Positions 1 through 64,000 of a stretch of 64,000 nt of DNA are shown here, piece by piece. Origin of the DNA: a candidate division WOR-3 bacterium (lineage in GTDB: Bacteria > Hydrothermota > UBA3072); NCBI GenBank assembly GCA_039804165.1, contig JBDRZZ010000002.1, forward strand, positions 62,001 through 126,000. Reading direction: 5' to 3'. The translations under genes and the position numbers were made by a program. Position 1 is the first letter of the stretch; each line of letters starts with the position of its first letter. The notes below the pieces were generated by a model. That model saw only the letters and a program-made list of their open reading frames with translations. It was not told the DNA's origin and searched no databases.

Positions 1-182
1 AAAATACAAAAGGGATCTCAATTAAAGGATTGAACGAAGAATTATCCAAAAGAGGAGCTTATATCTCTAACGGATACGGAAAACTGAAAGAGCTGACCTT
101 TAGAATCGCCCATATGGGAGACCTAACCGTTGAAGAAATTAAATGGGTTTTGGGAGAAATTGAGGATATAATAGGACTTTAA
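1..182 (+). CDS. Class V aminotransferase, C-terminal end (partial)
   Basis: Reading frame open from the window edge (first full codon at base 3) to a TAA at 180-182, giving about 59 residues. The tail contains LTFRIAHMGD followed by an acidic helix, the usual C-terminal end of small class V PLP aminotransferases of the alanine/serine-glyoxylate aminotransferase type, in which an Arg-Ile-x-His-Met-Gly segment lies near the active site. The Schiff-base lysine and start lie outside the window, so the substrate cannot be judged. The stop codon overlaps that of the convergent YgjV-like gene. Confidence 0.7.
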   Translation, partial: NTKGISIKGLNEELSKRGAYISNGYGKLKELTFRIAHMGDLTVEEIKWVLGEIEDIIGL

Positions 183-736
183 TTACTTTTTTTAATTACA
201 GGGAAGAGATCGAATCTAACAATACCAATAAAAATAGAGGTTAAAACAAAGGCTTCCGCAAGAACTCCTGGATAGGAATTATATATTATATTGTAAGTAA
301 GCCATAGAGGTCTTGGGGAGAGAAGTCCAATTCTTATCTTCTTCGGTTCTTTCATCCATAAGGCGATTGTCTCAAAAGTCATACCAATAACGGGTAAAAT
401 GCTAATCCATTTGTCCCAACATAAAATACCGGTAGCCCAGAATAACGCGATGAATAAAAACATTAAGATATTTTTCTCTAAATATTTTTTTCTTTCTCGT
501 AAGATAAAAGAAAAGGTTCTAATAGCTCCTATCAAATTCATCCCGGAAGCAGTTTTTGCTCCTAAAAGGGCAAAATGAATCGCAAAAAATATCTGGCCTA
601 TTCCTAAAAATACAAGAATTTTAATTCGCTTATTACTCTGAAAAGAAATTATAGCTGAGATGAGTCCTAAAACACCTATCCCTTGGACAAAAATGGCTTT
701 TTTATAATAAATAAGCTGAAGGAAATTCAAAAACAT
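179..736 (-). CDS. YgjV-like inner membrane protein
   Basis: A 185-residue polytopic protein with about six hydrophobic segments, including a first helix near residues 18-36 and a last near 158-174. The pattern (an LGLISAIISFQSNKR-like start, a central segment with GAKTASGMNLIGAIR, a late PRPLWLTYNIIY) matches the YgjV family (PF10688), whose function is unknown. It lies alone on the minus strand, with its stop overlapping the aminotransferase stop and 60 bases between its start and the upstream alpha-glucuronidase stop. It may be co-transcribed with that gene. Confidence 0.6.
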   Translation of the reverse strand: MFLNFLQLIYYKKAIFVQGIGVLGLISAIISFQSNKRIKILVFLGIGQIFFAIHFALLGAKTASGMNLIGAIRTFSFILRERKKYLEKNILMFLFIALFWATGILCWDKWISILPVIGMTFETIALWMKEPKKIRIGLLSPRPLWLTYNIIYNSYPGVLAEAFVLTSIFIGIVRFDLFPVIKKSN

Positions 737-796
737 TTCGTTGGTTAAAATATGATAAAAAGATAAAAAAACAACCCTGAAAATTATAGATTCTAA

Positions 797-2962
797 CTAC
801 CTATACCAGTGCCCCGGAACATATTTAAAATTAAGACTCTTATAATACTCAAGGGATTTGGATGGTTTTTCTAAACCTTCAGGGATTGGCTTTTTGGAGA
901 AAGTCTGAAAATACAAAACACAAGCGTCTCGCCACCATTTCGCTTCTTTTTCCTGAATTTTTAGAAATTCTTCAACTTTATTATATCTTTCTTCGTCAAT
1001 TAACCCTTTGAGTTTTGCCCAAGTCTTTCGCATATTCTCTACAGATTTAACTCCTTCATAGTATCTATAACACAACTCTTCCCAAAGAGTCCTTCCATTT
1101 TTCATTTTGTAATCCCAAGGAAGATGGTGAAACCATAAAAGATATTCGTCGGGGCAGCTTTCTAAGTTAGAAAAAAAATTAGCCACAGGAGGATAATACT
1201 GACTTACAGCATTACTCCCTTTGGAAGTTCTATCAAAACCGATTCCCACTGAATCTGCTTTATGGTAATAAACAGAAGTCCAGTCAGGTCTTCCTTCACT
1301 AATCCATGGAGCAGGTCCGTAATGATGCCCCCATCCCATTATGTGATGTAATCCCAAAGGGGTCATGTAATTAACTGCTACTTCCCTGGAGGTAAGCATC
1401 ATCTCTTTTACTGATTTAACAAATTCAGGGTTGTTAGTAAAGGTCATCCTGATCCACTCTTCAGCTATCTCTTCGGAGCTTAGTCTATGATTCCAGCTAA
1501 GTCGTCCAAAAGCATACCAGTTAGCCTGATCAAAAGGACTTCCACACCAGTCTCTATCGGTTCCGATATTAGAAACTCCTGCGATTCCACTTATTGAGTG
1601 TCCAAAGAGAGAGCCGTCTACTACTTTAGAAACGTAAGAGCCTTTCCCTTTAGCATAGGTGTCAAAATCTAAGACTTCTTTATATAAAGGAGCAAGATAG
1701 ACCAAGTGAGTAGAGAATCCTAAATACTCCTTAGTAATTTGAAATTCCATCATTAAAGGTGTCTTTTTCATTGCGCCAAATAAGGGATGGAAGGGTTCTC
1801 TCGGTTGAAAATCTATTGGCCCATTTTTCACCTGAATTAATACATTTTTAAGAAAGTAACCATCAAGAGGTTTGAACTCATTATACGCTTGTTTAGCTCT
1901 ATCTTCTGGGATCTTAGAATCATAAACAAAAGCTCTCCACATTACAATTCCCCCATAAGGGACAAGAGCTTTTGCCAACATATTCGCTCCATCTGCATGT
2001 GTTCTTCCAAAATCTTGTGGACCTGGTTGACCTTCTGAATTGGCTTTAACAAGGAATCCTCCAAAATCAGGAATATACCTGTAGATTTCTGCAACTTTAT
2101 CTTTCCACCATTTTATAACTTCTTTATTAAGAGGATCTGCGGTCCCTAGCCCTCCTATTTCCATTGGAGCATTAAAACGGGCAGTTAAATAAACTTTTAT
2201 TCCATAAGGCCGAAAAACATTACTAAGAGCAGCTACTTTTTCAAGATAAAATGGCCTCAACACCTCTGCATTAGCATTTACATTCGTAAGCACAACTCCA
2301 TTAATCCCAATTGAAGCATTGGCTCTTGCATAGTCTTTATAACGAGGATCTATATAATCTGGTAATTTGTGCCAGTCCCATATAGAGAATCCTGCATAAC
2401 CCCTCTCAACCGTTCTATCAAGATTATCCCAGTGATTTAAAATGCGATACTTAATAATTGGAGATTCAATTATTGAAAGATTCTCAATACTTTTTTGAGT
2501 TTGAAGAATTCTAAGAAAATTAAAAACCCCATAAAGTAAACCAATATCTGTCCGTGCAGAAATTAGTGTGCATTTCTTACCTTTAACGATGATGCTTTTT
2601 ATTATGAAACCTTCTTCATTTACTTTATTTAAAATCTCTTCTATCCCTAACTCAGAAACGAGGTTAGAAGATTTTAAGCTTCCTACAATGAGAACTCCAT
2701 CTTTATTCACCTTATCTGTAATTCTTATAGATTTTCCTAGTAAACCCCTTAACCCAAGCATTAATTCTTCTCTTGCTGCTTTTAAAGTTGGAGTATTTCC
2801 AGGAAAATAAACTACTTTTAAGTTTTCTTTGTATTCTTTCAACCTTTCTTCGTTATCTATTTTATCATAACGTAACCACAATCTATAACCATCTTCAGAG
2901 AAAATCTTAAAAGGAGCGGAGATGGTCAGTAAAAGTAGTGAGAGTCTCAAAATTATTGACAT
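797..2962 (-). CDS. aguA: Secreted alpha-glucuronidase, GH67
   Basis: A 721-residue protein with an N-terminal signal peptide (about residues 1-22) followed by GYRLWLRYDKI, the classic start of mature GH67 enzymes. Catalytic residues align by motif: Glu310 in KANSEGQPGP (acid), and Asp384 in NGPIDFQ with Glu406 in MEFQITKEYLG (the paired bases). The family removes 4-O-methyl-glucuronic acid from the non-reducing end of short xylo-oligosaccharides. Many GH67 enzymes are intracellular, but the signal peptide here implies a periplasmic or surface location. The start has a strong AAGGAGGA site. With the GH127 and GH3 enzymes nearby it suggests use of arabinoglucuronoxylan. Confidence 0.93.
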   Translation of the reverse strand: MSIILRLSLLLLTISAPFKIFSEDGYRLWLRYDKIDNEERLKEYKENLKVVYFPGNTPTLKAAREELMLGLRGLLGKSIRITDKVNKDGVLIVGSLKSSNLVSELGIEEILNKVNEEGFIIKSIIVKGKKCTLISARTDIGLLYGVFNFLRILQTQKSIENLSIIESPIIKYRILNHWDNLDRTVERGYAGFSIWDWHKLPDYIDPRYKDYARANASIGINGVVLTNVNANAEVLRPFYLEKVAALSNVFRPYGIKVYLTARFNAPMEIGGLGTADPLNKEVIKWWKDKVAEIYRYIPDFGGFLVKANSEGQPGPQDFGRTHADGANMLAKALVPYGGIVMWRAFVYDSKIPEDRAKQAYNEFKPLDGYFLKNVLIQVKNGPIDFQPREPFHPLFGAMKKTPLMMEFQITKEYLGFSTHLVYLAPLYKEVLDFDTYAKGKGSYVSKVVDGSLFGHSISGIAGVSNIGTDRDWCGSPFDQANWYAFGRLSWNHRLSSEEIAEEWIRMTFTNNPEFVKSVKEMMLTSREVAVNYMTPLGLHHIMGWGHHYGPAPWISEGRPDWTSVYYHKADSVGIGFDRTSKGSNAVSQYYPPVANFFSNLESCPDEYLLWFHHLPWDYKMKNGRTLWEELCYRYYEGVKSVENMRKTWAKLKGLIDEERYNKVEEFLKIQEKEAKWWRDACVLYFQTFSKKPIPEGLEKPSKSLEYYKSLNFKYVPGHWYR

Positions 2963-3022
2963 ATCTTCCTCCTTATAATTTAAAGCTTACCAAAATTTCT
3001 CCTTAAATACTAAAAGAAGCCT

Positions 3023-3145
3023 TTAGAGGTAGGGTAAAATCATTATCTGGATCAAATGTCGCTTTTCTTCTTCCACAGCTATAAGTGTAAGTTTCTCTTT
3101 ATAATTCTCTTCGTAAGGAATCAAAACAAATATTACTTTTTTCAT
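3023..3145 (-). CDS. Possible 40-residue ORF of unknown function
   Basis: This ORF lies in the roughly 290-base space between two glycoside hydrolase genes. It starts at ATG 3145, five bases after a good AAGGAG, and begins MKKVIFVLIPYEENYKEK. No family is recognised. A different reverse frame over the same bases reads a plausible protein-like tail (TFDPDNDFTLPLKASFSI) closed by a stop, so the stretch could instead be the decayed 3' end of a lost gene. The good ribosome site is the only argument for expression. Confidence 0.25.
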   Translation of the reverse strand: MKKVIFVLIPYEENYKEKLTLIAVEEEKRHLIQIMILPYL

Positions 3146-3256
3146 TTTCTCCTTCTTAGAATAATTAACAAAAATTTAACCCATTTATCCAAATAATCAA
3201 GATTTGAATATCTTAAGCACTAAGTTCCTAATCAATAAAAATCTCTTAAAAATTAA

Positions 3257-5224
3257 TTATTTTCTCCAAAACCACACTGCCATTTCTCCGGGAGTGCGAT
3301 TGGACCATGCATAATAAGGTATAGCGAATAATTCTCTTTCCCTCCCTTTTTTATCTAATACTTTACCTTTAATTACAACTAAACCTTTTAATAAATCTTC
3401 GCAGTATACAGGGTTAAGCTTAGCATCATTTGGTATTACTAAGTCAAAGACTCCTTCCTCGTTGTCAACCTCTTCGGCACAGTAAACAATAGGACCACGA
3501 ACAAGTGCAACTTTGTTTACATCATCTTTAACTTTTTCGTTTGCCAAAACTCGCCGAACAGACATTGGTAGAACTAATTCAATTACATCTCCTTTTGACC
3601 ACTTTCGAGTAATCCCGGCAAATCCTTTATTAATCTTAAAATCGTAAAAATTATCATTTACTTTTAAGGTTATTACCTCTTTATTCTCTTCTAAATATCT
3701 ATAGAGGTCGCTTGGGACCACTTCTCCAATAGCCCATCCTGGGATACGAATATTTAAGGTAAAAACCCTTTCACTTTCCGGATTCAATATTATTTTTATT
3801 TTCCCATCCCATGGATATTCGGTTTCCTGCTGAAGGAAAACTCTAATACCATTCATATTTACATTAGCCTTGTTTGCAACGAAAAGGTTGATATATAATG
3901 TATCACCTTTATATGCATAAATATAATTGGGGATTGAAGGCATAAAGCGAATAATATTCGTTGGGCAGCAAGAACAGTCAAACCATTCCTTTCTCGTTAA
4001 AGAACCTTGATTAAACTTAAATTTTCCATCAGATTCAAGAGGATTCGGATAAAAAAAAGAATTTCCTTCCAGAGAAACTCCAGAGAGCATCCCATTATAA
4101 AGACTCCTCTCTAAAACATCTATGTATTTCGCTTCGCCATGAAGTAAAAACATTTTGTGAGTCCAATAAATAAAACCAATTGCAGCACAGGTCTCATTAT
4201 AAGCAGTTAGATTGGGTAATTCGTAAGCTTCACCGAAAGACTCTCCTTCATGGCGAGACCCTATTCCTCCTGTTATATATAATTTTTTAGAAACCACATC
4301 TTCCCACAGCCTCCTAACTGCTTTTAGATAAGAGGAGTCTTTCATAATTGCTGCAATATCCGTCATTCCTGAATACATATAAACAGCTCTGACTGCGTGA
4401 CCAACAGCTTCATTTTGTTCAATTACTGGTTTATGATCTTGACTGTATGAACCGTAAAGTTCGTGGCCCTTTGCATTACCTCTTTGGTCTAAAAAGAATT
4501 TTGCCATCTTAAGATATTTTTCTTTTTTTGTTAAGAGATATAATTTTACTAGACCTGTTTCAATAATCTGATGGCCTGGCACATCGAGTCTTTTTCCGGG
4601 ACCAAAGGTTTTGCAAATCAAATCTGCATTCTTTAAAGCAATATTCAAAAGATTTTTCTTTCCGGTTGCTTTATAATGAGCAAAAGCTGCCTCATACAAA
4701 TGACCCATGTTATACAATTCGTGGCTTGCTCCAAGATTAAACCAGCGAGGGCCCGGTTTTACCCACCAGGCCGGAGTCTTCTCAGGATTTATTGTCTTCC
4801 AAGTGCAAAGATATCCGTCTTCTTCTTGAGCTATGGCAATCTTTTCGATAATCCCATCAATATATTTTTCTAACTTTAAGTCAGGATGGCAAGCTAATGA
4901 ATATGAAGCTCCTTCAATTACCTTATAAACATCAGAATCATCGAAAGGCATTTTGCCCTCATATTCTCCCCCCAATAGTCCACCAGCTCTGGCAAAATTT
5001 CTAATTCTTCCTTCCTTTTCGCATTTTTCAAATCCAAAGGGGATTGTAACAGTTCTATTGGTCTCAATTCGTTTTGACCAAAAATTATCAGTTAATGTTA
5101 TATCTGTAAAAGAAACGGGTGTAAGTGGATAGAGACTTTCTTTTCTTTTGTAATTCGTTGCACAGGAGACCAAAAAGATCTCAAAAAAGAAACCTAATAT
5201 TTTAATAAGGGATTTAATACTCAT
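3257..5224 (-). CDS. Lipoprotein beta-L-arabinofuranosidase-like enzyme, GH127
   Basis: The start is placed at ATG 5224 because it follows TAGGAGGG and begins a lipoprotein signal: hydrophobic residues 5-17 and lipobox LVSC with Cys21. The longer upstream frame has no ribosome site and would bury the signal. The 655-residue protein is DUF1680/GH127. Family zinc and catalytic residues are visible: ETC in NETCAAIG (Glu and first Cys) and the Cys pair ending DCSCC, where the last-but-one Cys is the thiol nucleophile in characterised members. It should remove terminal beta-L-arabinofuranose from glycans outside the cytoplasmic membrane. The exact linkage is uncertain because GH127 relatives vary. 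A promoter and palindrome precede it. Confidence 0.85.
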   Translation of the reverse strand: MSIKSLIKILGFFFEIFLVSCATNYKRKESLYPLTPVSFTDITLTDNFWSKRIETNRTVTIPFGFEKCEKEGRIRNFARAGGLLGGEYEGKMPFDDSDVYKVIEGASYSLACHPDLKLEKYIDGIIEKIAIAQEEDGYLCTWKTINPEKTPAWWVKPGPRWFNLGASHELYNMGHLYEAAFAHYKATGKKNLLNIALKNADLICKTFGPGKRLDVPGHQIIETGLVKLYLLTKKEKYLKMAKFFLDQRGNAKGHELYGSYSQDHKPVIEQNEAVGHAVRAVYMYSGMTDIAAIMKDSSYLKAVRRLWEDVVSKKLYITGGIGSRHEGESFGEAYELPNLTAYNETCAAIGFIYWTHKMFLLHGEAKYIDVLERSLYNGMLSGVSLEGNSFFYPNPLESDGKFKFNQGSLTRKEWFDCSCCPTNIIRFMPSIPNYIYAYKGDTLYINLFVANKANVNMNGIRVFLQQETEYPWDGKIKIILNPESERVFTLNIRIPGWAIGEVVPSDLYRYLEENKEVITLKVNDNFYDFKINKGFAGITRKWSKGDVIELVLPMSVRRVLANEKVKDDVNKVALVRGPIVYCAEEVDNEEGVFDLVIPNDAKLNPVYCEDLLKGLVVIKGKVLDKKGRERELFAIPYYAWSNRTPGEMAVWFWRK

Positions 5225-5267
5225 ATTCCCTCCTAATTTTTTATTTGTTCTCGCTTCTAATATAAAC

Positions 5268-5290
5268 AATTTACCGGACTCAGGTAAATT
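5268..5290. promoter_or_regulatory. Palindrome at the GH127 transcription start (possible operator)
   Basis: Perfect 8-base arms AATTTACC and GGTAAATT separated by 7 bases. The element starts at the position expected for the first transcribed base of the GH127 promoter, where a repressor would block initiation. As a transcript it could also fold as a short hairpin. No regulator gene is adjacent. Confidence 0.4.
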
Positions 5291-5297
5291 ATTTTTT

Positions 5298-5326
5298 AAT
5301 ATAACATCAATTACCAAAATAGGCAA
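5298..5326 (-). promoter_or_regulatory. Promoter of the GH127 gene
   Basis: On the minus strand TTGCCT (5326-5321), a 17-base spacer, then TATATT (5303-5298). The start site should be near 5291, giving a leader of about 67 bases with AGGAGG before the ATG at 5224. Confidence 0.5.
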
Positions 5327-5405
5327 CATCAAAATCTCAAAGATAAATTATCTTCCTTATTTTTATTGATTTTTTAAACATTTCTAAGAGGAATTAAATC
5401 AAACC

Positions 5406-5434
5406 TTGACATTAGGGATTAAAATATTTAATAT
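5406..5434 (+). promoter_or_regulatory. Promoter of cysD-cysN
   Basis: TTGACA at 5406-5411, a 17-base spacer and TAATAT at 5429-5434. The expected start near 5441 leaves a leader of about 16 bases that still contains the AGAGGAAG ribosome site. Confidence 0.55.
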
Positions 5435-5456
5435 ATCTTGCAAATTAGAGGAAGAA

Positions 5457-6257
5457 ATGGACCATTTAAACATCCTAGAAAACAATAGCATTTATATTAT
5501 AAGAGAAGCCTATCAACAGTTCCAAAAAGTGGCTCTTTTATGGTCTATTGGTAAAGATTCTACAACGTTATTATATCTTATAAGGAAAGCTTTTTTTGGT
5601 GAAGTTCCTTTTCCTGTGCTTCATATTGATACAGGATATAAATTTGAAGAAATTTATAATTTTAGAGATGAATATGTAAAGAAATGGAATCTTAATCTTA
5701 TAATCCATCGTAATGATGAAGCAATATTAAAGAAGATGGGGCCAGAAAAAGGAAAATTGGAATGCTGCACTGCGTTAAAAACGAATGCTTTAAAAGACGC
5801 TATCAGCAAATACAGATTTCGAGCTTTATATCTTGGGATAAGAAGAGATGAGCACGGTATAAGAGCTAAAGAAAGGGTATTTTCTCCTAGGGATGAAGAC
5901 TTTGAATGGGATTATAGAAATCAACCTCCAGAGCTCTGGGATCAATATAAATCAAAGGCAAGAGAAGAAGAGCATATAAGGGTTCATCCTCTTCTCGGAT
6001 GGACAGAGATGGATATATGGGAGTATATTAAAAGAGAAAACATTCCTGTTGTAACTCTTTATTTCGCAAAAGATGGGAAAAGATATAGAAGTATCGGTTG
6101 TAAACCTTGTGTTATGCCTATCGAGTCAAACGCTCAAAATGTTGATGAGATAATTAAAGAGTTAAGAGAAACAAAAATATCAGAGCGAAGTGGTAGAGCA
6201 CAGGATAAAGAATCTGATTATATTATGGAAAAACTTCGTGCTCTTGGCTATATGTAG
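5457..6257 (+). CDS. cysD: Sulfate adenylyltransferase subunit 2
   Basis: Makes adenosine 5'-phosphosulfate (APS) from ATP and sulfate together with CysN. The start is set at ATG 5457 (266 residues) because AGAGGAAG lies just before it and the upstream extension would overlap the promoter. The PP-loop ATP-pyrophosphatase signature is present (LWSIGKDSTT), followed by HIDTGYKF, LGIRRDEHGIRAKER and the late GCKPC segment typical of CysD. The next gene is cysN, 13 bases downstream. No APS kinase (cysC), APS/PAPS reductase (cysH) or dissimilatory sulfate genes are in the window, so the destination of the APS is unknown. Confidence 0.93.
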   Translation: MDHLNILENNSIYIIREAYQQFQKVALLWSIGKDSTTLLYLIRKAFFGEVPFPVLHIDTGYKFEEIYNFRDEYVKKWNLNLIIHRNDEAILKKMGPEKGKLECCTALKTNALKDAISKYRFRALYLGIRRDEHGIRAKERVFSPRDEDFEWDYRNQPPELWDQYKSKAREEEHIRVHPLLGWTEMDIWEYIKRENIPVVTLYFAKDGKRYRSIGCKPCVMPIESNAQNVDEIIKELRETKISERSGRAQDKESDYIMEKLRALGYM

Positions 6258-6270
6258 AATAAGAATTTTT

Positions 6271-7503
6271 ATGAGAGCTGAAACCCCTTTGAAATTTGTC
6301 CTAATAGGACATATTGACCACGGTAAATCTACTCTTATTGGAAGACTTCTTTACGACACCAATTCTCTTCCTCCAGATAAAGTTGAAGAAGTGAGAAAGG
6401 CTTCAAAAGATGTTGGGGATAGTGAAATAGAATTCGCTTTTGTTATGGATCACTTAAGAGAAGAAAGAGAACAAGGAATTACCATAGATATAGCTTATTC
6501 ATTTTTTAGAAGTAAAAAAAGAGAATATGTAATTATAGACGCTCCTGGCCATGTGGAATTTGTAAAAAATATGCTTACAGGAGCTTCTCAAGCAGAAGCT
6601 GCTTTGCTTATTGTTGATGCTGTAGAAGGGGTGGAAGAACAAACCAAAAGACATGCTAATTTGATCTCAATGCTTGGCATTAAACAAGTTATTGTTGTTA
6701 TAAATAAAATGGATCTTGTTAATTTTAAAGAGGATTTGTTTTCTTCCCTAAAAAATGAGATTGAGGATTTTCTCTTATCTCTCAATTTAAAACCATCTTA
6801 TTATATTCCAATTTCTGCACTAAAGGGCGATAATATTGTCAAAGAGTCTGAATCTATGAGATGGTATAAAGGGCCTACTATATTAGGAGCTCTTGATTCT
6901 TTAAAAAGTGATCCTCTGCCTGTAGATAAAGAACTCATTTTCCCAATTCAGGATGTTTATAAGATAAGAGGAAAAAGAATTGCTGTGGGAAGAATTGAAA
7001 CTGGAAGTTTATCTATTGGAGAAGAAGTGGAAATACTCCCAAATGGAGAGAAAACCTTTATAAAATCCATTGAGAAATTTGAAGGAGAAATAGAAAAGGC
7101 AGAAGCTGGGGAATCAATAGGAATTACAACAGAAACTCCTGTTTTTTTAGAAAGAGGCTTTGTGTTGGTAAGAAAAGGAGAAGAACCTTTAGTAGGAGAA
7201 AGCCTTAATGCAAATCTTATATGGTTCTCAAAAGAGCCTTTAAAGAAAGAAGAAAGATTAACGATTCGCCTTGCCACTCAAGAAACCAAGGGTAGTATTT
7301 TAAAAATAAGAAGAAGGATAGATTCTTCTTCTCTTAAGATATTAGAAGAAAATGGTTCCTCTTTAAACAATTTGGAAATAGGAGAAGTTGAAATAAGGAC
7401 AAAAAAACCAATTGTTTTTACAAAATTTAACAAAGTTAAAGAAATGGGGAGGTTCGTTCTCATTAGAGAGAATGATCTTGTAGCAGGTGGAATTATCAAC
7501 TAA
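6271..7503 (+). CDS. cysN: Sulfate adenylyltransferase subunit 1 (GTPase)
   Basis: A 410-residue EF-Tu-like GTPase that drives APS synthesis by CysD. The start at ATG 6271 gives the expected N-terminus; the frame extends further upstream only inside cysD. GTPase motifs are intact: GHIDHGKST (G1), DAPGH (G3), NKMD (G4) and SALKG (G5), followed by two beta-barrel domains ending in GRFVLIRENDLVAGGII. It is shorter than E. coli CysN (475 residues), and no APS-kinase domain is fused, unlike NodQ/CysNC. The ribosome site is weak, so translation is probably coupled to cysD. Confidence 0.92.
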   Translation: MRAETPLKFVLIGHIDHGKSTLIGRLLYDTNSLPPDKVEEVRKASKDVGDSEIEFAFVMDHLREEREQGITIDIAYSFFRSKKREYVIIDAPGHVEFVKNMLTGASQAEAALLIVDAVEGVEEQTKRHANLISMLGIKQVIVVINKMDLVNFKEDLFSSLKNEIEDFLLSLNLKPSYYIPISALKGDNIVKESESMRWYKGPTILGALDSLKSDPLPVDKELIFPIQDVYKIRGKRIAVGRIETGSLSIGEEVEILPNGEKTFIKSIEKFEGEIEKAEAGESIGITTETPVFLERGFVLVRKGEEPLVGESLNANLIWFSKEPLKKEERLTIRLATQETKGSILKIRRRIDSSSLKILEENGSSLNNLEIGEVEIRTKKPIVFTKFNKVKEMGRFVLIRENDLVAGGIIN

Positions 7504-7520
7504 TTAAAAAGGGGGGGCTT

Positions 7521-8810
7521 ATTCTCTTTAAAAAAAGAAAAAGAAGAATAATTATCCTTGGGATTGATGGAGTTCCTTATAGTTTTTTAGAGAAAGGCAT
7601 AGAAAGTGGTAAGTTTGAAAATATAAAGAGAATTTCTAAGGAAAGCGGTGGATTAAAAAGATATAATTCGGTTTATCCAACAGTCTCTTCTGTGGCTTGG
7701 AGCTCTTATATGACGGGGAAGAATCCTGGGGAGCATTCAATTTTTGGATTCGTGGATCGCATCGCAAACCCTTTTAAATTGAAAATTCCTCTTGCAACAG
7801 ACAGAACTGCTGAGACTTTTTGGAAAAAGCTTTCTCTGGAAGGGAAAAAAGTCCTTGTGATGAATGTTCCTCTAACTTATCCTCCGGAAAAAGTAAATGG
7901 TATTTTAATTTCTTGTTTTCTTACTCCATCTATAGACAAAGCAGTAAATCCACCTTCTTATGTTGGATATTTAAAAGAAAAAAAATATGTGATAGATGTA
8001 GATCCAAATTTGGGGCATAAAGATAAAAGGCAGTTTATGAAAGAATTGTTTCAAGCTCTTGATAGGAGGATGGAGGTTTTCTTTGATTTGTTAAATAAAG
8101 AAGATTATTACCTGGCTCAATGTCATATAATGGAAACAGACCGATTAAATCACTTTTTTTGGGGAGATTATGAGGAAGGAGGAGAATTCAAGGAAGATTT
8201 TGAGAGATTTTATTATAAACTTGATAAATGGATAGGGGAGACTTTCAAACTGCTAAGCGAGAATGATACCTTTATTGTTTTATCGGATCACGGTTTTTGT
8301 AGAATTAAATATAATGTTCAAATAAACCATTTCTTGGAAGAGGAAGGGTATCTTTCTTGGGAAAAAGAGCTTCCAGAAAATATCACAGAAATTTCAAAAG
8401 ATTCTCTAGCCTATTCTCTTATTCCAGGAAGAATATATTTAAACTTAAAAGGTAGAGAAGAGAAAGGAAATGTCCCATTAGAGAAATATGATAAAATAAG
8501 AGAAGAATTAAAAGAAAAATTGTTGAATCTTAGAAGCCCAGAAGGAGAAAAAATAATTGAAAAGGTATTTTTTAGAGAAGAAATATATAAAGGAAAATAC
8601 CTTGAAAATGCGGCGGATATAATAGCTCATCCTTCTTGGGGGTTTGATTTAAAAGCAAATGTTAATACCTTCTCTATTTGTGAGAAACCAAAGGCAATAG
8701 AAGGAATGCACACTTATGAAGACGCTGTAATCTTTGGAGTAGGAATAAATCTAAATAGAGTAAATTCTATAGAGGATCCTCTTAAAGTTTTACTAGAAAA
8801 TAGTTATTAA
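7521..8810 (+). CDS. AlkP-superfamily phosphodiesterase/phosphohydrolase with unusual start
   Basis: Frame of about 429 residues in the type I phosphodiesterase/nucleotide pyrophosphatase branch of the alkaline phosphatase superfamily. Metal and nucleophile motifs are in order: ILGIDGVP (Asp ligand), YPTVSSVAW (Thr or Ser nucleophile), METDRLNHFF, LSDHGF and a late GMHTYED. The first ATG/GTG/TTG in frame is GTG 7692, which lies after the first two motifs, so translation must begin earlier. The only signal is an AAAAAGGGGGGG tract followed by ATT at 7521, taken here as the start. No signal peptide is visible. It is 17 bases after cysN, and a role in hydrolysing a nucleotide product of sulfate activation is possible but unproven. 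Confidence 0.75.
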   Translation: MLFKKRKRRIIILGIDGVPYSFLEKGIESGKFENIKRISKESGGLKRYNSVYPTVSSVAWSSYMTGKNPGEHSIFGFVDRIANPFKLKIPLATDRTAETFWKKLSLEGKKVLVMNVPLTYPPEKVNGILISCFLTPSIDKAVNPPSYVGYLKEKKYVIDVDPNLGHKDKRQFMKELFQALDRRMEVFFDLLNKEDYYLAQCHIMETDRLNHFFWGDYEEGGEFKEDFERFYYKLDKWIGETFKLLSENDTFIVLSDHGFCRIKYNVQINHFLEEEGYLSWEKELPENITEISKDSLAYSLIPGRIYLNLKGREEKGNVPLEKYDKIREELKEKLLNLRSPEGEKIIEKVFFREEIYKGKYLENAADIIAHPSWGFDLKANVNTFSICEKPKAIEGMHTYEDAVIFGVGINLNRVNSIEDPLKVLLENSY

Positions 8811-8852
8811 CAAAGAACTTACTTAGAGGAAGAGAATAGAATTTTTAAACTC

Positions 8853-8881
8853 TTGACAATTAAAAGATTTATTGGTAATTT
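8853..8881 (+). promoter_or_regulatory. Promoter of the chemosensory operon
   Basis: TTGACA at 8853-8858, a 17-base spacer and TAATTT at 8876-8881 (weak -10). Initiation near 8888 would leave about 10 bases before the chosen ATG at 8898, with no Shine-Dalgarno sequence. The TTG inside this -35 box could be mistaken for a start codon of the receptor gene. Confidence 0.45.
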
Positions 8882-8897
8882 AATAAAAATAAATATT

Positions 8898-11800
8898 ATG
8901 GAAGCCAATGATACGGTTAAAGAATTCTTAGAAAAAGTAGAGGATTTATCTAAAAATAGCTCTTTTTTGTGGAGCGACCTCTTGGAAAAGGAATTAACTT
9001 CTTTACAAGAAGTAGAAAAAGTAAGGGAAGAGCTAAGAAATCTTTATGCTTCAATGGCTGTAATTTATGAAGGATCTGATTCTTTCAGAGCTATTGTAAG
9101 AAAGAGTGAAGAATTATTATCTTTCGGTCTTAGTCTTGTTAATGAAGCTCTTAATAAAATTTATTCCTTTAATGATATTACACTTTCCTTAAGTAGCAAG
9201 ATGGAAGAATTAATAAGTAAAAAGGAAGAGATAAATACAATTATGGAAGAACTTGAATCTCTTAATGAAATATCCGCTAATACAGCTAGAAATGCTGAAA
9301 TTAAGGCTTATCAAGCAGGCTCTTCTGGGAAAGGTTTTGAAGTGGTGGCTGAGGAATTGGGGAGGATGACGGGAAGAGCTTTAGACTCTGTTAGAGAGAT
9401 GGTAGAGAAGTTGGAGGATCTTAAGATTCGTTCAAAAGAGGCGAGAGAGAGGTTTGAAAAAATAAGAGAAAACTTATCTGGATTTATCGAAAAGGCTAAT
9501 GAGCTAAAGGGAACTTCTGATAAAGCAAAAGATAAAATTTCTTTTATTATAGAGACTTCGGAAAGGTTATTTACTCTTCTCGAAGAGCTTACAAGAAGAA
9601 GAAAAAATATTGAGGATGCGACGAATTCTTTTTTCTCTTTCTTGAAAAATAGAATAGCAAGATTCTTAGAGATAGATTCTCTTTTCTCTCAAGGTGAAGC
9701 ATTAAAGGAAATTTTTAAAAATCATATAGAACTTTTTATGCATTTGCTTGAGAAAAATTCTGATTTTTTGCCTATTGTTATTTCACAGTTAAATTCTTTT
9801 CTAAAAAAAATGAGCATTATAGGACAAGATAGCTCCCTTGGTGTTTCAGGCATTAGTCTAACAAAGTTCACAGATAATCTTGAACTTTCAGCTATTTTTG
9901 AAATGAGAAATTTATTTGGAGTAATTGGGAGGGAAATTGAGAATTCAAAAGAGATTATTAAAGAAATGAAAAACCAGGCAAAGAATAGCTTTGGTAGTAT
10001 TTTGAATGTGGAGTCTTTTATACAAAAAAACTTAGAAGTTGTAGGAGAGGTGGCAAATATTGAGATAAATTTATCCAGGATATCTTCGTCTCTTATAAGA
10101 TTGGTAGAAAATATAGAAGAATTTATAGGGCATTTGAGGGGGGTTGCTTTATACGGTAAAATAGAAGCTTCAAGAATTCAGGAAGATATTGGGGGTCTTT
10201 CTGTAATTGTGGAAGAAATGTATTCTCTTTCTGAGAATTATACAAAATTGGGAGATAAATTAAACAGATTTTTTTACCCAATAAAAGAAAAGATTGAAGA
10301 TATAAAAACAACAACTATCACACTTGAAAGAATAGTCCACAGGCTTAAAGATATTGTTGAGGAAAGTAAAAGAGCTTTTAAAGAGAATGAAGAGCAAATT
10401 GAGTCTCTTGGGGAAGTTGCTGAGAGTATTCGACCTTTTATTGATGATCAGGAAGATGTGGTTACCGAAATAGAGGCCACTCTTAAAAATGCGACTAAGG
10501 AATTTAAAGAAAGCTCAAATAAAATCAAAGAGCTTGAAAGTAACTTGAATGAGGAAAAAGCCTTAACCGAGGCTTTCATCCAAGACGAAAACTGGAAATC
10601 ATTATCTTTTGGAATTGGAGAAAAGGGGAAACGTTCAACTTTGAAAGTCCACTTAAAGGTTGAGCCTCTAAGTTTGGATCCTCTTTACGAGGATTGTCCT
10701 TATGTAATGCAAGTTTTATATCTTCTCCATAGAGGCTTGTTCGATTGTGGTTTTTCTGGAAAAATTTATCCATTTCTTGTGGATAAATGGGAACTCTCTG
10801 AGGATTTCAAAAAATTTTATTTTGTGATAAGAAACGATGTTATTTCTTCAAAAGGGAAAAATATTGACTCTGAAGATGTAAAGTATTCCATCGAAAGAAT
10901 AATGGGAACAGATAATATATTTTTCCCGATAAACAAAGTAGAAATTAGTGGAAAATATTCTTTTTCTGTTTTTTTGGAAGAAGTTAACCCCTCTTTTCTT
11001 TACAATTTATCTCTTTTAGAAAGTTCTGTGCTTTCGAAGGGGAATAAAAATGGAATAGATGGGATTGGTCCTTTTAAATTGGCGGAATGGAGAAAGGGAG
11101 AAGAAATAATCTTAGAATCAAATCCAAATTATTTCTTTGGAGTTCCTTATCTTTCAAATTTAATATTCAGGATAGCAGAAAATCCTATAGAAGAATTTAA
11201 AAGTGGAAAAATAGATATCATAATGATTGATTATGAAGATTTTATTAAAGTTAAGACCAAAGATATAGTTGCAGGAAATATTTTTCCTTCTTCTTATTCT
11301 ATAAATTATCTTGGTTTTAATTTTAGTATAAAGGATCTACCTTTTAGTAACAGTAAGGTCCGTCAGGCTTTAAACTATGCGATAAACAGAAGGACTTTGA
11401 TAGAGGAATACTCTTATGGTCTTACTCAACCAATAGATAAGACCTTTTCTTCAGAGTTATGTAATTATGATTTGAAAATAGATCTTTACAATTATGATGA
11501 AGATAAAGCAAAAAGGCTCCTACAGGAAGCGGGGTTTCCAGGGGGCTTGCCAGAAACTTATACTTTGTCAGTTTGTGATTTCCCGACTTTTGTGAAAAGG
11601 GCTGAGTTTTTACAGGAATCTTTTTCTCGCATTGGTATTAAATTAAAAATTGAAAAAAGTTCTTGGAGAAAATTCTTAAAAAAAATTCAAGAAAAGAAGA
11701 CTCAGCTCTTTTTGCACAGTTATACCCTTGAGACTAAAAATCCGATTAATTTTTTGATTAATCTTTTCTACTCTTCTTCGAAGTGGAACTTTTCTTTTTA

Positions 11801-12023
11801 CTCTAATAAAATTTTAGACAATAAAATAAAAGAGATACAAAGGGAAGTAAGTCCAATTAAAAGAATTAAACTGTATGAAGAGGCGGAGAGAATGATCTTA
11901 GAGGAAACCCCTTTAGTTTTTTTGGATAAGGCCGTAAATTTTATATTAGTAAGAGAAAATGTATTTGGATTCCACTCCGGTTGTGGAAACCGTATCCATT
12001 ATGAATGGGTTGGAGTTGAATGA
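8898..12023 (+). CDS. Soluble chemoreceptor with two MCP-type modules fused to an oligopeptide-binding domain
   Basis: A 1041-residue protein with no signal peptide and no membrane segment. Residues 1-570 are almost entirely helical. A first MCP-like hairpin tip sits near 132-157 (AGSSGKGFEVVAEELGRM, compare the consensus [18 protein letters not shown]), and a second, more diverged tip lies near 415-442 (GKIEASRIQEDIGGLSVIVEE). From about residue 580 to the end is a full-length family 5 solute-binding domain (SBP_bac_5, DppA/OppA type) with LEPLSLDP-like entry, KVRQALNYAINR and ALxxAGFPGG-like motifs. Such domains normally sit outside the cytoplasm; here it should be cytoplasmic, next to CheA/CheW. 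Its stop overlaps the cheW start. The ligand is unknown. Start at ATG 8898 is chosen from the promoter position. Confidence 0.8.
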   Translation: MEANDTVKEFLEKVEDLSKNSSFLWSDLLEKELTSLQEVEKVREELRNLYASMAVIYEGSDSFRAIVRKSEELLSFGLSLVNEALNKIYSFNDITLSLSSKMEELISKKEEINTIMEELESLNEISANTARNAEIKAYQAGSSGKGFEVVAEELGRMTGRALDSVREMVEKLEDLKIRSKEARERFEKIRENLSGFIEKANELKGTSDKAKDKISFIIETSERLFTLLEELTRRRKNIEDATNSFFSFLKNRIARFLEIDSLFSQGEALKEIFKNHIELFMHLLEKNSDFLPIVISQLNSFLKKMSIIGQDSSLGVSGISLTKFTDNLELSAIFEMRNLFGVIGREIENSKEIIKEMKNQAKNSFGSILNVESFIQKNLEVVGEVANIEINLSRISSSLIRLVENIEEFIGHLRGVALYGKIEASRIQEDIGGLSVIVEEMYSLSENYTKLGDKLNRFFYPIKEKIEDIKTTTITLERIVHRLKDIVEESKRAFKENEEQIESLGEVAESIRPFIDDQEDVVTEIEATLKNATKEFKESSNKIKELESNLNEEKALTEAFIQDENWKSLSFGIGEKGKRSTLKVHLKVEPLSLDPLYEDCPYVMQVLYLLHRGLFDCGFSGKIYPFLVDKWELSEDFKKFYFVIRNDVISSKGKNIDSEDVKYSIERIMGTDNIFFPINKVEISGKYSFSVFLEEVNPSFLYNLSLLESSVLSKGNKNGIDGIGPFKLAEWRKGEEIILESNPNYFFGVPYLSNLIFRIAENPIEEFKSGKIDIIMIDYEDFIKVKTKDIVAGNIFPSSYSINYLGFNFSIKDLPFSNSKVRQALNYAINRRTLIEEYSYGLTQPIDKTFSSELCNYDLKIDLYNYDEDKAKRLLQEAGFPGGLPETYTLSVCDFPTFVKRAEFLQESFSRIGIKLKIEKSSWRKFLKKIQEKKTQLFLHSYTLETKNPINFLINLFYSSSKWNFSFYSNKILDNKIKEIQREVSPIKRIKLYEEAERMILEETPLVFLDKAVNFILVRENVFGFHSGCGNRIHYEWVGVE

Positions 12024-12424
12024 TGGAATTTTTAAGTTTTAAATTAGAAGAAAAGTTTTTTGGAATACCCTTAGAAAACGTGAAAGAGATTGTTGAAGAA
12101 AGAGAGATAACCCCTGTTCCCTTATCAAGTGATTATATTGAAGGGGTGATGAATTTTAGAGGGGAACCTGTTACAGTTATTAATTTAAGGAGAAGATTGG
12201 GAATAAAAGGAAATTCTACATCCAAAGAGATTATACTTTGCACAATTGGAAATAAATCAGTAGGGATTAGACCAGATATGGTTCTTGAGATCCATAAGAT
12301 TCAGACTGATAAGTTGAAGGGTGTTCCTTCCGCCTTAAAGAAAGAAATAGAGTCTAAATATATAAAAGGAATTGTAAAATTAAAGGAAGAATATATAATT
12401 CTTGATGTAGAAGAATTAATATGA
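12020..12424 (+). CDS. cheW: Chemotaxis coupling protein CheW
   Basis: 134-residue SH3-like CheW protein that links receptors to the CheA kinase. It begins FLSFKLEEKFFGIPLENVKEIVE and contains the conserved VMNFRGEPVTVINLRRRLG segment. ATG 12020 or the adjacent ATG 12023 overlaps the receptor stop, so translation is coupled. Being directly behind the fused receptor gene implies that the two work together. Confidence 0.92.
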   Translation: MMEFLSFKLEEKFFGIPLENVKEIVEEREITPVPLSSDYIEGVMNFRGEPVTVINLRRRLGIKGNSTSKEIILCTIGNKSVGIRPDMVLEIHKIQTDKLKGVPSALKKEIESKYIKGIVKLKEEYIILDVEELI

Positions 12425-12436
12425 TAAGGAGGAAAA

Positions 12437-12802
12437 ATGAGTGCAAGGATTTTAGTAGTAGATGATGCAATGTTTATGAGAAAAATGCTGGCAGACATTC
12501 TTCAAAAGGGTGGCTACGAAATTTGCGATGAGGCTTCAAATGGTGCAGAAGCAGTTGAGAAATACAAAAAGGTAAAACCAGATCTTGTGACAATGGATAT
12601 AATAATGCCAGATATGAGTGGGATAGATGCGATAAAGAAAATAAAAGAATTGGATCCAGAAGCGAAGATTGTGGTTGTTAGCGCTATGGGTCACCAAAGT
12701 TTAGTCGTTGAGGCAATTCAAGCGGGGGCTAAGGACTATGTTGTAAAACCTTTTCAGCCTTCAAGAGTTATAGAAGCTGTCCAAAGGGTTTTGAAATTAT
12801 AA
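12437..12802 (+). CDS. cheY: Response regulator CheY
   Basis: 121-residue stand-alone receiver domain. Acidic pocket Asp9-Asp10, phosphorylation site Asp54 (VTMDIIMPDMSG), Ser82 and Lys104 (VVKPF) are all present. It has a strong ATAAGGAGG site. No output domain is fused, so it acts through a partner; with no flagellar motor genes here, the target is unknown and may be one of the downstream TPR, DUF4388 or Roadblock proteins. Confidence 0.93.
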   Translation: MSARILVVDDAMFMRKMLADILQKGGYEICDEASNGAEAVEKYKKVKPDLVTMDIIMPDMSGIDAIKKIKELDPEAKIVVVSAMGHQSLVVEAIQAGAKDYVVKPFQPSRVIEAVQRVLKL

Positions 12803-12807
12803 AAAAT

Positions 12808-14595
12808 ATGAAAGAAGAATTTAAAGAATATATAAAATTATTTAAAGAGGAAACAAGTGAATATTTAGAGAAGCTCACCAAAATAATGGTAGAGCTTGAA
12901 AAGAATCCTAAAAATGAAAATTTGGTAGAGGAAGCATATAGGATTTTTCATACACTAAAAGGGATGGCTGCTTCTATTGGTTATAACGAAATTGAGACAA
13001 TTTCTCATAATCTTGAAGAAAAATTAGAACTATTTAAAGGGAAAGAGAAACTCCCTACGGAGATTATAGACGAGATTTTCCGAGGAATGGATAAAATAGA
13101 AAATTTTCTCCTAACCATTGATAGTCCTATTTTAAATAAAACCGAAGAAAAAGAAGGGCCTTTTCTTGAAATTCTGTTTAAAGAAGACATAGACCTTCCT
13201 GCTGCAAGAGCAGCTGTTATTATTCAAAGAATAGAAGAAAAAACGGAAATTGAAGAGACCATTCCTTCTTATAATGAAATAAAAGCTGGAAAGATAGGAA
13301 GAATTTTAAAGGTTCGTTGTAAAGACCCTGAAAAAGTTATAGATATTGTGGCTTCTTTTTCCGAAGTTGAAGAAGTTAAATTAAGAGAGAAAAAAGAAAT
13401 AGAGAAAATTCCAAAAGGAGAAATTGAAGGAATAAGAGTTAATGTGAATACTTTGGATAGAATGCAAAATTTAATAGGAGAGTTACTTGTATCAAGTTCT
13501 CAAATCTCCGAGATCGTAAGAGGGTTGGAAGAAGAAAGCTTCCAAGAGATTGTGGATCTTCATAATAGGAGCATAAAAGAGTTAAAGGAAATTGTTACAA
13601 GTTTAAGGCTTGTTCCTCTTTCTTTGATTTTTAATAAAATCCCAAGATATGTTAGAGATTTGAGTAAGAAGTTAGGGAAAGAAGTAGAAATTGAAATTTT
13701 TGGTTCAGAGATTGAGGTGGATCGGTCTCTTCTTGAAAGTATTGGAGATCCTATGATTCATCTTATTAGAAATGCAATTTATCATGGGATTGAGCTTCCG
13801 GAGGAAAGAGAAGCCTTAGGAAAATCCAGAGTAGGAAAGATCACTCTTCTATCAAGAAATATAAAAGGAAATTTGTTACTGCAGATAAGCGATGATGGGA
13901 AGGGAATAGATGAAGAAGAAGTTTTACTTACTGCACTTAGAAAGGGATTAATTAAAGAAGAAGAATTAGAAAAGATATCTAAACCTGAAATCTTAAGATT
14001 TTTGTTTCTCCCTGGCTTTACTACCAAAGAAGAAGCAGACAAAATTTCTGGGAGAGGAATTGGTTTGGATGTGGTTAGAAAGATGGTTCGTTCTATGGGG
14101 GGTAGTGTTAACATTTATACGGAGAAAAATAAAGGGACCACAATATCAATAAAATTACCTCTTTCAATGGCAGTAATTAAAGTTTACCTTATAGGTGTAG
14201 ATGAGCTAATGGTTGGGTTACCAATGACCTTTGTGGATGAAACAATTACAATTTCAAAAGATTCTATTTCTAAAATAATGGGAAAAGAACTAATATTACA
14301 TAGAAAAGAAATCCTTCCTGTTTATAGAATTTCTCAAATGCTTAACTGTGGTCCTTCAACAAATGGTAGTTCACAACTTCCTTGTGTGATAATAGAAATA
14401 GAAAATGAACGTTTTGCAATTGTGGGAGGAGTGTTTAGAGGAAGTATGGAAGCGGTCGTTAAGCCTTTACCTCCTCCTCTGGACAAAATTAAAGAATATT
14501 TAGGAATAACAATGATGGGAAACGGTAAGCCTTGTTTAATTCTTGACTTACCAACTTTAAGATATAGGAGGGACTATGAAAATACAGGATCTTAA
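12808..14595 (+). CDS. cheA: Chemotaxis histidine kinase CheA
   Basis: 595-residue kinase. N-terminal HPt domain with His48 (FHTLKGMAASIG); a middle region around 125-200 that includes DLPAARA; dimerisation helices from about 210 (VNTLDRMQNLIGELL); a GHKL ATPase with HLIRNAIYHGIE (N box), ISDDGKGID and GRGIGLDVV; and a C-terminal CheW-like domain from about 450. All catalytic motifs look intact. It follows cheY by 5 bases and overlaps cheC by 20 bases. Confidence 0.94.
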   Translation: MKEEFKEYIKLFKEETSEYLEKLTKIMVELEKNPKNENLVEEAYRIFHTLKGMAASIGYNEIETISHNLEEKLELFKGKEKLPTEIIDEIFRGMDKIENFLLTIDSPILNKTEEKEGPFLEILFKEDIDLPAARAAVIIQRIEEKTEIEETIPSYNEIKAGKIGRILKVRCKDPEKVIDIVASFSEVEEVKLREKKEIEKIPKGEIEGIRVNVNTLDRMQNLIGELLVSSSQISEIVRGLEEESFQEIVDLHNRSIKELKEIVTSLRLVPLSLIFNKIPRYVRDLSKKLGKEVEIEIFGSEIEVDRSLLESIGDPMIHLIRNAIYHGIELPEEREALGKSRVGKITLLSRNIKGNLLLQISDDGKGIDEEEVLLTALRKGLIKEEELEKISKPEILRFLFLPGFTTKEEADKISGRGIGLDVVRKMVRSMGGSVNIYTEKNKGTTISIKLPLSMAVIKVYLIGVDELMVGLPMTFVDETITISKDSISKIMGKELILHRKEILPVYRISQMLNCGPSTNGSSQLPCVIIEIENERFAIVGGVFRGSMEAVVKPLPPPLDKIKEYLGITMMGNGKPCLILDLPTLRYRRDYENTGS

Positions 14596-15193
14596 AGAAT
14601 TACAATTAGATGGCATAAAAGAGGCTGCTAATATTGGTGGTGGGCATGCTGCTACAGCTTTAAGTCAAATGTTAAATAAAGAAGTGGAAGTGAAAGTCCC
14701 CGAAATTGAAATCTTTCCTATTGAGAAGACTTCGGAGATACTAAATCTTAAGGGAAATATTGCGGTGGCAGCTCTTACAAAATTCTTTGGAGACGCTACT
14801 GGGAGGAATATTGTTGTTTTGGACGATAAGGATGCAAAAACTCTTATTGGAATTTTGCTGGGAAGAGAAATCTCTGATTATTCTGAGATTGATGAAATGG
14901 GGATTTCTTCAATAAAAGAAGTCGCCAATATTCTTTGTAGTTCTTATCTTAGCGCTATCTCCGAATTCTTAGGACTCCTTTTGCTCCCTTCTGTTCCTGT
15001 AATTGTATGGGACGATTTTAAAGCTATAATCTCAAGCGCTTATCTTGAATTCACTTTAGGAGAAGAATTTGTTTTCTGTGTAAAGAGTATCTTTTTCTTT
15101 AAGGATACAGAAACCCAGTTTGAAGCTTATCTTTTGCTCATTCCGGATTCTGAGAGTTTGAGTAATATTTTAAAGGCAATGAACTTATTATAA
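14576..15193 (+). CDS. cheC: CheC-type CheY-P phosphatase
   Basis: 205-residue CheC family protein. Both phosphatase helices keep the Glu-x-x-Asn pair: Glu16/Asn19 (IKEAANIGGGHAATAL) and Glu115/Asn118 (IKEVANILCSSY), so two active centres are likely, as in CheC rather than single-site CheX. It should remove phosphate from CheY. A TAGGAGG site precedes the ATG inside the cheA end. No CheD, which often pairs with CheC, is present in the window, nor CheR or CheB. Confidence 0.88.
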   Translation: MKIQDLKELQLDGIKEAANIGGGHAATALSQMLNKEVEVKVPEIEIFPIEKTSEILNLKGNIAVAALTKFFGDATGRNIVVLDDKDAKTLIGILLGREISDYSEIDEMGISSIKEVANILCSSYLSAISEFLGLLLLPSVPVIVWDDFKAIISSAYLEFTLGEEFVFCVKSIFFFKDTETQFEAYLLLIPDSESLSNILKAMNLL

Positions 15194-15195
15194 AA

Positions 15196-17835
15196 ATGGA
15201 AATTTCGGAACAAGAAAAAAAGCTTTTAAAACTATTCTCGAAGAAAATTGGACCTGCGGATTCGGGTTCTCATAATAATCTTGCTGTTGTTTATTATAAT
15301 AAAGGGCTTATAAAGGAAGCTGTTGAAGAATTGAAAAAAGCTCTTTCAATAGATCCTCACTTTACTTTGGCAAAGAATAACCTTGATTACATTTACAGAA
15401 CCACAGGTTACTATGATGAGCAAATCGAACAATTAAAAAAGAAACTTGAGGAAAATCCAGATGACTATACCTCGAGACTTGAATTGGCAAGAGCATACAA
15501 AAGTATAGGTAATTATTATGAAGCTATTGATCAATATGGTAAATATTTAAGGCACAAACCTGCAGATGTTGAAGCACTTCTTGAAATGGGAATAAGTTGT
15601 AAGGCAAGTGGTTTTTACGAACCAGCGATTGAACAATTTAAAAAAATTTTAAGAATAGATAAGGGAAATGCTGCTGCGCATAAACATTTAGGCGAAGTAT
15701 ATTATAATTTGGGTATGTTCTCGGGAGCAATAGAAGAGCTTAAAAAGGCAATTCAGATTAATCCCAACGATGCAGAAGCTTATTACTTACTCTCTTTTAC
15801 TTATGGAGAAGAAGGAAAATTTGACGAAGCCACAAAAGCTGCTAAGAAAGCAATCAAGTTGAATCCATATCTTGCTAAAACAGAAGCAAATTTGAGCCTT
15901 GGTCTTTATAAAAGGAAAGGTTACGAAGATTTCCTATCTGTGCCAAAGGAAAAAATTGAAACGAAACCTTCCTTTGGATACTATGCTATGGGGCTTGCTT
16001 ATAAAAATAAAGGTCTGTTTAAAGAAGCTCTTCAAGAACTTAAAAAAGCTGTAGAAGTAGATCCGGGAAATTTTCTCGCAAAAGAGCAGATAGGAGAAGT
16101 ATATCTATTTATGGGAGATAATGAAGAGGCAATAAAGTACTACCTTGAGGTCCTAAAACAAGAGCCTGATATGCCAAAGCTCGCCAATAATATTGGGATT
16201 GCTTACCATAGACTTGGAAGGCTTGAAGAAGCTATTTCTTGGTATAAAAGAGCAATTTCAAAGGATCTTAATTATGCAGTTTCGTGGAACAATCTTGGAG
16301 TTGCATATTATCACTCAGGGGCTCCAAAGGAGGCTTTTAATTGCTTAAAAAGAGCAAGAGAAATAAATCCTGAATACCCTGATCCTTATTTGAATATAGG
16401 CCTTATTTATATGACAAGAGGGAATTACGAAACTGCAGAAAGATTTTTTAAAAAAGTTATTGAGATGAAAGGTGAAAATCCTCTTGCTTTTAATTATCTT
16501 GGTTCTGTTTATCTAACTTTGGAAAGATTTGAAGATGCAATATATTTCTTCAAAATGGCAATAGAAAGAGACAGCGAATTCGCAGAAGCCCTTTATAATC
16601 TTGGTTTTGCTCTTTCCAGAATAGGGAAATATGACGAAGCCTTAGAAGTAACAAAGAAGGCTATGGAAATAGATCCTTATTACTCAAGCAATAGATTTAA
16701 ATTAGGGGTGGATATTTACTCTGAGCAGCTTGGGATTCTTGTGGCGAGAGAATTAACAAAGGATATGGAAATTGGAAGAGTGGCAAAAGAAACTCCTGAG
16801 GAATTTTTCGAAGAACTTTTTGAAGCTCCCAAAGAAGTAGAGATCAAAAAAACAGAGAAAATCGAAGAGAAAATTCAGGAAGCTCACAATTTATTTAATG
16901 AAAACAAATTGGATAAAGCTTTAGAGTTGCTAAATAGCATAAGAAATTTGGATCCAATGAATGAGAGTGTATTACTCCTTTTGGGTAAAATATATGATAA
17001 GAAAGGTCTTTTTGGAGAGGCAAAGGATGTTTTAAAGCTCTTGGCCTTGAAGAATTTTGAGGCTTCAAAACTTTTAGTAAAAGTTTACCAAAAAAATGGA
17101 GAATGGGAAGAGGCTTTAAATCTCGCTAAAGAATTAAATAAAAAATATCCCAAAGACTCTTTTCCTTATATTGCAGTTGCTCAATCTTTAAGGAGAAAGA
17201 AAAAGTATAAAGAAGCAATTGAGTTTATAAAAGGATTTTCTAATTGGGAGAAAGACCCAGAAATTCTTCTTGAGCTTGCCTCTTTATATGAAAAGTTAGG
17301 AAAGAGAAAAACAGCTTTAAATTTGATAAAAAATAGTATTTCAATTTCTCCTTCTGCAGAGGGATATTATAAACTTTCTATGATTAGAATTAAAAGGGGG
17401 GATTTCAAGAAGGCCTTGGACTCTTTAATCGAAGCAAAGAAGTTAGCTCCTAAAGAGAAAAGGATTTTAAAATGGCTTGTTAAGCTTTATCTCATTACAA
17501 AAGATTACGAAGCGGTTATAAATAGTGCAAAAGAAGTGAAAGAGATTATAAAAGGGGATAGTGATTTAGCTTTATGGGAAGGGAAAGCTTATTATTATAA
17601 AGGAGACCTTGAGGCAGCTACGAAAAGTTTAAGGCAAGCTATAAACTTTAACGAAAAGAATTTTGAGGCTTATCATTTACTTGCTTCTATATACTTTAGA
17701 GAAGGGAAGTATATAGAAGCGGAAAAACTATGGTCTAACATAATAGAAAAAGGAGAAGATAAAGAGATTACTGGAAAGGCAAGAGAAGCGATAGAAAGCT
17801 TATTCCGTCTTAGAAAAATTACAGGAGAAATGTAA
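15196..17835 (+). CDS. Large tetratricopeptide-repeat scaffold protein
   Basis: 879 residues, nearly all TPR helices of about 34 residues (for example YYNKGLIKEAVEELKKALSI and YHRLGRLEEAISWYKRAI). About twenty units form two arrays separated by a charged linker near residues 515-560. No signal peptide or membrane helix is seen, so it is likely a cytoplasmic scaffold. The gene starts 2 bases after cheC and shares an A with the stop/start of the next gene, which ties its function to the chemosensory proteins. No catalytic domain is visible. Confidence 0.88.
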   Translation: MEISEQEKKLLKLFSKKIGPADSGSHNNLAVVYYNKGLIKEAVEELKKALSIDPHFTLAKNNLDYIYRTTGYYDEQIEQLKKKLEENPDDYTSRLELARAYKSIGNYYEAIDQYGKYLRHKPADVEALLEMGISCKASGFYEPAIEQFKKILRIDKGNAAAHKHLGEVYYNLGMFSGAIEELKKAIQINPNDAEAYYLLSFTYGEEGKFDEATKAAKKAIKLNPYLAKTEANLSLGLYKRKGYEDFLSVPKEKIETKPSFGYYAMGLAYKNKGLFKEALQELKKAVEVDPGNFLAKEQIGEVYLFMGDNEEAIKYYLEVLKQEPDMPKLANNIGIAYHRLGRLEEAISWYKRAISKDLNYAVSWNNLGVAYYHSGAPKEAFNCLKRAREINPEYPDPYLNIGLIYMTRGNYETAERFFKKVIEMKGENPLAFNYLGSVYLTLERFEDAIYFFKMAIERDSEFAEALYNLGFALSRIGKYDEALEVTKKAMEIDPYYSSNRFKLGVDIYSEQLGILVARELTKDMEIGRVAKETPEEFFEELFEAPKEVEIKKTEKIEEKIQEAHNLFNENKLDKALELLNSIRNLDPMNESVLLLLGKIYDKKGLFGEAKDVLKLLALKNFEASKLLVKVYQKNGEWEEALNLAKELNKKYPKDSFPYIAVAQSLRRKKKYKEAIEFIKGFSNWEKDPEILLELASLYEKLGKRKTALNLIKNSISISPSAEGYYKLSMIRIKRGDFKKALDSLIEAKKLAPKEKRILKWLVKLYLITKDYEAVINSAKEVKEIIKGDSDLALWEGKAYYYKGDLEAATKSLRQAINFNEKNFEAYHLLASIYFREGKYIEAEKLWSNIIEKGEDKEITGKAREAIESLFRLRKITGEM

Positions 17836-18851
17836 TGCCTATTGAAGGACAGATAAAAGAACTTGGCCTTTTTGAACTTTTACAATTGATTTCTTTGGCA
17901 GAAAAAAAGGGGATATTGACCATTACAACAGAAGAAACTGTTAAGCCATATCTTCTTTACTTTGAAAAAGGAAACCTTGTTTCAATTGAAATCTCCCAGA
18001 GATTAAAAAAAGAGATGATAAAAAGAGGATTTTTGAATGAAGAAGAAGTAATTAAAATAGAGGATGAAGAGTTCGTGAAATATTTAATTGAAAAGGAAGT
18101 GCTCCCCTTAAGCACTTTTAGAAGTATTTATATTCAGGCTGCAACTGATGTTCTTTATTCTTTATTCTTACTCAAAAATGGCCATTTTGTTTTTGAAGAT
18201 GTAGATTTTGAAATTCCAGAATATCTTGTCTTAAATATGAAGATTGAAAATATAATAATGGAAGCTGCAAGAAGAATAGACGAAATATCTAAAATGGAGG
18301 AGATTTTACCAAATACTGATATCGTCCTTGAGGTCTCGATGGATTTAGTAGAGAAGAAACAAGTAGACCTATCTCCTATGGATTGGAAATTGCTTTCTCT
18401 CATAAATGGGAATCTTACTATAAGCGACCTTATAAATAAGGTAGGGGACAAATTCGCTGTTATGAAGTCTTTATACGGAATGGTTATGGCAGGAATAATA
18501 ACAGAAAAAAAAATCCCTATAAATGAGATGGTGAAAGAAATAGAACCATCTAAAGATAAATTCTTAGAGAAGATGAATTTTATAAGAAGGTTATGGAATA
18601 AAGGAGAATACGATGAGGGTGTAAAAGAACTAATTAATCTTAAAGAGATTTATCCTGAAAATCCATTGATTTCCTACAATTTGGGTTATTTCTACTTGGC
18701 GAAAGGTAATTACAAAGAGGCTATTTCCGAATGGAATTCTTTCTTGGTTTTATCTTCTGAGGAGAAGAGAAAAGAAGAAATTAGAGAACTCCTTGATTTA
18801 ATAGAAAAAATTAATAAAAATATTATAAATTGGGAGGTTTTAATTGAATAA
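17835..18851 (+). CDS. DUF4388 (PATAN-type) protein with winged helix and TPR
   Basis: 338 residues. The N-terminal 95 or so residues (MPIEGQIKELGLFELLQLIS, then YFEKGNLVSIE) match DUF4388/PATAN, a domain found in response regulators and in proteins linked to gliding and twitching control. A middle region around 180-230 (MDWKLLSLINGNLTISDLI) resembles a winged helix, and residues 250-325 are TPR-like. The start codon overlaps the upstream stop (TAATG). Function unknown, but a partner of CheY or the Roadblock proteins is plausible. Confidence 0.75.
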   Translation: MPIEGQIKELGLFELLQLISLAEKKGILTITTEETVKPYLLYFEKGNLVSIEISQRLKKEMIKRGFLNEEEVIKIEDEEFVKYLIEKEVLPLSTFRSIYIQAATDVLYSLFLLKNGHFVFEDVDFEIPEYLVLNMKIENIIMEAARRIDEISKMEEILPNTDIVLEVSMDLVEKKQVDLSPMDWKLLSLINGNLTISDLINKVGDKFAVMKSLYGMVMAGIITEKKIPINEMVKEIEPSKDKFLEKMNFIRRLWNKGEYDEGVKELINLKEIYPENPLISYNLGYFYLAKGNYKEAISEWNSFLVLSSEEKRKEEIRELLDLIEKINKNIINWEVLIE

Positions 18852-19539
18852 AGAAGGGCTTCGTCCCGACCTTAATTCTTTGGATGTTCTTATCTCTTTG
18901 GCTGATCTTTATGTGGAAAATGGCCTTTTAGAAGAAGCTAAAGATTTATTGAAAACTGCCATTGAGGAAAATAATGAAGCAATTAAGCCTTACATAAGTT
19001 TGAGCAAAATTTATATAAGCCAAGGCAAAAAAAAGGAAGCAATTGAAATTTTAAAAAGAGCTTTCAAAATAGATTCAGAAAATAAAGAAATTAAAGAGCT
19101 TCTCAATTCATTAAAAGAAGAGACCATAAAAGAGGTAAAAGAAGCGAAAAAGGAAAAGGCTCCAAAACCAAAAATTGGCGGGGAATCCCTTACGGAAATC
19201 TTGGATAAATTGACAAAAATAAAAGGAATTATAGGAGTTTTAGTTGTAGATGATATTGGAGCATTGATAGAAGGGAAAGTGGAATTGCCAATAGATAAAG
19301 AATCTGCAGGAGCAATAATTTCTTCTATATTTGATAAAATACAGTATTCGGCTTTTGATCTTAAAATTGGGGAGGTTAGTAAAGTCCTTCTTGAACTGCC
19401 GGGCGGGAATATTATGGTTTTTGGATCAAAGAACTTGAGATTTATCATTATGACGAACAAAAATGTTTTGCTTGGAGAACTTGAGAATATATTAATAGAG
19501 GCTTTTGATAAGACACTTAGATTTTTAGGGGTTGAATGA
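18844..19539 (+). CDS. TPR protein with C-terminal Roadblock/LC7 domain
   Basis: 231 residues starting with TTG at 18844 after a GGGAGG site. Residues 10-95 form TPR helices, 95-115 a lysine-rich linker, and 118-231 a Roadblock/LC7 domain (LTKIKGIIGVLVVDDIGALIEG, then ILLE-type strands and IIMTNKNVLLGELENILIE). Bacterial Roadblock proteins such as MglB regulate small Ras-like GTPases and dimerise. Here it is the first of three consecutive Roadblock genes, with 4-8-base overlaps on both sides. No GTPase gene is adjacent. Confidence 0.8.
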   Translation: MNKEGLRPDLNSLDVLISLADLYVENGLLEEAKDLLKTAIEENNEAIKPYISLSKIYISQGKKKEAIEILKRAFKIDSENKEIKELLNSLKEETIKEVKEAKKEKAPKPKIGGESLTEILDKLTKIKGIIGVLVVDDIGALIEGKVELPIDKESAGAIISSIFDKIQYSAFDLKIGEVSKVLLELPGGNIMVFGSKNLRFIIMTNKNVLLGELENILIEAFDKTLRFLGVE

Positions 19540-19871
19540 TGAAAGAAACGCTGAAAAAAATTGCTACAATAGAAGGTGTTTTTTCTTGTTTCTTGGTAGA
19601 TAAAGAAGGAGAAGTTATAGACTATTATGGTAATGAAGGGTTAGACCCATCTATTGTAGCTGCGGCAGTTGCAAGTGTATCAGTGGATCTTTCTACTCAA
19701 ATGAATATTCCAGAGGATTTTTCCATAACTGTTCTTGCAGAAGAAAAAAACCTTTTTATAATTACACAGAAGAACTTTATCTTAGCTGTTTTTACAAAGC
19801 CAAGTGTTGACACAGGTAAAATTAGATTCGAAATAAAAAGAGGCGCAAAGGTTATTTCAAAAGAACTTTAA
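19536..19871 (+). CDS. Roadblock/LC7 domain protein (second)
   Basis: 111 residues forming one minimal Roadblock/LC7 fold: helix (ETLKKIATIEGV), strand pair (FSCFLVDKEGEVIDYYG), central helix (VAAAVASVSVDLSTQM), then strands (TVLAEEKNLFIITQKNFILAVFT). The start overlaps the previous stop (ATGATG). Probably a subunit of a homo- or hetero-dimer with the flanking Roadblock proteins. Confidence 0.75.
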   Translation: MMKETLKKIATIEGVFSCFLVDKEGEVIDYYGNEGLDPSIVAAAVASVSVDLSTQMNIPEDFSITVLAEEKNLFIITQKNFILAVFTKPSVDTGKIRFEIKRGAKVISKEL

Positions 19872-20336
19872 ATGGGTAATATTATACTTCTAACGGAAAG
19901 TGAAAAAAGAATTGAAAATTATCTCGAAGAAATACTAATTAAAACAGGAGCACAACAAATCTTTCTTGCAGCGAAAAGTGGAGAAGTTCTTGTTTTTTCT
20001 GGAGCCAAACCAAAGAAAAAATTGGATTCAATAACAGCTCTTCTTGTTGGAGCTTTTAATGCAACGGAGAAATTAGCCGAGCTTATTAATGAAACCTATT
20101 TCACCCAATTCTTTATAAAAGGGAAAAAATGGAATGTTTTGTATCATAATATTGAATCTCAGTTTTTATTGGTGGCTTTATTTAAAGAAGAAACGCTTTT
20201 AGGACCAGTAAGAGTGCTTTTAGAGGAACTTGTTCCTAAATTAAAAGAAGAATTGGCTATCTCTAAAAAAGAAAAACCTTTTAAATTTGAGAAATTAGAT
20301 GGGGAAAAGTTGATGGAAGAGTTATTCAAAAAATGA
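19872..20336 (+). CDS. Roadblock/LC7-like protein (third)
   Basis: 154 residues; the stop of the previous gene is directly followed by this ATG. The central part (IFLAAKSGEVLVFSG, then LDSITALLVGAFNATEKLAELI and FLLVALFKEETLLGPVR) has the strand-helix-strand order of a Roadblock fold, with an extra N-terminal helix and a charged C-terminal tail. More diverged than the other two, so the family call is less secure. Its stop overlaps the start of the TamB-like gene. Confidence 0.65.
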   Translation: MGNIILLTESEKRIENYLEEILIKTGAQQIFLAAKSGEVLVFSGAKPKKKLDSITALLVGAFNATEKLAELINETYFTQFFIKGKKWNVLYHNIESQFLLVALFKEETLLGPVRVLLEELVPKLKEELAISKKEKPFKFEKLDGEKLMEELFKK

Positions 20337-23300
20337 GAAAAAAATTTCTTATTATATTTTTTATATTCATCTTTTTTATATCTATTTTTATTATTCCAAA
20401 GATTATAATAGTGAGAATAGAAGAATTTATAAAAACCCGAACCATTTCTTCACTTCCTAAGGGAAGTTTTATAAAAGAAATAAAGCTGAATAAGTTAAAT
20501 GGAATAACAGTTGATTCAGTATATATAAAGGATTTTGGTATTATTCCTAAGATAAAAATAAAATATTCTCTTTTAAATATTCCTCGCAGAAGAATAGAAA
20601 AAGCGGAGGTCTTTTCTCCTTATTTTTATTTAAAAGAACGCAAAAGAGAAGAAATAAAAAAAATAGAAATTCCAGTTTTTTTTATTAAAAAAATTGAAAT
20701 AAAAGACGCTAATTTATTTTTTAAAAATCATAAGATTTTGATTAATGGAACAGGAAAAATTCGTTCAAGCTGGAAAAGTAAAGTTGCTTTTGACTTCGAA
20801 GAACTATGGGGTAATATTGATGGAACAGCTTTCAGCCTTAAAGGAACTCATTTGTCCTTCGCTGGATATATATCAAATTTAGAAGTTCAAAATTTGAAAT
20901 TTGGAGACTCGGAATTTCTGATAACCACAGATAAAAAAGGAATAAGAGGAGAAGGGAAACTATACCCAGAAGATTTAAAAGGTTTTTTTGATTTAAAAAC
21001 CAAAGGGTTTCTGAGAATCTATTTTGGATACGATTCCACAATTACTTTTAATGGGGAATCTTACTTAGAAAGTTTTATGGGATTTAAGTTACCGAAGTTT
21101 GTATTTCAAGGGGAGAAAAATTCTATAAATTTAAAAGGAGAAAACTTCTCTGGACATATAAAAATTGAAGAAAATATTTATGGAGTTTTCTTTTTAGAAA
21201 ATTTTAATCTAGGGGAAATAAACGAGAAATATCCAGAGTCTAAATTATCAGGCTTAATTAATTTTTATTTTTCTGCTAAGGAAAATTTAAAGGTTTCTTC
21301 TTCTCTTAAAGGAGAAATAGTTGGAAAACCTCTACAATTTTTTGATCTTATTTTGTTAAAAAAGGGAAATAAAGTTTTTGTAGATAGTTGCATTGGTAGA
21401 TTTAATGATGGAACATTTTCCCTTTCGGGAAGCTATGGAGACAAAATAGAGGGAGAGGTAAAATTGAGCAAGTTAGACATTTCTCCTATAGCCAAATATT
21501 TAGGAGTAAAACTCTCTGGGATTTTAAGTGGTGAAGCATCAATTAATGAGAAAATATATGGAGCGTTTTCTCTGAAAGAACTTGATTACAAGTCTTTATA
21601 TTTCAAAACCATAGAAGGGAATTTGAATTTAACCCAGAAGAATAAAAAATTCCCAGGGTTAATAAATTTTGTGTTTAAAGATATTTGCTTTAAAGAGGGC
21701 AAATTCTTTGAAGTTGGAGAGTCAATCTTAAAGATTGAAGAAAATAGTTTAGATATAAAAGGAACATTTAAGAGCAAAGAGAAAAACCTTGAATTTAAAA
21801 TTGTCTCAACTCCTTCAATGGTAAGGGTTGAGAGTTTTAATTTTGAATATAGAGACAAATACCTTTTATTAACAGAACCTTTTTTCTTTAATAAGAATAC
21901 TCCTTTTCTCCTTGAAGATATTAATTTTATAGGGAATAGAGGAGAAGATTTGAGAATTAAAAGAATGTTGATCTCAAAATCAGAGATTGAAGGAGAGGCC
22001 TCTTTAAAAAGATTCAGACCGGAAATTCTTAGAGAGTTTGGAATACTTATACATCCTTTTTTTGGATATGTTTCAAGCGAAATTTCTATAAAGGGTCCTT
22101 TAAGTTCTCCTACATTTGAATTTAAGGGGAACGGAAAATTAGGGTTTGATGAATTAAGTATAGGAGATTCGTTAATTTTTTCCTTAATCTTTAAAAAAAA
22201 TGCCTTGTATTTTAAAGATTTTTTGGTTGTGGAAGGTGGAAATTATTCCACATTTGAAGGAGAGTTTAATCTCAAAAATTATTCTATAAATATGAACATT
22301 AAACTAAAGGAAGCTGGAGGCTGGGTTTTTTATCCGTGGAGGAATTTCTTAATTTCAAAAAAGGCAAAAGTTAATGGAGAATTGAAGGTAAAAAACAATT
22401 TTAAGGGACCGTCCCTTTATGGAGAATTAGAAGTTTGGGATTCAGAAATTATTACAAAGAAAATGGGAATTACAATTGGGAATCTTACTGCTAAGGCATC
22501 TTTTAATGGTGAAGAGGGAGAAGTTAAAGATCTTTCTGGGTATTTAGGGGGAGGGAGTATAAAAGCAAAAGGGAATTTTATGTTGAAAGATAAGAAATTT
22601 GAATTTGATGTTAGACTAAGAGACACCCCTTTTAACTGGCAATACATAAATGCAATAATAGATGGAAGATTGCTGATAACCAAATTTGATAAAGGATTAA
22701 GAATAGAAGGGGATCTCGAACCTCAACGAGCTACAATAACTATGCAATTTAAAGAAGAAGAAAAGGGAATGAGACCATCGAATCTTTTTCTAAATTTAAA
22801 ATTTGATGCAACAAAAGGAAATGTCTGGTTTAGAAATGATCTCGCTAATATAGAGCTTGTAGGAAAGGTTGGTATAAATTATGAAGGAGGTCCTTTGTTA
22901 GTATCAGGAAATTTGGAAGTGAAGCAAGGAAGATTTTATTATCTTTATAAAAATTTTGAAGTTATAGAAGGGAAATTTAATTTTAACGAATCTCCGGAGA
23001 TAAATCCGAATATAGATGTTAAAGCAATAACTCTTATTTCTAATAAGGAAAACGGAATTTCCTATAAGGATACAGTATTCCTTGAGGTTACAGGAACAAT
23101 GAAAGCTCCTATTTTTGACCTCTATTCTAAGTCTTCTTTATCTAAAGCAGAAATAATGGCTCTTCTTTCTTTAAATCTTAGCTGGGAAGAATTATCTTCT
23201 GTTAAGGCCATTGAACAATCAGTTACTGAAACAGTTTTTAATTATTGGGTTAGACAGACATTAAGCGAAAGATTAAAAAATGAATTTGGTATTGATGTTT

Positions 23301-23512
23301 TAGAATTGCAAGGTGTTAGCGGTCATTACGAATTTGTTTTGGGTAAATATGTAACAGATAAACTCTTTGTCAAAGCTAAAACAGATATTCAGTCTTATGG
23401 GATTTCTGAATTTCAGGCAGAATACAGAATAAAGAAATGGGGATATATAACTGCCGAAAGAGACTTTATTGGGAAAAGTAGATTTCTATTCAATCTTGAG
23501 TGGAGATATTAG
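20333..23512 (+). CDS. TamB-like (DUF490/AsmA superfamily) envelope protein
   Basis: 1059 residues: one N-terminal membrane helix (about 4-28) and then a very long repetitive beta-rich body, as expected for the groove-shaped TamB/AsmA-like proteins that bridge inner and outer membrane. The last 200 residues (FDLYSKSSLSKAEIMALLSLNL, then RLKNEFGIDVLELQG and TDKLFVKAKTDIQ) match the C-terminal TamB domain. Its presence implies an outer membrane. No TamA/BamA gene is beside it; instead it is the last gene of the chemosensory operon and overlaps the third Roadblock gene by 4 bases, an unusual context. Confidence 0.82.
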   Translation: MRKKFLIIFFIFIFFISIFIIPKIIIVRIEEFIKTRTISSLPKGSFIKEIKLNKLNGITVDSVYIKDFGIIPKIKIKYSLLNIPRRRIEKAEVFSPYFYLKERKREEIKKIEIPVFFIKKIEIKDANLFFKNHKILINGTGKIRSSWKSKVAFDFEELWGNIDGTAFSLKGTHLSFAGYISNLEVQNLKFGDSEFLITTDKKGIRGEGKLYPEDLKGFFDLKTKGFLRIYFGYDSTITFNGESYLESFMGFKLPKFVFQGEKNSINLKGENFSGHIKIEENIYGVFFLENFNLGEINEKYPESKLSGLINFYFSAKENLKVSSSLKGEIVGKPLQFFDLILLKKGNKVFVDSCIGRFNDGTFSLSGSYGDKIEGEVKLSKLDISPIAKYLGVKLSGILSGEASINEKIYGAFSLKELDYKSLYFKTIEGNLNLTQKNKKFPGLINFVFKDICFKEGKFFEVGESILKIEENSLDIKGTFKSKEKNLEFKIVSTPSMVRVESFNFEYRDKYLLLTEPFFFNKNTPFLLEDINFIGNRGEDLRIKRMLISKSEIEGEASLKRFRPEILREFGILIHPFFGYVSSEISIKGPLSSPTFEFKGNGKLGFDELSIGDSLIFSLIFKKNALYFKDFLVVEGGNYSTFEGEFNLKNYSINMNIKLKEAGGWVFYPWRNFLISKKAKVNGELKVKNNFKGPSLYGELEVWDSEIITKKMGITIGNLTAKASFNGEEGEVKDLSGYLGGGSIKAKGNFMLKDKKFEFDVRLRDTPFNWQYINAIIDGRLLITKFDKGLRIEGDLEPQRATITMQFKEEEKGMRPSNLFLNLKFDATKGNVWFRNDLANIELVGKVGINYEGGPLLVSGNLEVKQGRFYYLYKNFEVIEGKFNFNESPEINPNIDVKAITLISNKENGISYKDTVFLEVTGTMKAPIFDLYSKSSLSKAEIMALLSLNLSWEELSSVKAIEQSVTETVFNYWVRQTLSERLKNEFGIDVLELQGVSGHYEFVLGKYVTDKLFVKAKTDIQSYGISEFQAEYRIKKWGYITAERDFIGKSRFLFNLEWRY

Positions 23513-23514
23513 TT

Positions 23515-24168
23515 TTACTTGAATACTTCTCCTGTTTCTTTTGCCCAGAGTAAAAGGTCAAGAAAATCTAAAGGAATTTCTAATCTCTTTGCCAGCTTCT
23601 TCATTTTTCCTTCAATCTCCTTATATTTTTTCTCCCCTAGGGATTTTGGGTATTCTTTTATAACCCCAAACTCTTTAAGATTTTTAAGAATGTGTCTGTC
23701 AAGAATAGCCACCTCTTTCCCAAAACCTATATTACGTAAAAAATGGCTTGCCTCCTTAAAACCCATACCTTTCACATTTCTTACAAGATATTCTCTTAAT
23801 TCTAAGGGAGAGTTTATCTTTTTTATGTTTTCGTATAGGGAGTTATTTTTTTTAAAAAATTTTTCTCTAAGTTCTAATAAATATTCTGTCTTTTTGTTCT
23901 TAAATCTAACTTTCCTGAGTGCTTTATTTATTTCTTCTTTTGTTCCTTCAAAAAGGACTTTTTTTTCCTTCATTTTTAAAATGGCTTCCCAACATTCTTT
24001 TGCTTTAGACTGAGGGGTTAAGATACAAAAAGCTAATTCTGTGAATATATCAAGAGGAAGGAATCTTCTTCCAATTTCTCTGAACTCTTTCAATCTCTCC
24101 TTAATTATTCTCTTATGAGTTAAATAAAAGCTTTCAATTTCCTTTCGAACTTCATTATTAATGTTCAT
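23515..24168 (-). CDS. ogg: 8-oxoguanine DNA glycosylase/lyase, Ogg2 family
   Basis: 217 residues in the helix-hairpin-helix DNA glycosylase superfamily, closest in pattern to the archaeal-type Ogg2 (MJ0724) enzymes. Catalytic Lys138 lies in GMGFKEASHFLRNIG and the catalytic Asp157 in AILDRHIL. It should excise 8-oxoguanine and nick the abasic site. This family is mostly archaeal and thermophilic. It converges with the TamB-like gene, with two bases between stops, and has its own strong promoter with an almost absent leader. Confidence 0.88.
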   Translation of the reverse strand: MNINNEVRKEIESFYLTHKRIIKERLKEFREIGRRFLPLDIFTELAFCILTPQSKAKECWEAILKMKEKKVLFEGTKEEINKALRKVRFKNKKTEYLLELREKFFKKNNSLYENIKKINSPLELREYLVRNVKGMGFKEASHFLRNIGFGKEVAILDRHILKNLKEFGVIKEYPKSLGEKKYKEIEGKMKKLAKRLEIPLDFLDLLLWAKETGEVFK

Positions 24169-24177
24169 TTTGAACTT

Positions 24178-24206
24178 ATCATATTGTTTTCTTCGATTGA
24201 TGTCAA
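24178..24206 (-). promoter_or_regulatory. Promoter of ogg with near-zero leader
   Basis: On the minus strand TTGACA (24206-24201), a 17-base spacer and TATGAT (24183-24178). Expected start near 24171, three bases before the ATG at 24168; no Shine-Dalgarno sequence. Confidence 0.65.
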
Positions 24207-24263
24207 GACTTTACCCTTGACAAAGAGCTTTATAATTATAAAACTATTAATTCAGAGAATAAT

Positions 24264-24353
24264 ATGAAAGATTTTTATAATTTTTTGCAGAAAGGAGTTT
24301 TAAGAATCGAAGAAGAGTTTTCTCTAGTTAAGTTCTTTAAAAAAGGCAATTGA
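24264..24353 (+). CDS. Possible 29-residue leader ORF before coaE
   Basis: ATG 24264 to TGA 24353, encoding MKDFYNFLQKGVLRIEEE and ten or so further residues. It ends 10 bases before coaE, whose own ribosome site is weak, so it may couple translation. A TTGACA (24217-24222) with a TATAAA 14 bases later could drive both. No family is recognised and it may simply be the remains of an older gene. Confidence 0.3.
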   Translation: MKDFYNFLQKGVLRIEEEFSLVKFFKKGN

Positions 24354-24363
24354 GATTAGAAGA

Positions 24364-24948
24364 ATGATTATAGGAATTACAGGTAATACAGGGGTAGGAA
24401 AAACAGAAGTCTCTAAGTTTTTTAAAAACTGGGGTGCAACTATTATTTCTTGCGATGAGATCGGTTGGGAGGTTTTAAAAGAATCTTTTGTCGTTGAGAA
24501 GATAAAGAGTAAATTTGAAGGAGTTACTACAGAAGATGGTAAAATAAATAGAGAAAAGCTTGCCTCAATTGTTTTTAAAGACAAAAAAAAATTGCAAGAG
24601 CTGAATAAAATTGTTCATCCTGAGTTACTGAGAAGGCTAAAAGAAGCAATCGAGAAAGAAAGGAACAAAATAATAGTGGTAGATGCAGCTTTAATATTCG
24701 AATGGAAAATAAAGGATTGGTTTGATTTTATTATTTTAGTTATTTCTACAACCAAGAATAAATATAAAAGACTTCTTGCTCAAGGAATAGAAAAAGGGAT
24801 TATAAAAGGGAGACTAAATTCCCAATTGGAAAGTAGATTTTTAACTAAGCTTTCGGATTTTGTTATTGAAAATAATGGAACACTAAAAGAGTTAGAAAAA
24901 AAAGCAAGAGAAGTCTGGAATAAGATATTAGAGAAAAAGAAAAATTAA
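24364..24948 (+). CDS. coaE: Dephospho-CoA kinase
   Basis: 194-residue P-loop kinase for the last step of coenzyme A synthesis (ATP-dependent phosphorylation of the 3'-hydroxyl of dephospho-CoA). Walker A is GNTGVGKT, followed by IISCDEIGWEVL, the family's Asp-containing segment, then KLQELNKIVHPEL and VVDAALIFEW. Length and motifs are typical. The 3' end overlaps the convergent mscS-like gene by 4 bases. Confidence 0.93.
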   Translation: MIIGITGNTGVGKTEVSKFFKNWGATIISCDEIGWEVLKESFVVEKIKSKFEGVTTEDGKINREKLASIVFKDKKKLQELNKIVHPELLRRLKEAIEKERNKIIVVDAALIFEWKIKDWFDFIILVISTTKNKYKRLLAQGIEKGIIKGRLNSQLESRFLTKLSDFVIENNGTLKELEKKAREVWNKILEKKKN

Positions 24949-26102
24949 CTCTTTTTAAGATGGACATCCAATTGAGGATAAGGAATTTCTATTTTGTTTT
25001 CTTTTAAAGTCTTCCAGATTACAAATCTTGCTTCACTTTCAATTTTTTTTCTCTTGAAGGGATCATCTATCCAGATAGAAATTTCAAATTTTAAAGAATT
25101 TTCTCCAAACTCAGTGAAAAACACTTCAATAGGATGATCTTTTAAAATACCATTGAGTTTTGATAGACTTTTTGTAAGAATTTCTTTAACCAAAAAAGGA
25201 TCAGAAGAATAAGAGATACCAATAGGAATTACTATCCTTATGATGGAATCCGAATGGGTGTGGTTTATTAATTCATTATTCACAAGCTCTGTATTAGGAA
25301 TAATTACTTCAAAATTGTTAAATGTTCTTATCGTGGTTGTTCTAATTCCAATTTTCTCAACCCTTCCAATAAGTCCTTTCACCTCAATAAGATCATTTTT
25401 CACTACAGTTTTATCAGAAAGTAGGATAATCCCACTTATAAGATTATTAACTATTTCTCTTAAGCCAAAACCAATTCCAACTCCAAGAGCTCCTATTAGC
25501 ACTTTAAGGGATGTAAGATCAATATTGAGAAACTCAAGAGAAATGAAGAATCCTATAACTATTATTGTGTAACGTATAATAATAGGAATAAGTCCACTTC
25601 TTGTTGATTCTAATAAAGAAGTCTTTTCAATTTTAGCTTTTATCCTATCTTCTATGAACTTAGAGAATTTAAAGAACGAAAAGAAAATAAGTCCAGATAT
25701 AATAATTCCACTCAAACTGATTTTCTTATCTTCTATTTGAATTCTTGGAGTCCTTAGGAAAATAATTATATAATTAAGATATTTTGAGTGGTGCAGATAG
25801 GCTAACAAAGTGACAAGAAAGAAAATAGTCGCTCCACACTTAAGATTTATTCTTCTTTTATAGATTTTTAAAAGAGCGAGTGAGAATAAAAATAGAAATA
25901 AATAAAAGGAAAAGAAAATTAATAAATCAATATAGTTAATGGATAATATATTTATTCTTTTTATTAAAATTGCAGAAATAAAAAAACAAAAAGGAAAACC
26001 AGAATAAATGATTATCTTTTTTATTGACTGTTTTTTTGCAAGAAATAAAATAATTAAAAAGAAAAAAAGACTTAATCCTAGGAGATATATTAATTCTCTC
26101 AT
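24945..26102 (-). CDS. MscS-family mechanosensitive channel
   Basis: 385 residues with about six membrane helices. The pore-lining helix is ALGVGIGFGLREIVNNLISG, followed by the beta domain (LIEVKGLIGRVEKIGIRTTTIRTFNNFEVIIPN) and the C-terminal alpha/beta domain. It should open under membrane tension to release solutes during osmotic downshock. It lies 4 bases downstream of the MCP gene on the same strand, so the two may be co-transcribed. Confidence 0.92.
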   Translation of the reverse strand: MRELIYLLGLSLFFFLIILFLAKKQSIKKIIIYSGFPFCFFISAILIKRINILSINYIDLLIFFSFYLFLFLFSLALLKIYKRRINLKCGATIFFLVTLLAYLHHSKYLNYIIIFLRTPRIQIEDKKISLSGIIISGLIFFSFFKFSKFIEDRIKAKIEKTSLLESTRSGLIPIIIRYTIIVIGFFISLEFLNIDLTSLKVLIGALGVGIGFGLREIVNNLISGIILLSDKTVVKNDLIEVKGLIGRVEKIGIRTTTIRTFNNFEVIIPNTELVNNELINHTHSDSIIRIVIPIGISYSSDPFLVKEILTKSLSKLNGILKDHPIEVFFTEFGENSLKFEISIWIDDPFKRKKIESEARFVIWKTLKENKIEIPYPQLDVHLKKS

Positions 26103-26106
26103 TTAT

Positions 26107-27750
26107 TCAGCTTGTAATTTCATGGAGAGTTTCAGCGATTTCTGCTGTCTCTTGAGAAGCAGTGGATAATTCCTCTATAGAAGCTGAGAGCTCTTGAATA
26201 GCAGCTGATAATTCTTCAGAAGAAGCAGCATTCTCTTCTGCTATTGTTGCTATATTTCCAAGAGCTTCTGTTATTGCATTAACTTCTTCTTCTCCTCTTT
26301 TATTCACTTCAACAATTTGTCTTATCCTCTTTGTTATGTGATTTATCTCTGCAGCAATATCTCTTAGGAAGTCTGCAGACTTTAAAGAGGTTTCTTTTCC
26401 TTTGTTTACTTCTTCTATTGTTTCTTGAGTTTTTTGTATAACGGAGTTTATAACTTCAGATATTTCATTCGCTATCTCAGAGATTATTCTTGTAGCTTCT
26501 GAAGATTGATTTGCGAGTTTCCTTATTTCTTCTGCGACAACTGCAAACCCTTTCCCTGCCTCTCCGGCCTTCGTTGCTTCTATTGTTGCGTTCAGAGAAA
26601 GGATATTGGTTCTTTTACTTATTTCACGCACTTTTTCTGTTATTCCTGAGATTTCTTCAGAATATCTTTGTATCCCTTGAATAACCTCTTCTAACTCATG
26701 GATTGTATTTGTGACATTATCCATTGCAACTCTAACATCTTCAGAAGCTTTTTTCCCTTTCGCAGAGAGATCGGAGATGTTCTCTGATGAATTTAGGGTT
26801 TCTTGGGCAGAATCTAAGGATTGTCGGACTACTGTTAAAGCTTTTTGAGACATTAATGATGCATTTTGAGACTCTTCTGCCTGTTTTTCAGAAGCACGAG
26901 CTATTTGCTCCATAACTGTAGAAACTTCCTCAGAAGAAGCTGCCATTTGTTCTGCTGAAGCTGAAAGCTCTTCTGCTTGGGAAGACAATCTTTCTGCAAC
27001 TTGATGCATTGTTTCTTTATCCTTTTGCAATTTCTTAATAAATTCGTTGAAAGAGGTGGCAAGTTCTTTAATTTCTGCTGTTAGAAATTTCTCGGATATT
27101 CTAACATTCATATCAACCTTACCATAGGATATTCTTTTTAAGTTCTCTCTGAGAATATTCAAAGGTCGAAAAATAGGATTTAATAATATGATTGTAAAAA
27201 CTAAAGTAATAATAGTGGAGATAAAAGCAATCTTAACAAGAGTTTTTTCTAACTTCTTTGTAGCAATAAGAGATTCTTGAAGAGAAATCCCCACCCTCAA
27301 TATTCCAAGAGGACCCTCTCTCTCAGGAGAAAAAATAGGAAAAAAACAATCAAGAAACTTCTCTTTTTTTATCTCTCTCGTAATCGAGAAACCTTTCCCC
27401 ATTATCACATTATTCATTATTTTCCTTGGGAGAGTATCTTCTATTTGGATTTTTTCATCTTTTGCGAAAATATCACCAAAAGAATTATATACTTTTAAAA
27501 ACAAAATATCTTTCCTCTTCATTATTTCAGAAAGAGTTGAGCTAAAAATAGTTGTATCTTGAGAAGATAAACTAAGTTCTACTATAGAGTTAATAGAACT
27601 CAATAAATTTTCTCCTTTTTCTTTTATAAGTGTCTCAAATTCTGTCTTGATGATAAAGCGAGAAGAGTAAAGAGTGAGCAGGTTTATAAATAAAATAATA
27701 AAAACTAATAAAATAGAAATCTGAACTTTTAGTGAATTGAACTTTATCAT
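26107..27750 (-). CDS. Transmembrane methyl-accepting chemotaxis protein
   Basis: 547 residues: membrane helix at 8-28, an extracytoplasmic sensor of about 140 residues, a second helix near 173-193, a HAMP domain (about 193-245) and a long signalling hairpin with tip motif [22 protein letters not shown]. Glu/Gln-rich helices ([30 protein letters not shown]) hold likely methylation sites. It has an AGGAGG site. The sensor is not recognised. It could signal to the CheA/CheW of the operon at 8.9-23.5 kb. Confidence 0.93.
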
Positions 27751-27840
27751 TATACCTCCTAAACGATAAAGTTATAATAATAAAAATGAAAGTCAAGATT
27801 TAAATATTTGATGTTAAAGAAAGTGCCCTCCTTTTTGTTT

Positions 27841-28272
27841 CTATAATAAATCTTCCTCCTCTTCGTCCTCGTCTTCCTCCTCTTCTTCCATCTCTTCCTC
27901 TATCAAGTTTTTATATTCTGATGGGCTGAGAAGGGTTTCTAATTCTGAAGGATCTGACATTTCTATCTTTACTATCCATCCTGTATCATAAGGATCCTTA
28001 TTTATAAGCTCTGGTTTTGATTCAAGCTCTTCGTTCACTTCTATTATTTTACCTGAAACAGCAGCATAAAGATCTGTCACTGTCTTTACCGCTTCAATTG
28101 TAGCGATGGAATCACCTTGATTTACTTCCATCCCCACTTCAGGGAGGTCAATATAAACAATATCTTGAAGTTCAGCTTGGGCGAAGTCTGTTATACCCTG
28201 AGTAATTTCACCGTTTTCCCTTCTTACCCATTCATGATCTTCAGTGTATAAAAGGTCTTTCGGTATCTCCAT
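27841..28272 (-). CDS. gcvH: Glycine cleavage system H protein with acidic tail
   Basis: 143 residues. The lipoyl domain is complete, with lipoyl-lysine Lys63 in IEAVKTVTDLYAAVSG and the typical start LLYTEDHEWVRRENG. After residue 125 the protein ends in a tail made almost only of Glu and Asp, which ordinary GcvH (about 125-130 residues) lacks. It has a GGAGG site and a possible TTGACA promoter at 28340-28335. No gcvT, gcvP or lipoate enzymes are in the window, so it may serve in lipoate handling or in a glycine system encoded elsewhere. Confidence 0.9.
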   Translation of the reverse strand: MEIPKDLLYTEDHEWVRRENGEITQGITDFAQAELQDIVYIDLPEVGMEVNQGDSIATIEAVKTVTDLYAAVSGKIIEVNEELESKPELINKDPYDTGWIVKIEMSDPSELETLLSPSEYKNLIEEEMEEEEEDEDEEEEDLL

Positions 28273-28370
28273 AACTCCTCCTTTTTATTTCTTAATTCTC
28301 AATTGTGAAATTAGTATTGTTAAGAAAGAGAATTTGTCAAGCCCTTTTTAAAAACTTTTTATAAAGAAGC

Positions 28371-31076
28371 TTATTTTTTCAAAAAGATGAGTTTTCCTTC
28401 CTTTTTAAAGGAACCTATACTAAGTCTATAAATATAAATTCCACTAGGAAGTAGCTTACCTTTTATATCTTTTCCATCCCAGGAAAAAGTATAGGTTCCT
28501 GGAGAAAGGTTTTTATCAATAAATGTCTTCACTAAGTTCCCATAAATATTATAAATTTTTAACTCTATTTTATCTATCCTCTCAGGTATCCAAAATCTAA
28601 TGTTTGTAAATTCGTTAAAGGGATTTGGAGTGGCAAGTACCCAAGGAGAGTTCTTTTTAAGTTCTTGCTCTTTTTCCGCAGAATATTGGGTCTTTACACA
28701 GAAAAGATAAGAAGAGATTTCACCGGAGAAGCTCTCTGTCTTATTTATCGTTCCTGATGTTGCATCTAAGGCAACCACATAAATAAAATGGAACCCAAAG
28801 GTTAAAGAATCACTCAATCCTATTTCCCAACTTACAGATGGGGTTCCTTCTCCAGAAGTTACCGCTGCTTCTTGCCAATAACCCTGAGTGGTCTCTAATT
28901 GATAAAAGATTTTTGTTATATTAGAATTAATAGGAGCTTTATTGTTTATAGAACTTCCAGTAAATATAGGAAGATTAGTAATTACCTCATCATTAGGGAA
29001 AGGATCGATTGTGGTAACAAGAGGAGAGGATTCTATCTTTTCTTCTTCTATAACTGTTAAATTATTACTCCCATAATTAGCAACATAAATTCTATTATTT
29101 TTAGAATTTATTTCTATTGCAATAGGACCTACCCAGGAAGGGCAGGTTGTTGTAGAGTTTGTTACCCCATCCACAACTGTTAAATTATCACTCCCAAAGT
29201 TTGCAACATATATTTTATTTGTTTTTAGATTTACTTTTACATCTATAGGTAGATTCCCTACATTAATAGTGGTTGTGCTTTTTGTTTCTCCATCAATGAT
29301 TGTTAAGTCATCGCTTCCAGAATTTGCAACATAAATTTTGTTTGTGTTTGAATTCAGAGCTATTGCAGAGGGATTAACTCCCACTTGGACAGATGTTTTT
29401 TCAAAGGTTTCTCCGTCAATTATTGTTACATCATTACTTCCGGAATTTGCAACATAAATTTTGTTTGTAAGAACATTAAGAGCAATTCCTGTAGGATAAA
29501 TCCCCACATTTATAATCGAAGTTTCTTCTGTCTCTCCATCTATAATAGTTAAATTATCGCTTTCTCTATTTATAACATAAATTTTATTTGTATTTGGATT
29601 TATGGCTATCCCTCTAGGCTCATCTCCAACATTAATTGTGCTTGTATTATATGTTTCCCCATCAATCACTGTTAAGTTATCACTACCTCTATTTACCACA
29701 TAAATTTTATTTGTATTTGGATTTATAGCTATTAGAGAAGGGTTATCACCAACATTAATAGTGCTTGTATTATTTGTCTTCCCATCAATAACTGTTAAGT
29801 TGTCGCTCCCACTATTTGCCACATAAATTTTATTTGTATTTGGATTTACTGCAATTGCTATTGGTTTTTCTCCTACCTGAATACTTACTTTCTCATTTGT
29901 TTTCTCATCTATAACTATGACATTATTACTGAATATATTTGCAATATAGATCTTTTCTGTCTTGGGATTTATTCCTATAGCCACAGGATTATTTCCTGCC
30001 TCAACTGTTTTTGTAATTAAGTCTATGCCATCTATAATGCTTAAATCATCACTACTTGAATTTGCAATATAAATTTTATTCGTTAAAGGATTTATTCCAA
30101 CCGCCCAGGGGTTGTCTCCCACGTTTAATATATCTATTTCGTTTGTTTCCCCATTTATAACGGTCACTTCATCGCTTCCTGAGTTCACCACATAAATTTT
30201 GTTCGTAATTGGATTTACCCCAACCGCAGTAGGAGTCTTACCAACTTTTAAATTGATCGAGTTATTTGTCTCTCCATCAATTATTGTTAAATCGTTGCTT
30301 CCTTCATTTGTAACGTAAATCTTATTTGTGTTTGGATTTATTGCTATTGCAAAAGGATTAATCCCAGAGCTTATAGTGCTTGTGTGATTCGTTTCTCCAT
30401 CAATTATTGTTATGTTATGACTATAGTAATTCGCAACATAAATTTTATTTGTTACTGGATTTACACAAATTGATATAGGAGCTATCCCAACATTAATGGA
30501 AGTTGTATCATTTGTCTCTCCATCTATGACAGTTACATTATTGCTATAATAATTTGCAACGTAGATTTTATCCGTATTTGGATTCACTGCAATCGCACAA
30601 GGTTTTTCTCCAACCCCGATATTTATCTTATCATTTGTCTCTCCATCTATAATGGTTAGATCGTTACTATTTGAATTCGCAACATAGATTTTATTTGTTA
30701 TTGGATTTATAGCAATTGCTTCCGGAGCGTCTCCGACTTTAATATTAGTTATAGAATGAGTTTCTCCATCTACAACAGTTAAATTGTCACTCCCTTTATT
30801 TACCACATAAATTTTGTTAGACCTTAAATTCACTCCAATTGCAATAGGTCCATCTCCTGCATTTAGGGTTGTAGTCTTTCCACTTACTCCATCAAGAACC
30901 GTTATATTATCACTGTTATAGTTTGCTATATAAATTCTATTTGTCTTGTAATTCACACCTATTGCACAAGGTCTATCTCTTACTGGAATTACACCACTTA
31001 CCCAATCGCAATAAACACTCAAGGATAAAAGGAATAAAAAACAAAATAAAAAATTTTTAATATTTTTATAATTCAT
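28371..31076 (-). CDS. Secreted YVTN-type beta-propeller protein with FlgD-like sorting domain
   Basis: 901 residues. Signal peptide (about 1-23), then 16 repeats of 41 residues (residues 29-686) with the core NPNTNKIYVANSGSDNLTVI, typical of YVTN-family propellers; sixteen blades suggest two propellers. Residues 700-800 are an Ig-like region. The last 85 residues (PNPFNEFTNIRFWIP, then YNIYGNLVKTF and LPSGIYIYRL) form a FlgD-Ig-like C-terminal domain of the type used for secretion or cell-surface anchoring in FCB-group bacteria. Likely a surface or extracellular binding protein. Follows the archaemetzincin gene by 14 bases. Confidence 0.88.
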   Translation of the reverse strand: MNYKNIKNFLFCFLFLLSLSVYCDWVSGVIPVRDRPCAIGVNYKTNRIYIANYNSDNITVLDGVSGKTTTLNAGDGPIAIGVNLRSNKIYVVNKGSDNLTVVDGETHSITNIKVGDAPEAIAINPITNKIYVANSNSNDLTIIDGETNDKINIGVGEKPCAIAVNPNTDKIYVANYYSNNVTVIDGETNDTTSINVGIAPISICVNPVTNKIYVANYYSHNITIIDGETNHTSTISSGINPFAIAINPNTNKIYVTNEGSNDLTIIDGETNNSINLKVGKTPTAVGVNPITNKIYVVNSGSDEVTVINGETNEIDILNVGDNPWAVGINPLTNKIYIANSSSDDLSIIDGIDLITKTVEAGNNPVAIGINPKTEKIYIANIFSNNVIVIDEKTNEKVSIQVGEKPIAIAVNPNTNKIYVANSGSDNLTVIDGKTNNTSTINVGDNPSLIAINPNTNKIYVVNRGSDNLTVIDGETYNTSTINVGDEPRGIAINPNTNKIYVINRESDNLTIIDGETEETSIINVGIYPTGIALNVLTNKIYVANSGSNDVTIIDGETFEKTSVQVGVNPSAIALNSNTNKIYVANSGSDDLTIIDGETKSTTTINVGNLPIDVKVNLKTNKIYVANFGSDNLTVVDGVTNSTTTCPSWVGPIAIEINSKNNRIYVANYGSNNLTVIEEEKIESSPLVTTIDPFPNDEVITNLPIFTGSSINNKAPINSNITKIFYQLETTQGYWQEAAVTSGEGTPSVSWEIGLSDSLTFGFHFIYVVALDATSGTINKTESFSGEISSYLFCVKTQYSAEKEQELKKNSPWVLATPNPFNEFTNIRFWIPERIDKIELKIYNIYGNLVKTFIDKNLSPGTYTFSWDGKDIKGKLLPSGIYIYRLSIGSFKKEGKLIFLKK
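29019..30992 (-). repeat. Sixteen tandem 123-base coding repeats (YVTN blades)
   Basis: The 41-residue blades of the propeller gene are tandem DNA repeats of 123 bases. The first unit is slightly longer (43 residues). Units 10-14 are the most alike, indicating recent duplication or conversion. This is coding repetition, not a CRISPR array. Confidence 0.85.
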
Positions 31077-31090
31077 AAATAAACCTCCTT

Positions 31091-31963
31091 TTATCTTAGG
31101 ATTTTCTTAACCCATTCCTTTTCTTCTTGAAAATCATTTTCTTCATAAAAATCATACAATTTTTCATATCTCTTTTTTATGTCAAAGCCAATAACGTAAT
31201 GTAATTTTCTAAGGTCTACAGGGCAAAGATGAAGAGGTCTAGCATCACTTTCTTCAAGATGATTGGAACCATTCATAACACAATGGTAAAAAATACAATG
31301 GGAGATTCCAAAAATATGGCAAAGTTCATGGGAAAGGACCTTACAACTTCTTTTAAGGAGAATCTTTTTATAATCTTTTCTTCTTTCTTCCCCATAGAAA
31401 GATGGATCATAACGAGCAAAACTATATAAAGCTACTCTTTCTAAGATAGAAGCTTGTCCAAATACAAAATTCCATGAAGGCTCAGGATATAAATCTTCCA
31501 TTGTGATTCCAACTAAACAAAATGCATTTCTTGGGAGGTTCTTTTTTAGGTAAGCGAGAATATCTAAGGTTAAGAATTGCTCTTTATTTGTGTAAGGATT
31601 CTTTCTTTTTGTTAATTTTAAATTTTTTATTTCAATATGGTTAAGATCAATCACATCCATCATAAAAAAAGCCTCAGTATATTTTTTAAGTTTCAAAATA
31701 GAAGGTGCATCAGGAGGGAATTCTCCAAGAGGTTGGAGATAAATTCTATTTCTATTTTTATCTGGAATATTAAAATAAGAATGAAGAAAGTCATCAAAAG
31801 TTTGTCCTTCTTCTATATGGTTAGAAAGCCAGTCATAAGGTCTAGGAGAAGGAATTGGATTAAAAAATTGAGAAGAGAAAAATTTTTGTAAATTTTTAGG
31901 TAAGTCTTTTAGGGAACCAATAGCTTCTCTTTTTTCCTTTTCCTTAGGCGGAGTAAACTTCAT
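31091..31963 (-). CDS. Archaemetzincin-like zinc metalloprotease (M54)
   Basis: 290 residues. The metzincin site is HELCHIFGISHC (His212, Glu213, His216, His222), followed by the family's second zinc region: Cys223, Cys228 and Cys247 in CIFYHCVMNGSNHLEESD and RPLHLCPVD. The fourth ligand, normally Cys in CPxC, is Asp250 here. The segment GSNHLEESDARPLHLCP resembles animal AMZ1/AMZ2 more than short archaeal forms. No signal peptide is seen, so it should be cytoplasmic. It overlaps the GH3 gene end by 4 bases and precedes the propeller gene. Confidence 0.85.
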   Translation of the reverse strand: MKFTPPKEKEKREAIGSLKDLPKNLQKFFSSQFFNPIPSPRPYDWLSNHIEEGQTFDDFLHSYFNIPDKNRNRIYLQPLGEFPPDAPSILKLKKYTEAFFMMDVIDLNHIEIKNLKLTKRKNPYTNKEQFLTLDILAYLKKNLPRNAFCLVGITMEDLYPEPSWNFVFGQASILERVALYSFARYDPSFYGEERRKDYKKILLKRSCKVLSHELCHIFGISHCIFYHCVMNGSNHLEESDARPLHLCPVDLRKLHYVIGFDIKKRYEKLYDFYEENDFQEEKEWVKKILR

Positions 31964-34251
31964 CTTTTATTCTTTTTTACCTCTATATCGCAATAATAAA
32001 CCGAAGTTTCATCTACTTCTCTTACATTTCCTATAATTGTAAAAGAATCTCTTAACCTGATATCTTCTGAAGAGCTTCCAATCATGAGCTCTATTACTCC
32101 TGGTTCTACCACTTTTTTCATGTCTATATTATAAAAAGAAAGAAGTTTAACAGGAAGTTTTATTTTAATTTCTACTTCTTCCCCAGCTTCCAGATAAACT
32201 CTTTTGAATCCCTTTAGTTTCTTTACAGGTTGGGCTACACTTGCCACAGGATCTCTTACATACAATTGAATAACTTCGCTTCCGAAAAGTTTCCCTGTAT
32301 TTTTAAGCAAGAAACTTATTTGTAAAGAATCATCTATTCCAACCTTTTTGTTTTTTATTTTCAATTTTGAATATTTAAAACTTGTATAACTTAGACCATG
32401 CCCAAATGGATATAGAGGAGTAATGGGTAAATCAAAATACCGAGAAGAGTGAACTATTTCCGAAGAAGCTGGTCTACCCGTATTTTTATGATAATAAAAA
32501 CAAGGGACCTGTCCCGTGCTCCTTGGGATACTAACGGCTAATTTACCTCCAGGATTATAGTCTCCAAATAGAACATCCGCAATAGCATTCCCTCCCTGTA
32601 TTCCTAAAAACCATGTTTCAAGTATTGCAGGAACTCTTTCGGAAAGAGAAGAAATAGCAAGGGGCCTTCCGTTAGAGAGAACCAATATAACTCTTTTTCC
32701 TATCTCTATTATTCTTTCGGCAAGTTTTCTTTGAATTTCCGGCAAGGTTATTTCTGAGCGACTTCTTGCCTCCCCGCTCATATCACGAGATTCTCCCAAA
32801 ACAAGAATAACCACATCTGAATTCTTTGCTATTGAGATTGCTTCTTCAAAACCACTTTCACTATCACCGATTATTTCACATCCAGGGGCATAAAAGACTT
32901 CTGTCCCTTTAGAAACTTTCCCTTTTATTCCTTCCAAAATGGTCACAACATCTTTTTCCTCTCCCAAAGCACTCCAAGGACCAAGAGGAGAAGAAGCATC
33001 ATTCGCAAGAGGCCCAATCACTGCAATTCTCTTAATATCTTTTCTTAAAGGAAGAAGATTCCCTTCGTTCTTTAATAAAACAATTGATTTACAAGCCAAT
33101 TCTCTTGCTTTTTCAATATGTTCTTTATTTAGAGGAACCAATTTTTCTCTTTCTAAATTACAATATTTAAAAGGATCATCAAAAAGACCAAGTTTATATT
33201 TTGCTTTTAAAACCCTCCTTACAGCTTTATCCACAACGTCTTCTGAAAGTTTTCCTTCTCTTACCGCTTCAAAAAGTTCATTTCCAAAAACTCCTCCTTC
33301 CATATCCATATCTACTCCACTATATAGAGCTTTTATTCCTGCCTCCATTCTTGATTCTGCAATTCCATGGTTCAAAAGCTCTGGAATAGCTCTCCAGTCG
33401 CTAACAACAAATCCGTCAAAATTCCATTTTTCCCTTAAGAGATTTGTTAAAAGTTCCTTATTGGCACTCATAGGAATACCACTAATATCGTTAAAAGCGC
33501 TCATAATAGAACCTACACCAGCTTTAATTGCATAAAGAAAAGGAGGCAAGTAAACTTCATAAAGGGTTCTTATTGAAACTTCTGCGCTATTATAATCTCT
33601 TCCTCCTTCGCAAGCTCCATAAGCAACGAAATGCTTTGCGCAAGCGAGGAGAGTTGTAGAATCTTTTAGATCTTCACCCTGGTAACCTTCAACTTGAGCT
33701 TTTGCCATAACACTTCCAAGATAAGGATCCTCTCCAGCCCCTTCCACTATTCTCCCCCATCTTGGATCAAGGGCAATGTCAATCATAGGAGCAAATGTCC
33801 AATTGATTCCGAAAGCAGTCGCTTCAATAGCACTAATTCTTGATGCTTCTTTTACCGCATCTGGATCAAAACTACAAGCCCAGGCAATAGGAACAGGGAA
33901 GATGGTTTTACATCCATGAATAACATCAAGTCCAAAGATAAGAGGTATTCCGATTCGAGATTCCTCCACAGCAACTTCTTGGAATTTCTTAATAAACTCA
34001 ACACCCCAAATGTTTAAAAAAGAACCAACTTTCCCCTTTCTTACTAACTCTAACTGTTCTTCTAACTTCTCCTTATCTGTTATTTTCCCAGAATATTGAG
34101 TAAGTTGCCCCAATTTTTCTTCCAAAGTCATTTCTTTTATTAAAGAATCTATAAATTCATCCATAGGGGCTCTAAATAAACTCTTCTCTTTCCCATATAA
34201 CATAATGGGAACACTTAAACTCAAAAAGAAAAAAATCTTTATTATAGACAA
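31960..34251 (-). CDS. Secreted GH3 beta-glycosidase (BglX-like)
   Basis: 763 residues starting with TTG at 34251 after AGGAGAGG. Signal peptide at about 1-20. The N-terminal TIM-like domain carries KHFVAYGACEGGRDYN and the nucleophile Asp in GFVVSDWRAI; then the alpha/beta sandwich domain and a C-terminal fibronectin III-like domain (from about 640). The layout is that of periplasmic BglX beta-glucosidases and beta-xylosidases. Substrate cannot be fixed from sequence, but GH67 and GH127 enzymes nearby favour xylan oligosaccharides. Own promoter upstream. Confidence 0.92.
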   Translation of the reverse strand: MSIIKIFFFLSLSVPIMLYGKEKSLFRAPMDEFIDSLIKEMTLEEKLGQLTQYSGKITDKEKLEEQLELVRKGKVGSFLNIWGVEFIKKFQEVAVEESRIGIPLIFGLDVIHGCKTIFPVPIAWACSFDPDAVKEASRISAIEATAFGINWTFAPMIDIALDPRWGRIVEGAGEDPYLGSVMAKAQVEGYQGEDLKDSTTLLACAKHFVAYGACEGGRDYNSAEVSIRTLYEVYLPPFLYAIKAGVGSIMSAFNDISGIPMSANKELLTNLLREKWNFDGFVVSDWRAIPELLNHGIAESRMEAGIKALYSGVDMDMEGGVFGNELFEAVREGKLSEDVVDKAVRRVLKAKYKLGLFDDPFKYCNLEREKLVPLNKEHIEKARELACKSIVLLKNEGNLLPLRKDIKRIAVIGPLANDASSPLGPWSALGEEKDVVTILEGIKGKVSKGTEVFYAPGCEIIGDSESGFEEAISIAKNSDVVILVLGESRDMSGEARSRSEITLPEIQRKLAERIIEIGKRVILVLSNGRPLAISSLSERVPAILETWFLGIQGGNAIADVLFGDYNPGGKLAVSIPRSTGQVPCFYYHKNTGRPASSEIVHSSRYFDLPITPLYPFGHGLSYTSFKYSKLKIKNKKVGIDDSLQISFLLKNTGKLFGSEVIQLYVRDPVASVAQPVKKLKGFKRVYLEAGEEVEIKIKLPVKLLSFYNIDMKKVVEPGVIELMIGSSSEDIRLRDSFTIIGNVREVDETSVYYCDIEVKKNKR

Positions 34252-34297
34252 AAGGCCTCTCCTTTTTAAAAAGAATAATTTCTTTATTCATTAACTC

Positions 34298-34325
34298 ATT
34301 ATATTAACAAATAAAAATAATTCAA
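34298..34325 (-). promoter_or_regulatory. Promoter of the GH3-archaemetzincin-propeller operon
   Basis: On the minus strand TTGAAT (34325-34320), a 16-base spacer and a perfect TATAAT (34303-34298), followed by a leader of about 40 bases with a good ribosome site. Confidence 0.6.
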
Positions 34326-34512
34326 GATACGAAATTTTTTCGAGATTAGATTTTAGTATAGAGAAAAGGTTATTTAAAGAGAATAAGAAGTTGTAGAGGA
34401 GGAGTTGCCCATTAAAGATAATTTACTTCTGGAATAGTCTTACAAGTTGGAGAATCAGGAGATCTCAAGAAAAGATATGTCTTAGATTTAAAATACAAAA
34501 ATTCATGGTTAC

Positions 34513-34540
34513 TTGACTTTTTCTATAAATTTTTTAATTT
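34513..34540 (+). promoter_or_regulatory. Likely promoter of the polysaccharide cluster
   Basis: TTGACT at 34513-34518, a 16-base spacer and TAATTT at 34535-34540, about 27 bases before the rfbA ATG, which has an AGAGGAT site. The -10 is the same weak form as in front of the chemosensory operon. Confidence 0.4.
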
Positions 34541-34567
34541 TTGTCTTAGAAATTTTAAAGAGGATCT

Positions 34568-35440
34568 ATGAAAGGTATAATTTTGGCAGGCGGAGAAGGA
34601 ACTAGGCTTTATCCAGTAACCCAGGTTATAACAAAACAACTTCTCCCAATTTATGATAAACCAATGATATATTATCCTTTATCTGTTTTAATGCTCACAG
34701 GAATTAGGGATATTTTAATTATCTCAACACCAAAAGATTTACCTCGTTTTAGGGAACTCTTTGGGGATGGTTCGCAATTTGGGTTAAGATTTCAATACAA
34801 AGAACAACCAAAGCCAAATGGTATTGCAGAGGCTTTTATAATTGGCGAGGAGTTTATTGGTTCAGATAATGTCTCTTTAATTCTTGGGGATAATATTTTT
34901 TATGGTCATGGGTTTTCGAAAATTTTGAGAGAATCGCTGCAAAAGGTCGAAAGAGAAAGTGGAGGAGTTATATTTGGGTATTATGTTAATGAGCCGGAAC
35001 GCTACGGAGTTATTGAGTTCGATAAAAACGGAAAAGTTTTATCAATAGAAGAAAAACCAAAAAAACCAAAGTCCAATTATGTAGTGACAGGGCTTTATTT
35101 TTACGATAACGATGTAGTTAATATAGCAAAATCACTAAAGCCTTCCAAAAGAGGAGAATTAGAAATCACAGATGTAAACAACGAATATCTTAAAAGGAAT
35201 AAGTTGAATGTTAAGCTTTTAGGAAGAGGTTTTGCCTGGCTTGATACAGGAACTCATGAAAACTTATTAGAAGCCGGAGAATATATCTCTATGATAGAAA
35301 CTCGTCAGGGTTTAAAAATAGGCTGTATTGAAGAGATTGCATACAGAATGGGTTTTATAGATAAAAAACAATTACTAAAATTCTCTGAAAAATACAGGAA
35401 TAATTATGGGAAATATCTAAGGAAGATTGCAGAAGAATAG
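34568..35440 (+). CDS. rfbA: Glucose-1-phosphate thymidylyltransferase
   Basis: 290 residues. Makes dTDP-glucose from dTTP and glucose 1-phosphate, the first step to dTDP-rhamnose and related sugars. Signature [11 protein letters not shown] near residue 8, then [25 protein letters not shown] and [14 protein letters not shown] are all typical of RmlA. It opens the glycan cluster, but rfbB, rfbC and rfbD are not in the window and must lie elsewhere if dTDP-rhamnose is made. Confidence 0.94.
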
Positions 35441-35498
35441 ATCATATAAATTCTTCGAATAAAATTGTTTTGTTTAGGGATTAATATTTGTTGTTGAG

Positions 35499-37010
35499 AT
35501 GGGAAATTCCGATTTTGAAATTGAGTATTTGACAAAGCAAATAGCAAGAGGTGGAGGTGTTGCCCTCTTCGGTCAGGGATTGAGTAAGGGGATAAAATTC
35601 ATCCTTCAAGTTGTCTTAACCAGAGTTCTTGGATCTGCTTCTTACGGACTTTATACTCTTGGACTTTCTGCAATAGGAATAATTCAAGGGATTTCAATGT
35701 TAGGGTTACCGCAAGGAACTTTAAGGTTTGGTTCTTTATACCTCAGCGAGGGCAAAAAATCCAGAGTAAAAGGAACAATAATTTCTTCCTTTCTAATTAG
35801 CCTTATTTCCAGTGCAATAATAGGTATTGTAATATTTTTCTGGTCTAGTACCATTGCAGGTAAGATATTTAACGAGCCTGAATTGGGCAAAGTTTTAAAG
35901 ATTCTTTCTTTGACTCTACCTTTCTTCTCTCTTTTTAGCGTATGTATGCAAGCTTTTCTTATATTTAAAAAAATAGAATACTCTGTCGGTATAGAACTCG
36001 TTTTTATTCCTTTGGTTAGTCTCCTTATAGTAATTCCTTTATTTGCATTAGGGCTTCGTTTAAATGGAGCTATTTATGCCTATATTCTCTCAATCGTTTC
36101 TTCACTATTTTTAGGATTTTTTTTATTACGCAAAATATTCCCGGAACTATTCTCAGAGTTAAAACCAGAATACGAAATAAAACCTCTTTTTTTATATTCA
36201 TTGAGTGTCCTTCTTGTGGGATTATCAGGTTTTCTGATTAACAAAGTTGACAAAATAATGATTGGAATTTTTATGACATCTCAAAATGTTGGAATCTACA
36301 ATGCCGCATCTGTGGTAGCGTTCCAGGGCTCCTTAATTATTTATTCATTTCACGGCATATTCGCCCCTATTATCACCGACTTACACAACAAAAAGAAATT
36401 TTCTGAATTGGGCTTGCTTCTTAAATCAAGCACAAAATGGGCATTTGGGCTGGTTATGCCTCTTGTATTTATATTTATTCTGTTTTCAAAAGAGATAATG
36501 TTACTATTTGGGAACGAATTTTTACCGGGGTGGTCTATTCTTATCACTTTTAGTTTTATACAACTCGTTAATGTTGGTGTCGGTTCTGTAGGCTATATAC
36601 TGATAATGACAGGGAAAGAAAAGATAGAATTAACAAATGTTACTGTTCTCGGTCTTTTAAATGTTGTTCTAAATTATTTTCTAATACCAAAATTTGGAAT
36701 CCTTGGGGCAGCAATTGCAACTGGAATTTCTTATGCTCTTATAGATTTTGCCCGGGTTATAGAAATTTATTATTTCTATAAAATTCATCCCTATAAATTT
36801 TCTTATTTGAAGATAATCTTTGCGGGTTTGGTGGCAATAGGGTTAGTAATTTTTTTGAGAAATTTAATAGAATTCCAGGGATGGCTAAAATTATTAGAGG
36901 TTGCTATAATGTGTGTAGTTTATGGTATTATGGTATTTATAATGAGATTGGATAAGGAGGATATAATTGTATTAAAAGCCGTGAGAAATAAAATTTTTAA
37001 GGAGGAATAA
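35499..37010 (+). CDS. Polysaccharide flippase (Wzx-like)
   Basis: 503 residues with roughly 12-14 hydrophobic helices. The start ARGGGVALFGQGLSKGIKF and the segment LTRVLGSASYGLYTLGLS are typical of the oligosaccharidyl-lipid flippase (polysaccharide biosynthesis C) family. It should flip lipid-linked sugar repeats across the inner membrane for the surface glycan made by the following transferases. The next gene starts one base after its stop. Confidence 0.88.
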   Translation: MGNSDFEIEYLTKQIARGGGVALFGQGLSKGIKFILQVVLTRVLGSASYGLYTLGLSAIGIIQGISMLGLPQGTLRFGSLYLSEGKKSRVKGTIISSFLISLISSAIIGIVIFFWSSTIAGKIFNEPELGKVLKILSLTLPFFSLFSVCMQAFLIFKKIEYSVGIELVFIPLVSLLIVIPLFALGLRLNGAIYAYILSIVSSLFLGFFLLRKIFPELFSELKPEYEIKPLFLYSLSVLLVGLSGFLINKVDKIMIGIFMTSQNVGIYNAASVVAFQGSLIIYSFHGIFAPIITDLHNKKKFSELGLLLKSSTKWAFGLVMPLVFIFILFSKEIMLLFGNEFLPGWSILITFSFIQLVNVGVGSVGYILIMTGKEKIELTNVTVLGLLNVVLNYFLIPKFGILGAAIATGISYALIDFARVIEIYYFYKIHPYKFSYLKIIFAGLVAIGLVIFLRNLIEFQGWLKLLEVAIMCVVYGIMVFIMRLDKEDIIVLKAVRNKIFKEE

Positions 37011-37011
37011 T

Positions 37012-37839
37012 TTGTTATATGCCTTACTAAAAGAAGTATCAACTAATCCTTTGTTATTAAAGATAATCAGATTTTTAAAATTAAATCAAATTATGAAAAA
37101 AATTTACTTTATGCTAAATACAATTCCCTTTAGAGAGAAAAAAGTAAATTTTATGGGAATAAGTGCAATTTTGCAAATATCTAATTACGATGAATTAAAA
37201 ACTTTTGAGCAATTTTTTCGTGAAAACTATGGTGCCGAATTTCTTATGTTAAAAGCTCTACTTGAATTTCTAAATGAAGGTGATGTTGCCTATGATGTTG
37301 GGGCTAATATAGGATTATATACCATTTTAATGGCAAAGGAGGTTGGAAGTATAGGAAAAATTATTGCCTTTGAACCTGATAGTAAAAACTTTGAAGCTTT
37401 AAGGAGAAATTTAGAGGTAAACAGTCTAAATAATGTAAAACCAATCAAAGTCGCTTTAGGCGATAAAGTTAGCGAAGGTTCTTTATACATTAAAAAGAGA
37501 GTTGGCATAGGAGCTGTGAGTTTACTTCAAAATGAAGAAAGTGATTTTCGGAACACCACAAAAATTTTCCCAGGAGATTTTATTGTTGAAAGAAAAAAAA
37601 TACCTTTACCGAAAGCAATAAAAATTGATGTGGAGGGTTATGAATATTTGGTTCTTAAAGGGCTCAAAAAAACGCTTTCAAATAATTCTTGTAAGTTGGT
37701 TTGCTGTGAGATTCATTCTAATTTAACTCCCGCTGGTATTACAAAAGAAAATATATTAAATTTAATCAAAAGCTACGGTTTCAATAAAATAAATACATAC
37801 AAAAGAGGAAGTGAAATCCATGCTATTTGTTACAAATAA
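37012..37839 (+). CDS. FkbM-family methyltransferase
   Basis: 275 residues starting with TTG at 37012 behind AAGGAGGA. SAM-binding motif YDVGANIGLYTILMA, then FEPDSKNFEALRRNL and a late KIDVEGYEYLVLKG are those of FkbM-type O-methyltransferases. It probably methylates a sugar of the surface glycan, given its place between the flippase and glycosyltransferases; the acceptor is unknown. Confidence 0.85.
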   Translation: MLYALLKEVSTNPLLLKIIRFLKLNQIMKKIYFMLNTIPFREKKVNFMGISAILQISNYDELKTFEQFFRENYGAEFLMLKALLEFLNEGDVAYDVGANIGLYTILMAKEVGSIGKIIAFEPDSKNFEALRRNLEVNSLNNVKPIKVALGDKVSEGSLYIKKRVGIGAVSLLQNEESDFRNTTKIFPGDFIVERKKIPLPKAIKIDVEGYEYLVLKGLKKTLSNNSCKLVCCEIHSNLTPAGITKENILNLIKSYGFNKINTYKRGSEIHAICYK

Positions 37840-37866
37840 AAATTCTGCAAAAAGAGAGATGGAAGA

Positions 37867-39027
37867 TTGAAAAAAATAGCTATAATTCATCCACAATTAA
37901 TTGAAGGTGGTGGGTCTGAAGCGAAAGCTTTATATTTAGCAGAAGCATTAAAAGACGAATATGAAGTAACTTTGCTGACTCTTTATTCTTCTAGTTTGAA
38001 CAGACTCAACGAATGTTTTGGAACAAATCTCACTTCCAGCGAGATTAGAATAATTGAACATCCTTTAGCCAATTTCTTTAGAAATTTTCGTTATTTTGAT
38101 GCAATTCGTGGGGCAATTTTCGCAAGATTCTGTCGTAATTTTATAGATTCTTTTGACCTAATAATTTCTACCTACAACATAATGAATTTTAACAAAGGAG
38201 GGATTCAATTTATTGCAGATTTCTCCTTTAGCGACGAACTTAGGAGAAATTTAGCCCCCCAAAAACAAGGTTTAAAGAAAATATTTTATAACAAAAACAT
38301 TCTTCGTGAGTTCTATCTTTCTTTTTGTAAATTTTTAAGTGGCTCTTCATCTAATGATTTTAGAGAGAATTTGACGGTTGCAAATTCAAATTGGGGTGCT
38401 AAGATATTAAGAAAAGAATTCGGTATAGAAAGTAAGGTGATTTATCCGCCAGTCGCCGAAGAGTTTATGCATATTCCCTGGGATAAAAAAGAAGATGGTT
38501 TTATTTATATTGGAAGAATTGTTCCTGAAAAAAGAATAGACTTTATAATTGAAGTTCTGGATAGAGTTAGAAGAGAAGGGTTTGATTTGCATTTTCATAT
38601 AATAGGACCTCTCTATAATTCAACTTATGCTGAGTATCTTAAGAAGTTATCGAAAACAAAAGGAGACTGGATTAAATTAGAAGGAGCCAAATTTGGAGAA
38701 GAAAAGCAAGAATTCCTCTCTGGTCACAAATATGGTATTTCAGCTCATCCTAATGAATCTTTCGGGATTTCAGTAGCTGAGATGATAAAAGCAGGAGAAA
38801 TTGTCTGGGTTCCTCGTGGTGGTGGGCAAACCGAGATTGTTAATAATGAGGATTTATTGTATAACAACTTTGAAGATGCGGTATCTAAAATAATTGCGGT
38901 TTTGAAGGACGATAAGAAACAAAAGATTTTGAGAATACATCTTGCAAAACAGGCAAAGAAATTTTCGGCTGAGAGGTTTAAAAAAGAAGTAAAAGAATTG
39001 GTGGAGGATTATTTTAGAAATGAATAA
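37867..39027 (+). CDS. Glycosyltransferase, GT4 family
   Basis: 386 residues, TTG start at 37867. GT-B fold: N-terminal GGSEAKALYLAEAL and, in the nucleotide-sugar half, YIGRIVPEKRIDFIIE, HIIGP and ESFGISVAEMIKAG (a conserved E-x7-E-like motif). It should add a sugar in glycan assembly on the cytoplasmic face. Donor and linkage are not readable. Overlaps the next gene by 8 bases. Confidence 0.85.
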   Translation: MKKIAIIHPQLIEGGGSEAKALYLAEALKDEYEVTLLTLYSSSLNRLNECFGTNLTSSEIRIIEHPLANFFRNFRYFDAIRGAIFARFCRNFIDSFDLIISTYNIMNFNKGGIQFIADFSFSDELRRNLAPQKQGLKKIFYNKNILREFYLSFCKFLSGSSSNDFRENLTVANSNWGAKILRKEFGIESKVIYPPVAEEFMHIPWDKKEDGFIYIGRIVPEKRIDFIIEVLDRVRREGFDLHFHIIGPLYNSTYAEYLKKLSKTKGDWIKLEGAKFGEEKQEFLSGHKYGISAHPNESFGISVAEMIKAGEIVWVPRGGGQTEIVNNEDLLYNNFEDAVSKIIAVLKDDKKQKILRIHLAKQAKKFSAERFKKEVKELVEDYFRNE

Positions 39028-40144
39028 AATAGTTATCTCTTTATACGAAACCTATCCTCCTGCAAGCGGATGTGCTAATGTAACTTTTAATTTTACGAGA
39101 TATTTAACTGGTAAAAAATATCTGTTTCAGTTCAGCACAAAGAAAGGAGAAGAAACCTTATCAAAAGATTTCATAATAAAAAACTTTTATTTGCCCTCTC
39201 ACAAGAGAATAAAAAAAATTATTACTTTAATAAAAGAATTACCAGGATTAATTATAGAAATTAAGAAGATAAAACCCGGTTATATATTTCTTGAAGGTGC
39301 CTCAGGGGCAATTTTATTGTGGTATTTATTTCTCTATTTAAAACACTCAGATATAAAAATCCCTCTTGTATATCATTCGCATAATGTTGAATATGAACTG
39401 AGAAAACAGAAAGAAAGAGGAATAATAACTTTTTTAAGCCGGCTTGCGGAAAGAAATCTGGTAAACAAAGCTCACCTGACAACAGCAGTGTCCAGAGAAG
39501 ACGCAGTAAAATTCAAAAAATTGTATGGTGTTAATCCTTATATCTTGCCAAATGGTGTAGATATTGAAAAATTTGAGAATATCAGTAATGATGAAGTGGA
39601 AAAAATAAAGGAGAAGTATAATCTTAAAGGAACCATTTTGTTTTTTATGGGGTTAACAGATTATAAACCAAATAAAGAAGCAATAGATTTTCTTATTAAA
39701 AATATAATGCCTGATATTATAAAAAAATACCCTGATGTAAAATTGGCTTTGATTGGTGGGGAGGTTAATTTTAATATAGAATGGCTAATAAATCCGGGGA
39801 GTATTCCTTTTAAGGAAGTCCCTCCTTTCATAAAAGCCTGTGATATATGCGTCGCTCCAATATTTTCGGGTTCCGGGACGAGATTAAAGATTTTAGAATA
39901 CCTGGCAGCAGGGAAACCCGTCGTGGCAACCGGTAAATCAGCGGAAGGGTTAGAATTAGAAAAAGGAAGGCATTTCCTGCAAGCGGAGACCGTAGAAGAG
40001 TTCATAGAAAAGTTAGAATATCTATTGAAAAATCCTGAAAAAGGTAGAAAATTAGGAAGAGAAGGAGAGAAGATTGTTGAGGAAAGATATTCGTGGAAGA
40101 AGATAATGGCTGACTTTAATTGTTTTATCGAGGAGAGATTTTAA
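39020..40144 (+). CDS. Glycosyltransferase, GT4 family (second)
   Basis: 374 residues. N-terminal PPASGCANVTFNFTRYL; acceptor half with YHSHNVEYELRKQ; donor half with LPNGVDIEKF, FFMGLTDYKPNKEA, APIFSGSGTRLKILEYLAAGKPVVAT, the classic GT4 donor-binding region. Part of the same operon, overlapping the upstream gene. Specificity unknown. Confidence 0.87.
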   Translation: MNKIVISLYETYPPASGCANVTFNFTRYLTGKKYLFQFSTKKGEETLSKDFIIKNFYLPSHKRIKKIITLIKELPGLIIEIKKIKPGYIFLEGASGAILLWYLFLYLKHSDIKIPLVYHSHNVEYELRKQKERGIITFLSRLAERNLVNKAHLTTAVSREDAVKFKKLYGVNPYILPNGVDIEKFENISNDEVEKIKEKYNLKGTILFFMGLTDYKPNKEAIDFLIKNIMPDIIKKYPDVKLALIGGEVNFNIEWLINPGSIPFKEVPPFIKACDICVAPIFSGSGTRLKILEYLAAGKPVVATGKSAEGLELEKGRHFLQAETVEEFIEKLEYLLKNPEKGRKLGREGEKIVEERYSWKKIMADFNCFIEERF

Positions 40145-40167
40145 TTTTTCTAAGGAGGAAAAGAGAA

Positions 40168-40347
40168 GTGAAGAATAGAATTTATTTTGTGAGGAAAAAT
40201 AATAAAGAGTTGTCTGTTTTTCTATGCGTTCTTGGAATAATAATAAGAATGGTAATATCGTCAATTTGTGTTTTTAAAGAAAAAGAAGCGAAGTATTATT
40301 TCGGGAGAATACTTGGTAATCTTGTAGGTCTTCTTGAGTGTTTCTAA
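40168..40347 (+). pseudogene. Remnant of a GT2 glycosyltransferase C-terminus
   Basis: GTG at 40168 follows AAGGAGGA and opens 59 residues beginning VKNRIYFVRKNNKELSVFL and ending ILGNLVGLLECF. This is the usual C-terminal end of rhamnosyltransferase-like GT2 enzymes (NRxxFVRKN, a hydrophobic helix, then a short amphipathic end); the catalytic GT-A domain is missing. Most likely a deletion remnant between two intact GT4 genes, although it keeps a ribosome site and could still be translated. Confidence 0.5.
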
Positions 40348-40406
40348 ATTATGCTAATCTATATGATTTTACTATTTCACGGAATAAATGGTAGACGGAA
40401 TGAAAG

Positions 40407-41693
40407 ATGAAAATTTTAATTTCCGCTTATGCCTGTAATCCCCTTGCTCCAGCAGATTCACACCCTGGAGAAGATGTAATTGGCTGGAATTTAATTAAAA
40501 AGATTAGCCATTCTTTTGAACTTGTAATAATAACTCGTGAATATAATAAGAAAAATTTAATAGAAGCAATTAAAAAAGAAAATCTTAATAATGTTGTATT
40601 TTATTATATAGACTTACCATCTTTACCTCAAATCATAAAAAACAATTATTTCGGCTACAGAGTCTGTTACTGGCTCTGGCAGATTAAGGCATTCCTACTT
40701 GCAAAAAAATTACATAAGAAATACAATTTTGATGCTTTTCATCAACTCACTTTTAATAACGACTGGATGCCGAGTTACATCGGAGCATATCTCGGTTCAC
40801 CTTTTATCTGGGGCCCTGTCGGCGGAGGACAGAAAGTTCCGAAAGTTTTTGGAAACCAATTGTGCCTAACGGATAGATTTAAAGAAATAACACGGAGTAT
40901 TTTTCAGGAATTCTGGAGACATACACCAACAAGAATAATCGGAATGAAAAAAGCAAAAGCAGTTCTTGTCTGTAATGAAGAAACAAGAAAAAAAGTAGAA
41001 AAGTTTAACAAAAATATCTATCAATTCCCGGTGAACGGCATCTCCCAGGAAGACCTGAAACCAGGGGTTAAGATTGGAAATTTGAGGATTAGGGAGGAAG
41101 GTATTGCTAAATCCCAAACCTTAAATCCTAAATCCTTCAAAATATTATTCGCTGGTCGTTTCGACCCGATTAAGGCAATTCCTCTTGGCTTACGAGCTTT
41201 TGCTCGTTTTAATAAAAAATATCCCGATTCTATTTTTGAAATTGTAGGAGACGGTCCAGAGAAAATAAGAATTGAAAAAGAAATAGATAAACTTGGAATT
41301 CGAAATAGTGTTAAGATAATTTCCTGGTTACCAAGAGAAGAATTGATTAAAAAAATGAGAGAATCGGATGTTTTTCTCTTTCCTTCTTTGCGTGACGGAG
41401 GTGGGGCTGTTGTTGTTGAGGCAATGGCGGTAGGGATTCCGGTTGTCTGCCTTGACCTTGCAGGACCCGGATTTCATATTAAAGATGAATGGGGAATAAA
41501 AATTGAGGCTCGTAACCCGGAATATGTAGTAGAAGAAATGGCAAAAGCCCTTGAGAAACTGTATCTTGACCCTGAATTAAGAATACAGATGGGAATTAAC
41601 GCCCGAAAACGAGCGGAAGAATACTACTTGTGGGACAAACTGGGAGGGAGGCTTCAAAAGATATACGAAGAAGCACTACATCTTAGGGATTAG
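40407..41693 (+). CDS. Glycosyltransferase, GT4 family, with in-frame palindrome insertion
   Basis: 428 residues. N-terminal half starts ILISAYACNPLAPADSHPGED and includes WGPVGGG; donor half has LFAGRFDPIKAI, EIVGDGPEK, VFLFPSLRDGGGAVVVEAMA. Between them, about residues 220-243 (VKIGNLRIREEGIAKSQTLNPKS) are encoded by a palindromic repeat and are foreign to the family; they fall in the linker between the two Rossmann domains, where an insertion may be tolerated. The last codons (LRD and stop) come from another copy of the same repeat. Confidence 0.85.
   Translation: MKILISAYACNPLAPADSHPGEDVIGWNLIKKISHSFELVIITREYNKKNLIEAIKKENLNNVVFYYIDLPSLPQIIKNNYFGYRVCYWLWQIKAFLLAKKLHKKYNFDAFHQLTFNNDWMPSYIGAYLGSPFIWGPVGGGQKVPKVFGNQLCLTDRFKEITRSIFQEFWRHTPTRIIGMKKAKAVLVCNEETRKKVEKFNKNIYQFPVNGISQEDLKPGVKIGNLRIREEGIAKSQTLNPKSFKILFAGRFDPIKAIPLGLRAFARFNKKYPDSIFEIVGDGPEKIRIEKEIDKLGIRNSVKIISWLPREELIKKMRESDVFLFPSLRDGGGAVVVEAMAVGIPVVCLDLAGPGFHIKDEWGIKIEARNPEYVVEEMAKALEKLYLDPELRIQMGINARKRAEEYYLWDKLGGRLQKIYEEALHLRD
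41065..41136. repeat. Palindromic repeat inserted inside a GT4 gene
   Basis: A G-rich left arm (GGATTAGGGAGG near 41086-41097) faces a C-rich right arm (AAATCCCAAACC and AAATCCTAAATCC, 41109-41135) around a short loop near 41100-41107. The arms are imperfect complements. The unit matches the arrays flanking the four-helix-bundle gene 550 bases downstream, so this looks like a short, gene-less copy of that element. It keeps the glycosyltransferase frame open. Confidence 0.65.
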
Positions 41694-41715
41694 GATTTGG
41701 GGGGTAGGATTTAGG
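41683..41715 (+). repeat. Left G-rich repeat array of the S23-like element
   Basis: Four to five units of the form GGATT(T)A/G, including a run of six G, on the plus strand. The first 11 bases encode the last three residues and the stop codon of the upstream glycosyltransferase. The G-runs could form a G-quadruplex. Confidence 0.6.
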
Positions 41716-41770
41716 AGAAAAAGATATAAGATTAGAATCTGGAGATTAGGAAAAGAAAAAAGAGGTAAAA

Positions 41771-42139
41771 ATGGAGAATTTTGAAGAACTTAAAGTATGG
41801 CAAGAAGCTCACAAGTTAGTTTTAGAAATCTATGAGATAACAAAAGATTTTCCTAAGGAGGAACGGTTCAGACTAACAGATCAGCTTTGTCGTGCGGCTA
41901 TTTCAATTCCATCTAATATTGTTGAAGGTCAATCGAAAAATACCACTAAAGAATACCTACAATCATTATATATTGCCAGAGGCTCTGTCGCTGAAACTAA
42001 ATATCATTTATTATTAGCAAAAGACTTAAAGTTTTTGAAATTTGAAGATTACCGAGAAATTATTGAAGGTTATAATAAAGTCGGAAAAATGTTAAATGGT
42101 TTGATATCAGCTTTAAAAAGGAAGGAAAAAAATGGCTAA
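41771..42139 (+). CDS. Four-helix-bundle protein, S23/IVP (Avd-like) family
   Basis: 122 residues beginning NFEELKVWQEAHKLVLEIYEITKDFP and continuing LTDQLCRAAISIPSNIVEG, the hallmark of the 23S rRNA intervening-sequence protein family (TIGR02436-like). The fold is a four-helix bundle that forms pentamers and is shared with Avd of diversity-generating retroelements; the molecular role is unknown. In Leptospira and Coxiella it is carried by insertions in 23S rRNA. Here it lies within a glycan operon inside an inverted-repeat element. RBS AGAGGT; the stop overlaps the next start by 8 bases. Confidence 0.85.
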   Translation: MENFEELKVWQEAHKLVLEIYEITKDFPKEERFRLTDQLCRAAISIPSNIVEGQSKNTTKEYLQSLYIARGSVAETKYHLLLAKDLKFLKFEDYREIIEGYNKVGKMLNGLISALKRKEKNG

Positions 42140-43424
42140 ATCCCAATCCCCAAATTCCGAATCCCAACCTCTAAATCCTAAATCCCAAATCCTAAATCCT
42201 GATTTATCTCCTTTATATAACGTGGTCATCGGAGCAATCTGGGTTCTCATCTGGGGGGCTTTTTCTTCTTACGGCCCAGGGTTTGTGTTGAGTGATATTT
42301 TTACGCAGAGTCTTTTTAACTTTTTTAATGGCATTAGGGCTTATTTCCCTTTTCTTGCGGTATTTTTAGCCCTTATTATATTCGCAGGAAAAAAGGAAAG
42401 GGCTGATTTAAAATTTAAAAAACCGACGTTGTTTCTTTTATTGTATGGTATTATTGGTCTTGTTTCCTCCCTTCTATCTACAAGGGGAATTAATGCGGTT
42501 TACTGGGCTCTTCTTTATATTTCAGTTGTTGTTACAGGTTTACTACTAACCGGCTATGGAGAATCTACCAGAGAAGCAAAAATTTTAGTGAATACCAACT
42601 GGATTATCGCATTTTTGTTCGTTTTTTATCTCTCTTTTGGACCTCTCCGTTCTTATATTATCGGTCGACCTCTGCCGCAGTTTTATATGTTCCCAGGTAA
42701 GGTTGCACGTATTACTCAGAATGGCGTGGGCCGCTTTGCTGGTGTTGCAGTTCTTGTTGCCTTTTCGCGTTTCAGGCAACTTCGAAGCAAAAGAAATCGA
42801 ATTTTATGGTTTCTTTTGCTCGGCTTTTCTCTCAATCTTCTATCTTTATGCCAGTCGAGAAGTGCTCTTTTGGGGTTCGCTGGAGGTGCTGCGATTATTC
42901 TTTTTTCCCTTCAGTTTCACTGGATTGCATTTTTTGCCCCTGTTTTTGCTCTTGTGATTTATCTTTCAGGATATTTGTGGGGGTCGAGAGGTTCCCTGGA
43001 TGAACTTTTTTCTCTTTCCGGGAGAGTCAAAGGACAGTGGTTGCCGGGTCTTCATTTATTCAAGAAATCTCCTTTTGTAGGTTACGGATTCCACGCAGAC
43101 CGTTTTATGTTGGAGGGAATCCATATGCATAACGCTTTCTTCCATTCGCTTGTTCAAAGTGGAATTCTCGGAACAATATTTTTTGTTTCCGCAATCTACG
43201 GAATATGGTTTATTGTTTTTAAGAAAAAATTAATTAGAAAATCCGCATATATAAAGAATCCCGAGAATATAATTCTTTCAGAATCTCTCGCAATTCTTAC
43301 ATTTTTTACCCTACGAAGTTTCTTTGAATCTACAGGAGCTTTTTACGGTGCGGACTTGTTTTTCCTTGTCCCTGCAATTATTTATATATACGCTTATTCG
43401 GAAAGGGAGGAGAATAAGAAATGA
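42132..43424 (+). CDS. O-antigen ligase/polymerase family membrane protein
   Basis: 430 residues with about ten to twelve membrane helices and, near residues 290-345, the extracytoplasmic loop with VGYGFHADR and HMHNAFFHSLVQSGILG typical of the Wzy_C/O-antigen ligase family. It would polymerise or ligate the surface glycan. Residues 2-23 derive from the adjacent repeat array and are very Ser/Asn/Pro-rich, unlike the family; the native start may have been lost or may be the internal region near LSPLYNVV. RBS AAGGAAGG before ATG 42132. Confidence 0.82.
   Translation: MAKSQSPNSESQPLNPKSQILNPDLSPLYNVVIGAIWVLIWGAFSSYGPGFVLSDIFTQSLFNFFNGIRAYFPFLAVFLALIIFAGKKERADLKFKKPTLFLLLYGIIGLVSSLLSTRGINAVYWALLYISVVVTGLLLTGYGESTREAKILVNTNWIIAFLFVFYLSFGPLRSYIIGRPLPQFYMFPGKVARITQNGVGRFAGVAVLVAFSRFRQLRSKRNRILWFLLLGFSLNLLSLCQSRSALLGFAGGAAIILFSLQFHWIAFFAPVFALVIYLSGYLWGSRGSLDELFSLSGRVKGQWLPGLHLFKKSPFVGYGFHADRFMLEGIHMHNAFFHSLVQSGILGTIFFVSAIYGIWFIVFKKKLIRKSAYIKNPENIILSESLAILTFFTLRSFFESTGAFYGADLFFLVPAIIYIYAYSEREENKK
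42137..42200 (-). repeat. Right C-rich repeat array of the S23-like element
   Basis: Eight or nine units of AAATCCY, some degenerate, in inverted orientation to the left array. They overlap the S23-like stop codon and encode residues 2-23 of the O-antigen ligase (KSQSPNSE, then LNPKSQILNP). Confidence 0.65.
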
Positions 43425-44614
43425 AAATCGCAATTTTTCCGATGTTCTATCCCCCAAGTTACGGAAGTGGACCAATCCTGATGGAGGAACTCGCAAAGTC
43501 TCTCGCCCTCAGAGGACATAAGGTAACCGTAATTACTACCCAGCCAGAGAAAGGGAAATGGAGAAGAGGCTTTGTTAGCACAGAATTGAAGGATAATTTG
43601 AAAATTAAAAGGACACGGACTTATCTATCTAAAGAAGGCCCGAAGAGATTTCTTTCCTGGTTGCATTATTCTCTCTATTCACTTTTTTTAAGCCTTGGAG
43701 AAAAATATGATGTTGCTTTCTTTCGTTCTCCTCCCCCTACACTTGCAATTACAGGATATATTTTGAAAAAGTTAAAAGGCGCCCACTTTGTTTTAAATGT
43801 TCAGGATATACATCCTGATCTTGCAATAAATAGCGGTATTTTAAGAAATCCATTTTTGATAAAATTGGCTAAGGAATTTGAGAAGTGGGCTTATAAGAAA
43901 TCGGATGTGATTGTTGTAATAAGTGAGGGCTTTAAAGAAAATTTGATTGCGAAAGGTGTTCCGAAAGAAAAAATAAAAGTTATCCCGAACTGGGTGGATA
44001 CGGATTTTATAACTCCCTTACCCAAAAATAACCCTTTAAGCCAACAGTTGAATCTCAATAAATCTTTCGTTATTATGCATGCGGGAACTCTTACGGTTAC
44101 AAATTTTAAAGCTTTAAGTGCCTTACTTGAAGTAGCTCAAGAACTAAAAGATGAGGATCTTATTTTTGCCCTTGTCGGAGGGGGGTTATGCAAGGCAGAT
44201 TTAAAAGAAAAAGCAAATGAACTTGCTCTTAAAAATGTTCGCTTTTATCCATTCCAACCCTTAGAAGATTTGCCATTACTTATGGCATCTGCAGATGTCC
44301 TTGTCGTTGCTCTTGATCCTGATAAATCTGTATCATCAGTTCCCTCAAAGCTCTACAATATTATGGCAGCAGGAAGACCTGCGCTTGGGCTTGTCCATCC
44401 AGATTCGGAAACCGCCTCTATAATAAGAGATACAAATTGTGGGGTTATTGCAGATCCAAGAAATAAAAAAGAAATTTTGAAAGCAATTTTAGAGTTAATG
44501 AGGAATAAAAAACTTAGAGAAAAATTAGGTGAAAATGGAAGGTTAGAAGCAATAGAAGAGTATTCTAAAGAGGTTGTTTTGAAAAAATATAAGCAATTTT
44601 TAGAGAATATATAG
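43421..44614 (+). CDS. Glycosyltransferase, GT4 family (WbuB-like)
   Basis: 397 residues. Start FPMFYPPSYGSGPILMEELAKSLALRGHKVTVIT, then LNVQDIHPDLAI, IPNWVDTDFI, and SSVPSKLYNIMAAGRPALG, a pattern seen in WbuB/WcaI-like transferases (FucNAc or related donors). It is the last gene of the glycan cluster and overlaps the ligase gene by 4 bases. The donor cannot be fixed from sequence. Confidence 0.87.
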   Translation: MKIAIFPMFYPPSYGSGPILMEELAKSLALRGHKVTVITTQPEKGKWRRGFVSTELKDNLKIKRTRTYLSKEGPKRFLSWLHYSLYSLFLSLGEKYDVAFFRSPPPTLAITGYILKKLKGAHFVLNVQDIHPDLAINSGILRNPFLIKLAKEFEKWAYKKSDVIVVISEGFKENLIAKGVPKEKIKVIPNWVDTDFITPLPKNNPLSQQLNLNKSFVIMHAGTLTVTNFKALSALLEVAQELKDEDLIFALVGGGLCKADLKEKANELALKNVRFYPFQPLEDLPLLMASADVLVVALDPDKSVSSVPSKLYNIMAAGRPALGLVHPDSETASIIRDTNCGVIADPRNKKEILKAILELMRNKKLREKLGENGRLEAIEEYSKEVVLKKYKQFLENI

Positions 44615-44626
44615 AAAGATTGCCCC

Positions 44627-44655
44627 TTGACTTCTTATTTATTCATCAATAAAAT
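44627..44655 (+). promoter_or_regulatory. Promoter of the SRP RNA gene
   Basis: TTGACT at 44627-44632, a 17-base spacer and TAAAAT at 44650-44655. The predicted start near 44662 coincides with the first base-paired position of the RNA. Confidence 0.65.
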
Positions 44656-44663
44656 ATAAATAA

Positions 44664-44940
44664 CTCGGTCGCACAAAAGCGGGGCGGTAGCGGTGCCCCA
44701 AACCTGAAAGCCGCTATATGCAGGGCTATTGGCTTGGATGCGTCTATGTTCTTTTATTATGGGCTTCTTAAGAGGGGCGTTGAAGTTTGGGCCCTTCATA
44801 GAAAAGAGCTTCGAACCCCGTCAGGTCCGGAAGGAAGCAGCGGTAAGAAGTCTCTATTTCTGATGAAGGAAAGCCTAAATGGAGCTTTTTCTTAGGAGGC
44901 ACCGATAAAAAACATAGGCAAAGCAAGCTGTGCGACTGAG
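44664..44940 (+). ncRNA. ffs: Signal recognition particle RNA, long bacterial form with Alu domain
   Basis: The apical loop motif GTCAGGTCCGGAAGGAAGCA at 44820-44839 binds Ffh. The 5' part (GCGGGGCGGTAGCGGTGCCCC from about 44679) matches the Alu domain of the Bacillus-type RNA of roughly 270 bases rather than the short 4.5S RNA. The ends pair (CTCGGTCGCAC at 44664-44674 with GTGCGACTGAG at 44930-44940). With Ffh it targets nascent membrane proteins. It sits directly before dnaX, a neighbourhood seen in several phyla. Confidence 0.92.
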
Positions 44941-44954
44941 GATAATTTATTTTT

Positions 44955-46454
44955 ATGAGATATTTGGTTTTAACTCGAAAGTATAGACCACAAAATTTTG
45001 ATGAAGTGATTGGGCAACCCCACGTCACAAGAACTCTTAAATCGGCATTAAGAAGTAAAAAATTGGGGCATTCTTATCTATTTTCAGGTCCAAGAGGCGT
45101 AGGAAAGACTTCGGTTGCTCGAATATTTGCAAAGGCTCTCAATTGTGAAAAGGGAATAATGGAAAATCCATGCAATCAATGTGATAGTTGCAGATCGGTA
45201 ACTAATTGCAACTCCCTTGATGTTATAGAAATAGACGGGGCTTCTAATAGAGGCATTGATGAAATTAGGGCTCTTAGAGAAGCAGTAGCCTATACACCAA
45301 CTCATTCTCGTTATAAAGTTTACATAATAGATGAAGTTCATATGCTTACAAAAGAGGCTTTCAATGCTTTATTAAAAACTCTTGAAGAACCTCCTTCCCA
45401 TGTAATTTTTATTTTTGCGACTACAGATCCTCAAAAAGTTCCGAAGACAGTTTTGTCAAGATGTCAGAGATTTGATTTTAGAATTTTAAGTGAAGAAGAA
45501 ATCTTTCGGAAACTCAAAGAAGTTGTGAGTGTTGAGAAAGTAAAAGCGAGTGACGAAGCGTTACATCTTATTGCATCTAGAGCAGAAGGAGCGATAAGGG
45601 ATGCAGAAGGAATGCTTGAGCAACTAATTTGTTATTCTGAGGGTGAAATTACAGCAGAAGACGTTAGAGAAGTGTTTGGATTCATTGGGGATTCTTTATA
45701 TCTAGATTTGTTTAATAATATAAAGAAAAAAGAAGAGAATGAGATTATTCGGCGTTTAGAAGAGATTGTTCAAAAGGGGTATGACCTTAAAGAATTTATC
45801 TCAGGATGGTTAAAATTCCTTAGAAGGATTATTCTTTTTAAGATGGAGATAAGGAAAACTTCCCTTCCTTTTGAAGAGGAGATGAAGATTGCGGGAGAAG
45901 ATGTTTCAATGGATTTTTTGACAGCTCTTCTTAATTTATCGGTAGAATTAGAGAAAGACCTCAGGCTAATGAATCATTCTCCTATCTATCTTGAACTTGC
46001 GATGCTCAGAATGGCTAAACTTCCTCTTTTGGAGGACTTAAACACAGTAATGGAAAAGCTTTCTAAAAGTTCTTCTTTAGAGAATAACCCTAAGGTGGAA
46101 AAAGAGACTTTTATCGCTAAGGATGAATTAGAATTTTCGAATGTAGAAACACTATGGAATGAAATTATGAAAAGAATAAATGGAATTTATGGAAAGAATT
46201 TTTTAAAAACTTTTCTAAGAGACGCCAAACCTATTTCTTTTGAGGATAATATTTTGAGGATAAAAGTCCCGTCGACCCATAAAGAACATTTAAAAGAAGA
46301 TCTGAGCTTTTTGAGAGAAGCAATAAAAGAATTGACAGGTAAGAATGTAGATATAGAGATATTGACTTATGAGCAGAAAATAGAGCCTAAATTAAGTAAT
46401 GACCCTTTGGTTAAAAAAATAAAGGAGATATTCAATGCTGAAGAACATTTTTGA
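44955..46454 (+). CDS. dnaX: DNA polymerase III subunit tau/gamma
   Basis: 499 residues. Clamp-loader AAA+ ATPase with ARKYRPQ-like start (LTRKYRPQNFDEVIGQ), Walker A GPRGVGKTS, the zinc site Cys-x8-Cys-x2-Cys-x2-Cys (CEKGIMENPCNQCDSC), DEVHMLTKEAFNALLKTLEEPP and sensor SRCQRFDF. The C-terminal part is short, so the product is gamma-like or a short tau. ATG lies 14 bases after the SRP RNA and no strong ribosome site is seen. ybaB overlaps its end by 20 bases. Confidence 0.95.
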   Translation: MRYLVLTRKYRPQNFDEVIGQPHVTRTLKSALRSKKLGHSYLFSGPRGVGKTSVARIFAKALNCEKGIMENPCNQCDSCRSVTNCNSLDVIEIDGASNRGIDEIRALREAVAYTPTHSRYKVYIIDEVHMLTKEAFNALLKTLEEPPSHVIFIFATTDPQKVPKTVLSRCQRFDFRILSEEEIFRKLKEVVSVEKVKASDEALHLIASRAEGAIRDAEGMLEQLICYSEGEITAEDVREVFGFIGDSLYLDLFNNIKKKEENEIIRRLEEIVQKGYDLKEFISGWLKFLRRIILFKMEIRKTSLPFEEEMKIAGEDVSMDFLTALLNLSVELEKDLRLMNHSPIYLELAMLRMAKLPLLEDLNTVMEKLSKSSSLENNPKVEKETFIAKDELEFSNVETLWNEIMKRINGIYGKNFLKTFLRDAKPISFEDNILRIKVPSTHKEHLKEDLSFLREAIKELTGKNVDIEILTYEQKIEPKLSNDPLVKKIKEIFNAEEHF

Positions 46455-46749
46455 TTTTGTTAATTTGCAGAAAAAGGCTGAGGAACTTAAGGAAGAGCTA
46501 AAAAAAGAAAGAGTAACTGCTGAAAGTGGTGGTGGAATGGTGAAAGTTCAAGTAAATGGATTTGGGGATGTTATAGATCTTGAGATTGAGGAAAAACTTA
46601 TTACAATAAAAGATAAGGAGTTATTGGAAGATCTAGTCGTTTCCGCTATAAACAAAGGCAGAGAAAAAGCAAAAGAAATTTTCCAAGAAAAGCTTCAAGA
46701 GGTAATTGGTTTACCTCCTTTAGAAGGAATAAAAGATTTAATATCTTGA
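46435..46749 (+). CDS. ybaB: Nucleoid-associated protein YbaB/EbfC
   Basis: 104 residues; small DNA-binding dimer with KVQVNGFGDVIDLEIE and a C-terminal helix, conserved between dnaX and recR across bacteria. An AAAGGAG ribosome site sits inside the dnaX end and the stop overlaps the recR start (TTGA). Confidence 0.92.
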   Translation: MLKNIFDFVNLQKKAEELKEELKKERVTAESGGGMVKVQVNGFGDVIDLEIEEKLITIKDKELLEDLVVSAINKGREKAKEIFQEKLQEVIGLPPLEGIKDLIS

Positions 46750-47345
46750 AAGTCCCATCTACTTTTGCCCGTTTTATACAAATGCTTCAATTACTACCTG
46801 GAATTGGAAAGAAGTCTGCGGAAAGGATTGCATTTTATCTTTTAAGTAACCATAGTGTTGGAGAAAAAATTCTTGATTCTTTAGAAAAAACGCTTAAGGA
46901 AATAAAATTTTGTAATAAATGTGGAAATATAGCGGAAGGAAATTTATGTGAGATTTGTGCTTCTCCTAATAGAGACAGGACAACAATATGTGTGGTTGAG
47001 AAATCAATGGATGTTTTTGTAATAGAACGTTCCAATTCCTTTAAAGGATTGTATCATGTTCTTGGAGGGGTCCTTTCTCCTCTTGATAATGTAGGGCCTC
47101 AGGATTTGAATATCTCTTCTCTTTTCGATAGAGTTAAAGCAGAAGGGATTAAAGAAGTAATTATTGCCACAAATCCTACAACTGAAGGAGAGGCGACAGC
47201 TTTGTATATAGAGCAAAACTTAAGAGTTCTTGGAATAAAGATCACTCGTATAGCAAGAGGAATACCTTTTGGGACAGATATTGATTTTGCTGATGAGCTT
47301 ACTTTAAGTAGGGCTATAAAGGATAGAAAGGAATATAAAGAATAA
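46746..47345 (+). CDS. recR: Recombination mediator RecR
   Basis: 199 residues starting with TTG 46746, which overlaps the ybaB stop. Helix-hairpin-helix start (QLLPGIGKKSAERIAFYLL), C4 zinc finger (CNKCGNIAEGNLCEIC), Toprim domain (CVVEKSMDVFVIERS, YHVLGGVLSPLDNVGP) and the C-terminal ATNPTTEGEATALYI segment are complete. It works with RecO and RecF to load RecA at gaps. Confidence 0.95.
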   Translation: MKVPSTFARFIQMLQLLPGIGKKSAERIAFYLLSNHSVGEKILDSLEKTLKEIKFCNKCGNIAEGNLCEICASPNRDRTTICVVEKSMDVFVIERSNSFKGLYHVLGGVLSPLDNVGPQDLNISSLFDRVKAEGIKEVIIATNPTTEGEATALYIEQNLRVLGIKITRIARGIPFGTDIDFADELTLSRAIKDRKEYKE

Positions 47346-47400
47346 AACTCTAAAGATGAACTGTAAAAGGACTCTTTCCGAATAAGTTTAAATAATCTCA

Positions 47401-47880
47401 ATGTGGGAGAAGGAATTAGAAAAATTTGTTGATAAACAAACTGTAATAATGGGTATAGGTTCTGAGTTAAAATCTGATGATGGAATTGGTGTTTTTGTGG
47501 CAAAAACCTTAAAAGAAAGAGGTTTTAATAACGTGATTGTTGCAGGTTCTACGCCTGAACACTGGATTGGTTTTCTTCTGAAGAAAAAATTTAAGAAACT
47601 CTTAATTATAGATGCGGTTATTTTTGAAGGAAAAGAAGGAGAAATAAAAATTTTTGATTTACAAGATATAAATGGAAATTTTGGTCTTACTCATGCCTCA
47701 TCCTTAAATATTTTTTATGAATTCCTTTCAAAAGAAAGTTCCATTAAGGAACTTAAAATTCTTGCTGTTATGCCTAAGAGTCTTAATTTGGAAGAGGGAT
47801 TATCTAAGGAAGTAGAGGAAAGTGCTCTAAAAATTATTAAATTTTTTAATAATTTTTTATCGAGAATTAATTATTCTTAG
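47401..47880 (+). CDS. Hydrogenase maturation protease (HycI/HyaD family)
   Basis: 159 residues. The family start MGIGSELKSDDGIGVFVAK contains the nickel-sensing acidic residue region, and AGSTPEHW and LLIIDAVIFEGKEGEI with the later THASSLNIF match the HycI branch. Such proteases cut the C-terminal tail of [NiFe]-hydrogenase large subunits after nickel insertion. No hydrogenase genes are in the window. The end overlaps the convergent HAD gene by 24 bases. Confidence 0.85.
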   Translation: MWEKELEKFVDKQTVIMGIGSELKSDDGIGVFVAKTLKERGFNNVIVAGSTPEHWIGFLLKKKFKKLLIIDAVIFEGKEGEIKIFDLQDINGNFGLTHASSLNIFYEFLSKESSIKELKILAVMPKSLNLEEGLSKEVEESALKIIKFFNNFLSRINYS

Positions 47881-48507
47881 TAAGTCCCTTATCTTGCTAA
47901 TATTGTAAGTGGCTTTTTCAAGTTTCCTTCCGGAAGGGTCAAAGAAGCAAGCCTTTATTCCAGCTCCAAGTGCAGCTTCTATATCCAAAATTCTATCTCC
48001 CACTCCAAGAGTTTCTTCTTTTATAAGTTTATACTTCTCTATCAGATGATTGAAACTTGTGGGATCGGGTTTTAATGGAAAATTAGAATCAGCAGTGACA
48101 ATTTCTACAAAATATTTATGGAATTTGTTTCTTTTTAAAAATTCATTTAAACTTTCAAAGCTCCTATGAGTTATTAGAAAATTCTTACCGAATTTTTTTA
48201 CATATTTAAGAACCTCTTCGGCACCTTCAAATGGCTTGTCTTCAAACGTTAACTCTCCAAAATACCTCTCTTTAAATTTTTCGGAAAATTCTTCTTTATC
48301 TATTCCAAATTCTTTTGCAAGACTTTCAATGCAGAAATTTATAGAAGTTTTTGCAAAAGAGAAAATTTTCTCATAACTATATTCAATAGAATAATTTTTT
48401 CTTAAAACATCAGCGAAAGCCCTTGTAATTTCAGGATATGTATCAAAGAGTGTTCCATCAAAGTCCCAAATAATATTTTTAAAAATAAGGGAATTTATTT
48501 TTCTCAT
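47857..48507 (-). CDS. HAD-superfamily phosphatase (Gph/PGPase-like)
   Basis: 216 residues. HAD motifs: DFDGTLFDTY (nucleophile Asp), LITHR (motif II), KPDPTSF (Lys of motif III) and GVGDRILDIEAALGAG (motif IV), with a helical cap between I and II. Likely a small-molecule phosphatase such as phosphoglycolate phosphatase; substrate uncertain. It follows dnaJ with no gap, so it is probably the last gene of the grpE-dnaK-dnaJ operon. Confidence 0.85.
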   Translation of the reverse strand: MRKINSLIFKNIIWDFDGTLFDTYPEITRAFADVLRKNYSIEYSYEKIFSFAKTSINFCIESLAKEFGIDKEEFSEKFKERYFGELTFEDKPFEGAEEVLKYVKKFGKNFLITHRSFESLNEFLKRNKFHKYFVEIVTADSNFPLKPDPTSFNHLIEKYKLIKEETLGVGDRILDIEAALGAGIKACFFDPSGRKLEKATYNISKIRDLLRIINSR

Positions 48508-49632
48508 TTACAATTTGGGTGGAGTTCCAAGTTCTTTCTCGAGTTCCTCAAGTAGAGCTCTTGCCCTTTCTGTAATTCTATTAGGAGTCCAGATGTAAAC
48601 CTCGGCGAGAAGATCTCCTTTGCCCATTCCATAAAGATTTCCCATTCCTTGTCCTCGTAAGATGAAAACTCTCCCAGATTCGGTTCCTGGAGGTATTGTA
48701 AGACTTACTCTTCCATTTAATGTAGGAATTTCCACTTTTCCACCCTCAATAGCTGTTTTGTAACTTATTGGGACTCTAATTCTTAAGTTACTCCCTTCCC
48801 TTTGAAATCTTGGGTCTTCTTTTACTTTTATATAAACTATTATTGCACCTTTTGGGCCGCCTCTAATCCCTATGTTTCCTTCCCCTTTTAGAGAGATGTA
48901 ATGTCCTGTTTCAACGCCCTGAGGAATTCTTACTGAAATTTGTTTTTCTTTTTTTACCCTTCCTTCTCCGTGACAATCAGGGCAAGGATCTCTTACAATT
49001 TCCCCACTTCCTCTACAGGTAGAACAGGTGGAAATGGAAACCATTTGCCCAAAGAAACTTGATCTTGTAACTTTTATTTCTCCAGAGCCATCACATCTTG
49101 GGCAGGTTCCCACCCCACCTCCTTTTCCACCACACCTTCCACATTTGTCAAACAAACGGACTCTTATCTTCTTTATAGTCCCTTCTGAAGCTTCCTTTAA
49201 GGTTATTTCAAGAGGGATTCTAATATCTTCTCCAGCTACTCTATAAGTCTCTCCCCTTCTTTTTACCCTAGTGGTTGAACTACCAAATAGATCCTCAAAG
49301 AAACTCCCTCCGCCAAAGCCGAAGTTTTCAAAAAGATCGCTAAATATGTCCCGTAAATCATCCTGATGGGTGAAATCTCTCCAGGTGAAGTGTCCGCTTT
49401 CAAAATGAACGCCCTCTTTTCCAAAACGGTCATATTGAGCTCTTTTTTCTGGGTCTGCAAGAACTTCATAGGCTTCGGAGATCTCTTTAAATTTTTGTTC
49501 TGCTTCTTTTGGGTTATCTTTATTCATATCAGGATGATACTTCCTCGCAAGCCTTTTATAGGCTTTTTTTATTTCTTCTGTAGTTGCATCTCTTGAAACC
49601 CCTAAGATTTCGTAGTAATCCTTATCTGCCAT
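48508..49632 (-). CDS. dnaJ: Chaperone protein DnaJ
   Basis: 374 residues. J domain with HPD ([10 protein letters not shown]), Gly/Phe-rich region (about 90-120), the four CxxCxGxG zinc repeats ([33 protein letters not shown]) and C-terminal client-binding domains. The first zinc repeat is slightly degenerate in its Gly spacing. Stimulates DnaK ATPase. Nine bases separate it from dnaK. Confidence 0.95.
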
Positions 49633-49641
49633 AACTAAATA

Positions 49642-51570
49642 TTATTTTCCTTTTTCCTCCTCTTCATCAATTACCTCGTAATCAGCCTCAACCTCACCTT
49701 TTCCTTCTTCTTTCTTTTCTTTATGTCCTGTTTCTTTAGTGGTTTCTTTCTCTGGTTCTGCCCCGCGCTCTTGAGCTCTCTTATAAAGTTTTTCTGAGAT
49801 GGTATAGGAAGCCTGCTGGAGGTTCTCTATTTTCTTTCTAATGTTATTTGCATCTTCAGTCTTAAGAGCCTCTTTTAAGTCTGAAATTGCATTTTCAATT
49901 TTGCCTCGTTCTTCATTCGAAATTATATTACCATGTTCTTTAAGTGTTTTTTCTGTTGTGTAAATTATAGAATCAGCCTGATTTCTTAAGTTAACTAATT
50001 CTTGTTTCCTCTTATCCTCTTCCGCATGAATTTCTGCTTCTTTTTTCATTCTTTCGATCTCTTCTTCTGTAAGTCCAGAAGAGGATTCTATTCTTATAGA
50101 TTGTTCTTTATTCGTTCCAAGATCTTTTGCAGAAACATTTAAGATTCCATTAGCATCTATATCAAAACTAACTTCTATTTGAGGGACACCTCTTGGGGCA
50201 GGGGGTATACCAGTTAGTTCAAATCTACCTAAGGTTCTATTGTCAGCAGCCATTGGTCTTTCTCCCTGAAGCACGTGAATTGAGACAGCAGGTTGGTTGT
50301 CTTCAGCAGTAGTGAAAACTTTGCTTTTTCGTGTTGGAATTGTGGTGTTTCTCGGTATGATTACAGTCATCACCCCACCTAAGGTTTCTATTCCAAGAGA
50401 TAGAGGTGTAACATCAAGGAGTAAGACGTCTTTTACATCACCCGCCAGAACTCCTCCTTGAATTGCAGCCCCAATAGCTACAACTTCGTCCGGATTTATT
50501 CCTTTATGAGGCTCTTTTCCAAATAGTTGTCTCACTTTTTCTTGAACAGCCGGCATTCTAGTCATACCGCCAACTAAGATTACTTCATCAATGTCTTTCG
50601 GAGTTAATCCGGCGTCCTTAAGAGCAAGTCTTACAGGCTCTTCAAGTCTATTTAGTAAATGCTCTGTTAGAGATTCTAATTTAGCTCTTGTTAATTTTAT
50701 TTCAAGATGTTTTGGTCCTGTGTCATCTACTGCAAGATAAGGGAGATTAATTGTTGTTTCTTTCATTGTAGAAAGTTCACACTTTGCTTTTTCCGCAGCA
50801 TCTCTAACTCTCTGAACAGCACTCCTATCATTTGTAATATCAATTCCTGTTTGTTTTTTGAATTCCTCTATTAGCCAATCCATTATAGCATGATCAAAGT
50901 CATCCCCTCCAAGATGAGTATCTCCGTTTGTAGAAAGAACTTCAAAAACCCCTTCACTTATCTCAAGAATAGAGATGTCAAAAGTTCCTCCTCCAAGGTC
51001 AAAAACAGCTATTTTTTCTTCCTTTTTCTCTCCAAGCCCATATGCAAGAGAAGCTGCCGTAGGCTCATTTATAATCCTTACAACCTCAAGGCCCGCAATT
51101 TCTCCGGCATCTTTTGTGGCTTTTCTTTGAGCATCATTAAAATAAGCAGGAACTGTAATTACAGCCTTCTTTACCTCTCTTCCAAGATGGTCCTCCGCTG
51201 CTTTTTTAAGATATTGAAGAATCTTAGCGGAAATCTCAGGAGGAGAATAAATCTTACCCTCCACTCTCACTCTTGCATCGTTATGAGGGCCTTCTACAAC
51301 TTCAAAGGGGACTCTCTTCCTTTCTTCTTCTACCTCCGAATATCTTCTTCCCATAAATCTTTTTATTGAATAGATTGTATTTTTGGGATTGATTAACTGC
51401 TGTCTTTTTGCTTGGAGTCCAACAATTTCCTCTCCTCCTTTAAAACCCACAACAGAAGGGGTTGTTCTTTGCCCTTCCGGATTTGGAATCACTTCAGGAG
51501 TGGTTTGTTCAACAATGGCAACAACAGAGTTGGTTGTGCCAAGATCTATTCCAATTATAGGTTCCTTCAT
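49642..51570 (-). CDS. dnaK: Chaperone protein DnaK (Hsp70)
   Basis: 642 residues. N-terminal ATPase with [33 protein letters not shown] and [13 protein letters not shown]; substrate domain from about 390; helical lid and an acidic C-terminal end rich in Glu and Lys. It overlaps grpE by 4 bases (ATGA). Complete and typical. Confidence 0.97.
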
Positions 51571-52154
51571 TCTCCATCACCTCCTTCTTTTCTACCTTCC
51601 TCCCCATTTTTTTCTTCTTTAATTTCTAACTTCTTGGCCACTATTACCTTAGCTGGCCTTAAAATTTTATCTCCAATTTTATATCCAGTTTCTATTTCTT
51701 CTAAAATTTTATCATCTTCTTCTAAAGCGGTCTCTATAACTTGAATTGCTTCGTGTTTTGAATAGTCAAATTTCTCTCCCACTGATTTAAAGGCCTCAAT
51801 ATTGTAGTTCCTTAATAGGGCTTCAATATTAGCTTTAATAAGCCGTACACCTTGGACGAAAGACTTATAGTCTTTTCTTTTACCTTTGCTATCTTCAAGA
51901 TGCTTAAAAGCCCTATTAAAATCGTCAAGAATTGGCAAAACTTTTCTGAAAACCTCTTCTATAGCAAAACTGTAAATTTTTTCTTTTTCTTCAATAGCTC
52001 TTTTCCTTAAATTTTCATAATTCGCTAATGCTCTTAGATATTTATCTTTTAGCTCTTCTTTTTCTTTCTGTAATTTTGTAACGAGATCCTCTTCTTTTAC
52101 CTCTTCCTTTGGTTTTTCTTCTTCACTATTCATAATCTCTTTTTTTTCCTCCAT
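51567..52154 (-). CDS. grpE: Nucleotide exchange factor GrpE
   Basis: 195 residues. Charged N-terminal coiled coil ([26 protein letters not shown]) and the beta-wing end ([19 protein letters not shown]). It frees ADP from DnaK. First gene of the operon, with an AAGGAGGTG site. A TTGACT lies about 50 bases upstream (52208-52203 on the minus strand), but no clean -10 at standard spacing. No hrcA gene or CIRCE operator is seen. Confidence 0.93.
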
Positions 52155-52299
52155 CTCACACCTCCTTCCCCATTATGATAAATTTACTATAATGAGTTTT
52201 AAAGTCAAGCCTAAAACAACTGTAAATCTTGTAAACAATCTTAATAATAATAAAAATAAGAAATTTCGCAAGGGAGTGGATTAAATTTTTATTCATTTT

Positions 52300-53256
52300 T
52301 TACTTTTCAGAAATGAACTTAGAAATAGCTAAGACTCCTATAATTATTCCAAGATAAGCATTAAAGAATCTCCATAAGACTATAAATACCCCTAAGATAG
52401 AAGTTGGTTTAACAATAGGGTAAAAAATTGCCGCTGCGCTTCCTTCTGCAAGGCCACTAGCTCCAGGGGTCGGCATAAAATTCATTGCATATGTCATTAC
52501 TATTTGAACTATAGTTGCCTCAAAAAATGGTGTTTTTAGCCCCATTCCTTTAATTATGAAGGGTGTTGTAAGGAAGTAGAAAGAAAGAGAAAGAAAAGTT
52601 GTTAAGTAAGCTTTAAAAAAAGATTTTTTTCTTTTTTTAAATTTATTGGTAAAGATTTCTTTAAAAAGGACAATTCCTTTCACTTTATTTCCAAATCTAC
52701 GCTGTATTCGAGGAGATTGGGTTAATAGAAGGAGAAAGAATAATCCAGTTATTCCATAGAACCAAATAAGATATTTTATGAGAGCACTCATTACACCAAT
52801 ACTCATATATCTTCTATAGTAATAAATGAAAGGGATAAGAATTGGTAGAATAAGAGCAGAGAGAAAGCCTCTCGTGAATATAGCAGCACTCCCTTCAGGA
52901 ATAGAAATTCCCTCTCTTTTACATACATAAATTTGAAAAGGGATTCCGCCAATTTGCATTGGAGTAATAGCGCCAATTGCAAGCCCTCCCATTGTGAAAT
53001 AAAAAGCTCCTTTCCAAGATATCTTTTCCCCCATTGCTTCTACGATGTATCTGAGTCTCCAAATATCAAAGAAAAATCGTAGTCCAGTGGATAAAAAAGG
53101 TAGAACCAAGAGGAAAGGAGAAATTGTTTTTAAGTGGTGAATTGTTTCTTTTTTTAGAGTAAGGGAAAGAATAATAGTTATAGACACTATTGAAAGGAAG
53201 AGAAATATTTTAATTCCTCTCCAGAAATCCTTTTTACTAAATTCGTTTTCTGTCAA
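52300..53256 (-). CDS. Flippase-like membrane protein (UPF0104/LPG-synthase TM family)
   Basis: 318 residues with about eight membrane helices. Family motifs: LRYIVEAMG near the second helix, GAITPMQIGGIPFQIYVCKREG and the C-terminal PTPGASGLAEGSAAAIF. This is the transmembrane domain also found in MprF and AglD-like proteins; stand-alone members are thought to move lipids or lipid-linked sugars. It overlaps the start of its upstream paralogue by 20 bases, so the two may form a hetero-oligomer. Confidence 0.8.
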   Translation of the reverse strand: MTENEFSKKDFWRGIKIFLFLSIVSITIILSLTLKKETIHHLKTISPFLLVLPFLSTGLRFFFDIWRLRYIVEAMGEKISWKGAFYFTMGGLAIGAITPMQIGGIPFQIYVCKREGISIPEGSAAIFTRGFLSALILPILIPFIYYYRRYMSIGVMSALIKYLIWFYGITGLFFLLLLTQSPRIQRRFGNKVKGIVLFKEIFTNKFKKRKKSFFKAYLTTFLSLSFYFLTTPFIIKGMGLKTPFFEATIVQIVMTYAMNFMPTPGASGLAEGSAAAIFYPIVKPTSILGVFIVLWRFFNAYLGIIIGVLAISKFISEK

Positions 53257-54292
53257 TTTCTAAATCTCCCAATTTTAAAACATCAAGAACCAGGATACCT
53301 CCGATAAGAGCGCTTAAATAAAAAGTAAAGAATCTCCATAATATTGTAAATACGCCAAGCAAATTTCTTCCAATTATTCCTAAGAACAAAACAGCAAAAA
53401 CCCCTTCAGTTACTCCAGTTGCCCCAGGAGTTGGAGAAAAGAAAGAAAAAAATATGACTACTAACTGTAAAAAGGCGATCTTAAAGAAAGATTCTTCTAT
53501 TCCAATTCCTTTAAGGAGTAAAGAAGCTATAAAGAAATAAGGAATATAAGTAATAAAAGTCAAGAAGAAGCTTCCTATTGAATGCCATTTCTTTTTCTTA
53601 ACAAAAAACCAAAATCCTTCTTTCATTTCTTCAATTTCTTTGAAAAGTTTAAAGATCAATTTTGTTCCTTTTTTTCTTTTTTTCTTGATTAATCTATAAA
53701 CTAAACGTTTTATAATTTCTGGTTTAATAAGAATAAATGTTATAATGAGTATTATGATAGAATAAACAATAATACTGTATTTGGATAAAATATTTATGGA
53801 TTTTATCTCGGTTTCTTTAATAAGGATAGGAAAAAGAAAAGGAAATAGAACGAGCATCATTATTGAATAGAAAATAGCACGAAGAAGAATAATAAGACTC
53901 CCTTTCCCGTAAGAAATCTTTGCTTTCTTCAACAGGTATAACTGAACCGGGAAGCCTCCTGTCTGGAAAGGAGTTACTGCAGCGAGAAAAGCCCCTGTTA
54001 AAATAATCTCAATAGAGGTCTTTAAATCACACCATTTATCGCTTACCCCTTGGCATAAAAGAGAAATTCTACAGCTATCTAATAAAACGTGAATTACCCA
54101 ACATAATAGAGAAAATAATAAAAAAAATGGGTCTATTTTTTTGAAAGCATAAGAAAGTTTTTTTATAATGTTTAAACTAAACTTTTTCCCTGGTTCAGGA
54201 TCGGAAAAAAAGAGAAGGGCTAACATTGTAAAAACAAGAAGTATTACAAATAACTTAAGCCCTTTTCTCACTTTAGTTTTCAAGGTTGCCAT
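53237..54292 (-). CDS. Flippase-like membrane protein, paralogue (UPF0104 family)
   Basis: 351 residues, about eight helices, with the same landmark motifs as its downstream neighbour (AVTPFQTGGFPVQLYLLKKA and PTPGATGVTEGVFAVLF). The tandem pair has diverged considerably. It lies 10 bases after panC, in an operon with cofactor genes, but a functional link is not evident. Confidence 0.8.
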   Translation of the reverse strand: MATLKTKVRKGLKLFVILLVFTMLALLFFSDPEPGKKFSLNIIKKLSYAFKKIDPFFLLFSLLCWVIHVLLDSCRISLLCQGVSDKWCDLKTSIEIILTGAFLAAVTPFQTGGFPVQLYLLKKAKISYGKGSLIILLRAIFYSIMMLVLFPFLFPILIKETEIKSINILSKYSIIVYSIIILIITFILIKPEIIKRLVYRLIKKKRKKGTKLIFKLFKEIEEMKEGFWFFVKKKKWHSIGSFFLTFITYIPYFFIASLLLKGIGIEESFFKIAFLQLVVIFFSFFSPTPGATGVTEGVFAVLFLGIIGRNLLGVFTILWRFFTFYLSALIGGILVLDVLKLGDLEIDRKRI

Positions 54293-54302
54293 TTTTTATC
54301 TC

Positions 54303-55151
54303 CTATTTTAGGGAAATTTCCATATTGTCTATGAGTCTGGCTTTCCCTATCCATACAGCCATTAAAACCCTAACTGTTTTTTTAACTTCTTTTACTTCTT
54401 CAAGAGTTTCAGGGTCTACAAACTCTATATAATCAATCTTTGGATACTTTTTTGTTTTAATTAGTTCTATCATCTTTTCTTTTAAAAATTCAACATCACA
54501 AATCCCATTTTCTACTAATTTTTTTGCAAGGATTAGAGATTCATAAAGAACGCTTGCTTCTTTTCTTTCTATAGGAGTGAGATAAATATTTCTTGAACTT
54601 TTAGCAAGGCCATCTTCTTCTCTAACAATTGGAGAAGAAATAATTTTTATTGGGAGATTTAAATCTCTTACCATTTTTTTTATAATCACATATTGTTGGT
54701 AATCTTTTTCTCCAAAAATAGCCAAATCTGGTTGAACAATATTAAAAAGTTTTAAAACAACAGTTGTAACTCCTCTAAAATGGTTCGGTCTAGTCTTCCC
54801 ACAAAGCTTATCTGAAAGTTCTTCAACTTTGCAGAAAGTTTTAAATCCCTCTGGATACATCTCTCTTACCTCAGGAATAAAAACAGCATCTACTTTTTTC
54901 TCTCTAAGGAGCTCTAAATCTCTACTTTCATCTCTTGGATATTCGTTGTAATCTTCTCCTTCACCAAATTGAGTAGGATTCACAAAGATTGATACAACTA
55001 CTACATCTGATTCTCTTTTTGCAACATCAACTAGGCTTAGATGTCCTTCATGGAGAAAACCCATTGTGGGAACAAACCCAATTTTTATATTTTTTCGTTT
55101 TTTTTCTAAGGAGTAATTTTGTTGTTCAGTTATTTTTCTAAAAATTTTCAT
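54303..55151 (-). CDS. panC: Pantothenate synthetase
   Basis: 282 residues. Joins pantoate and beta-alanine with ATP. The HIGH-like motif is GFLHEGHLSLV after VPTMG; NPTQFGEGEDYNEYPRD, FGEKDYQQ and SSRNIYL (KMSKS-like) are all present. Its first base shares a position with the stop of the deoxynucleoside kinase gene. With coaE at 24.4 kb it belongs to coenzyme A synthesis. Confidence 0.95.
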   Translation of the reverse strand: MKIFRKITEQQNYSLEKKRKNIKIGFVPTMGFLHEGHLSLVDVAKRESDVVVVSIFVNPTQFGEGEDYNEYPRDESRDLELLREKKVDAVFIPEVREMYPEGFKTFCKVEELSDKLCGKTRPNHFRGVTTVVLKLFNIVQPDLAIFGEKDYQQYVIIKKMVRDLNLPIKIISSPIVREEDGLAKSSRNIYLTPIERKEASVLYESLILAKKLVENGICDVEFLKEKMIELIKTKKYPKIDYIEFVDPETLEEVKEVKKTVRVLMAVWIGKARLIDNMEISLK

Positions 55152-55783
55152 TATCCAAGAGATAAATAGTTGATTCCTGTCCGGATTGAATCAATTTCTT
55201 TTTTTAATAGTTCAAGATGAGAAGGCTCGTTTAAGAAGTCGAACTCATTCGAATTTACAATCAATACAGGGCTCTTTTGAAAATGGAAGAAATACTCATT
55301 ATAAGAACTTACAAGAAGTTTTATATAATCTTCTTTTATCTTTCTTTCATAAGTTCTCCCTCTTTTTCTAATTCTTTCCATCAAGGTATCAACACTTGCC
55401 TGAAGATAAACCACAAGGTCTGGTTTTATAATATCTTTTTCAAGAAGATTGTAAAATTTCTCATATATAATGATTTCCTTCTCGTTGAGGTTAATTAATG
55501 CAAACAATCTGTCTTTATCGAATGTGTAATCAGAAATAACTCTTCTTGTAAAAAGTTCTCTATTGGTTAAATTTCTAAGTTCATTGTAACGAGAAAGTAA
55601 GAAAAAAATTTGAGTTGGGAAGGCATATCTTTCAGGATCTTCATAAAATTGAGGTAGGAATGGATTACCATCTATATCTTCAAGAACCATTTTCGCTTCA
55701 TATTCTTTTGAAAGTAATTTAACAAGGGTTGTTTTTCCTACCCCTATTACTCCCTCAACTGCAATATACTCCCAGTTTTCCAT
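55151..55783 (-). CDS. Deoxynucleoside kinase
   Basis: 210 residues. P-loop EGVIGVGKTTLVKLL, then LEDIDGNPFLPQFYEDPERYAFPTQ, RVISDYTFDKDRLFA (DRS-like) and the lid arginines RIRKRGRTYE. This pattern is that of the deoxyadenosine/deoxyguanosine kinase family, which salvages deoxynucleosides. The start lies 36 bases inside the folK end. The exact base preference is not clear. Confidence 0.87.
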   Translation of the reverse strand: MENWEYIAVEGVIGVGKTTLVKLLSKEYEAKMVLEDIDGNPFLPQFYEDPERYAFPTQIFFLLSRYNELRNLTNRELFTRRVISDYTFDKDRLFALINLNEKEIIIYEKFYNLLEKDIIKPDLVVYLQASVDTLMERIRKRGRTYERKIKEDYIKLLVSSYNEYFFHFQKSPVLIVNSNEFDFLNEPSHLELLKKEIDSIRTGINYLSLG

Positions 55784-56244
55784 ACTTTTTTCTTATCAGG
55801 AGATTTTAATAGTAAATTTTTAATCTTTTCTCCGCTTATTGGTTCTATTTCCTCTTCTGCGATTTCTGAAAGTGGTTCAAGGTAAAAGTTTCTTTCTCTA
55901 AGTAAAGGGTGAGGAACTACCAATTTTGGAGTTTTAAATATTATACCTTTGATAAGGAGAAGGTCAAGATCTATAATCCTTGGTTCCCATTTTCCTTTTT
56001 TCTTTCTCCCCATCTTTTCTTCTATAAAACACAGGTTAAAAAAAAGATCCTTAATAGAGCAATTGGTCCTTATAAAGACACAAGCATTTAAGAATTCTGG
56101 TAGATCTTCTCTTCCCCAAGGCTCGGTCTTGTAGATATGTGAGCCCTTAACCTCTCCAAGTTTCGAAATCATATTAAATGCTATTTGAAGATTTTCATCT
56201 CTCTTGCCAATATTAGAACCAAGAGAAATATAAGCTTGAATCAT
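55747..56244 (-). CDS. folK: Dihydropterin pyrophosphokinase (HPPK)
   Basis: 165 residues. Transfers pyrophosphate to 6-hydroxymethyl-dihydropterin in folate synthesis. LGSNIGKRDENLQ, YKTEPWG, and the metal-binding RIIDLDLLLI with VPHPLLRERNFYLEPL are typical. It heads the operon folK-dNK-panC-flippases. No Shine-Dalgarno sequence; the promoter sits directly upstream. Confidence 0.95.
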   Translation of the reverse strand: MIQAYISLGSNIGKRDENLQIAFNMISKLGEVKGSHIYKTEPWGREDLPEFLNACVFIRTNCSIKDLFFNLCFIEEKMGRKKKGKWEPRIIDLDLLLIKGIIFKTPKLVVPHPLLRERNFYLEPLSEIAEEEIEPISGEKIKNLLLKSPDKKKVWKTGSILQLRE

Positions 56245-56260
56245 TTTTTAATATATTTTG

Positions 56261-56288
56261 ATTATAATTTATGATTTGATATTGTCAA
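56261..56288 (-). promoter_or_regulatory. Promoter of the folK operon with short leader
   Basis: On the minus strand TTGACA (56288-56283), a 16-base spacer and a perfect TATAAT (56266-56261). The start is expected about 9-10 bases before the folK ATG. Confidence 0.7.
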
Positions 56289-56360
56289 CACTTTATTTTT
56301 CTTTTGCCTCTTGCGGATTTAAAAGTACCAATAAAATTATATTTAAAAAGGAGGGAATAA

Positions 56361-56933
56361 ATGGAAAAAATTTCTATAGAGACTGTCTATTTTGAAGAAC
56401 CCGGAGTGGTAAATACAGAAGAGACTCTTAAAATTGCTTTAAAACGTTTGAAAGAGCTAAGAATAGAACAAATTGTTATTGCTTCTACAACGGGATATAC
56501 TGCTCTTAAGGCTATGGAGCTTTTTAAAGATCCTAAGCCTATAATTGTTACTCACTCCACAGGTTTTAATAAACCAAATGAACAGGAATTTCCAGGAGAG
56601 ACGAGAAAGAAGCTTGAGGAGATGGGTGCTACTATTTTGACCTCTCTGCATTCATTTGGTGGAATAGGAAGAGCGGTTCGTAAGAAATTCCAGACTTATC
56701 AACTTGAAGACATTTTGGCTGGAACCCTTCGCATTTTTGGAGAAGGGACAAAAGTGGCTTGTGAGATTACTCTTATGGCAGCAGATGCAGGGCTTATAAA
56801 TACGGATAAAGAAGTCATTGCGATTGGAGGAACTGGAAGAGGTGCTGATACTGCTTTGGTTTTAAAACCTGCAAATACTCAGAATTTCTTTGATCTAAGA
56901 GTGAAAGAAGTTCTTTGTAAACCTCGATTTTAG
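56361..56933 (+). CDS. Stand-alone pyruvate kinase C-terminal-like domain protein
   Basis: 190 residues resembling the alpha/beta C-terminal domain of pyruvate kinase (COG1751 type): TEETLKIALKRLKELRIEQIVIASTTGYTA, GFNKPNEQEF and IGGTGRGADTALVLKPA. There is no catalytic TIM barrel, so it is not a pyruvate kinase; family function is unknown, with a nucleotide- or effector-binding role suggested by the fold. It has a strong AAGGAGGG site. The end overlaps the convergent ABC gene by 4 bases. Confidence 0.8.
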   Translation: MEKISIETVYFEEPGVVNTEETLKIALKRLKELRIEQIVIASTTGYTALKAMELFKDPKPIIVTHSTGFNKPNEQEFPGETRKKLEEMGATILTSLHSFGGIGRAVRKKFQTYQLEDILAGTLRIFGEGTKVACEITLMAADAGLINTDKEVIAIGGTGRGADTALVLKPANTQNFFDLRVKEVLCKPRF

Positions 56934-57715
56934 AATTTAAGTGCTTCAATAAGCTTTTCCGTAGTATAAGGTATTATATCTGAACGTAGTTTAATACCAT
57001 TTTCTTTAAGTTTTTCTGCAAGGATTACACTGGAAGGAAGATCGCATCCAGCTTTTTTTACTAACTCCCAATCCACCTCTTGAGGTGGAAAAGAGAAAAT
57101 TATTTTTCCATCCATAAGTAAACTAACTCTATCTACAAAAGAAATAACACTATCGAAATCTTGAGAGATTATTGTTATTCCAAGCTTCCTTTTTAAGGTT
57201 TTGAGTACAGTTACAACTTTATCTTTATTTTTCCAATCTAATCCCACAAAAGGGTCGTCAAGGATAAGATAAGTAGGTTCCCATATGAGAAGAGAAGCTA
57301 AACATAACATCCTCTGTTCTCCATAAGAAAGCTCAAAGGGAGAATGGTTCAAAATATCTTCGGTGAGCCCTAATAATTCTAAAGTCTCTTTAATTTTTTC
57401 TTTGAGGCTTTCCCTTTCTTCTTTTCTTATACCGTAAATCATCTCTTCAAGGACTGTATCGTTAAAGAAAAAATCTTCAGGAAATTGAAACATTAATCCC
57501 ATTTTTCTTCTTAAACTACTAAGATCCCCTTTTGCTAAAAAGATCCTACCCTTATTTGGTTGAAGAAGCCCTTTTAGTATCATTGCAAAGGTGCTTTTCC
57601 CTGCACCTGTTGGACCAACCAAAAGGTGAAATTCATCTAAACCGAGTGAAATTGAGCAGTCTTTTATAATCTCTTTATCCTCATAGCTAAAACAAACATT
57701 TTTCAGAATAATCAT
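56930..57715 (-). CDS. ECF-type ABC transporter ATPase (EcfA2-like), atypical H-loop
   Basis: 261 residues. Walker A GPTGAGKST, Q-loop MFQFPEDFFF, signature LSYGEQRM and Walker B YLILDDPFVGLD. The residue after Walker B is Asp instead of the usual catalytic Glu, and the switch position has Gln (IISQDFDS) where His is expected. The pattern and pairing match the two ATPases of energy-coupling-factor vitamin or metal importers. No EcfT or substrate subunit is adjacent. Overlaps its partner by 4 bases. Confidence 0.82.
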   Translation of the reverse strand: MIILKNVCFSYEDKEIIKDCSISLGLDEFHLLVGPTGAGKSTFAMILKGLLQPNKGRIFLAKGDLSSLRRKMGLMFQFPEDFFFNDTVLEEMIYGIRKEERESLKEKIKETLELLGLTEDILNHSPFELSYGEQRMLCLASLLIWEPTYLILDDPFVGLDWKNKDKVVTVLKTLKRKLGITIISQDFDSVISFVDRVSLLMDGKIIFSFPPQEVDWELVKKAGCDLPSSVILAEKLKENGIKLRSDIIPYTTEKLIEALKF

Positions 57716-58467
57716 TTAAACACTTCTATAATTTTCTCATATTGTGAGATCTTTTCTTTATTTTCTTCAAGTAATCTAAAGAAAGAAGAGTCATATGAGA
57801 AATGGAAGATTCTTTCCAAAATAGAGGCGCTCCCATTAAAAGTTATTTTGCCGTTTTCTAAAAAAACAACTCTCTCCCCAAAATTTATTTCTTTGAAATT
57901 CTGAGTTATTATTAAAAGGGAAGAATATGACTTTTCCCAAATTTCGTAAATCTTTTCTTTCCATTTTCTGTCTAGGAAAGAGGTAACTTCGTCAAATATG
58001 ATATATTCTGGCTCCATTGAATAAACACTTGCTATGGCTACAATCTGTTTCTCTCCGGCTGAAAGAGAAAGGGGGTCCTTTTCTAGAAGAAACTCAAGAT
58101 TAAAATCTTTAATTATTGAATGGACCTTTTCTTTTATTTCTTTTTTGTCTTCTTTTATATTACTTAAGCCAAAACTAATTTCTCTCTCTACATTAGTTGT
58201 AACAAATTGAGTTTCCGGATCCTGAAAAACTATCCCAATTTTTTTTCTAAGAGATTTCAAGTCATACTCTAAAATGTTTTTTGAATCTATAAAGATACTT
58301 CCAGAAGAAGGAGGTATTATACCTGCAAGTCCGAGAGCAAGGGTGGTTTTACCTGAACCATTTGGTCCTAATAGAACAATTTTCTCGCCTTTATCCCAGG
58401 AAAAATTAAAATTTTGAAGGATAGTATTCCCATTCCTTTTTAAAGTTAGAGCTTCAGCTTTTATCAC
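57712..58467 (-). CDS. ECF-type ABC transporter ATPase (EcfA1-like), atypical H-loop
   Basis: 251 residues from a GTG start at 58467. Walker A GPNGSGKTT, Q-loop VFQDPETQFVTTNVEREISFG (typical of CbiO/EcfA), signature LSAGEKQ, Walker B YIIFDEVTSFLD with normal Glu. The H-loop reads LIITQNFKE, with Gln in place of His. Follows the M23 peptidase gene by 12 bases, so it is probably co-transcribed with it. The substrate is unknown. Confidence 0.83.
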   Translation of the reverse strand: MIKAEALTLKRNGNTILQNFNFSWDKGEKIVLLGPNGSGKTTLALGLAGIIPPSSGSIFIDSKNILEYDLKSLRKKIGIVFQDPETQFVTTNVEREISFGLSNIKEDKKEIKEKVHSIIKDFNLEFLLEKDPLSLSAGEKQIVAIASVYSMEPEYIIFDEVTSFLDRKWKEKIYEIWEKSYSSLLIITQNFKEINFGERVVFLENGKITFNGSASILERIFHFSYDSSFFRLLEENKEKISQYEKIIEVFK

Positions 58468-58479
58468 AAAAGAGTTAGG

Positions 58480-59382
58480 TTAATAAGTATACGGAAAAGT
58501 GTCAAGATAACCCATAGGGTTTACTACGTTACCTAAAACCCTAACCTCATAATGTAAATGTGTTCCGGTGGTGAAACCTGTGCACCCCATTGTTCCGATT
58601 ACATGGCCTCTTTTCACTTCCTGCCCTTCCTTAACATAGGCTCTATTTAAATGAGCATATCTGGTGGAGAAACCATATCCGTGATCAATCACAACAACAT
58701 TTCCATAACCTCCCCAGCGACCTGCAAATGTTACTACACCATCAGCAGTAGCCACAACAGGAGTGTTTGCTCTATTAGATATATCATATCCTTTATGAAA
58801 TTCTTTCCCTCCTGTAATAGGATGAGGTCTCCATCCAAAACCACTTGTGATACGTCCTGTAGTAGGCCATAATGAAGGGTAATGAGAAAGTTTATCTTGT
58901 AATTCTTTTAATTTATTATCAGCATTCTTAAGGGTTTGCCGTTCAAGTTCTATAAGATTAGCAACTTTTTCAATCTGTCTTTCTACTTCTTTTACTCCCG
59001 AATCTAATTCTAAAGAATAAAACTCTTTAGTTTTTTGGAAACCACCAGTTCCCATTTCTTTAATCGCTTTGTTTACAGCTCTTAATTTTCCTATAAGGGA
59101 TAATATTTCATTGTTTCTACCTATCTCAGCTAAATTTTCTTGAAGAGATTCTACTTTTTGTTTAATCCCTAAAAACTTAGTTAAATATTCGTTTCTTTTA
59201 TATTCCAATTTCTTATATTCTAATAATAAAGCCTTTTTCTTAGTTCCCTCAATGGTTATATAAGTAAAGGCGCCAAGTAATGTGCTCAAGACTATGATAG
59301 TATAAAAAACTACCTTTTCACTAAAAGTAATACTCCATATTTTCCCTTTATAGGTAATAAAGAGTAAAGTCCATTTTTTCAT
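58480..59382 (-). CDS. Membrane-anchored M23 peptidase (murein endopeptidase type)
   Basis: 300 residues: one N-terminal membrane helix (about 22-44), a coiled coil (50-165) and a C-terminal LytM/M23 domain with zinc ligands in HKGYDISN (His and Asp) and HLHYEV, preceded by SGFGWRPHPITG. It should cut peptidoglycan cross-links in the periplasm, or activate another hydrolase. All metal ligands are present. Own promoter with a short leader. Confidence 0.92.
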   Translation of the reverse strand: MKKWTLLFITYKGKIWSITFSEKVVFYTIIVLSTLLGAFTYITIEGTKKKALLLEYKKLEYKRNEYLTKFLGIKQKVESLQENLAEIGRNNEILSLIGKLRAVNKAIKEMGTGGFQKTKEFYSLELDSGVKEVERQIEKVANLIELERQTLKNADNKLKELQDKLSHYPSLWPTTGRITSGFGWRPHPITGGKEFHKGYDISNRANTPVVATADGVVTFAGRWGGYGNVVVIDHGYGFSTRYAHLNRAYVKEGQEVKRGHVIGTMGCTGFTTGTHLHYEVRVLGNVVNPMGYLDTFPYTY

Positions 59383-59396
59383 TATTATTAATTAAT

Positions 59397-59424
59397 ATTT
59401 TAATAATTTATAAGAAGTTGTCAA
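59397..59424 (-). promoter_or_regulatory. Promoter of the M23 peptidase-ABC operon, short leader
   Basis: On the minus strand TTGACA (59424-59419), a 16-base spacer, TAAAAT (59402-59397). The ATG is at 59382, so the leader is about 8 bases with no ribosome site. Confidence 0.6.
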
Positions 59425-59508
59425 GGGGAATTTTGTGTTAAAGTTTAAGATAGAGGTAAATAGGCAAATAAGGATATTTTGACTTTTCTTATAAATCTTA
59501 GTTAAGAC

Positions 59509-59535
59509 TTGACAAGCTATTATTAAATTTATAAT
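59509..59535 (+). promoter_or_regulatory. Possible promoter of the lipoprotein gene
   Basis: TTGACA at 59509-59514 and a perfect TATAAT at 59530-59535, but with a short 15-base spacer. The gene has a strong GGGGGAGG site downstream. Confidence 0.45.
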
Positions 59536-59560
59536 CTTTTAAAAAGGGGGAGGTTTTTAA

Positions 59561-59950
59561 ATGAAAATAAAAGAGATTTTTAAACTTTTGATTGCATTTA
59601 TATTAATTTTTGGTTGTGAATCTGGTAATGTTAGATATTATGATATTCCTGTGCCTGAACGGTATGGAGCCTCAGAATATTACAAATTAACAGAGCAAGC
59701 AAAAAGGAGATATTTAAGAGAATATCTTGGGTATGATGAGGAAACAATTGAATATATTATAAAAGGTAAAGTTTTTAAGGGTATGAGCACTGAACAGGCT
59801 TTGTTAAGTTGGGGAAGACCTGATAATGTAGATAGAAAAGAAGGAAGCTGGGGGGTTCAAGAGAAGTGGTTTTATGATGTTGATTTTCAAGGATATAGTT
59901 CTAAATATCTATATTTCAAAAATGGGCGGTTAGAAGAGTGGAAAGAATAG
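59561..59950 (+). CDS. Small lipoprotein with SmpA/OmlA-like fold
   Basis: 129 residues. Signal peptide with lipobox IFGC and lipidated Cys19. Residues 60-129 (IKGKVFKGMSTEQALLSWGRPDNVDR, then EKWFYDVDFQGYSSKYLYFKNGRLEEW) resemble the SmpA/OmlA (BamE-like) module, common in small envelope lipoproteins. Its role in outer-membrane assembly here is only a guess. It precedes the radical SAM gene by 11 bases. Confidence 0.7.
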   Translation: MKIKEIFKLLIAFILIFGCESGNVRYYDIPVPERYGASEYYKLTEQAKRRYLREYLGYDEETIEYIIKGKVFKGMSTEQALLSWGRPDNVDRKEGSWGVQEKWFYDVDFQGYSSKYLYFKNGRLEEWKE

Positions 59951-59961
59951 TTTAGTTTTTA

Positions 59962-61230
59962 ATGAAGATTTTGTTAATAAATCCACCTATATATGACTTT
60001 GCTGCTTATGATTTTTGGATGAAGCCTCTTGGATTATTGTATATTTCAAGTCTATTAAAAAAAGAGAAACACAAGGTTTATCTATTGGATGTTGTAGATA
60101 GATTAGATAATTATTTTAGGGAGATAAAAAACGATTCCTTAGGTAGAGGAAAACTTAAATTTGTAAAGGTTGAAAAGCCAAAAATCTTAGAGAAAATCCC
60201 TGGAAAATTCAAAAGATATGGTTTACCAAAAAGAGTGATTTTTGAAAGAGTAAAAGAGTTTAAACCAGAAGTTGTGATGGTGAGTTGTTCAATGACTTAT
60301 TGGTATCTTGGGTTAATTGAAATTAGAGAAATTATAAATTCTTTAGAAAATAAACCCATCTTAATTCTTGGAGGGATATATCCTTCTCTTTTACCTGAGC
60401 ATGCTAAAGAACTTGGATTTGAGCGAGTTTATCCTATAGGGGAAAAATATATTAAGGAGATAGATTTTAAGATCCCTGATCATTTTGGCCTTTTCCCTCT
60501 TCCGGATTATTCTCACTATTCAAGATTAAATTATGTCGCTTTATCTACTTCAGTTGGTTGCCCTTTTAGTTGTCCTTATTGTGCAACTCCTTATCTTTAT
60601 GAGAAAAAAGAGGAAAAGGAAGAAGAGCAAGTTGTAGATGAAATTTATTATTTTTATAAAAAAGGGATTACAAAATTTGCTTTTTATGATGATGCATTAC
60701 TAATTCCTCCAGAAAGATTTATTAACTTATGCGAAGAAATAAAGGAAAGAGGTATTAAGGCCTACTTTTTTACTCCTAATGGGTTACACCCACGTTTTAT
60801 ATCAAAAGAGATCGCTCGTCTTATGTATGAAGCGGGCTTTAAAGAACCTAGACTCTCTCTAGAGACTTCTGATGAGATTATTCAAGAAAAATTTTATTTA
60901 AAGACTTCAAACTATGAATATGTTAAAGCTATTGAGAATCTATTAAAAGTTGGATATAAAAAGGGAGAGATTTATACTTATTTACTTGTAGGAGTTCCAG
61001 GAATTAGTTATGAATCTGTAGAGAAATCAATTCTTTTTGTGGGGAAAGTGGGAGTAAAGGTTTCTTTGGCTGAATTTTCACCTATTCCAAAAACCCCGAT
61101 GGATGAAAATTTGCCAGATCCTCTTCTTACAAACAATACTGTTTACTACCGTTATAAAAATGAAGAGGATAAGATGATAAAAGTTAAGAAATTAGCTAAA
61201 GAGGTAAATAAAAAAGCAACAAATTTTTAG
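59962..61230 (+). CDS. B12-binding-domain radical SAM protein
   Basis: 422 residues. N-terminal cobalamin-binding-like domain (KILLINPPIYDFAAYDFWMKPLGLLYISSLLKKE, split motif, and LILGGIYPSLLPEHA). The radical SAM cluster is Cys200, Cys204 and Cys207 (GCPFSCPYC). The C-terminal part has YTYLLVGVPGIS. The family covers methylations and other radical reactions; the substrate is unknown. The classic cobalamin DxHxxG motif is not obvious, so B12 binding is not assured. It converges with the AbiEi-like gene with no gap between stops. Confidence 0.85.
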   Translation: MKILLINPPIYDFAAYDFWMKPLGLLYISSLLKKEKHKVYLLDVVDRLDNYFREIKNDSLGRGKLKFVKVEKPKILEKIPGKFKRYGLPKRVIFERVKEFKPEVVMVSCSMTYWYLGLIEIREIINSLENKPILILGGIYPSLLPEHAKELGFERVYPIGEKYIKEIDFKIPDHFGLFPLPDYSHYSRLNYVALSTSVGCPFSCPYCATPYLYEKKEEKEEEQVVDEIYYFYKKGITKFAFYDDALLIPPERFINLCEEIKERGIKAYFFTPNGLHPRFISKEIARLMYEAGFKEPRLSLETSDEIIQEKFYLKTSNYEYVKAIENLLKVGYKKGEIYTYLLVGVPGISYESVEKSILFVGKVGVKVSLAEFSPIPKTPMDENLPDPLLTNNTVYYRYKNEEDKMIKVKKLAKEVNKKATNF

Positions 61231-61959
61231 TTATAGATTATCAATAATATTCCACTTTGCAATCCATTTTCCTTGTCTTTCTCCAGAAGGATCTAATTTT
61301 ACGTAATCCTTAGGAAGATATTCCTCTTTTACCGGAACGTCAATTCCTATAAGCTCGAGAATATAACCTAGACGTGCAACTAAACTTTTATTCTTACACC
61401 TAATAGTATATTCCATCAATTTCTTTATAGAAATATTTTTAATAAGACTTTCTATAATTTCTCTTAACTTAATTAGGTTTGGTGCGTAGTCTAATTCCTC
61501 GAGACAATCTACAATTGCTTTTTCAGGTTCTGCCATTGTAACTTTATTACCGTTAATGTTTAAGTGGCAGAAACCAAAGAACTTATAAGGTTTTAATGTA
61601 ATATATTTGAAATTGTAATTTTTAAACACAATGGATCTCTTTCTTTTAGGAGTTGCTATATAATAAGTTTCTTTATTAAAAAATCCTTTATTTATATATG
61701 CAGATAAAGCTGTTTCAAACGATATATAAGAAGGTTGAACAGTCTTTGATGCAATCAAAAATGGGCACTCGGTCCCCTCTGGTAAGGTATATTTTCCTTT
61801 TTCTATTTCTTCTATCATGTTATCCATCTTAAGCTGATATGCCATTTGAGAAGCATAATTATTTGAAATTCCAAAAATAGAACATATATCTGAAATCGTG
61901 AAGAAATTCAGACCCATTTTTCTTAACCTTGATAATACCTTTCTCTTAGATATAGCCAT
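61231..61959 (-). CDS. AbiEi-like winged-helix protein (orphan antitoxin or regulator)
   Basis: 242 residues. N-terminal winged helix (FFTISDICSIFGISNNYASQMAYQLKMDNMIEEIEKGKYTLP) followed by a domain with SYISFETALSAYINKGFF and MAEPEKAIVDCLE, the pattern of AbiEi type IV antitoxins and related transcription regulators. No AbiEii nucleotidyltransferase toxin is adjacent: the neighbours are a radical SAM gene and a secreted protein. It may be an orphan regulator. Its promoter puts the transcript start on the ATG. Confidence 0.75.
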   Translation of the reverse strand: MAISKRKVLSRLRKMGLNFFTISDICSIFGISNNYASQMAYQLKMDNMIEEIEKGKYTLPEGTECPFLIASKTVQPSYISFETALSAYINKGFFNKETYYIATPKRKRSIVFKNYNFKYITLKPYKFFGFCHLNINGNKVTMAEPEKAIVDCLEELDYAPNLIKLREIIESLIKNISIKKLMEYTIRCKNKSLVARLGYILELIGIDVPVKEEYLPKDYVKLDPSGERQGKWIAKWNIIDNL

Positions 61960-61964
61960 ATTAA

Positions 61965-61993
61965 ATTATAATAAATGATAATTTAATAGTCAA
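61965..61993 (-). promoter_or_regulatory. Promoter of the AbiEi-like gene, leaderless
   Basis: On the minus strand TTGACT (61993-61988), a 17-base spacer and a perfect TATAAT (61970-61965). Only five bases separate the -10 box from the ATG at 61959, so the mRNA should start at or next to the A of ATG. Confidence 0.72.
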
Positions 61994-62049
61994 GAGGTTT
62001 CTTAGAGATTAAGATAGCTCCTTTTCTTTTTGAGAGTAAAAATTGCTTT

Positions 62050-62067
62050 ATGCAAAATTTTTTGCAT
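62050..62067. promoter_or_regulatory. 18-base palindrome upstream of a secreted-protein gene
   Basis: ATGCAAAA and TTTTGCAT separated by two T, about 43 bases before the -35 box of the next gene and about 60 bases from the AbiEi-like promoter. It could bind a dimeric regulator such as the neighbouring winged-helix protein, or be chance in an AT-rich gap. Confidence 0.25.
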
Positions 62068-62109
62068 TTTAAGAAAAGTTGTTTTTTTAATTATTTGTTA
62101 ATCAATCAC

Positions 62110-62137
62110 TTGATTTTAGGAACAAAAATTGTATATT
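62110..62137 (+). promoter_or_regulatory. Promoter of the secreted-protein gene
   Basis: TTGATT at 62110-62115, a 16-base spacer and TATATT at 62132-62137. Leader about 30 bases, with an AAAGGAGG site before the ATG at 62175. Confidence 0.5.
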
Positions 62138-62174
62138 TTAGAATGGATCTTTAAAGATATAAAGGAGGTTAATA

Positions 62175-62732
62175 ATGAGAAAAATTATGATTATTTTCTT
62201 ATTTTTACAAGGAGCTCTCTTTGCTCAACAGCAAGCTATAGGACCGAGCCCTCAATCTCAAGAGGTAAATTTAACTTTTATAATACCAATGATTGTTGGG
62301 ATATATGTTAATAACGATGCAGAGTGGAATTTTGGGAATATAACACTTAATCCTCTTAATCCTATTTATCCTCCTTTTTCTTATCCGGAGTATTATTTCC
62401 CCACAACTCCAAATTCCTCTCCTTATCAGAGAATTCAATATATGGTTTCTGGTGTTCCTTCAGGATCTCCTGTGGGTTGGTCTCTTATTGTATATGGAAG
62501 TGGAGATCCTGGTAATGGTATTCTTCTTTCTGATATAGAACATAGCCCTGCAGGAATGGGAAGTTGGAAGGCTTTTCATACAATTGCTGCTCCAGATACT
62601 CTTGTGACTGGCCTAGGGAATACAGGAGGATGGCAGATTTTAAATCAAGATTATAGAGTAAAATTGGATGGAGACGAAGAGCAGTCTGCTGGTGTAAGCT
62701 GCGTTCTTACTTATACAATTCAAACTCATTAA
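62175..62732 (+). CDS. Secreted protein of unknown function, beta-rich
   Basis: 185 residues with a clear signal peptide (about 1-18, ending FAQQ). The mature part is rich in Pro, Gly, Ser, Tyr and beta-branched residues and starts VNLTFIIPMIVGIYVNNDAEWNFG, an opening like that of DUF4402, WxL or spore-coat-U-type beta-sandwich surface domains. No family is firmly recognised. No cysteine pair suggests a disulfide fold. It has its own promoter and strong ribosome site, so it may be abundant. Confidence 0.65.
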   Translation: MRKIMIIFLFLQGALFAQQQAIGPSPQSQEVNLTFIIPMIVGIYVNNDAEWNFGNITLNPLNPIYPPFSYPEYYFPTTPNSSPYQRIQYMVSGVPSGSPVGWSLIVYGSGDPGNGILLSDIEHSPAGMGSWKAFHTIAAPDTLVTGLGNTGGWQILNQDYRVKLDGDEEQSAGVSCVLTYTIQTH

Positions 62733-62755
62733 TAATTTGTCTATTTAAAAAAATT

Positions 62756-63916
62756 ATGAAGCCACTCAAAGACATTCCAAGAAATGTAAAAGCTCTTGGA
62801 ATTGTGAGTCTTTTAAACGATGCGGCAAGTGAGATGATTTATCCCTTACTTCCTGTTTTCCTTGTTTCTGTTTTGGGCGCAGGACCAGGAATTTTAGGAA
62901 TTGTTGAGGGAATTTCAGAGTCTACTGCAAGCCTACTTAAGCTAATCTCGGGATGGGTTTCAGACAAAATTAGAAAAAGGAAATTTCTTATTTTTATAGG
63001 TTATTTCCTATCAGGTCTTGGAAGGCCTTTGATAGGATTGGCTGGAATGTGGTGGCAAGTTGCTTTTATAAGGTTTTTAGATCGTCTTGGGAAAGGAATA
63101 AGAACTTCTCCACGAGATGCTCTTATTTCTCTTTCAACTCCTTCTGAGAAAAAAGGTAAATCTTTTGGATTCCATAGGGCTATGGATCATCTTGGAGCTA
63201 TAATTGGACCAATTTTTGCTGTAATTCTTTTGAAGTTTGGCTTAAGCCTTAAAAGTTTATTTCTTTCTTCGTTATTACCAGGCATTATAACAATTATTAT
63301 TGTAACTTTATTTGTTAAAGAGAAAGAATTTAAAAACAATTTTAGAAAAAATATTGGGGATTTTTCTGTTCTCTCAAAGAACTTTAAACTCTATCTTTTT
63401 ATTATTATTCTTTTTACCCTAGGGAATTCATCCGATGCTTTTCTAATTTTAAAAGCTAAAGACACAGGAATAGGAGTTAACTTTATTCCTATTCTTTGGA
63501 TTTTATTACATTTTGTGAAAATGGTTTCTTCAATTCCTGGTGGAGAATTATCAGATAAAATTGGAAGAAGGAAAGTGATCGCGGCGGGCTGGATTATATA
63601 TGCTCTTATTTATCTTGGTTTTGGTTTTTCATTTAAAGCTTTTCATATTTGGAGTTTATTTGCTCTTTACGGTATATTTTTTGGTCTTACTGAAGGAGTT
63701 GAGAAAGCCTTTGTTAGTGATCTTGTAAATAAAGAATCCCAGGGGACCGGTTTTGGTTTATATCATCTAACAGTTGGAATCGCAGCTTTTCCTTCAAGTG
63801 TGATATTTGGTTTTATATGGCAAAAATTTGGTTCTTTTTCTGCCTTTGCCTATGGAGCTTTTCTTGGGATAATTGCCTCTATCCTTCTTCTCTCTTTAGT
63901 TAGGGAAAGGAATTAA
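62756..63916 (+). CDS. Major facilitator superfamily transporter
   Basis: 386 residues with about twelve membrane helices. MFS loop 2-3 motif SGWVSDKIRKRKFLIFIGY, and the repeat in the second half GGELSDKIGRRKVI; the segment FLDRLGKGIRTSPRDALI is characteristic of a little-studied MFS subgroup near sugar or drug exporters. Substrate unknown. No good ribosome site. Its stop overlaps that of the convergent partial gene at the window end. Confidence 0.87.
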   Translation: MKPLKDIPRNVKALGIVSLLNDAASEMIYPLLPVFLVSVLGAGPGILGIVEGISESTASLLKLISGWVSDKIRKRKFLIFIGYFLSGLGRPLIGLAGMWWQVAFIRFLDRLGKGIRTSPRDALISLSTPSEKKGKSFGFHRAMDHLGAIIGPIFAVILLKFGLSLKSLFLSSLLPGIITIIIVTLFVKEKEFKNNFRKNIGDFSVLSKNFKLYLFIIILFTLGNSSDAFLILKAKDTGIGVNFIPILWILLHFVKMVSSIPGGELSDKIGRRKVIAAGWIIYALIYLGFGFSFKAFHIWSLFALYGIFFGLTEGVEKAFVSDLVNKESQGTGFGLYHLTVGIAAFPSSVIFGFIWQKFGSFSAFAYGAFLGIIASILLLSLVRERN

Positions 63917-64000
63917 TCCTTTTCAATTATTTCTTTTATTTTTTCTACTCTAATATTTTCTTCAGTCAAAAACTCATTTTTTATAAAAAGAATAGGGCTT
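63913..64000 (-). CDS. C-terminal end of an unknown gene (partial)
   Basis: Open minus-strand frame from the window edge to TAA at 63915-63913: about 28 residues ending IRVEKIKEIIEKD. Lys/Glu-rich helical tail with no family recognisable. It is called as a gene because it follows the convergent, overlapping-stop pattern seen throughout the window. Confidence 0.4.
   Translation of the reverse strand, partial: SPILFIKNEFLTEENIRVEKIKEIIEKD

Follow-up and report, generated by a model that had tools for sequence, protein, structure and literature searches.

An S23/IVP gene between inverted heptamer arrays as a probable mobile cassette of protein-coding operons

The closest described systems are the intervening sequences (IVSs) in the 23S rRNA of Leptospira and Coxiella, which are ~430 nt long, carry an S23p ORF, have complementary ends, sit in rRNA helices and are excised by RNase III (PMC4990558). 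In the Coxiella IVS, tandem GACAGAT heptamers lie just before the ORF and vary in copy number by strain, and these were not recognised as element ends (PMC4990558). Heptamer repeats have also been published for Xanthomonas and Nostoc (GGGAATC, GGGGAYT; PMC4692102) and for Beggiatoaceae (TAACTGA; PMC4679880), and paired arrays for Geobacter (PMC2700814). These repeats resemble S23 cassette arms in unit length, low copy number, intergenic position and frequent convergent pairing (Xanthomonas has 70-75 such pairs); unlike the arms, they were interpreted as G-quadruplex or regulator-binding sequences or left unexplained. No S23/IVP link was found in the passages searched, and the literature searched yielded no link between S23 and heptamer arrays except the heptamers of the Coxiella rRNA IVS.

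Two further systems share some of these traits. The Avd protein of diversity-generating retroelements (DGRs) is a homologous four-helix bundle, but S23 cassettes have no reverse transcriptase, template repeat or variable repeat. REP/RAYT systems likewise combine a gene with inverted ends and many dispersed gene-less copies of those ends; they differ in using another protein and no tandem arrays, and S23 has no known catalytic domain.

Here we analyse an S23 locus in a 64,000-nucleotide stretch of DNA (the window) from a candidate division WOR-3 bacterium. Like the rRNA IVSs, it contains an S23 ORF of the same protein family with complementary ends; it differs in lying between glycosyltransferase (GT) and Wzy genes rather than in an rRNA helix. 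From comparative sequence data, we consider it likely that the S23/IVP gene and its two inverted arrays form one mobile cassette of ~430-520 bp, the protein-operon counterpart of the S23-carrying 23S rRNA IVS, in which S23 is proposed to bind its own array as a pentamer.

The S23 locus of the polysaccharide operon

The features of the locus are listed below, with the evidence for each in brackets.

40407..41693, + strand: left neighbour, host context, group-1 glycosyltransferase (profile search, sister comparison)
~41068..41137, + strand: putative gene-less (solo) array pair with the same unit as the window cassette (shared unit, sister species)
~41682..41717, + strand: upstream arm, G-rich array of ~4-5 units GGATTTR/GGATTAR (sequence, inverted alignment)
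41728..41750, + strand: degenerate continuation of the upstream arm, AGATTAGAATCTGGAGATTAGG (sequence)
41771..42139, + strand: S23/IVP four-helix-bundle gene, 122 aa (PF05635, TIGR02436, AF2 model)
42136..42200, + strand: downstream arm, C-rich array CTAAATCCCAAATCC... (TRF period 7, sequence, inverted alignment)
42132..43424, + strand: right neighbour, host context, O-antigen ligase/polymerase-like protein (Wzy_C) (profile search)

A sequence-only reading had placed inverted GGATTT/AAATCCY arrays on both sides of the S23 gene, within a polysaccharide operon, and both points were confirmed: the gene has GT4-type glycosyltransferases and a Wzy_C-like protein as neighbours, and window positions 41661-41714 align to the reverse complement of 42171-42218 with a score of 37, which was reached by 0 of 410 pairs of 220-mers slid across the window at equal spacing (maximum 34). 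The upstream unit recurs downstream in reverse complement, as AAATCCY. The upstream arm abuts the glycosyltransferase gene and provides its stop codon. The downstream array starts at the S23 stop and forms the N-terminal coding part of the ORF that follows, so that the first ~26 residues of the Wzy_C-like protein, MAKSQSPNSESQPLNPKSQILNPD, are array-derived; the Wzy_C match of this protein lies slightly under the gathering score. Taken singly, AAATCCY heptamers are no more frequent in the window than expected (59 vs 60), and across the 1.96-Mb genome AATCCYRAATCCYRAATCC, allowing one mismatch, is confined to this locus and C5:5644. Tandem arrangement, rather than heptamer abundance, is the unusual trait of this locus.

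The solo pair, absent from the sequence-only reading, is an in-frame insert in the linker of the upstream glycosyltransferase. It is weak as a palindrome alone (score 16), and we assigned it as a gene-less array pair because it shares the unit of the cassette and because the sister species carries GACCGAT/GACTGAG units at this position. In the single sister species compared, the GT|Wzy site itself is not empty; it is occupied by a different cassette with another unit. The neighbour genes are 73% identical between the two species (71% DNA identity for the left-neighbour glycosyltransferase), and their S23s are only 35% identical, vs 39-46% to the S23s compared from elsewhere.

The protein is a clear member of its family (PF05635, E=3.4e-41, 140 bits vs a cut-off of 33.8; TIGR02436, 131.7 bits vs 24). 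Its AF2 model (pLDDT 95.8) is a four-helix bundle as in 2GSC/2RLD, with 2GSC (five chains) as the top PDB match at TM 0.91. The model matches the DGR Avd structure 4DWL at TM 0.80, and S23 matches the PHROG Avd profile (3.5e-15), but the protein scores under the NCBIfam Avd cut-off (51 vs 80 bits). PADLOC returned no match, and neither did a search for S23 in annotated phage records. To our knowledge, the S23 fold has no nuclease or recombinase centre.

Arrays, units and empty sites of S23 genes

We surveyed 184 S23 genes from many phyla, using 207 ORFs as controls. Period-7 (or 8) arrays in opposite orientation flank S23 genes, with both arms sharing a unit that varies by locus. An inverted score of at least 27 was reached by 67% of the S23 genes vs 2.9% of the controls, and period-7 arrays occur on both sides of 31.5% vs 2.4%. 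For the 64 S23 genes in the phylum of the window, the period-7 score was 13.95 vs 5.3 in shuffles, and the inverted flank alignment had a median of 27.5 vs 17 in mismatched pairs (p=8e-19). Similar behaviour was seen in 84 S23 genes of many phyla, including archaea, and in 31 from viral contigs. An array was detected on at least one side of 144 of the 184 genes, about a fifth being without a detectable array at the thresholds used, and at some loci (L195, L210) the arrays are direct instead of inverted. Within operons, 111 of 171 cassettes lie in sense orientation and 20 look antisense, based on crude ORF calls; cassettes also lie between tRNA genes (L072, L073, L081). Rfam searches of 20 S23 loci, picked mostly for weak arrays, found only tRNAs and no rRNA insertion. 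In contrast to rRNA IVSs, S23 cassettes are located between protein or tRNA genes and have tandem arrays on both sides.

The arrays are strand-biased and end ~17 nt before the start codon. Upstream arrays are G-rich in 84% of cases, and copy number peaks at 4-5, under a detection threshold that drops arrays below about 3 units. The AG step is enriched in units (z=6.6); 74% of consensus units contain AG and 43% contain GG. The idea that the arrays act as G-quadruplexes did not survive as a general principle, given that G-quadruplex repeats have G runs in every unit and most S23 units have none. The description of the repeats as telomere-like proved superficial.

Units are cassette-specific (GGATTTR, GCGGTTA, TTCGGTW, AGTCAGN, GGGAACA and others), and a given unit is common only to closely related S23 proteins. 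For S23 pairs at least 62% identical with unrelated flanks, unit similarity was 25.5 vs 11.7 when permuted (maximum 13.6 in 300), and array period is also inherited with S23 (0.70 vs 0.52). As judged by these comparisons, each array unit keeps to its S23 protein as the two move and evolve, even across unrelated neighbourhoods. A single terminus common to all elements is ruled out, as the AAATCCY triplet is almost confined to the window locus in its genome. The expectation of many loci with the same termini and different neighbours was therefore correct for architecture and neighbours and wrong for termini, as each cassette has its own unit.

Empty sites, which the sequence-only reading had proposed looking for in relatives, were identified at five positions on cyanobacterial plasmids by site comparison; as noted above, the window site is filled in the sister species.

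integrase|HP
TraM|HP
VirB10-operon: flanks 97.9% identical, clean 5-bp repeat GTAAT
paralogous A|B|C operons: reciprocal empty sites, 5-bp TTCTA repeats with a one-base difference
L296/L301

The compared empty sites lack the arrays as well as the gene, and at the plasmid sites empty copies outnumber filled ones. Only in the two cleanest pairs does the insert lie between 5-bp direct repeats; the other compared sites have none, and their flanks are altered. Decayed and gene-less array pairs also exist.

Solo arrays and alternative explanations

The count of solo arrays covered sample stretches from 40 genomes, totalling about 1.27 Mb. Solo period-7 arrays occur at 80 per Mb in the 22 genomes with S23 vs 6.2 per Mb in the 18 without (p=6e-4), a 13-fold difference in density. 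In one genome, 8 of 21 solo arrays fit the unit of a resident S23, a match that none of 50 random sets equalled. Arrays without a linked S23 gene, named beforehand as evidence against the element, therefore do occur, but their concentration in S23-carrying genomes supports the array-S23 link at the genome level. Given this density, the co-travel of unit and protein, the empty sites and the 5-bp repeats, the proposal that gene and arrays are one mobile element is supported, and the shared architecture among different neighbours is consistent with it.

The alternative that fares best, and still an unlikely one, is an RNA-level selfish element whose arms form a transcript hairpin cut out by RNase III, making the insert harmless, with the tandem units arising incidentally through slippage and arm-to-arm conversion, and with S23 having no role. 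The two arms do pair in the predicted RNA of the window element (MFE -118 kcal/mol, z -2.18), the prevalence of sense insertion and the cassettes between tRNA genes agree with this model, and RNase III excision is established for rRNA IVSs (PMC4990558). However, selected pairing would be expected to give matching unit order, which is hardly shared between arms (0.816 vs 0.800 shuffled), leaving exact hairpin pairing weak as a selected trait. A protein-free model also does not predict that unit identity follows the S23 protein, and solo arrays follow S23 presence.

It appears improbable that Y1 (HUH, REP-type) transposases move the cassette in trans, in the way that RAYTs are thought to move REP palindromes. 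Y1_Tnp is found in 21 of 22 genomes with S23 vs 5 of 18 without (Fisher p=8e-6), but this statistic ignores phylogeny and the co-occurrence may just mark insertion-tolerant genomes. Y1 genes likewise sit between genes and have inverted ends, but these are single-copy (GGGGTCAGGC...GCCTGACCCC) or REP-like, with no heptamer arrays, and genomes with Y1 and no S23 have few arrays (9 per Mb). Y1 as owner of the arrays is thus unsupported. Target duplication would not be expected of an HUH transposase, whereas 5-bp repeats are seen here.

It is very unlikely that S23, like its relative Avd, acts with a reverse transcriptase and that the cassette moves by RNA copying. The common fold (4DWL, and 8UBx for the DGR RNP) and sense insertion in transcripts would fit, but among 40 genomes of the phylum 22 carry S23 and a single one has RVT_1, which was not found in the genome of the window. 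Reverse transcription by a resident enzyme was rejected for this phylum; because RVT_1 is so rare among the relatives, a resident reverse transcriptase is not needed.

Still less probable is that heptamer arrays are older host repeats, like those of Xanthomonas (GGGAATC) or Nostoc, into which S23 inserts: gene-less arrays are common in genomes with S23 and in published genomes (PMC4692102, PMC4679880, PMC2700814), but the compared empty sites have no arrays, which largely refutes the idea there, related S23s bring the same unit into unrelated contexts, and S23-free genomes have few arrays. We give the least credence to the view that S23 is a normal host gene whose UTR is rich in repeats and evolves fast, with deletions as "empty" sites, since, although some sites are common to several species (L152/L164/L168/L189), empty is the majority plasmid state, the S23 at the window site is non-orthologous between sister species, paralogous operons have reciprocal empty sites, and 5-bp repeats occur.

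Proposed mode of action and significance

In the mobile cassette that we favour, the element would insert between co-transcribed genes, mostly in sense. Because the arrays mostly have 4-5 units, are strand-biased and enriched in the AG step, and end shortly before the start codon, we infer that a putative pentameric S23 ring may bind the single strand (RNA or DNA) of its own array, each subunit taking about one 7-8 nt unit. TRAP (trp RNA-binding attenuation protein) is a ring that binds a short RNA motif repeated at regular intervals, with one motif for each subunit; the proteins are unrelated, and the likeness concerns only the working mode proposed for S23. By binding both arms, S23 would label where the cassette ends, for its mobilisation; the binding may regulate S23 translation as well, and solo arrays would be non-autonomous copies or remnants. 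As no nuclease or recombinase centre is known for the S23 fold, the cassette does not explain its own mobility, and S23 cassettes encode no Y1 transposase or recombinase. The 5-bp repeats suggest movement as DNA by a staggered cut, for which a transposase or host factor might act in trans.

More tentatively, and as a possibility that we would not yet call probable, S23, a non-catalytic ring protein, may determine its own mobility in that it recognises the tandem 7-8-mer arrays specific to its cassette at either end, with unit and protein co-evolving and solo arrays as dependants. Such a new class of mobile element could be the common source of rRNA IVSs and of many bacterial heptamer repeats (Xanthomonas, Nostoc, Beggiatoa, Geobacter).

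Previously, 18 S23 genes in cas loci were discussed in terms of an associated function (PMC3936711). On the cassette reading, S23 genes in CRISPR-cas, conjugation and polysaccharide operons are probably passengers, unfit for guilt-by-association. S23/IVP ("four helix bundle protein") is small and very common in bacteria, and heptamer arrays have long been noted and left unexplained. If the cassette reading is true, both would be parts of one widespread element, and the protein-array code would be directly testable on hundreds of natural S23-unit pairs.

The S23 gene and its arrays in the window

The S23/IVP gene of the window, with its two inverted heptamer arrays (the arms of the cassette), lies between two other genes:

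40407-41693: glycosyltransferase, left neighbour
41771-42139: S23/IVP gene, 122 residues (PF05635, E=3.4e-41; TIGR02436)
42132-43424: Wzy_C-like protein, right neighbour (Wzy_C score slightly under the Pfam cut-off)

Directly upstream of the S23 gene is TTAGGGATTAGGATTTGGGGGGTAGGATTTAGG, and the downstream arm, CTAAATCCCAATCCCC...CTAAATCCTAAATCCCAAATCCTAAATCC (TRF period 7), starts at its stop. The inverted alignment score of these flanks was unmatched among 410 pairs of equal spacing in the window, which bears out the sequence-only reading of a gene between oppositely oriented arrays. The heptamer itself is not enriched; what is enriched is its tandem arrangement. The arms are paired in the predicted RNA fold of the element. 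The Wzy-like ORF has an N-terminus of translated array (MAKSQSPNSESQPLNPKSQILNPD; 42132-42210), and in the sister-species homologue a start is possible downstream of its own array. An array pair without a gene forms an in-frame insert in the glycosyltransferase linker (window 41068-41137; 9266-9332 in L050, the sister-species locus); its position is shared by the two species, its units are not. Elsewhere in the window, a large minus-strand ORF (28371-31076) with several 123-bp repeat blocks (29284-29507, 29529-29916 and 30420-30781) is probably a repeat protein of the beta-propeller type.

The glycosyltransferase/Wzy site was found in the sister species only. The S23 protein there is 35% identical to that of the window, below the 39-46% of the S23s of other origin included in that alignment, and its unit is also different; the Wzy-like proteins are 73% identical, and the DNA of both neighbours 71-74%. 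Given the divergence of the protein and the other unit, two different cassettes have occupied this site.

A recurrent architecture with changing units

A whole-genome search found the triplet array of the window here and at one gene-less place only, and the arrays around the second S23 gene of this genome (L002) have a different unit, GCGGTTA/CCGCAAA, which rules out the window unit as a genome-wide terminus. S23 is present in 22 of 40 related genomes, where the units keep changing (TTCGGTW, GCTGTYA, GGTCAGT, GGGTGTA, GTTAGTGG). Thus, of the proposal that many loci have the same termini beside different neighbours, the recurrence stands for the architecture, but the termini differ per cassette.

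Flanks of 64 S23 genes of the phylum have a sharp excess of period 7 (also 8 and 14). An upstream flank is far more similar to the reverse-complemented downstream flank of its own gene than to one from a different gene (p=8e-19). The same was seen in 31 S23 genes from viral contigs and 84 from named organisms (CPR, Bacteroidota, Pseudomonadota, Desulfobacterota, Nitrospirota, Planctomycetota, Acidobacteriota, Cyanobacteria, Firmicutes, Methanophagales and others), in panels gathered by S23 similarity and phylogenetically unbalanced. Control ORFs from the S23 loci themselves were without the period-7 inverted-flank pattern. Upstream arms are G-rich in 84% and downstream arms C-rich in 80%, with 4-5 units in most cases; the upstream array stops ~17 nt short of the start codon, and the downstream array begins ~4 nt past the stop. 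By crude ORF calls, 111 of 171 S23 genes have both neighbours on their own strand.

Three cassettes (L072, L073 and L081) have tRNA genes on both sides. On cyanobacterial plasmids, the cassettes of L210 and L211 lie within type I-D (cas6/cas4) and type III-B (cas10/cmr3) operons; arrays occur at both, those of L210 partly direct in orientation. S23 genes of cas operons are treated as an associated function in one report (PMC3936711). Cassettes that are otherwise near-identical can vary in array copy number, by two units in L214/L299 and by one in L215/L216.

Protein and unit travel together. Among pairs with unrelated flanks, unit similarity climbs with S23 identity, similar-unit pairs making up 2-4% below 55% identity, 25% at 60-65%, 63% at 65-75% and 100% above 75%. 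Mean unit similarity of the 106 pairs with at least 62% identity, which have loci in common and so are non-independent, was 25.5, versus 11.7 by a permutation that preserves this structure. The array period (7 or 8) is inherited along with the protein, and AG is enriched in units on the upstream strand (z=6.6). The two arms of a cassette have a common unit and hardly a common variant order, which favours recognition of a repeated motif over exact pairing alone.

Arrays also occur without S23 genes. In sampled stretches without S23 genes from 22 S23-carrying and 18 S23-free genomes of the phylum (625 and 645 kb), period-7 arrays number 80 and 6 per Mb, respectively (p=6e-4, no phylogenetic correction); other periods mostly differ little. 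Density is very uneven among genomes, from 0 to 21 per 40 kb. The 21 solo arrays in 40 kb of one genome with eight S23 genes include 8 that fit the unit of a resident S23, which beats every one of 50 random sets drawn from other S23s.

Filled and empty sites

The sequence-only reading took gene and arrays for a possible mobile element, and empty sites, which it proposed to look for in relatives, were found at five sites on cyanobacterial plasmids. At Site 1, four relatives have 3 nt between integrase and next gene, whereas AGGGTGT-type arrays with S23 lie there in Calothrix brevissima. Site 2 (TraM/HP) is empty in three records and holds GGGAACA arrays with S23 in two; Nostoc ATCC 53789 has decayed arrays and no S23 there, and one further record a different array pair without S23. 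Site 3 is filled in Trichormus and Scytonema, in copies with a difference of two array units, and empty in Tolypothrix, with flanks 97.9% identical; the 5-bp direct repeat GTAAT at the insert edges is single copy in the empty site, and in Nostoc C052 the S23 is truncated. Site 4 (L296/L301) is filled in one and empty in the other, with no flanking repeat. At Site 5, one strain has a pair of paralogous operons with S23 at A/B and B/C, respectively, so that each is the empty site of the other; TTCTA stands at both edges of the A/B insertion, and the empty site differs by one base. As empty states are commoner than filled ones over the plasmid sites, insertion is the simpler reading.

In L300 (1352-1484), a decayed cassette keeps its upstream array but has lost the 3′ arm and all of S23 except the first third. 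In L220 (1240-1580), compared with L221, a ATTTTGAA/TTCAAAAT array pair without S23 is inserted around a GC-rich repeat, possibly with a 3-bp duplication, GTC.

Mobilisation and the S23 protein

Y1 transposases seem unlikely movers of S23 cassettes, although they co-occur with S23 (21 of 22 S23-carrying versus 5 of 18 S23-free genomes) and their genes, like the cassettes, lie between other genes with inverted ends (L228-L266). These ends are single-copy (GGGGTCAGGC...GCCTGACCCC) or REP-like, unlike those of the cassettes, and target duplication is not expected of Y1 (HUH) transposition, yet 5-bp repeats flank two of the S23 inserts. In S23-free genomes that have Y1 transposases, period-7 array density stays low. 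A resident reverse transcriptase is not needed, as RVT_1 was found in 1 of 40 genomes of the phylum, notwithstanding the Avd-like fold of the window S23 (TM 0.80 to 4DWL, Avd; 0.91 to 2GSC).

We favour a role for the S23 protein. Its relatives of known structure, 2GSC and 2RLD, were deposited with five chains, and that of X. campestris is characterised as a homopentameric toroid in work that PMC4990558 cites. An S23 ring may bind its own arrays, reading a short motif every 7-8 nt on one strand in the arms of its own cassette at about one unit per subunit, and the cassette may be mobilised in trans. Such reading would explain why the units are regularly spaced, usually number 4-5, show a strand bias, are common to both arms and co-evolve with the protein.

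A search of open-access literature found no description of the S23-array cassette. Heptamer arrays are known from Xanthomonas and Nostoc (PMC4692102), Beggiatoaceae (PMC4679880) and Geobacter (PMC2700814), without a link to S23 in the consulted parts of these papers. In the Coxiella 23S rRNA intervening sequence, tandem GACAGAT heptamers are described immediately ahead of the S23 ORF (PMC4990558), which ties the rRNA intervening sequence to the same element as the S23 cassettes.
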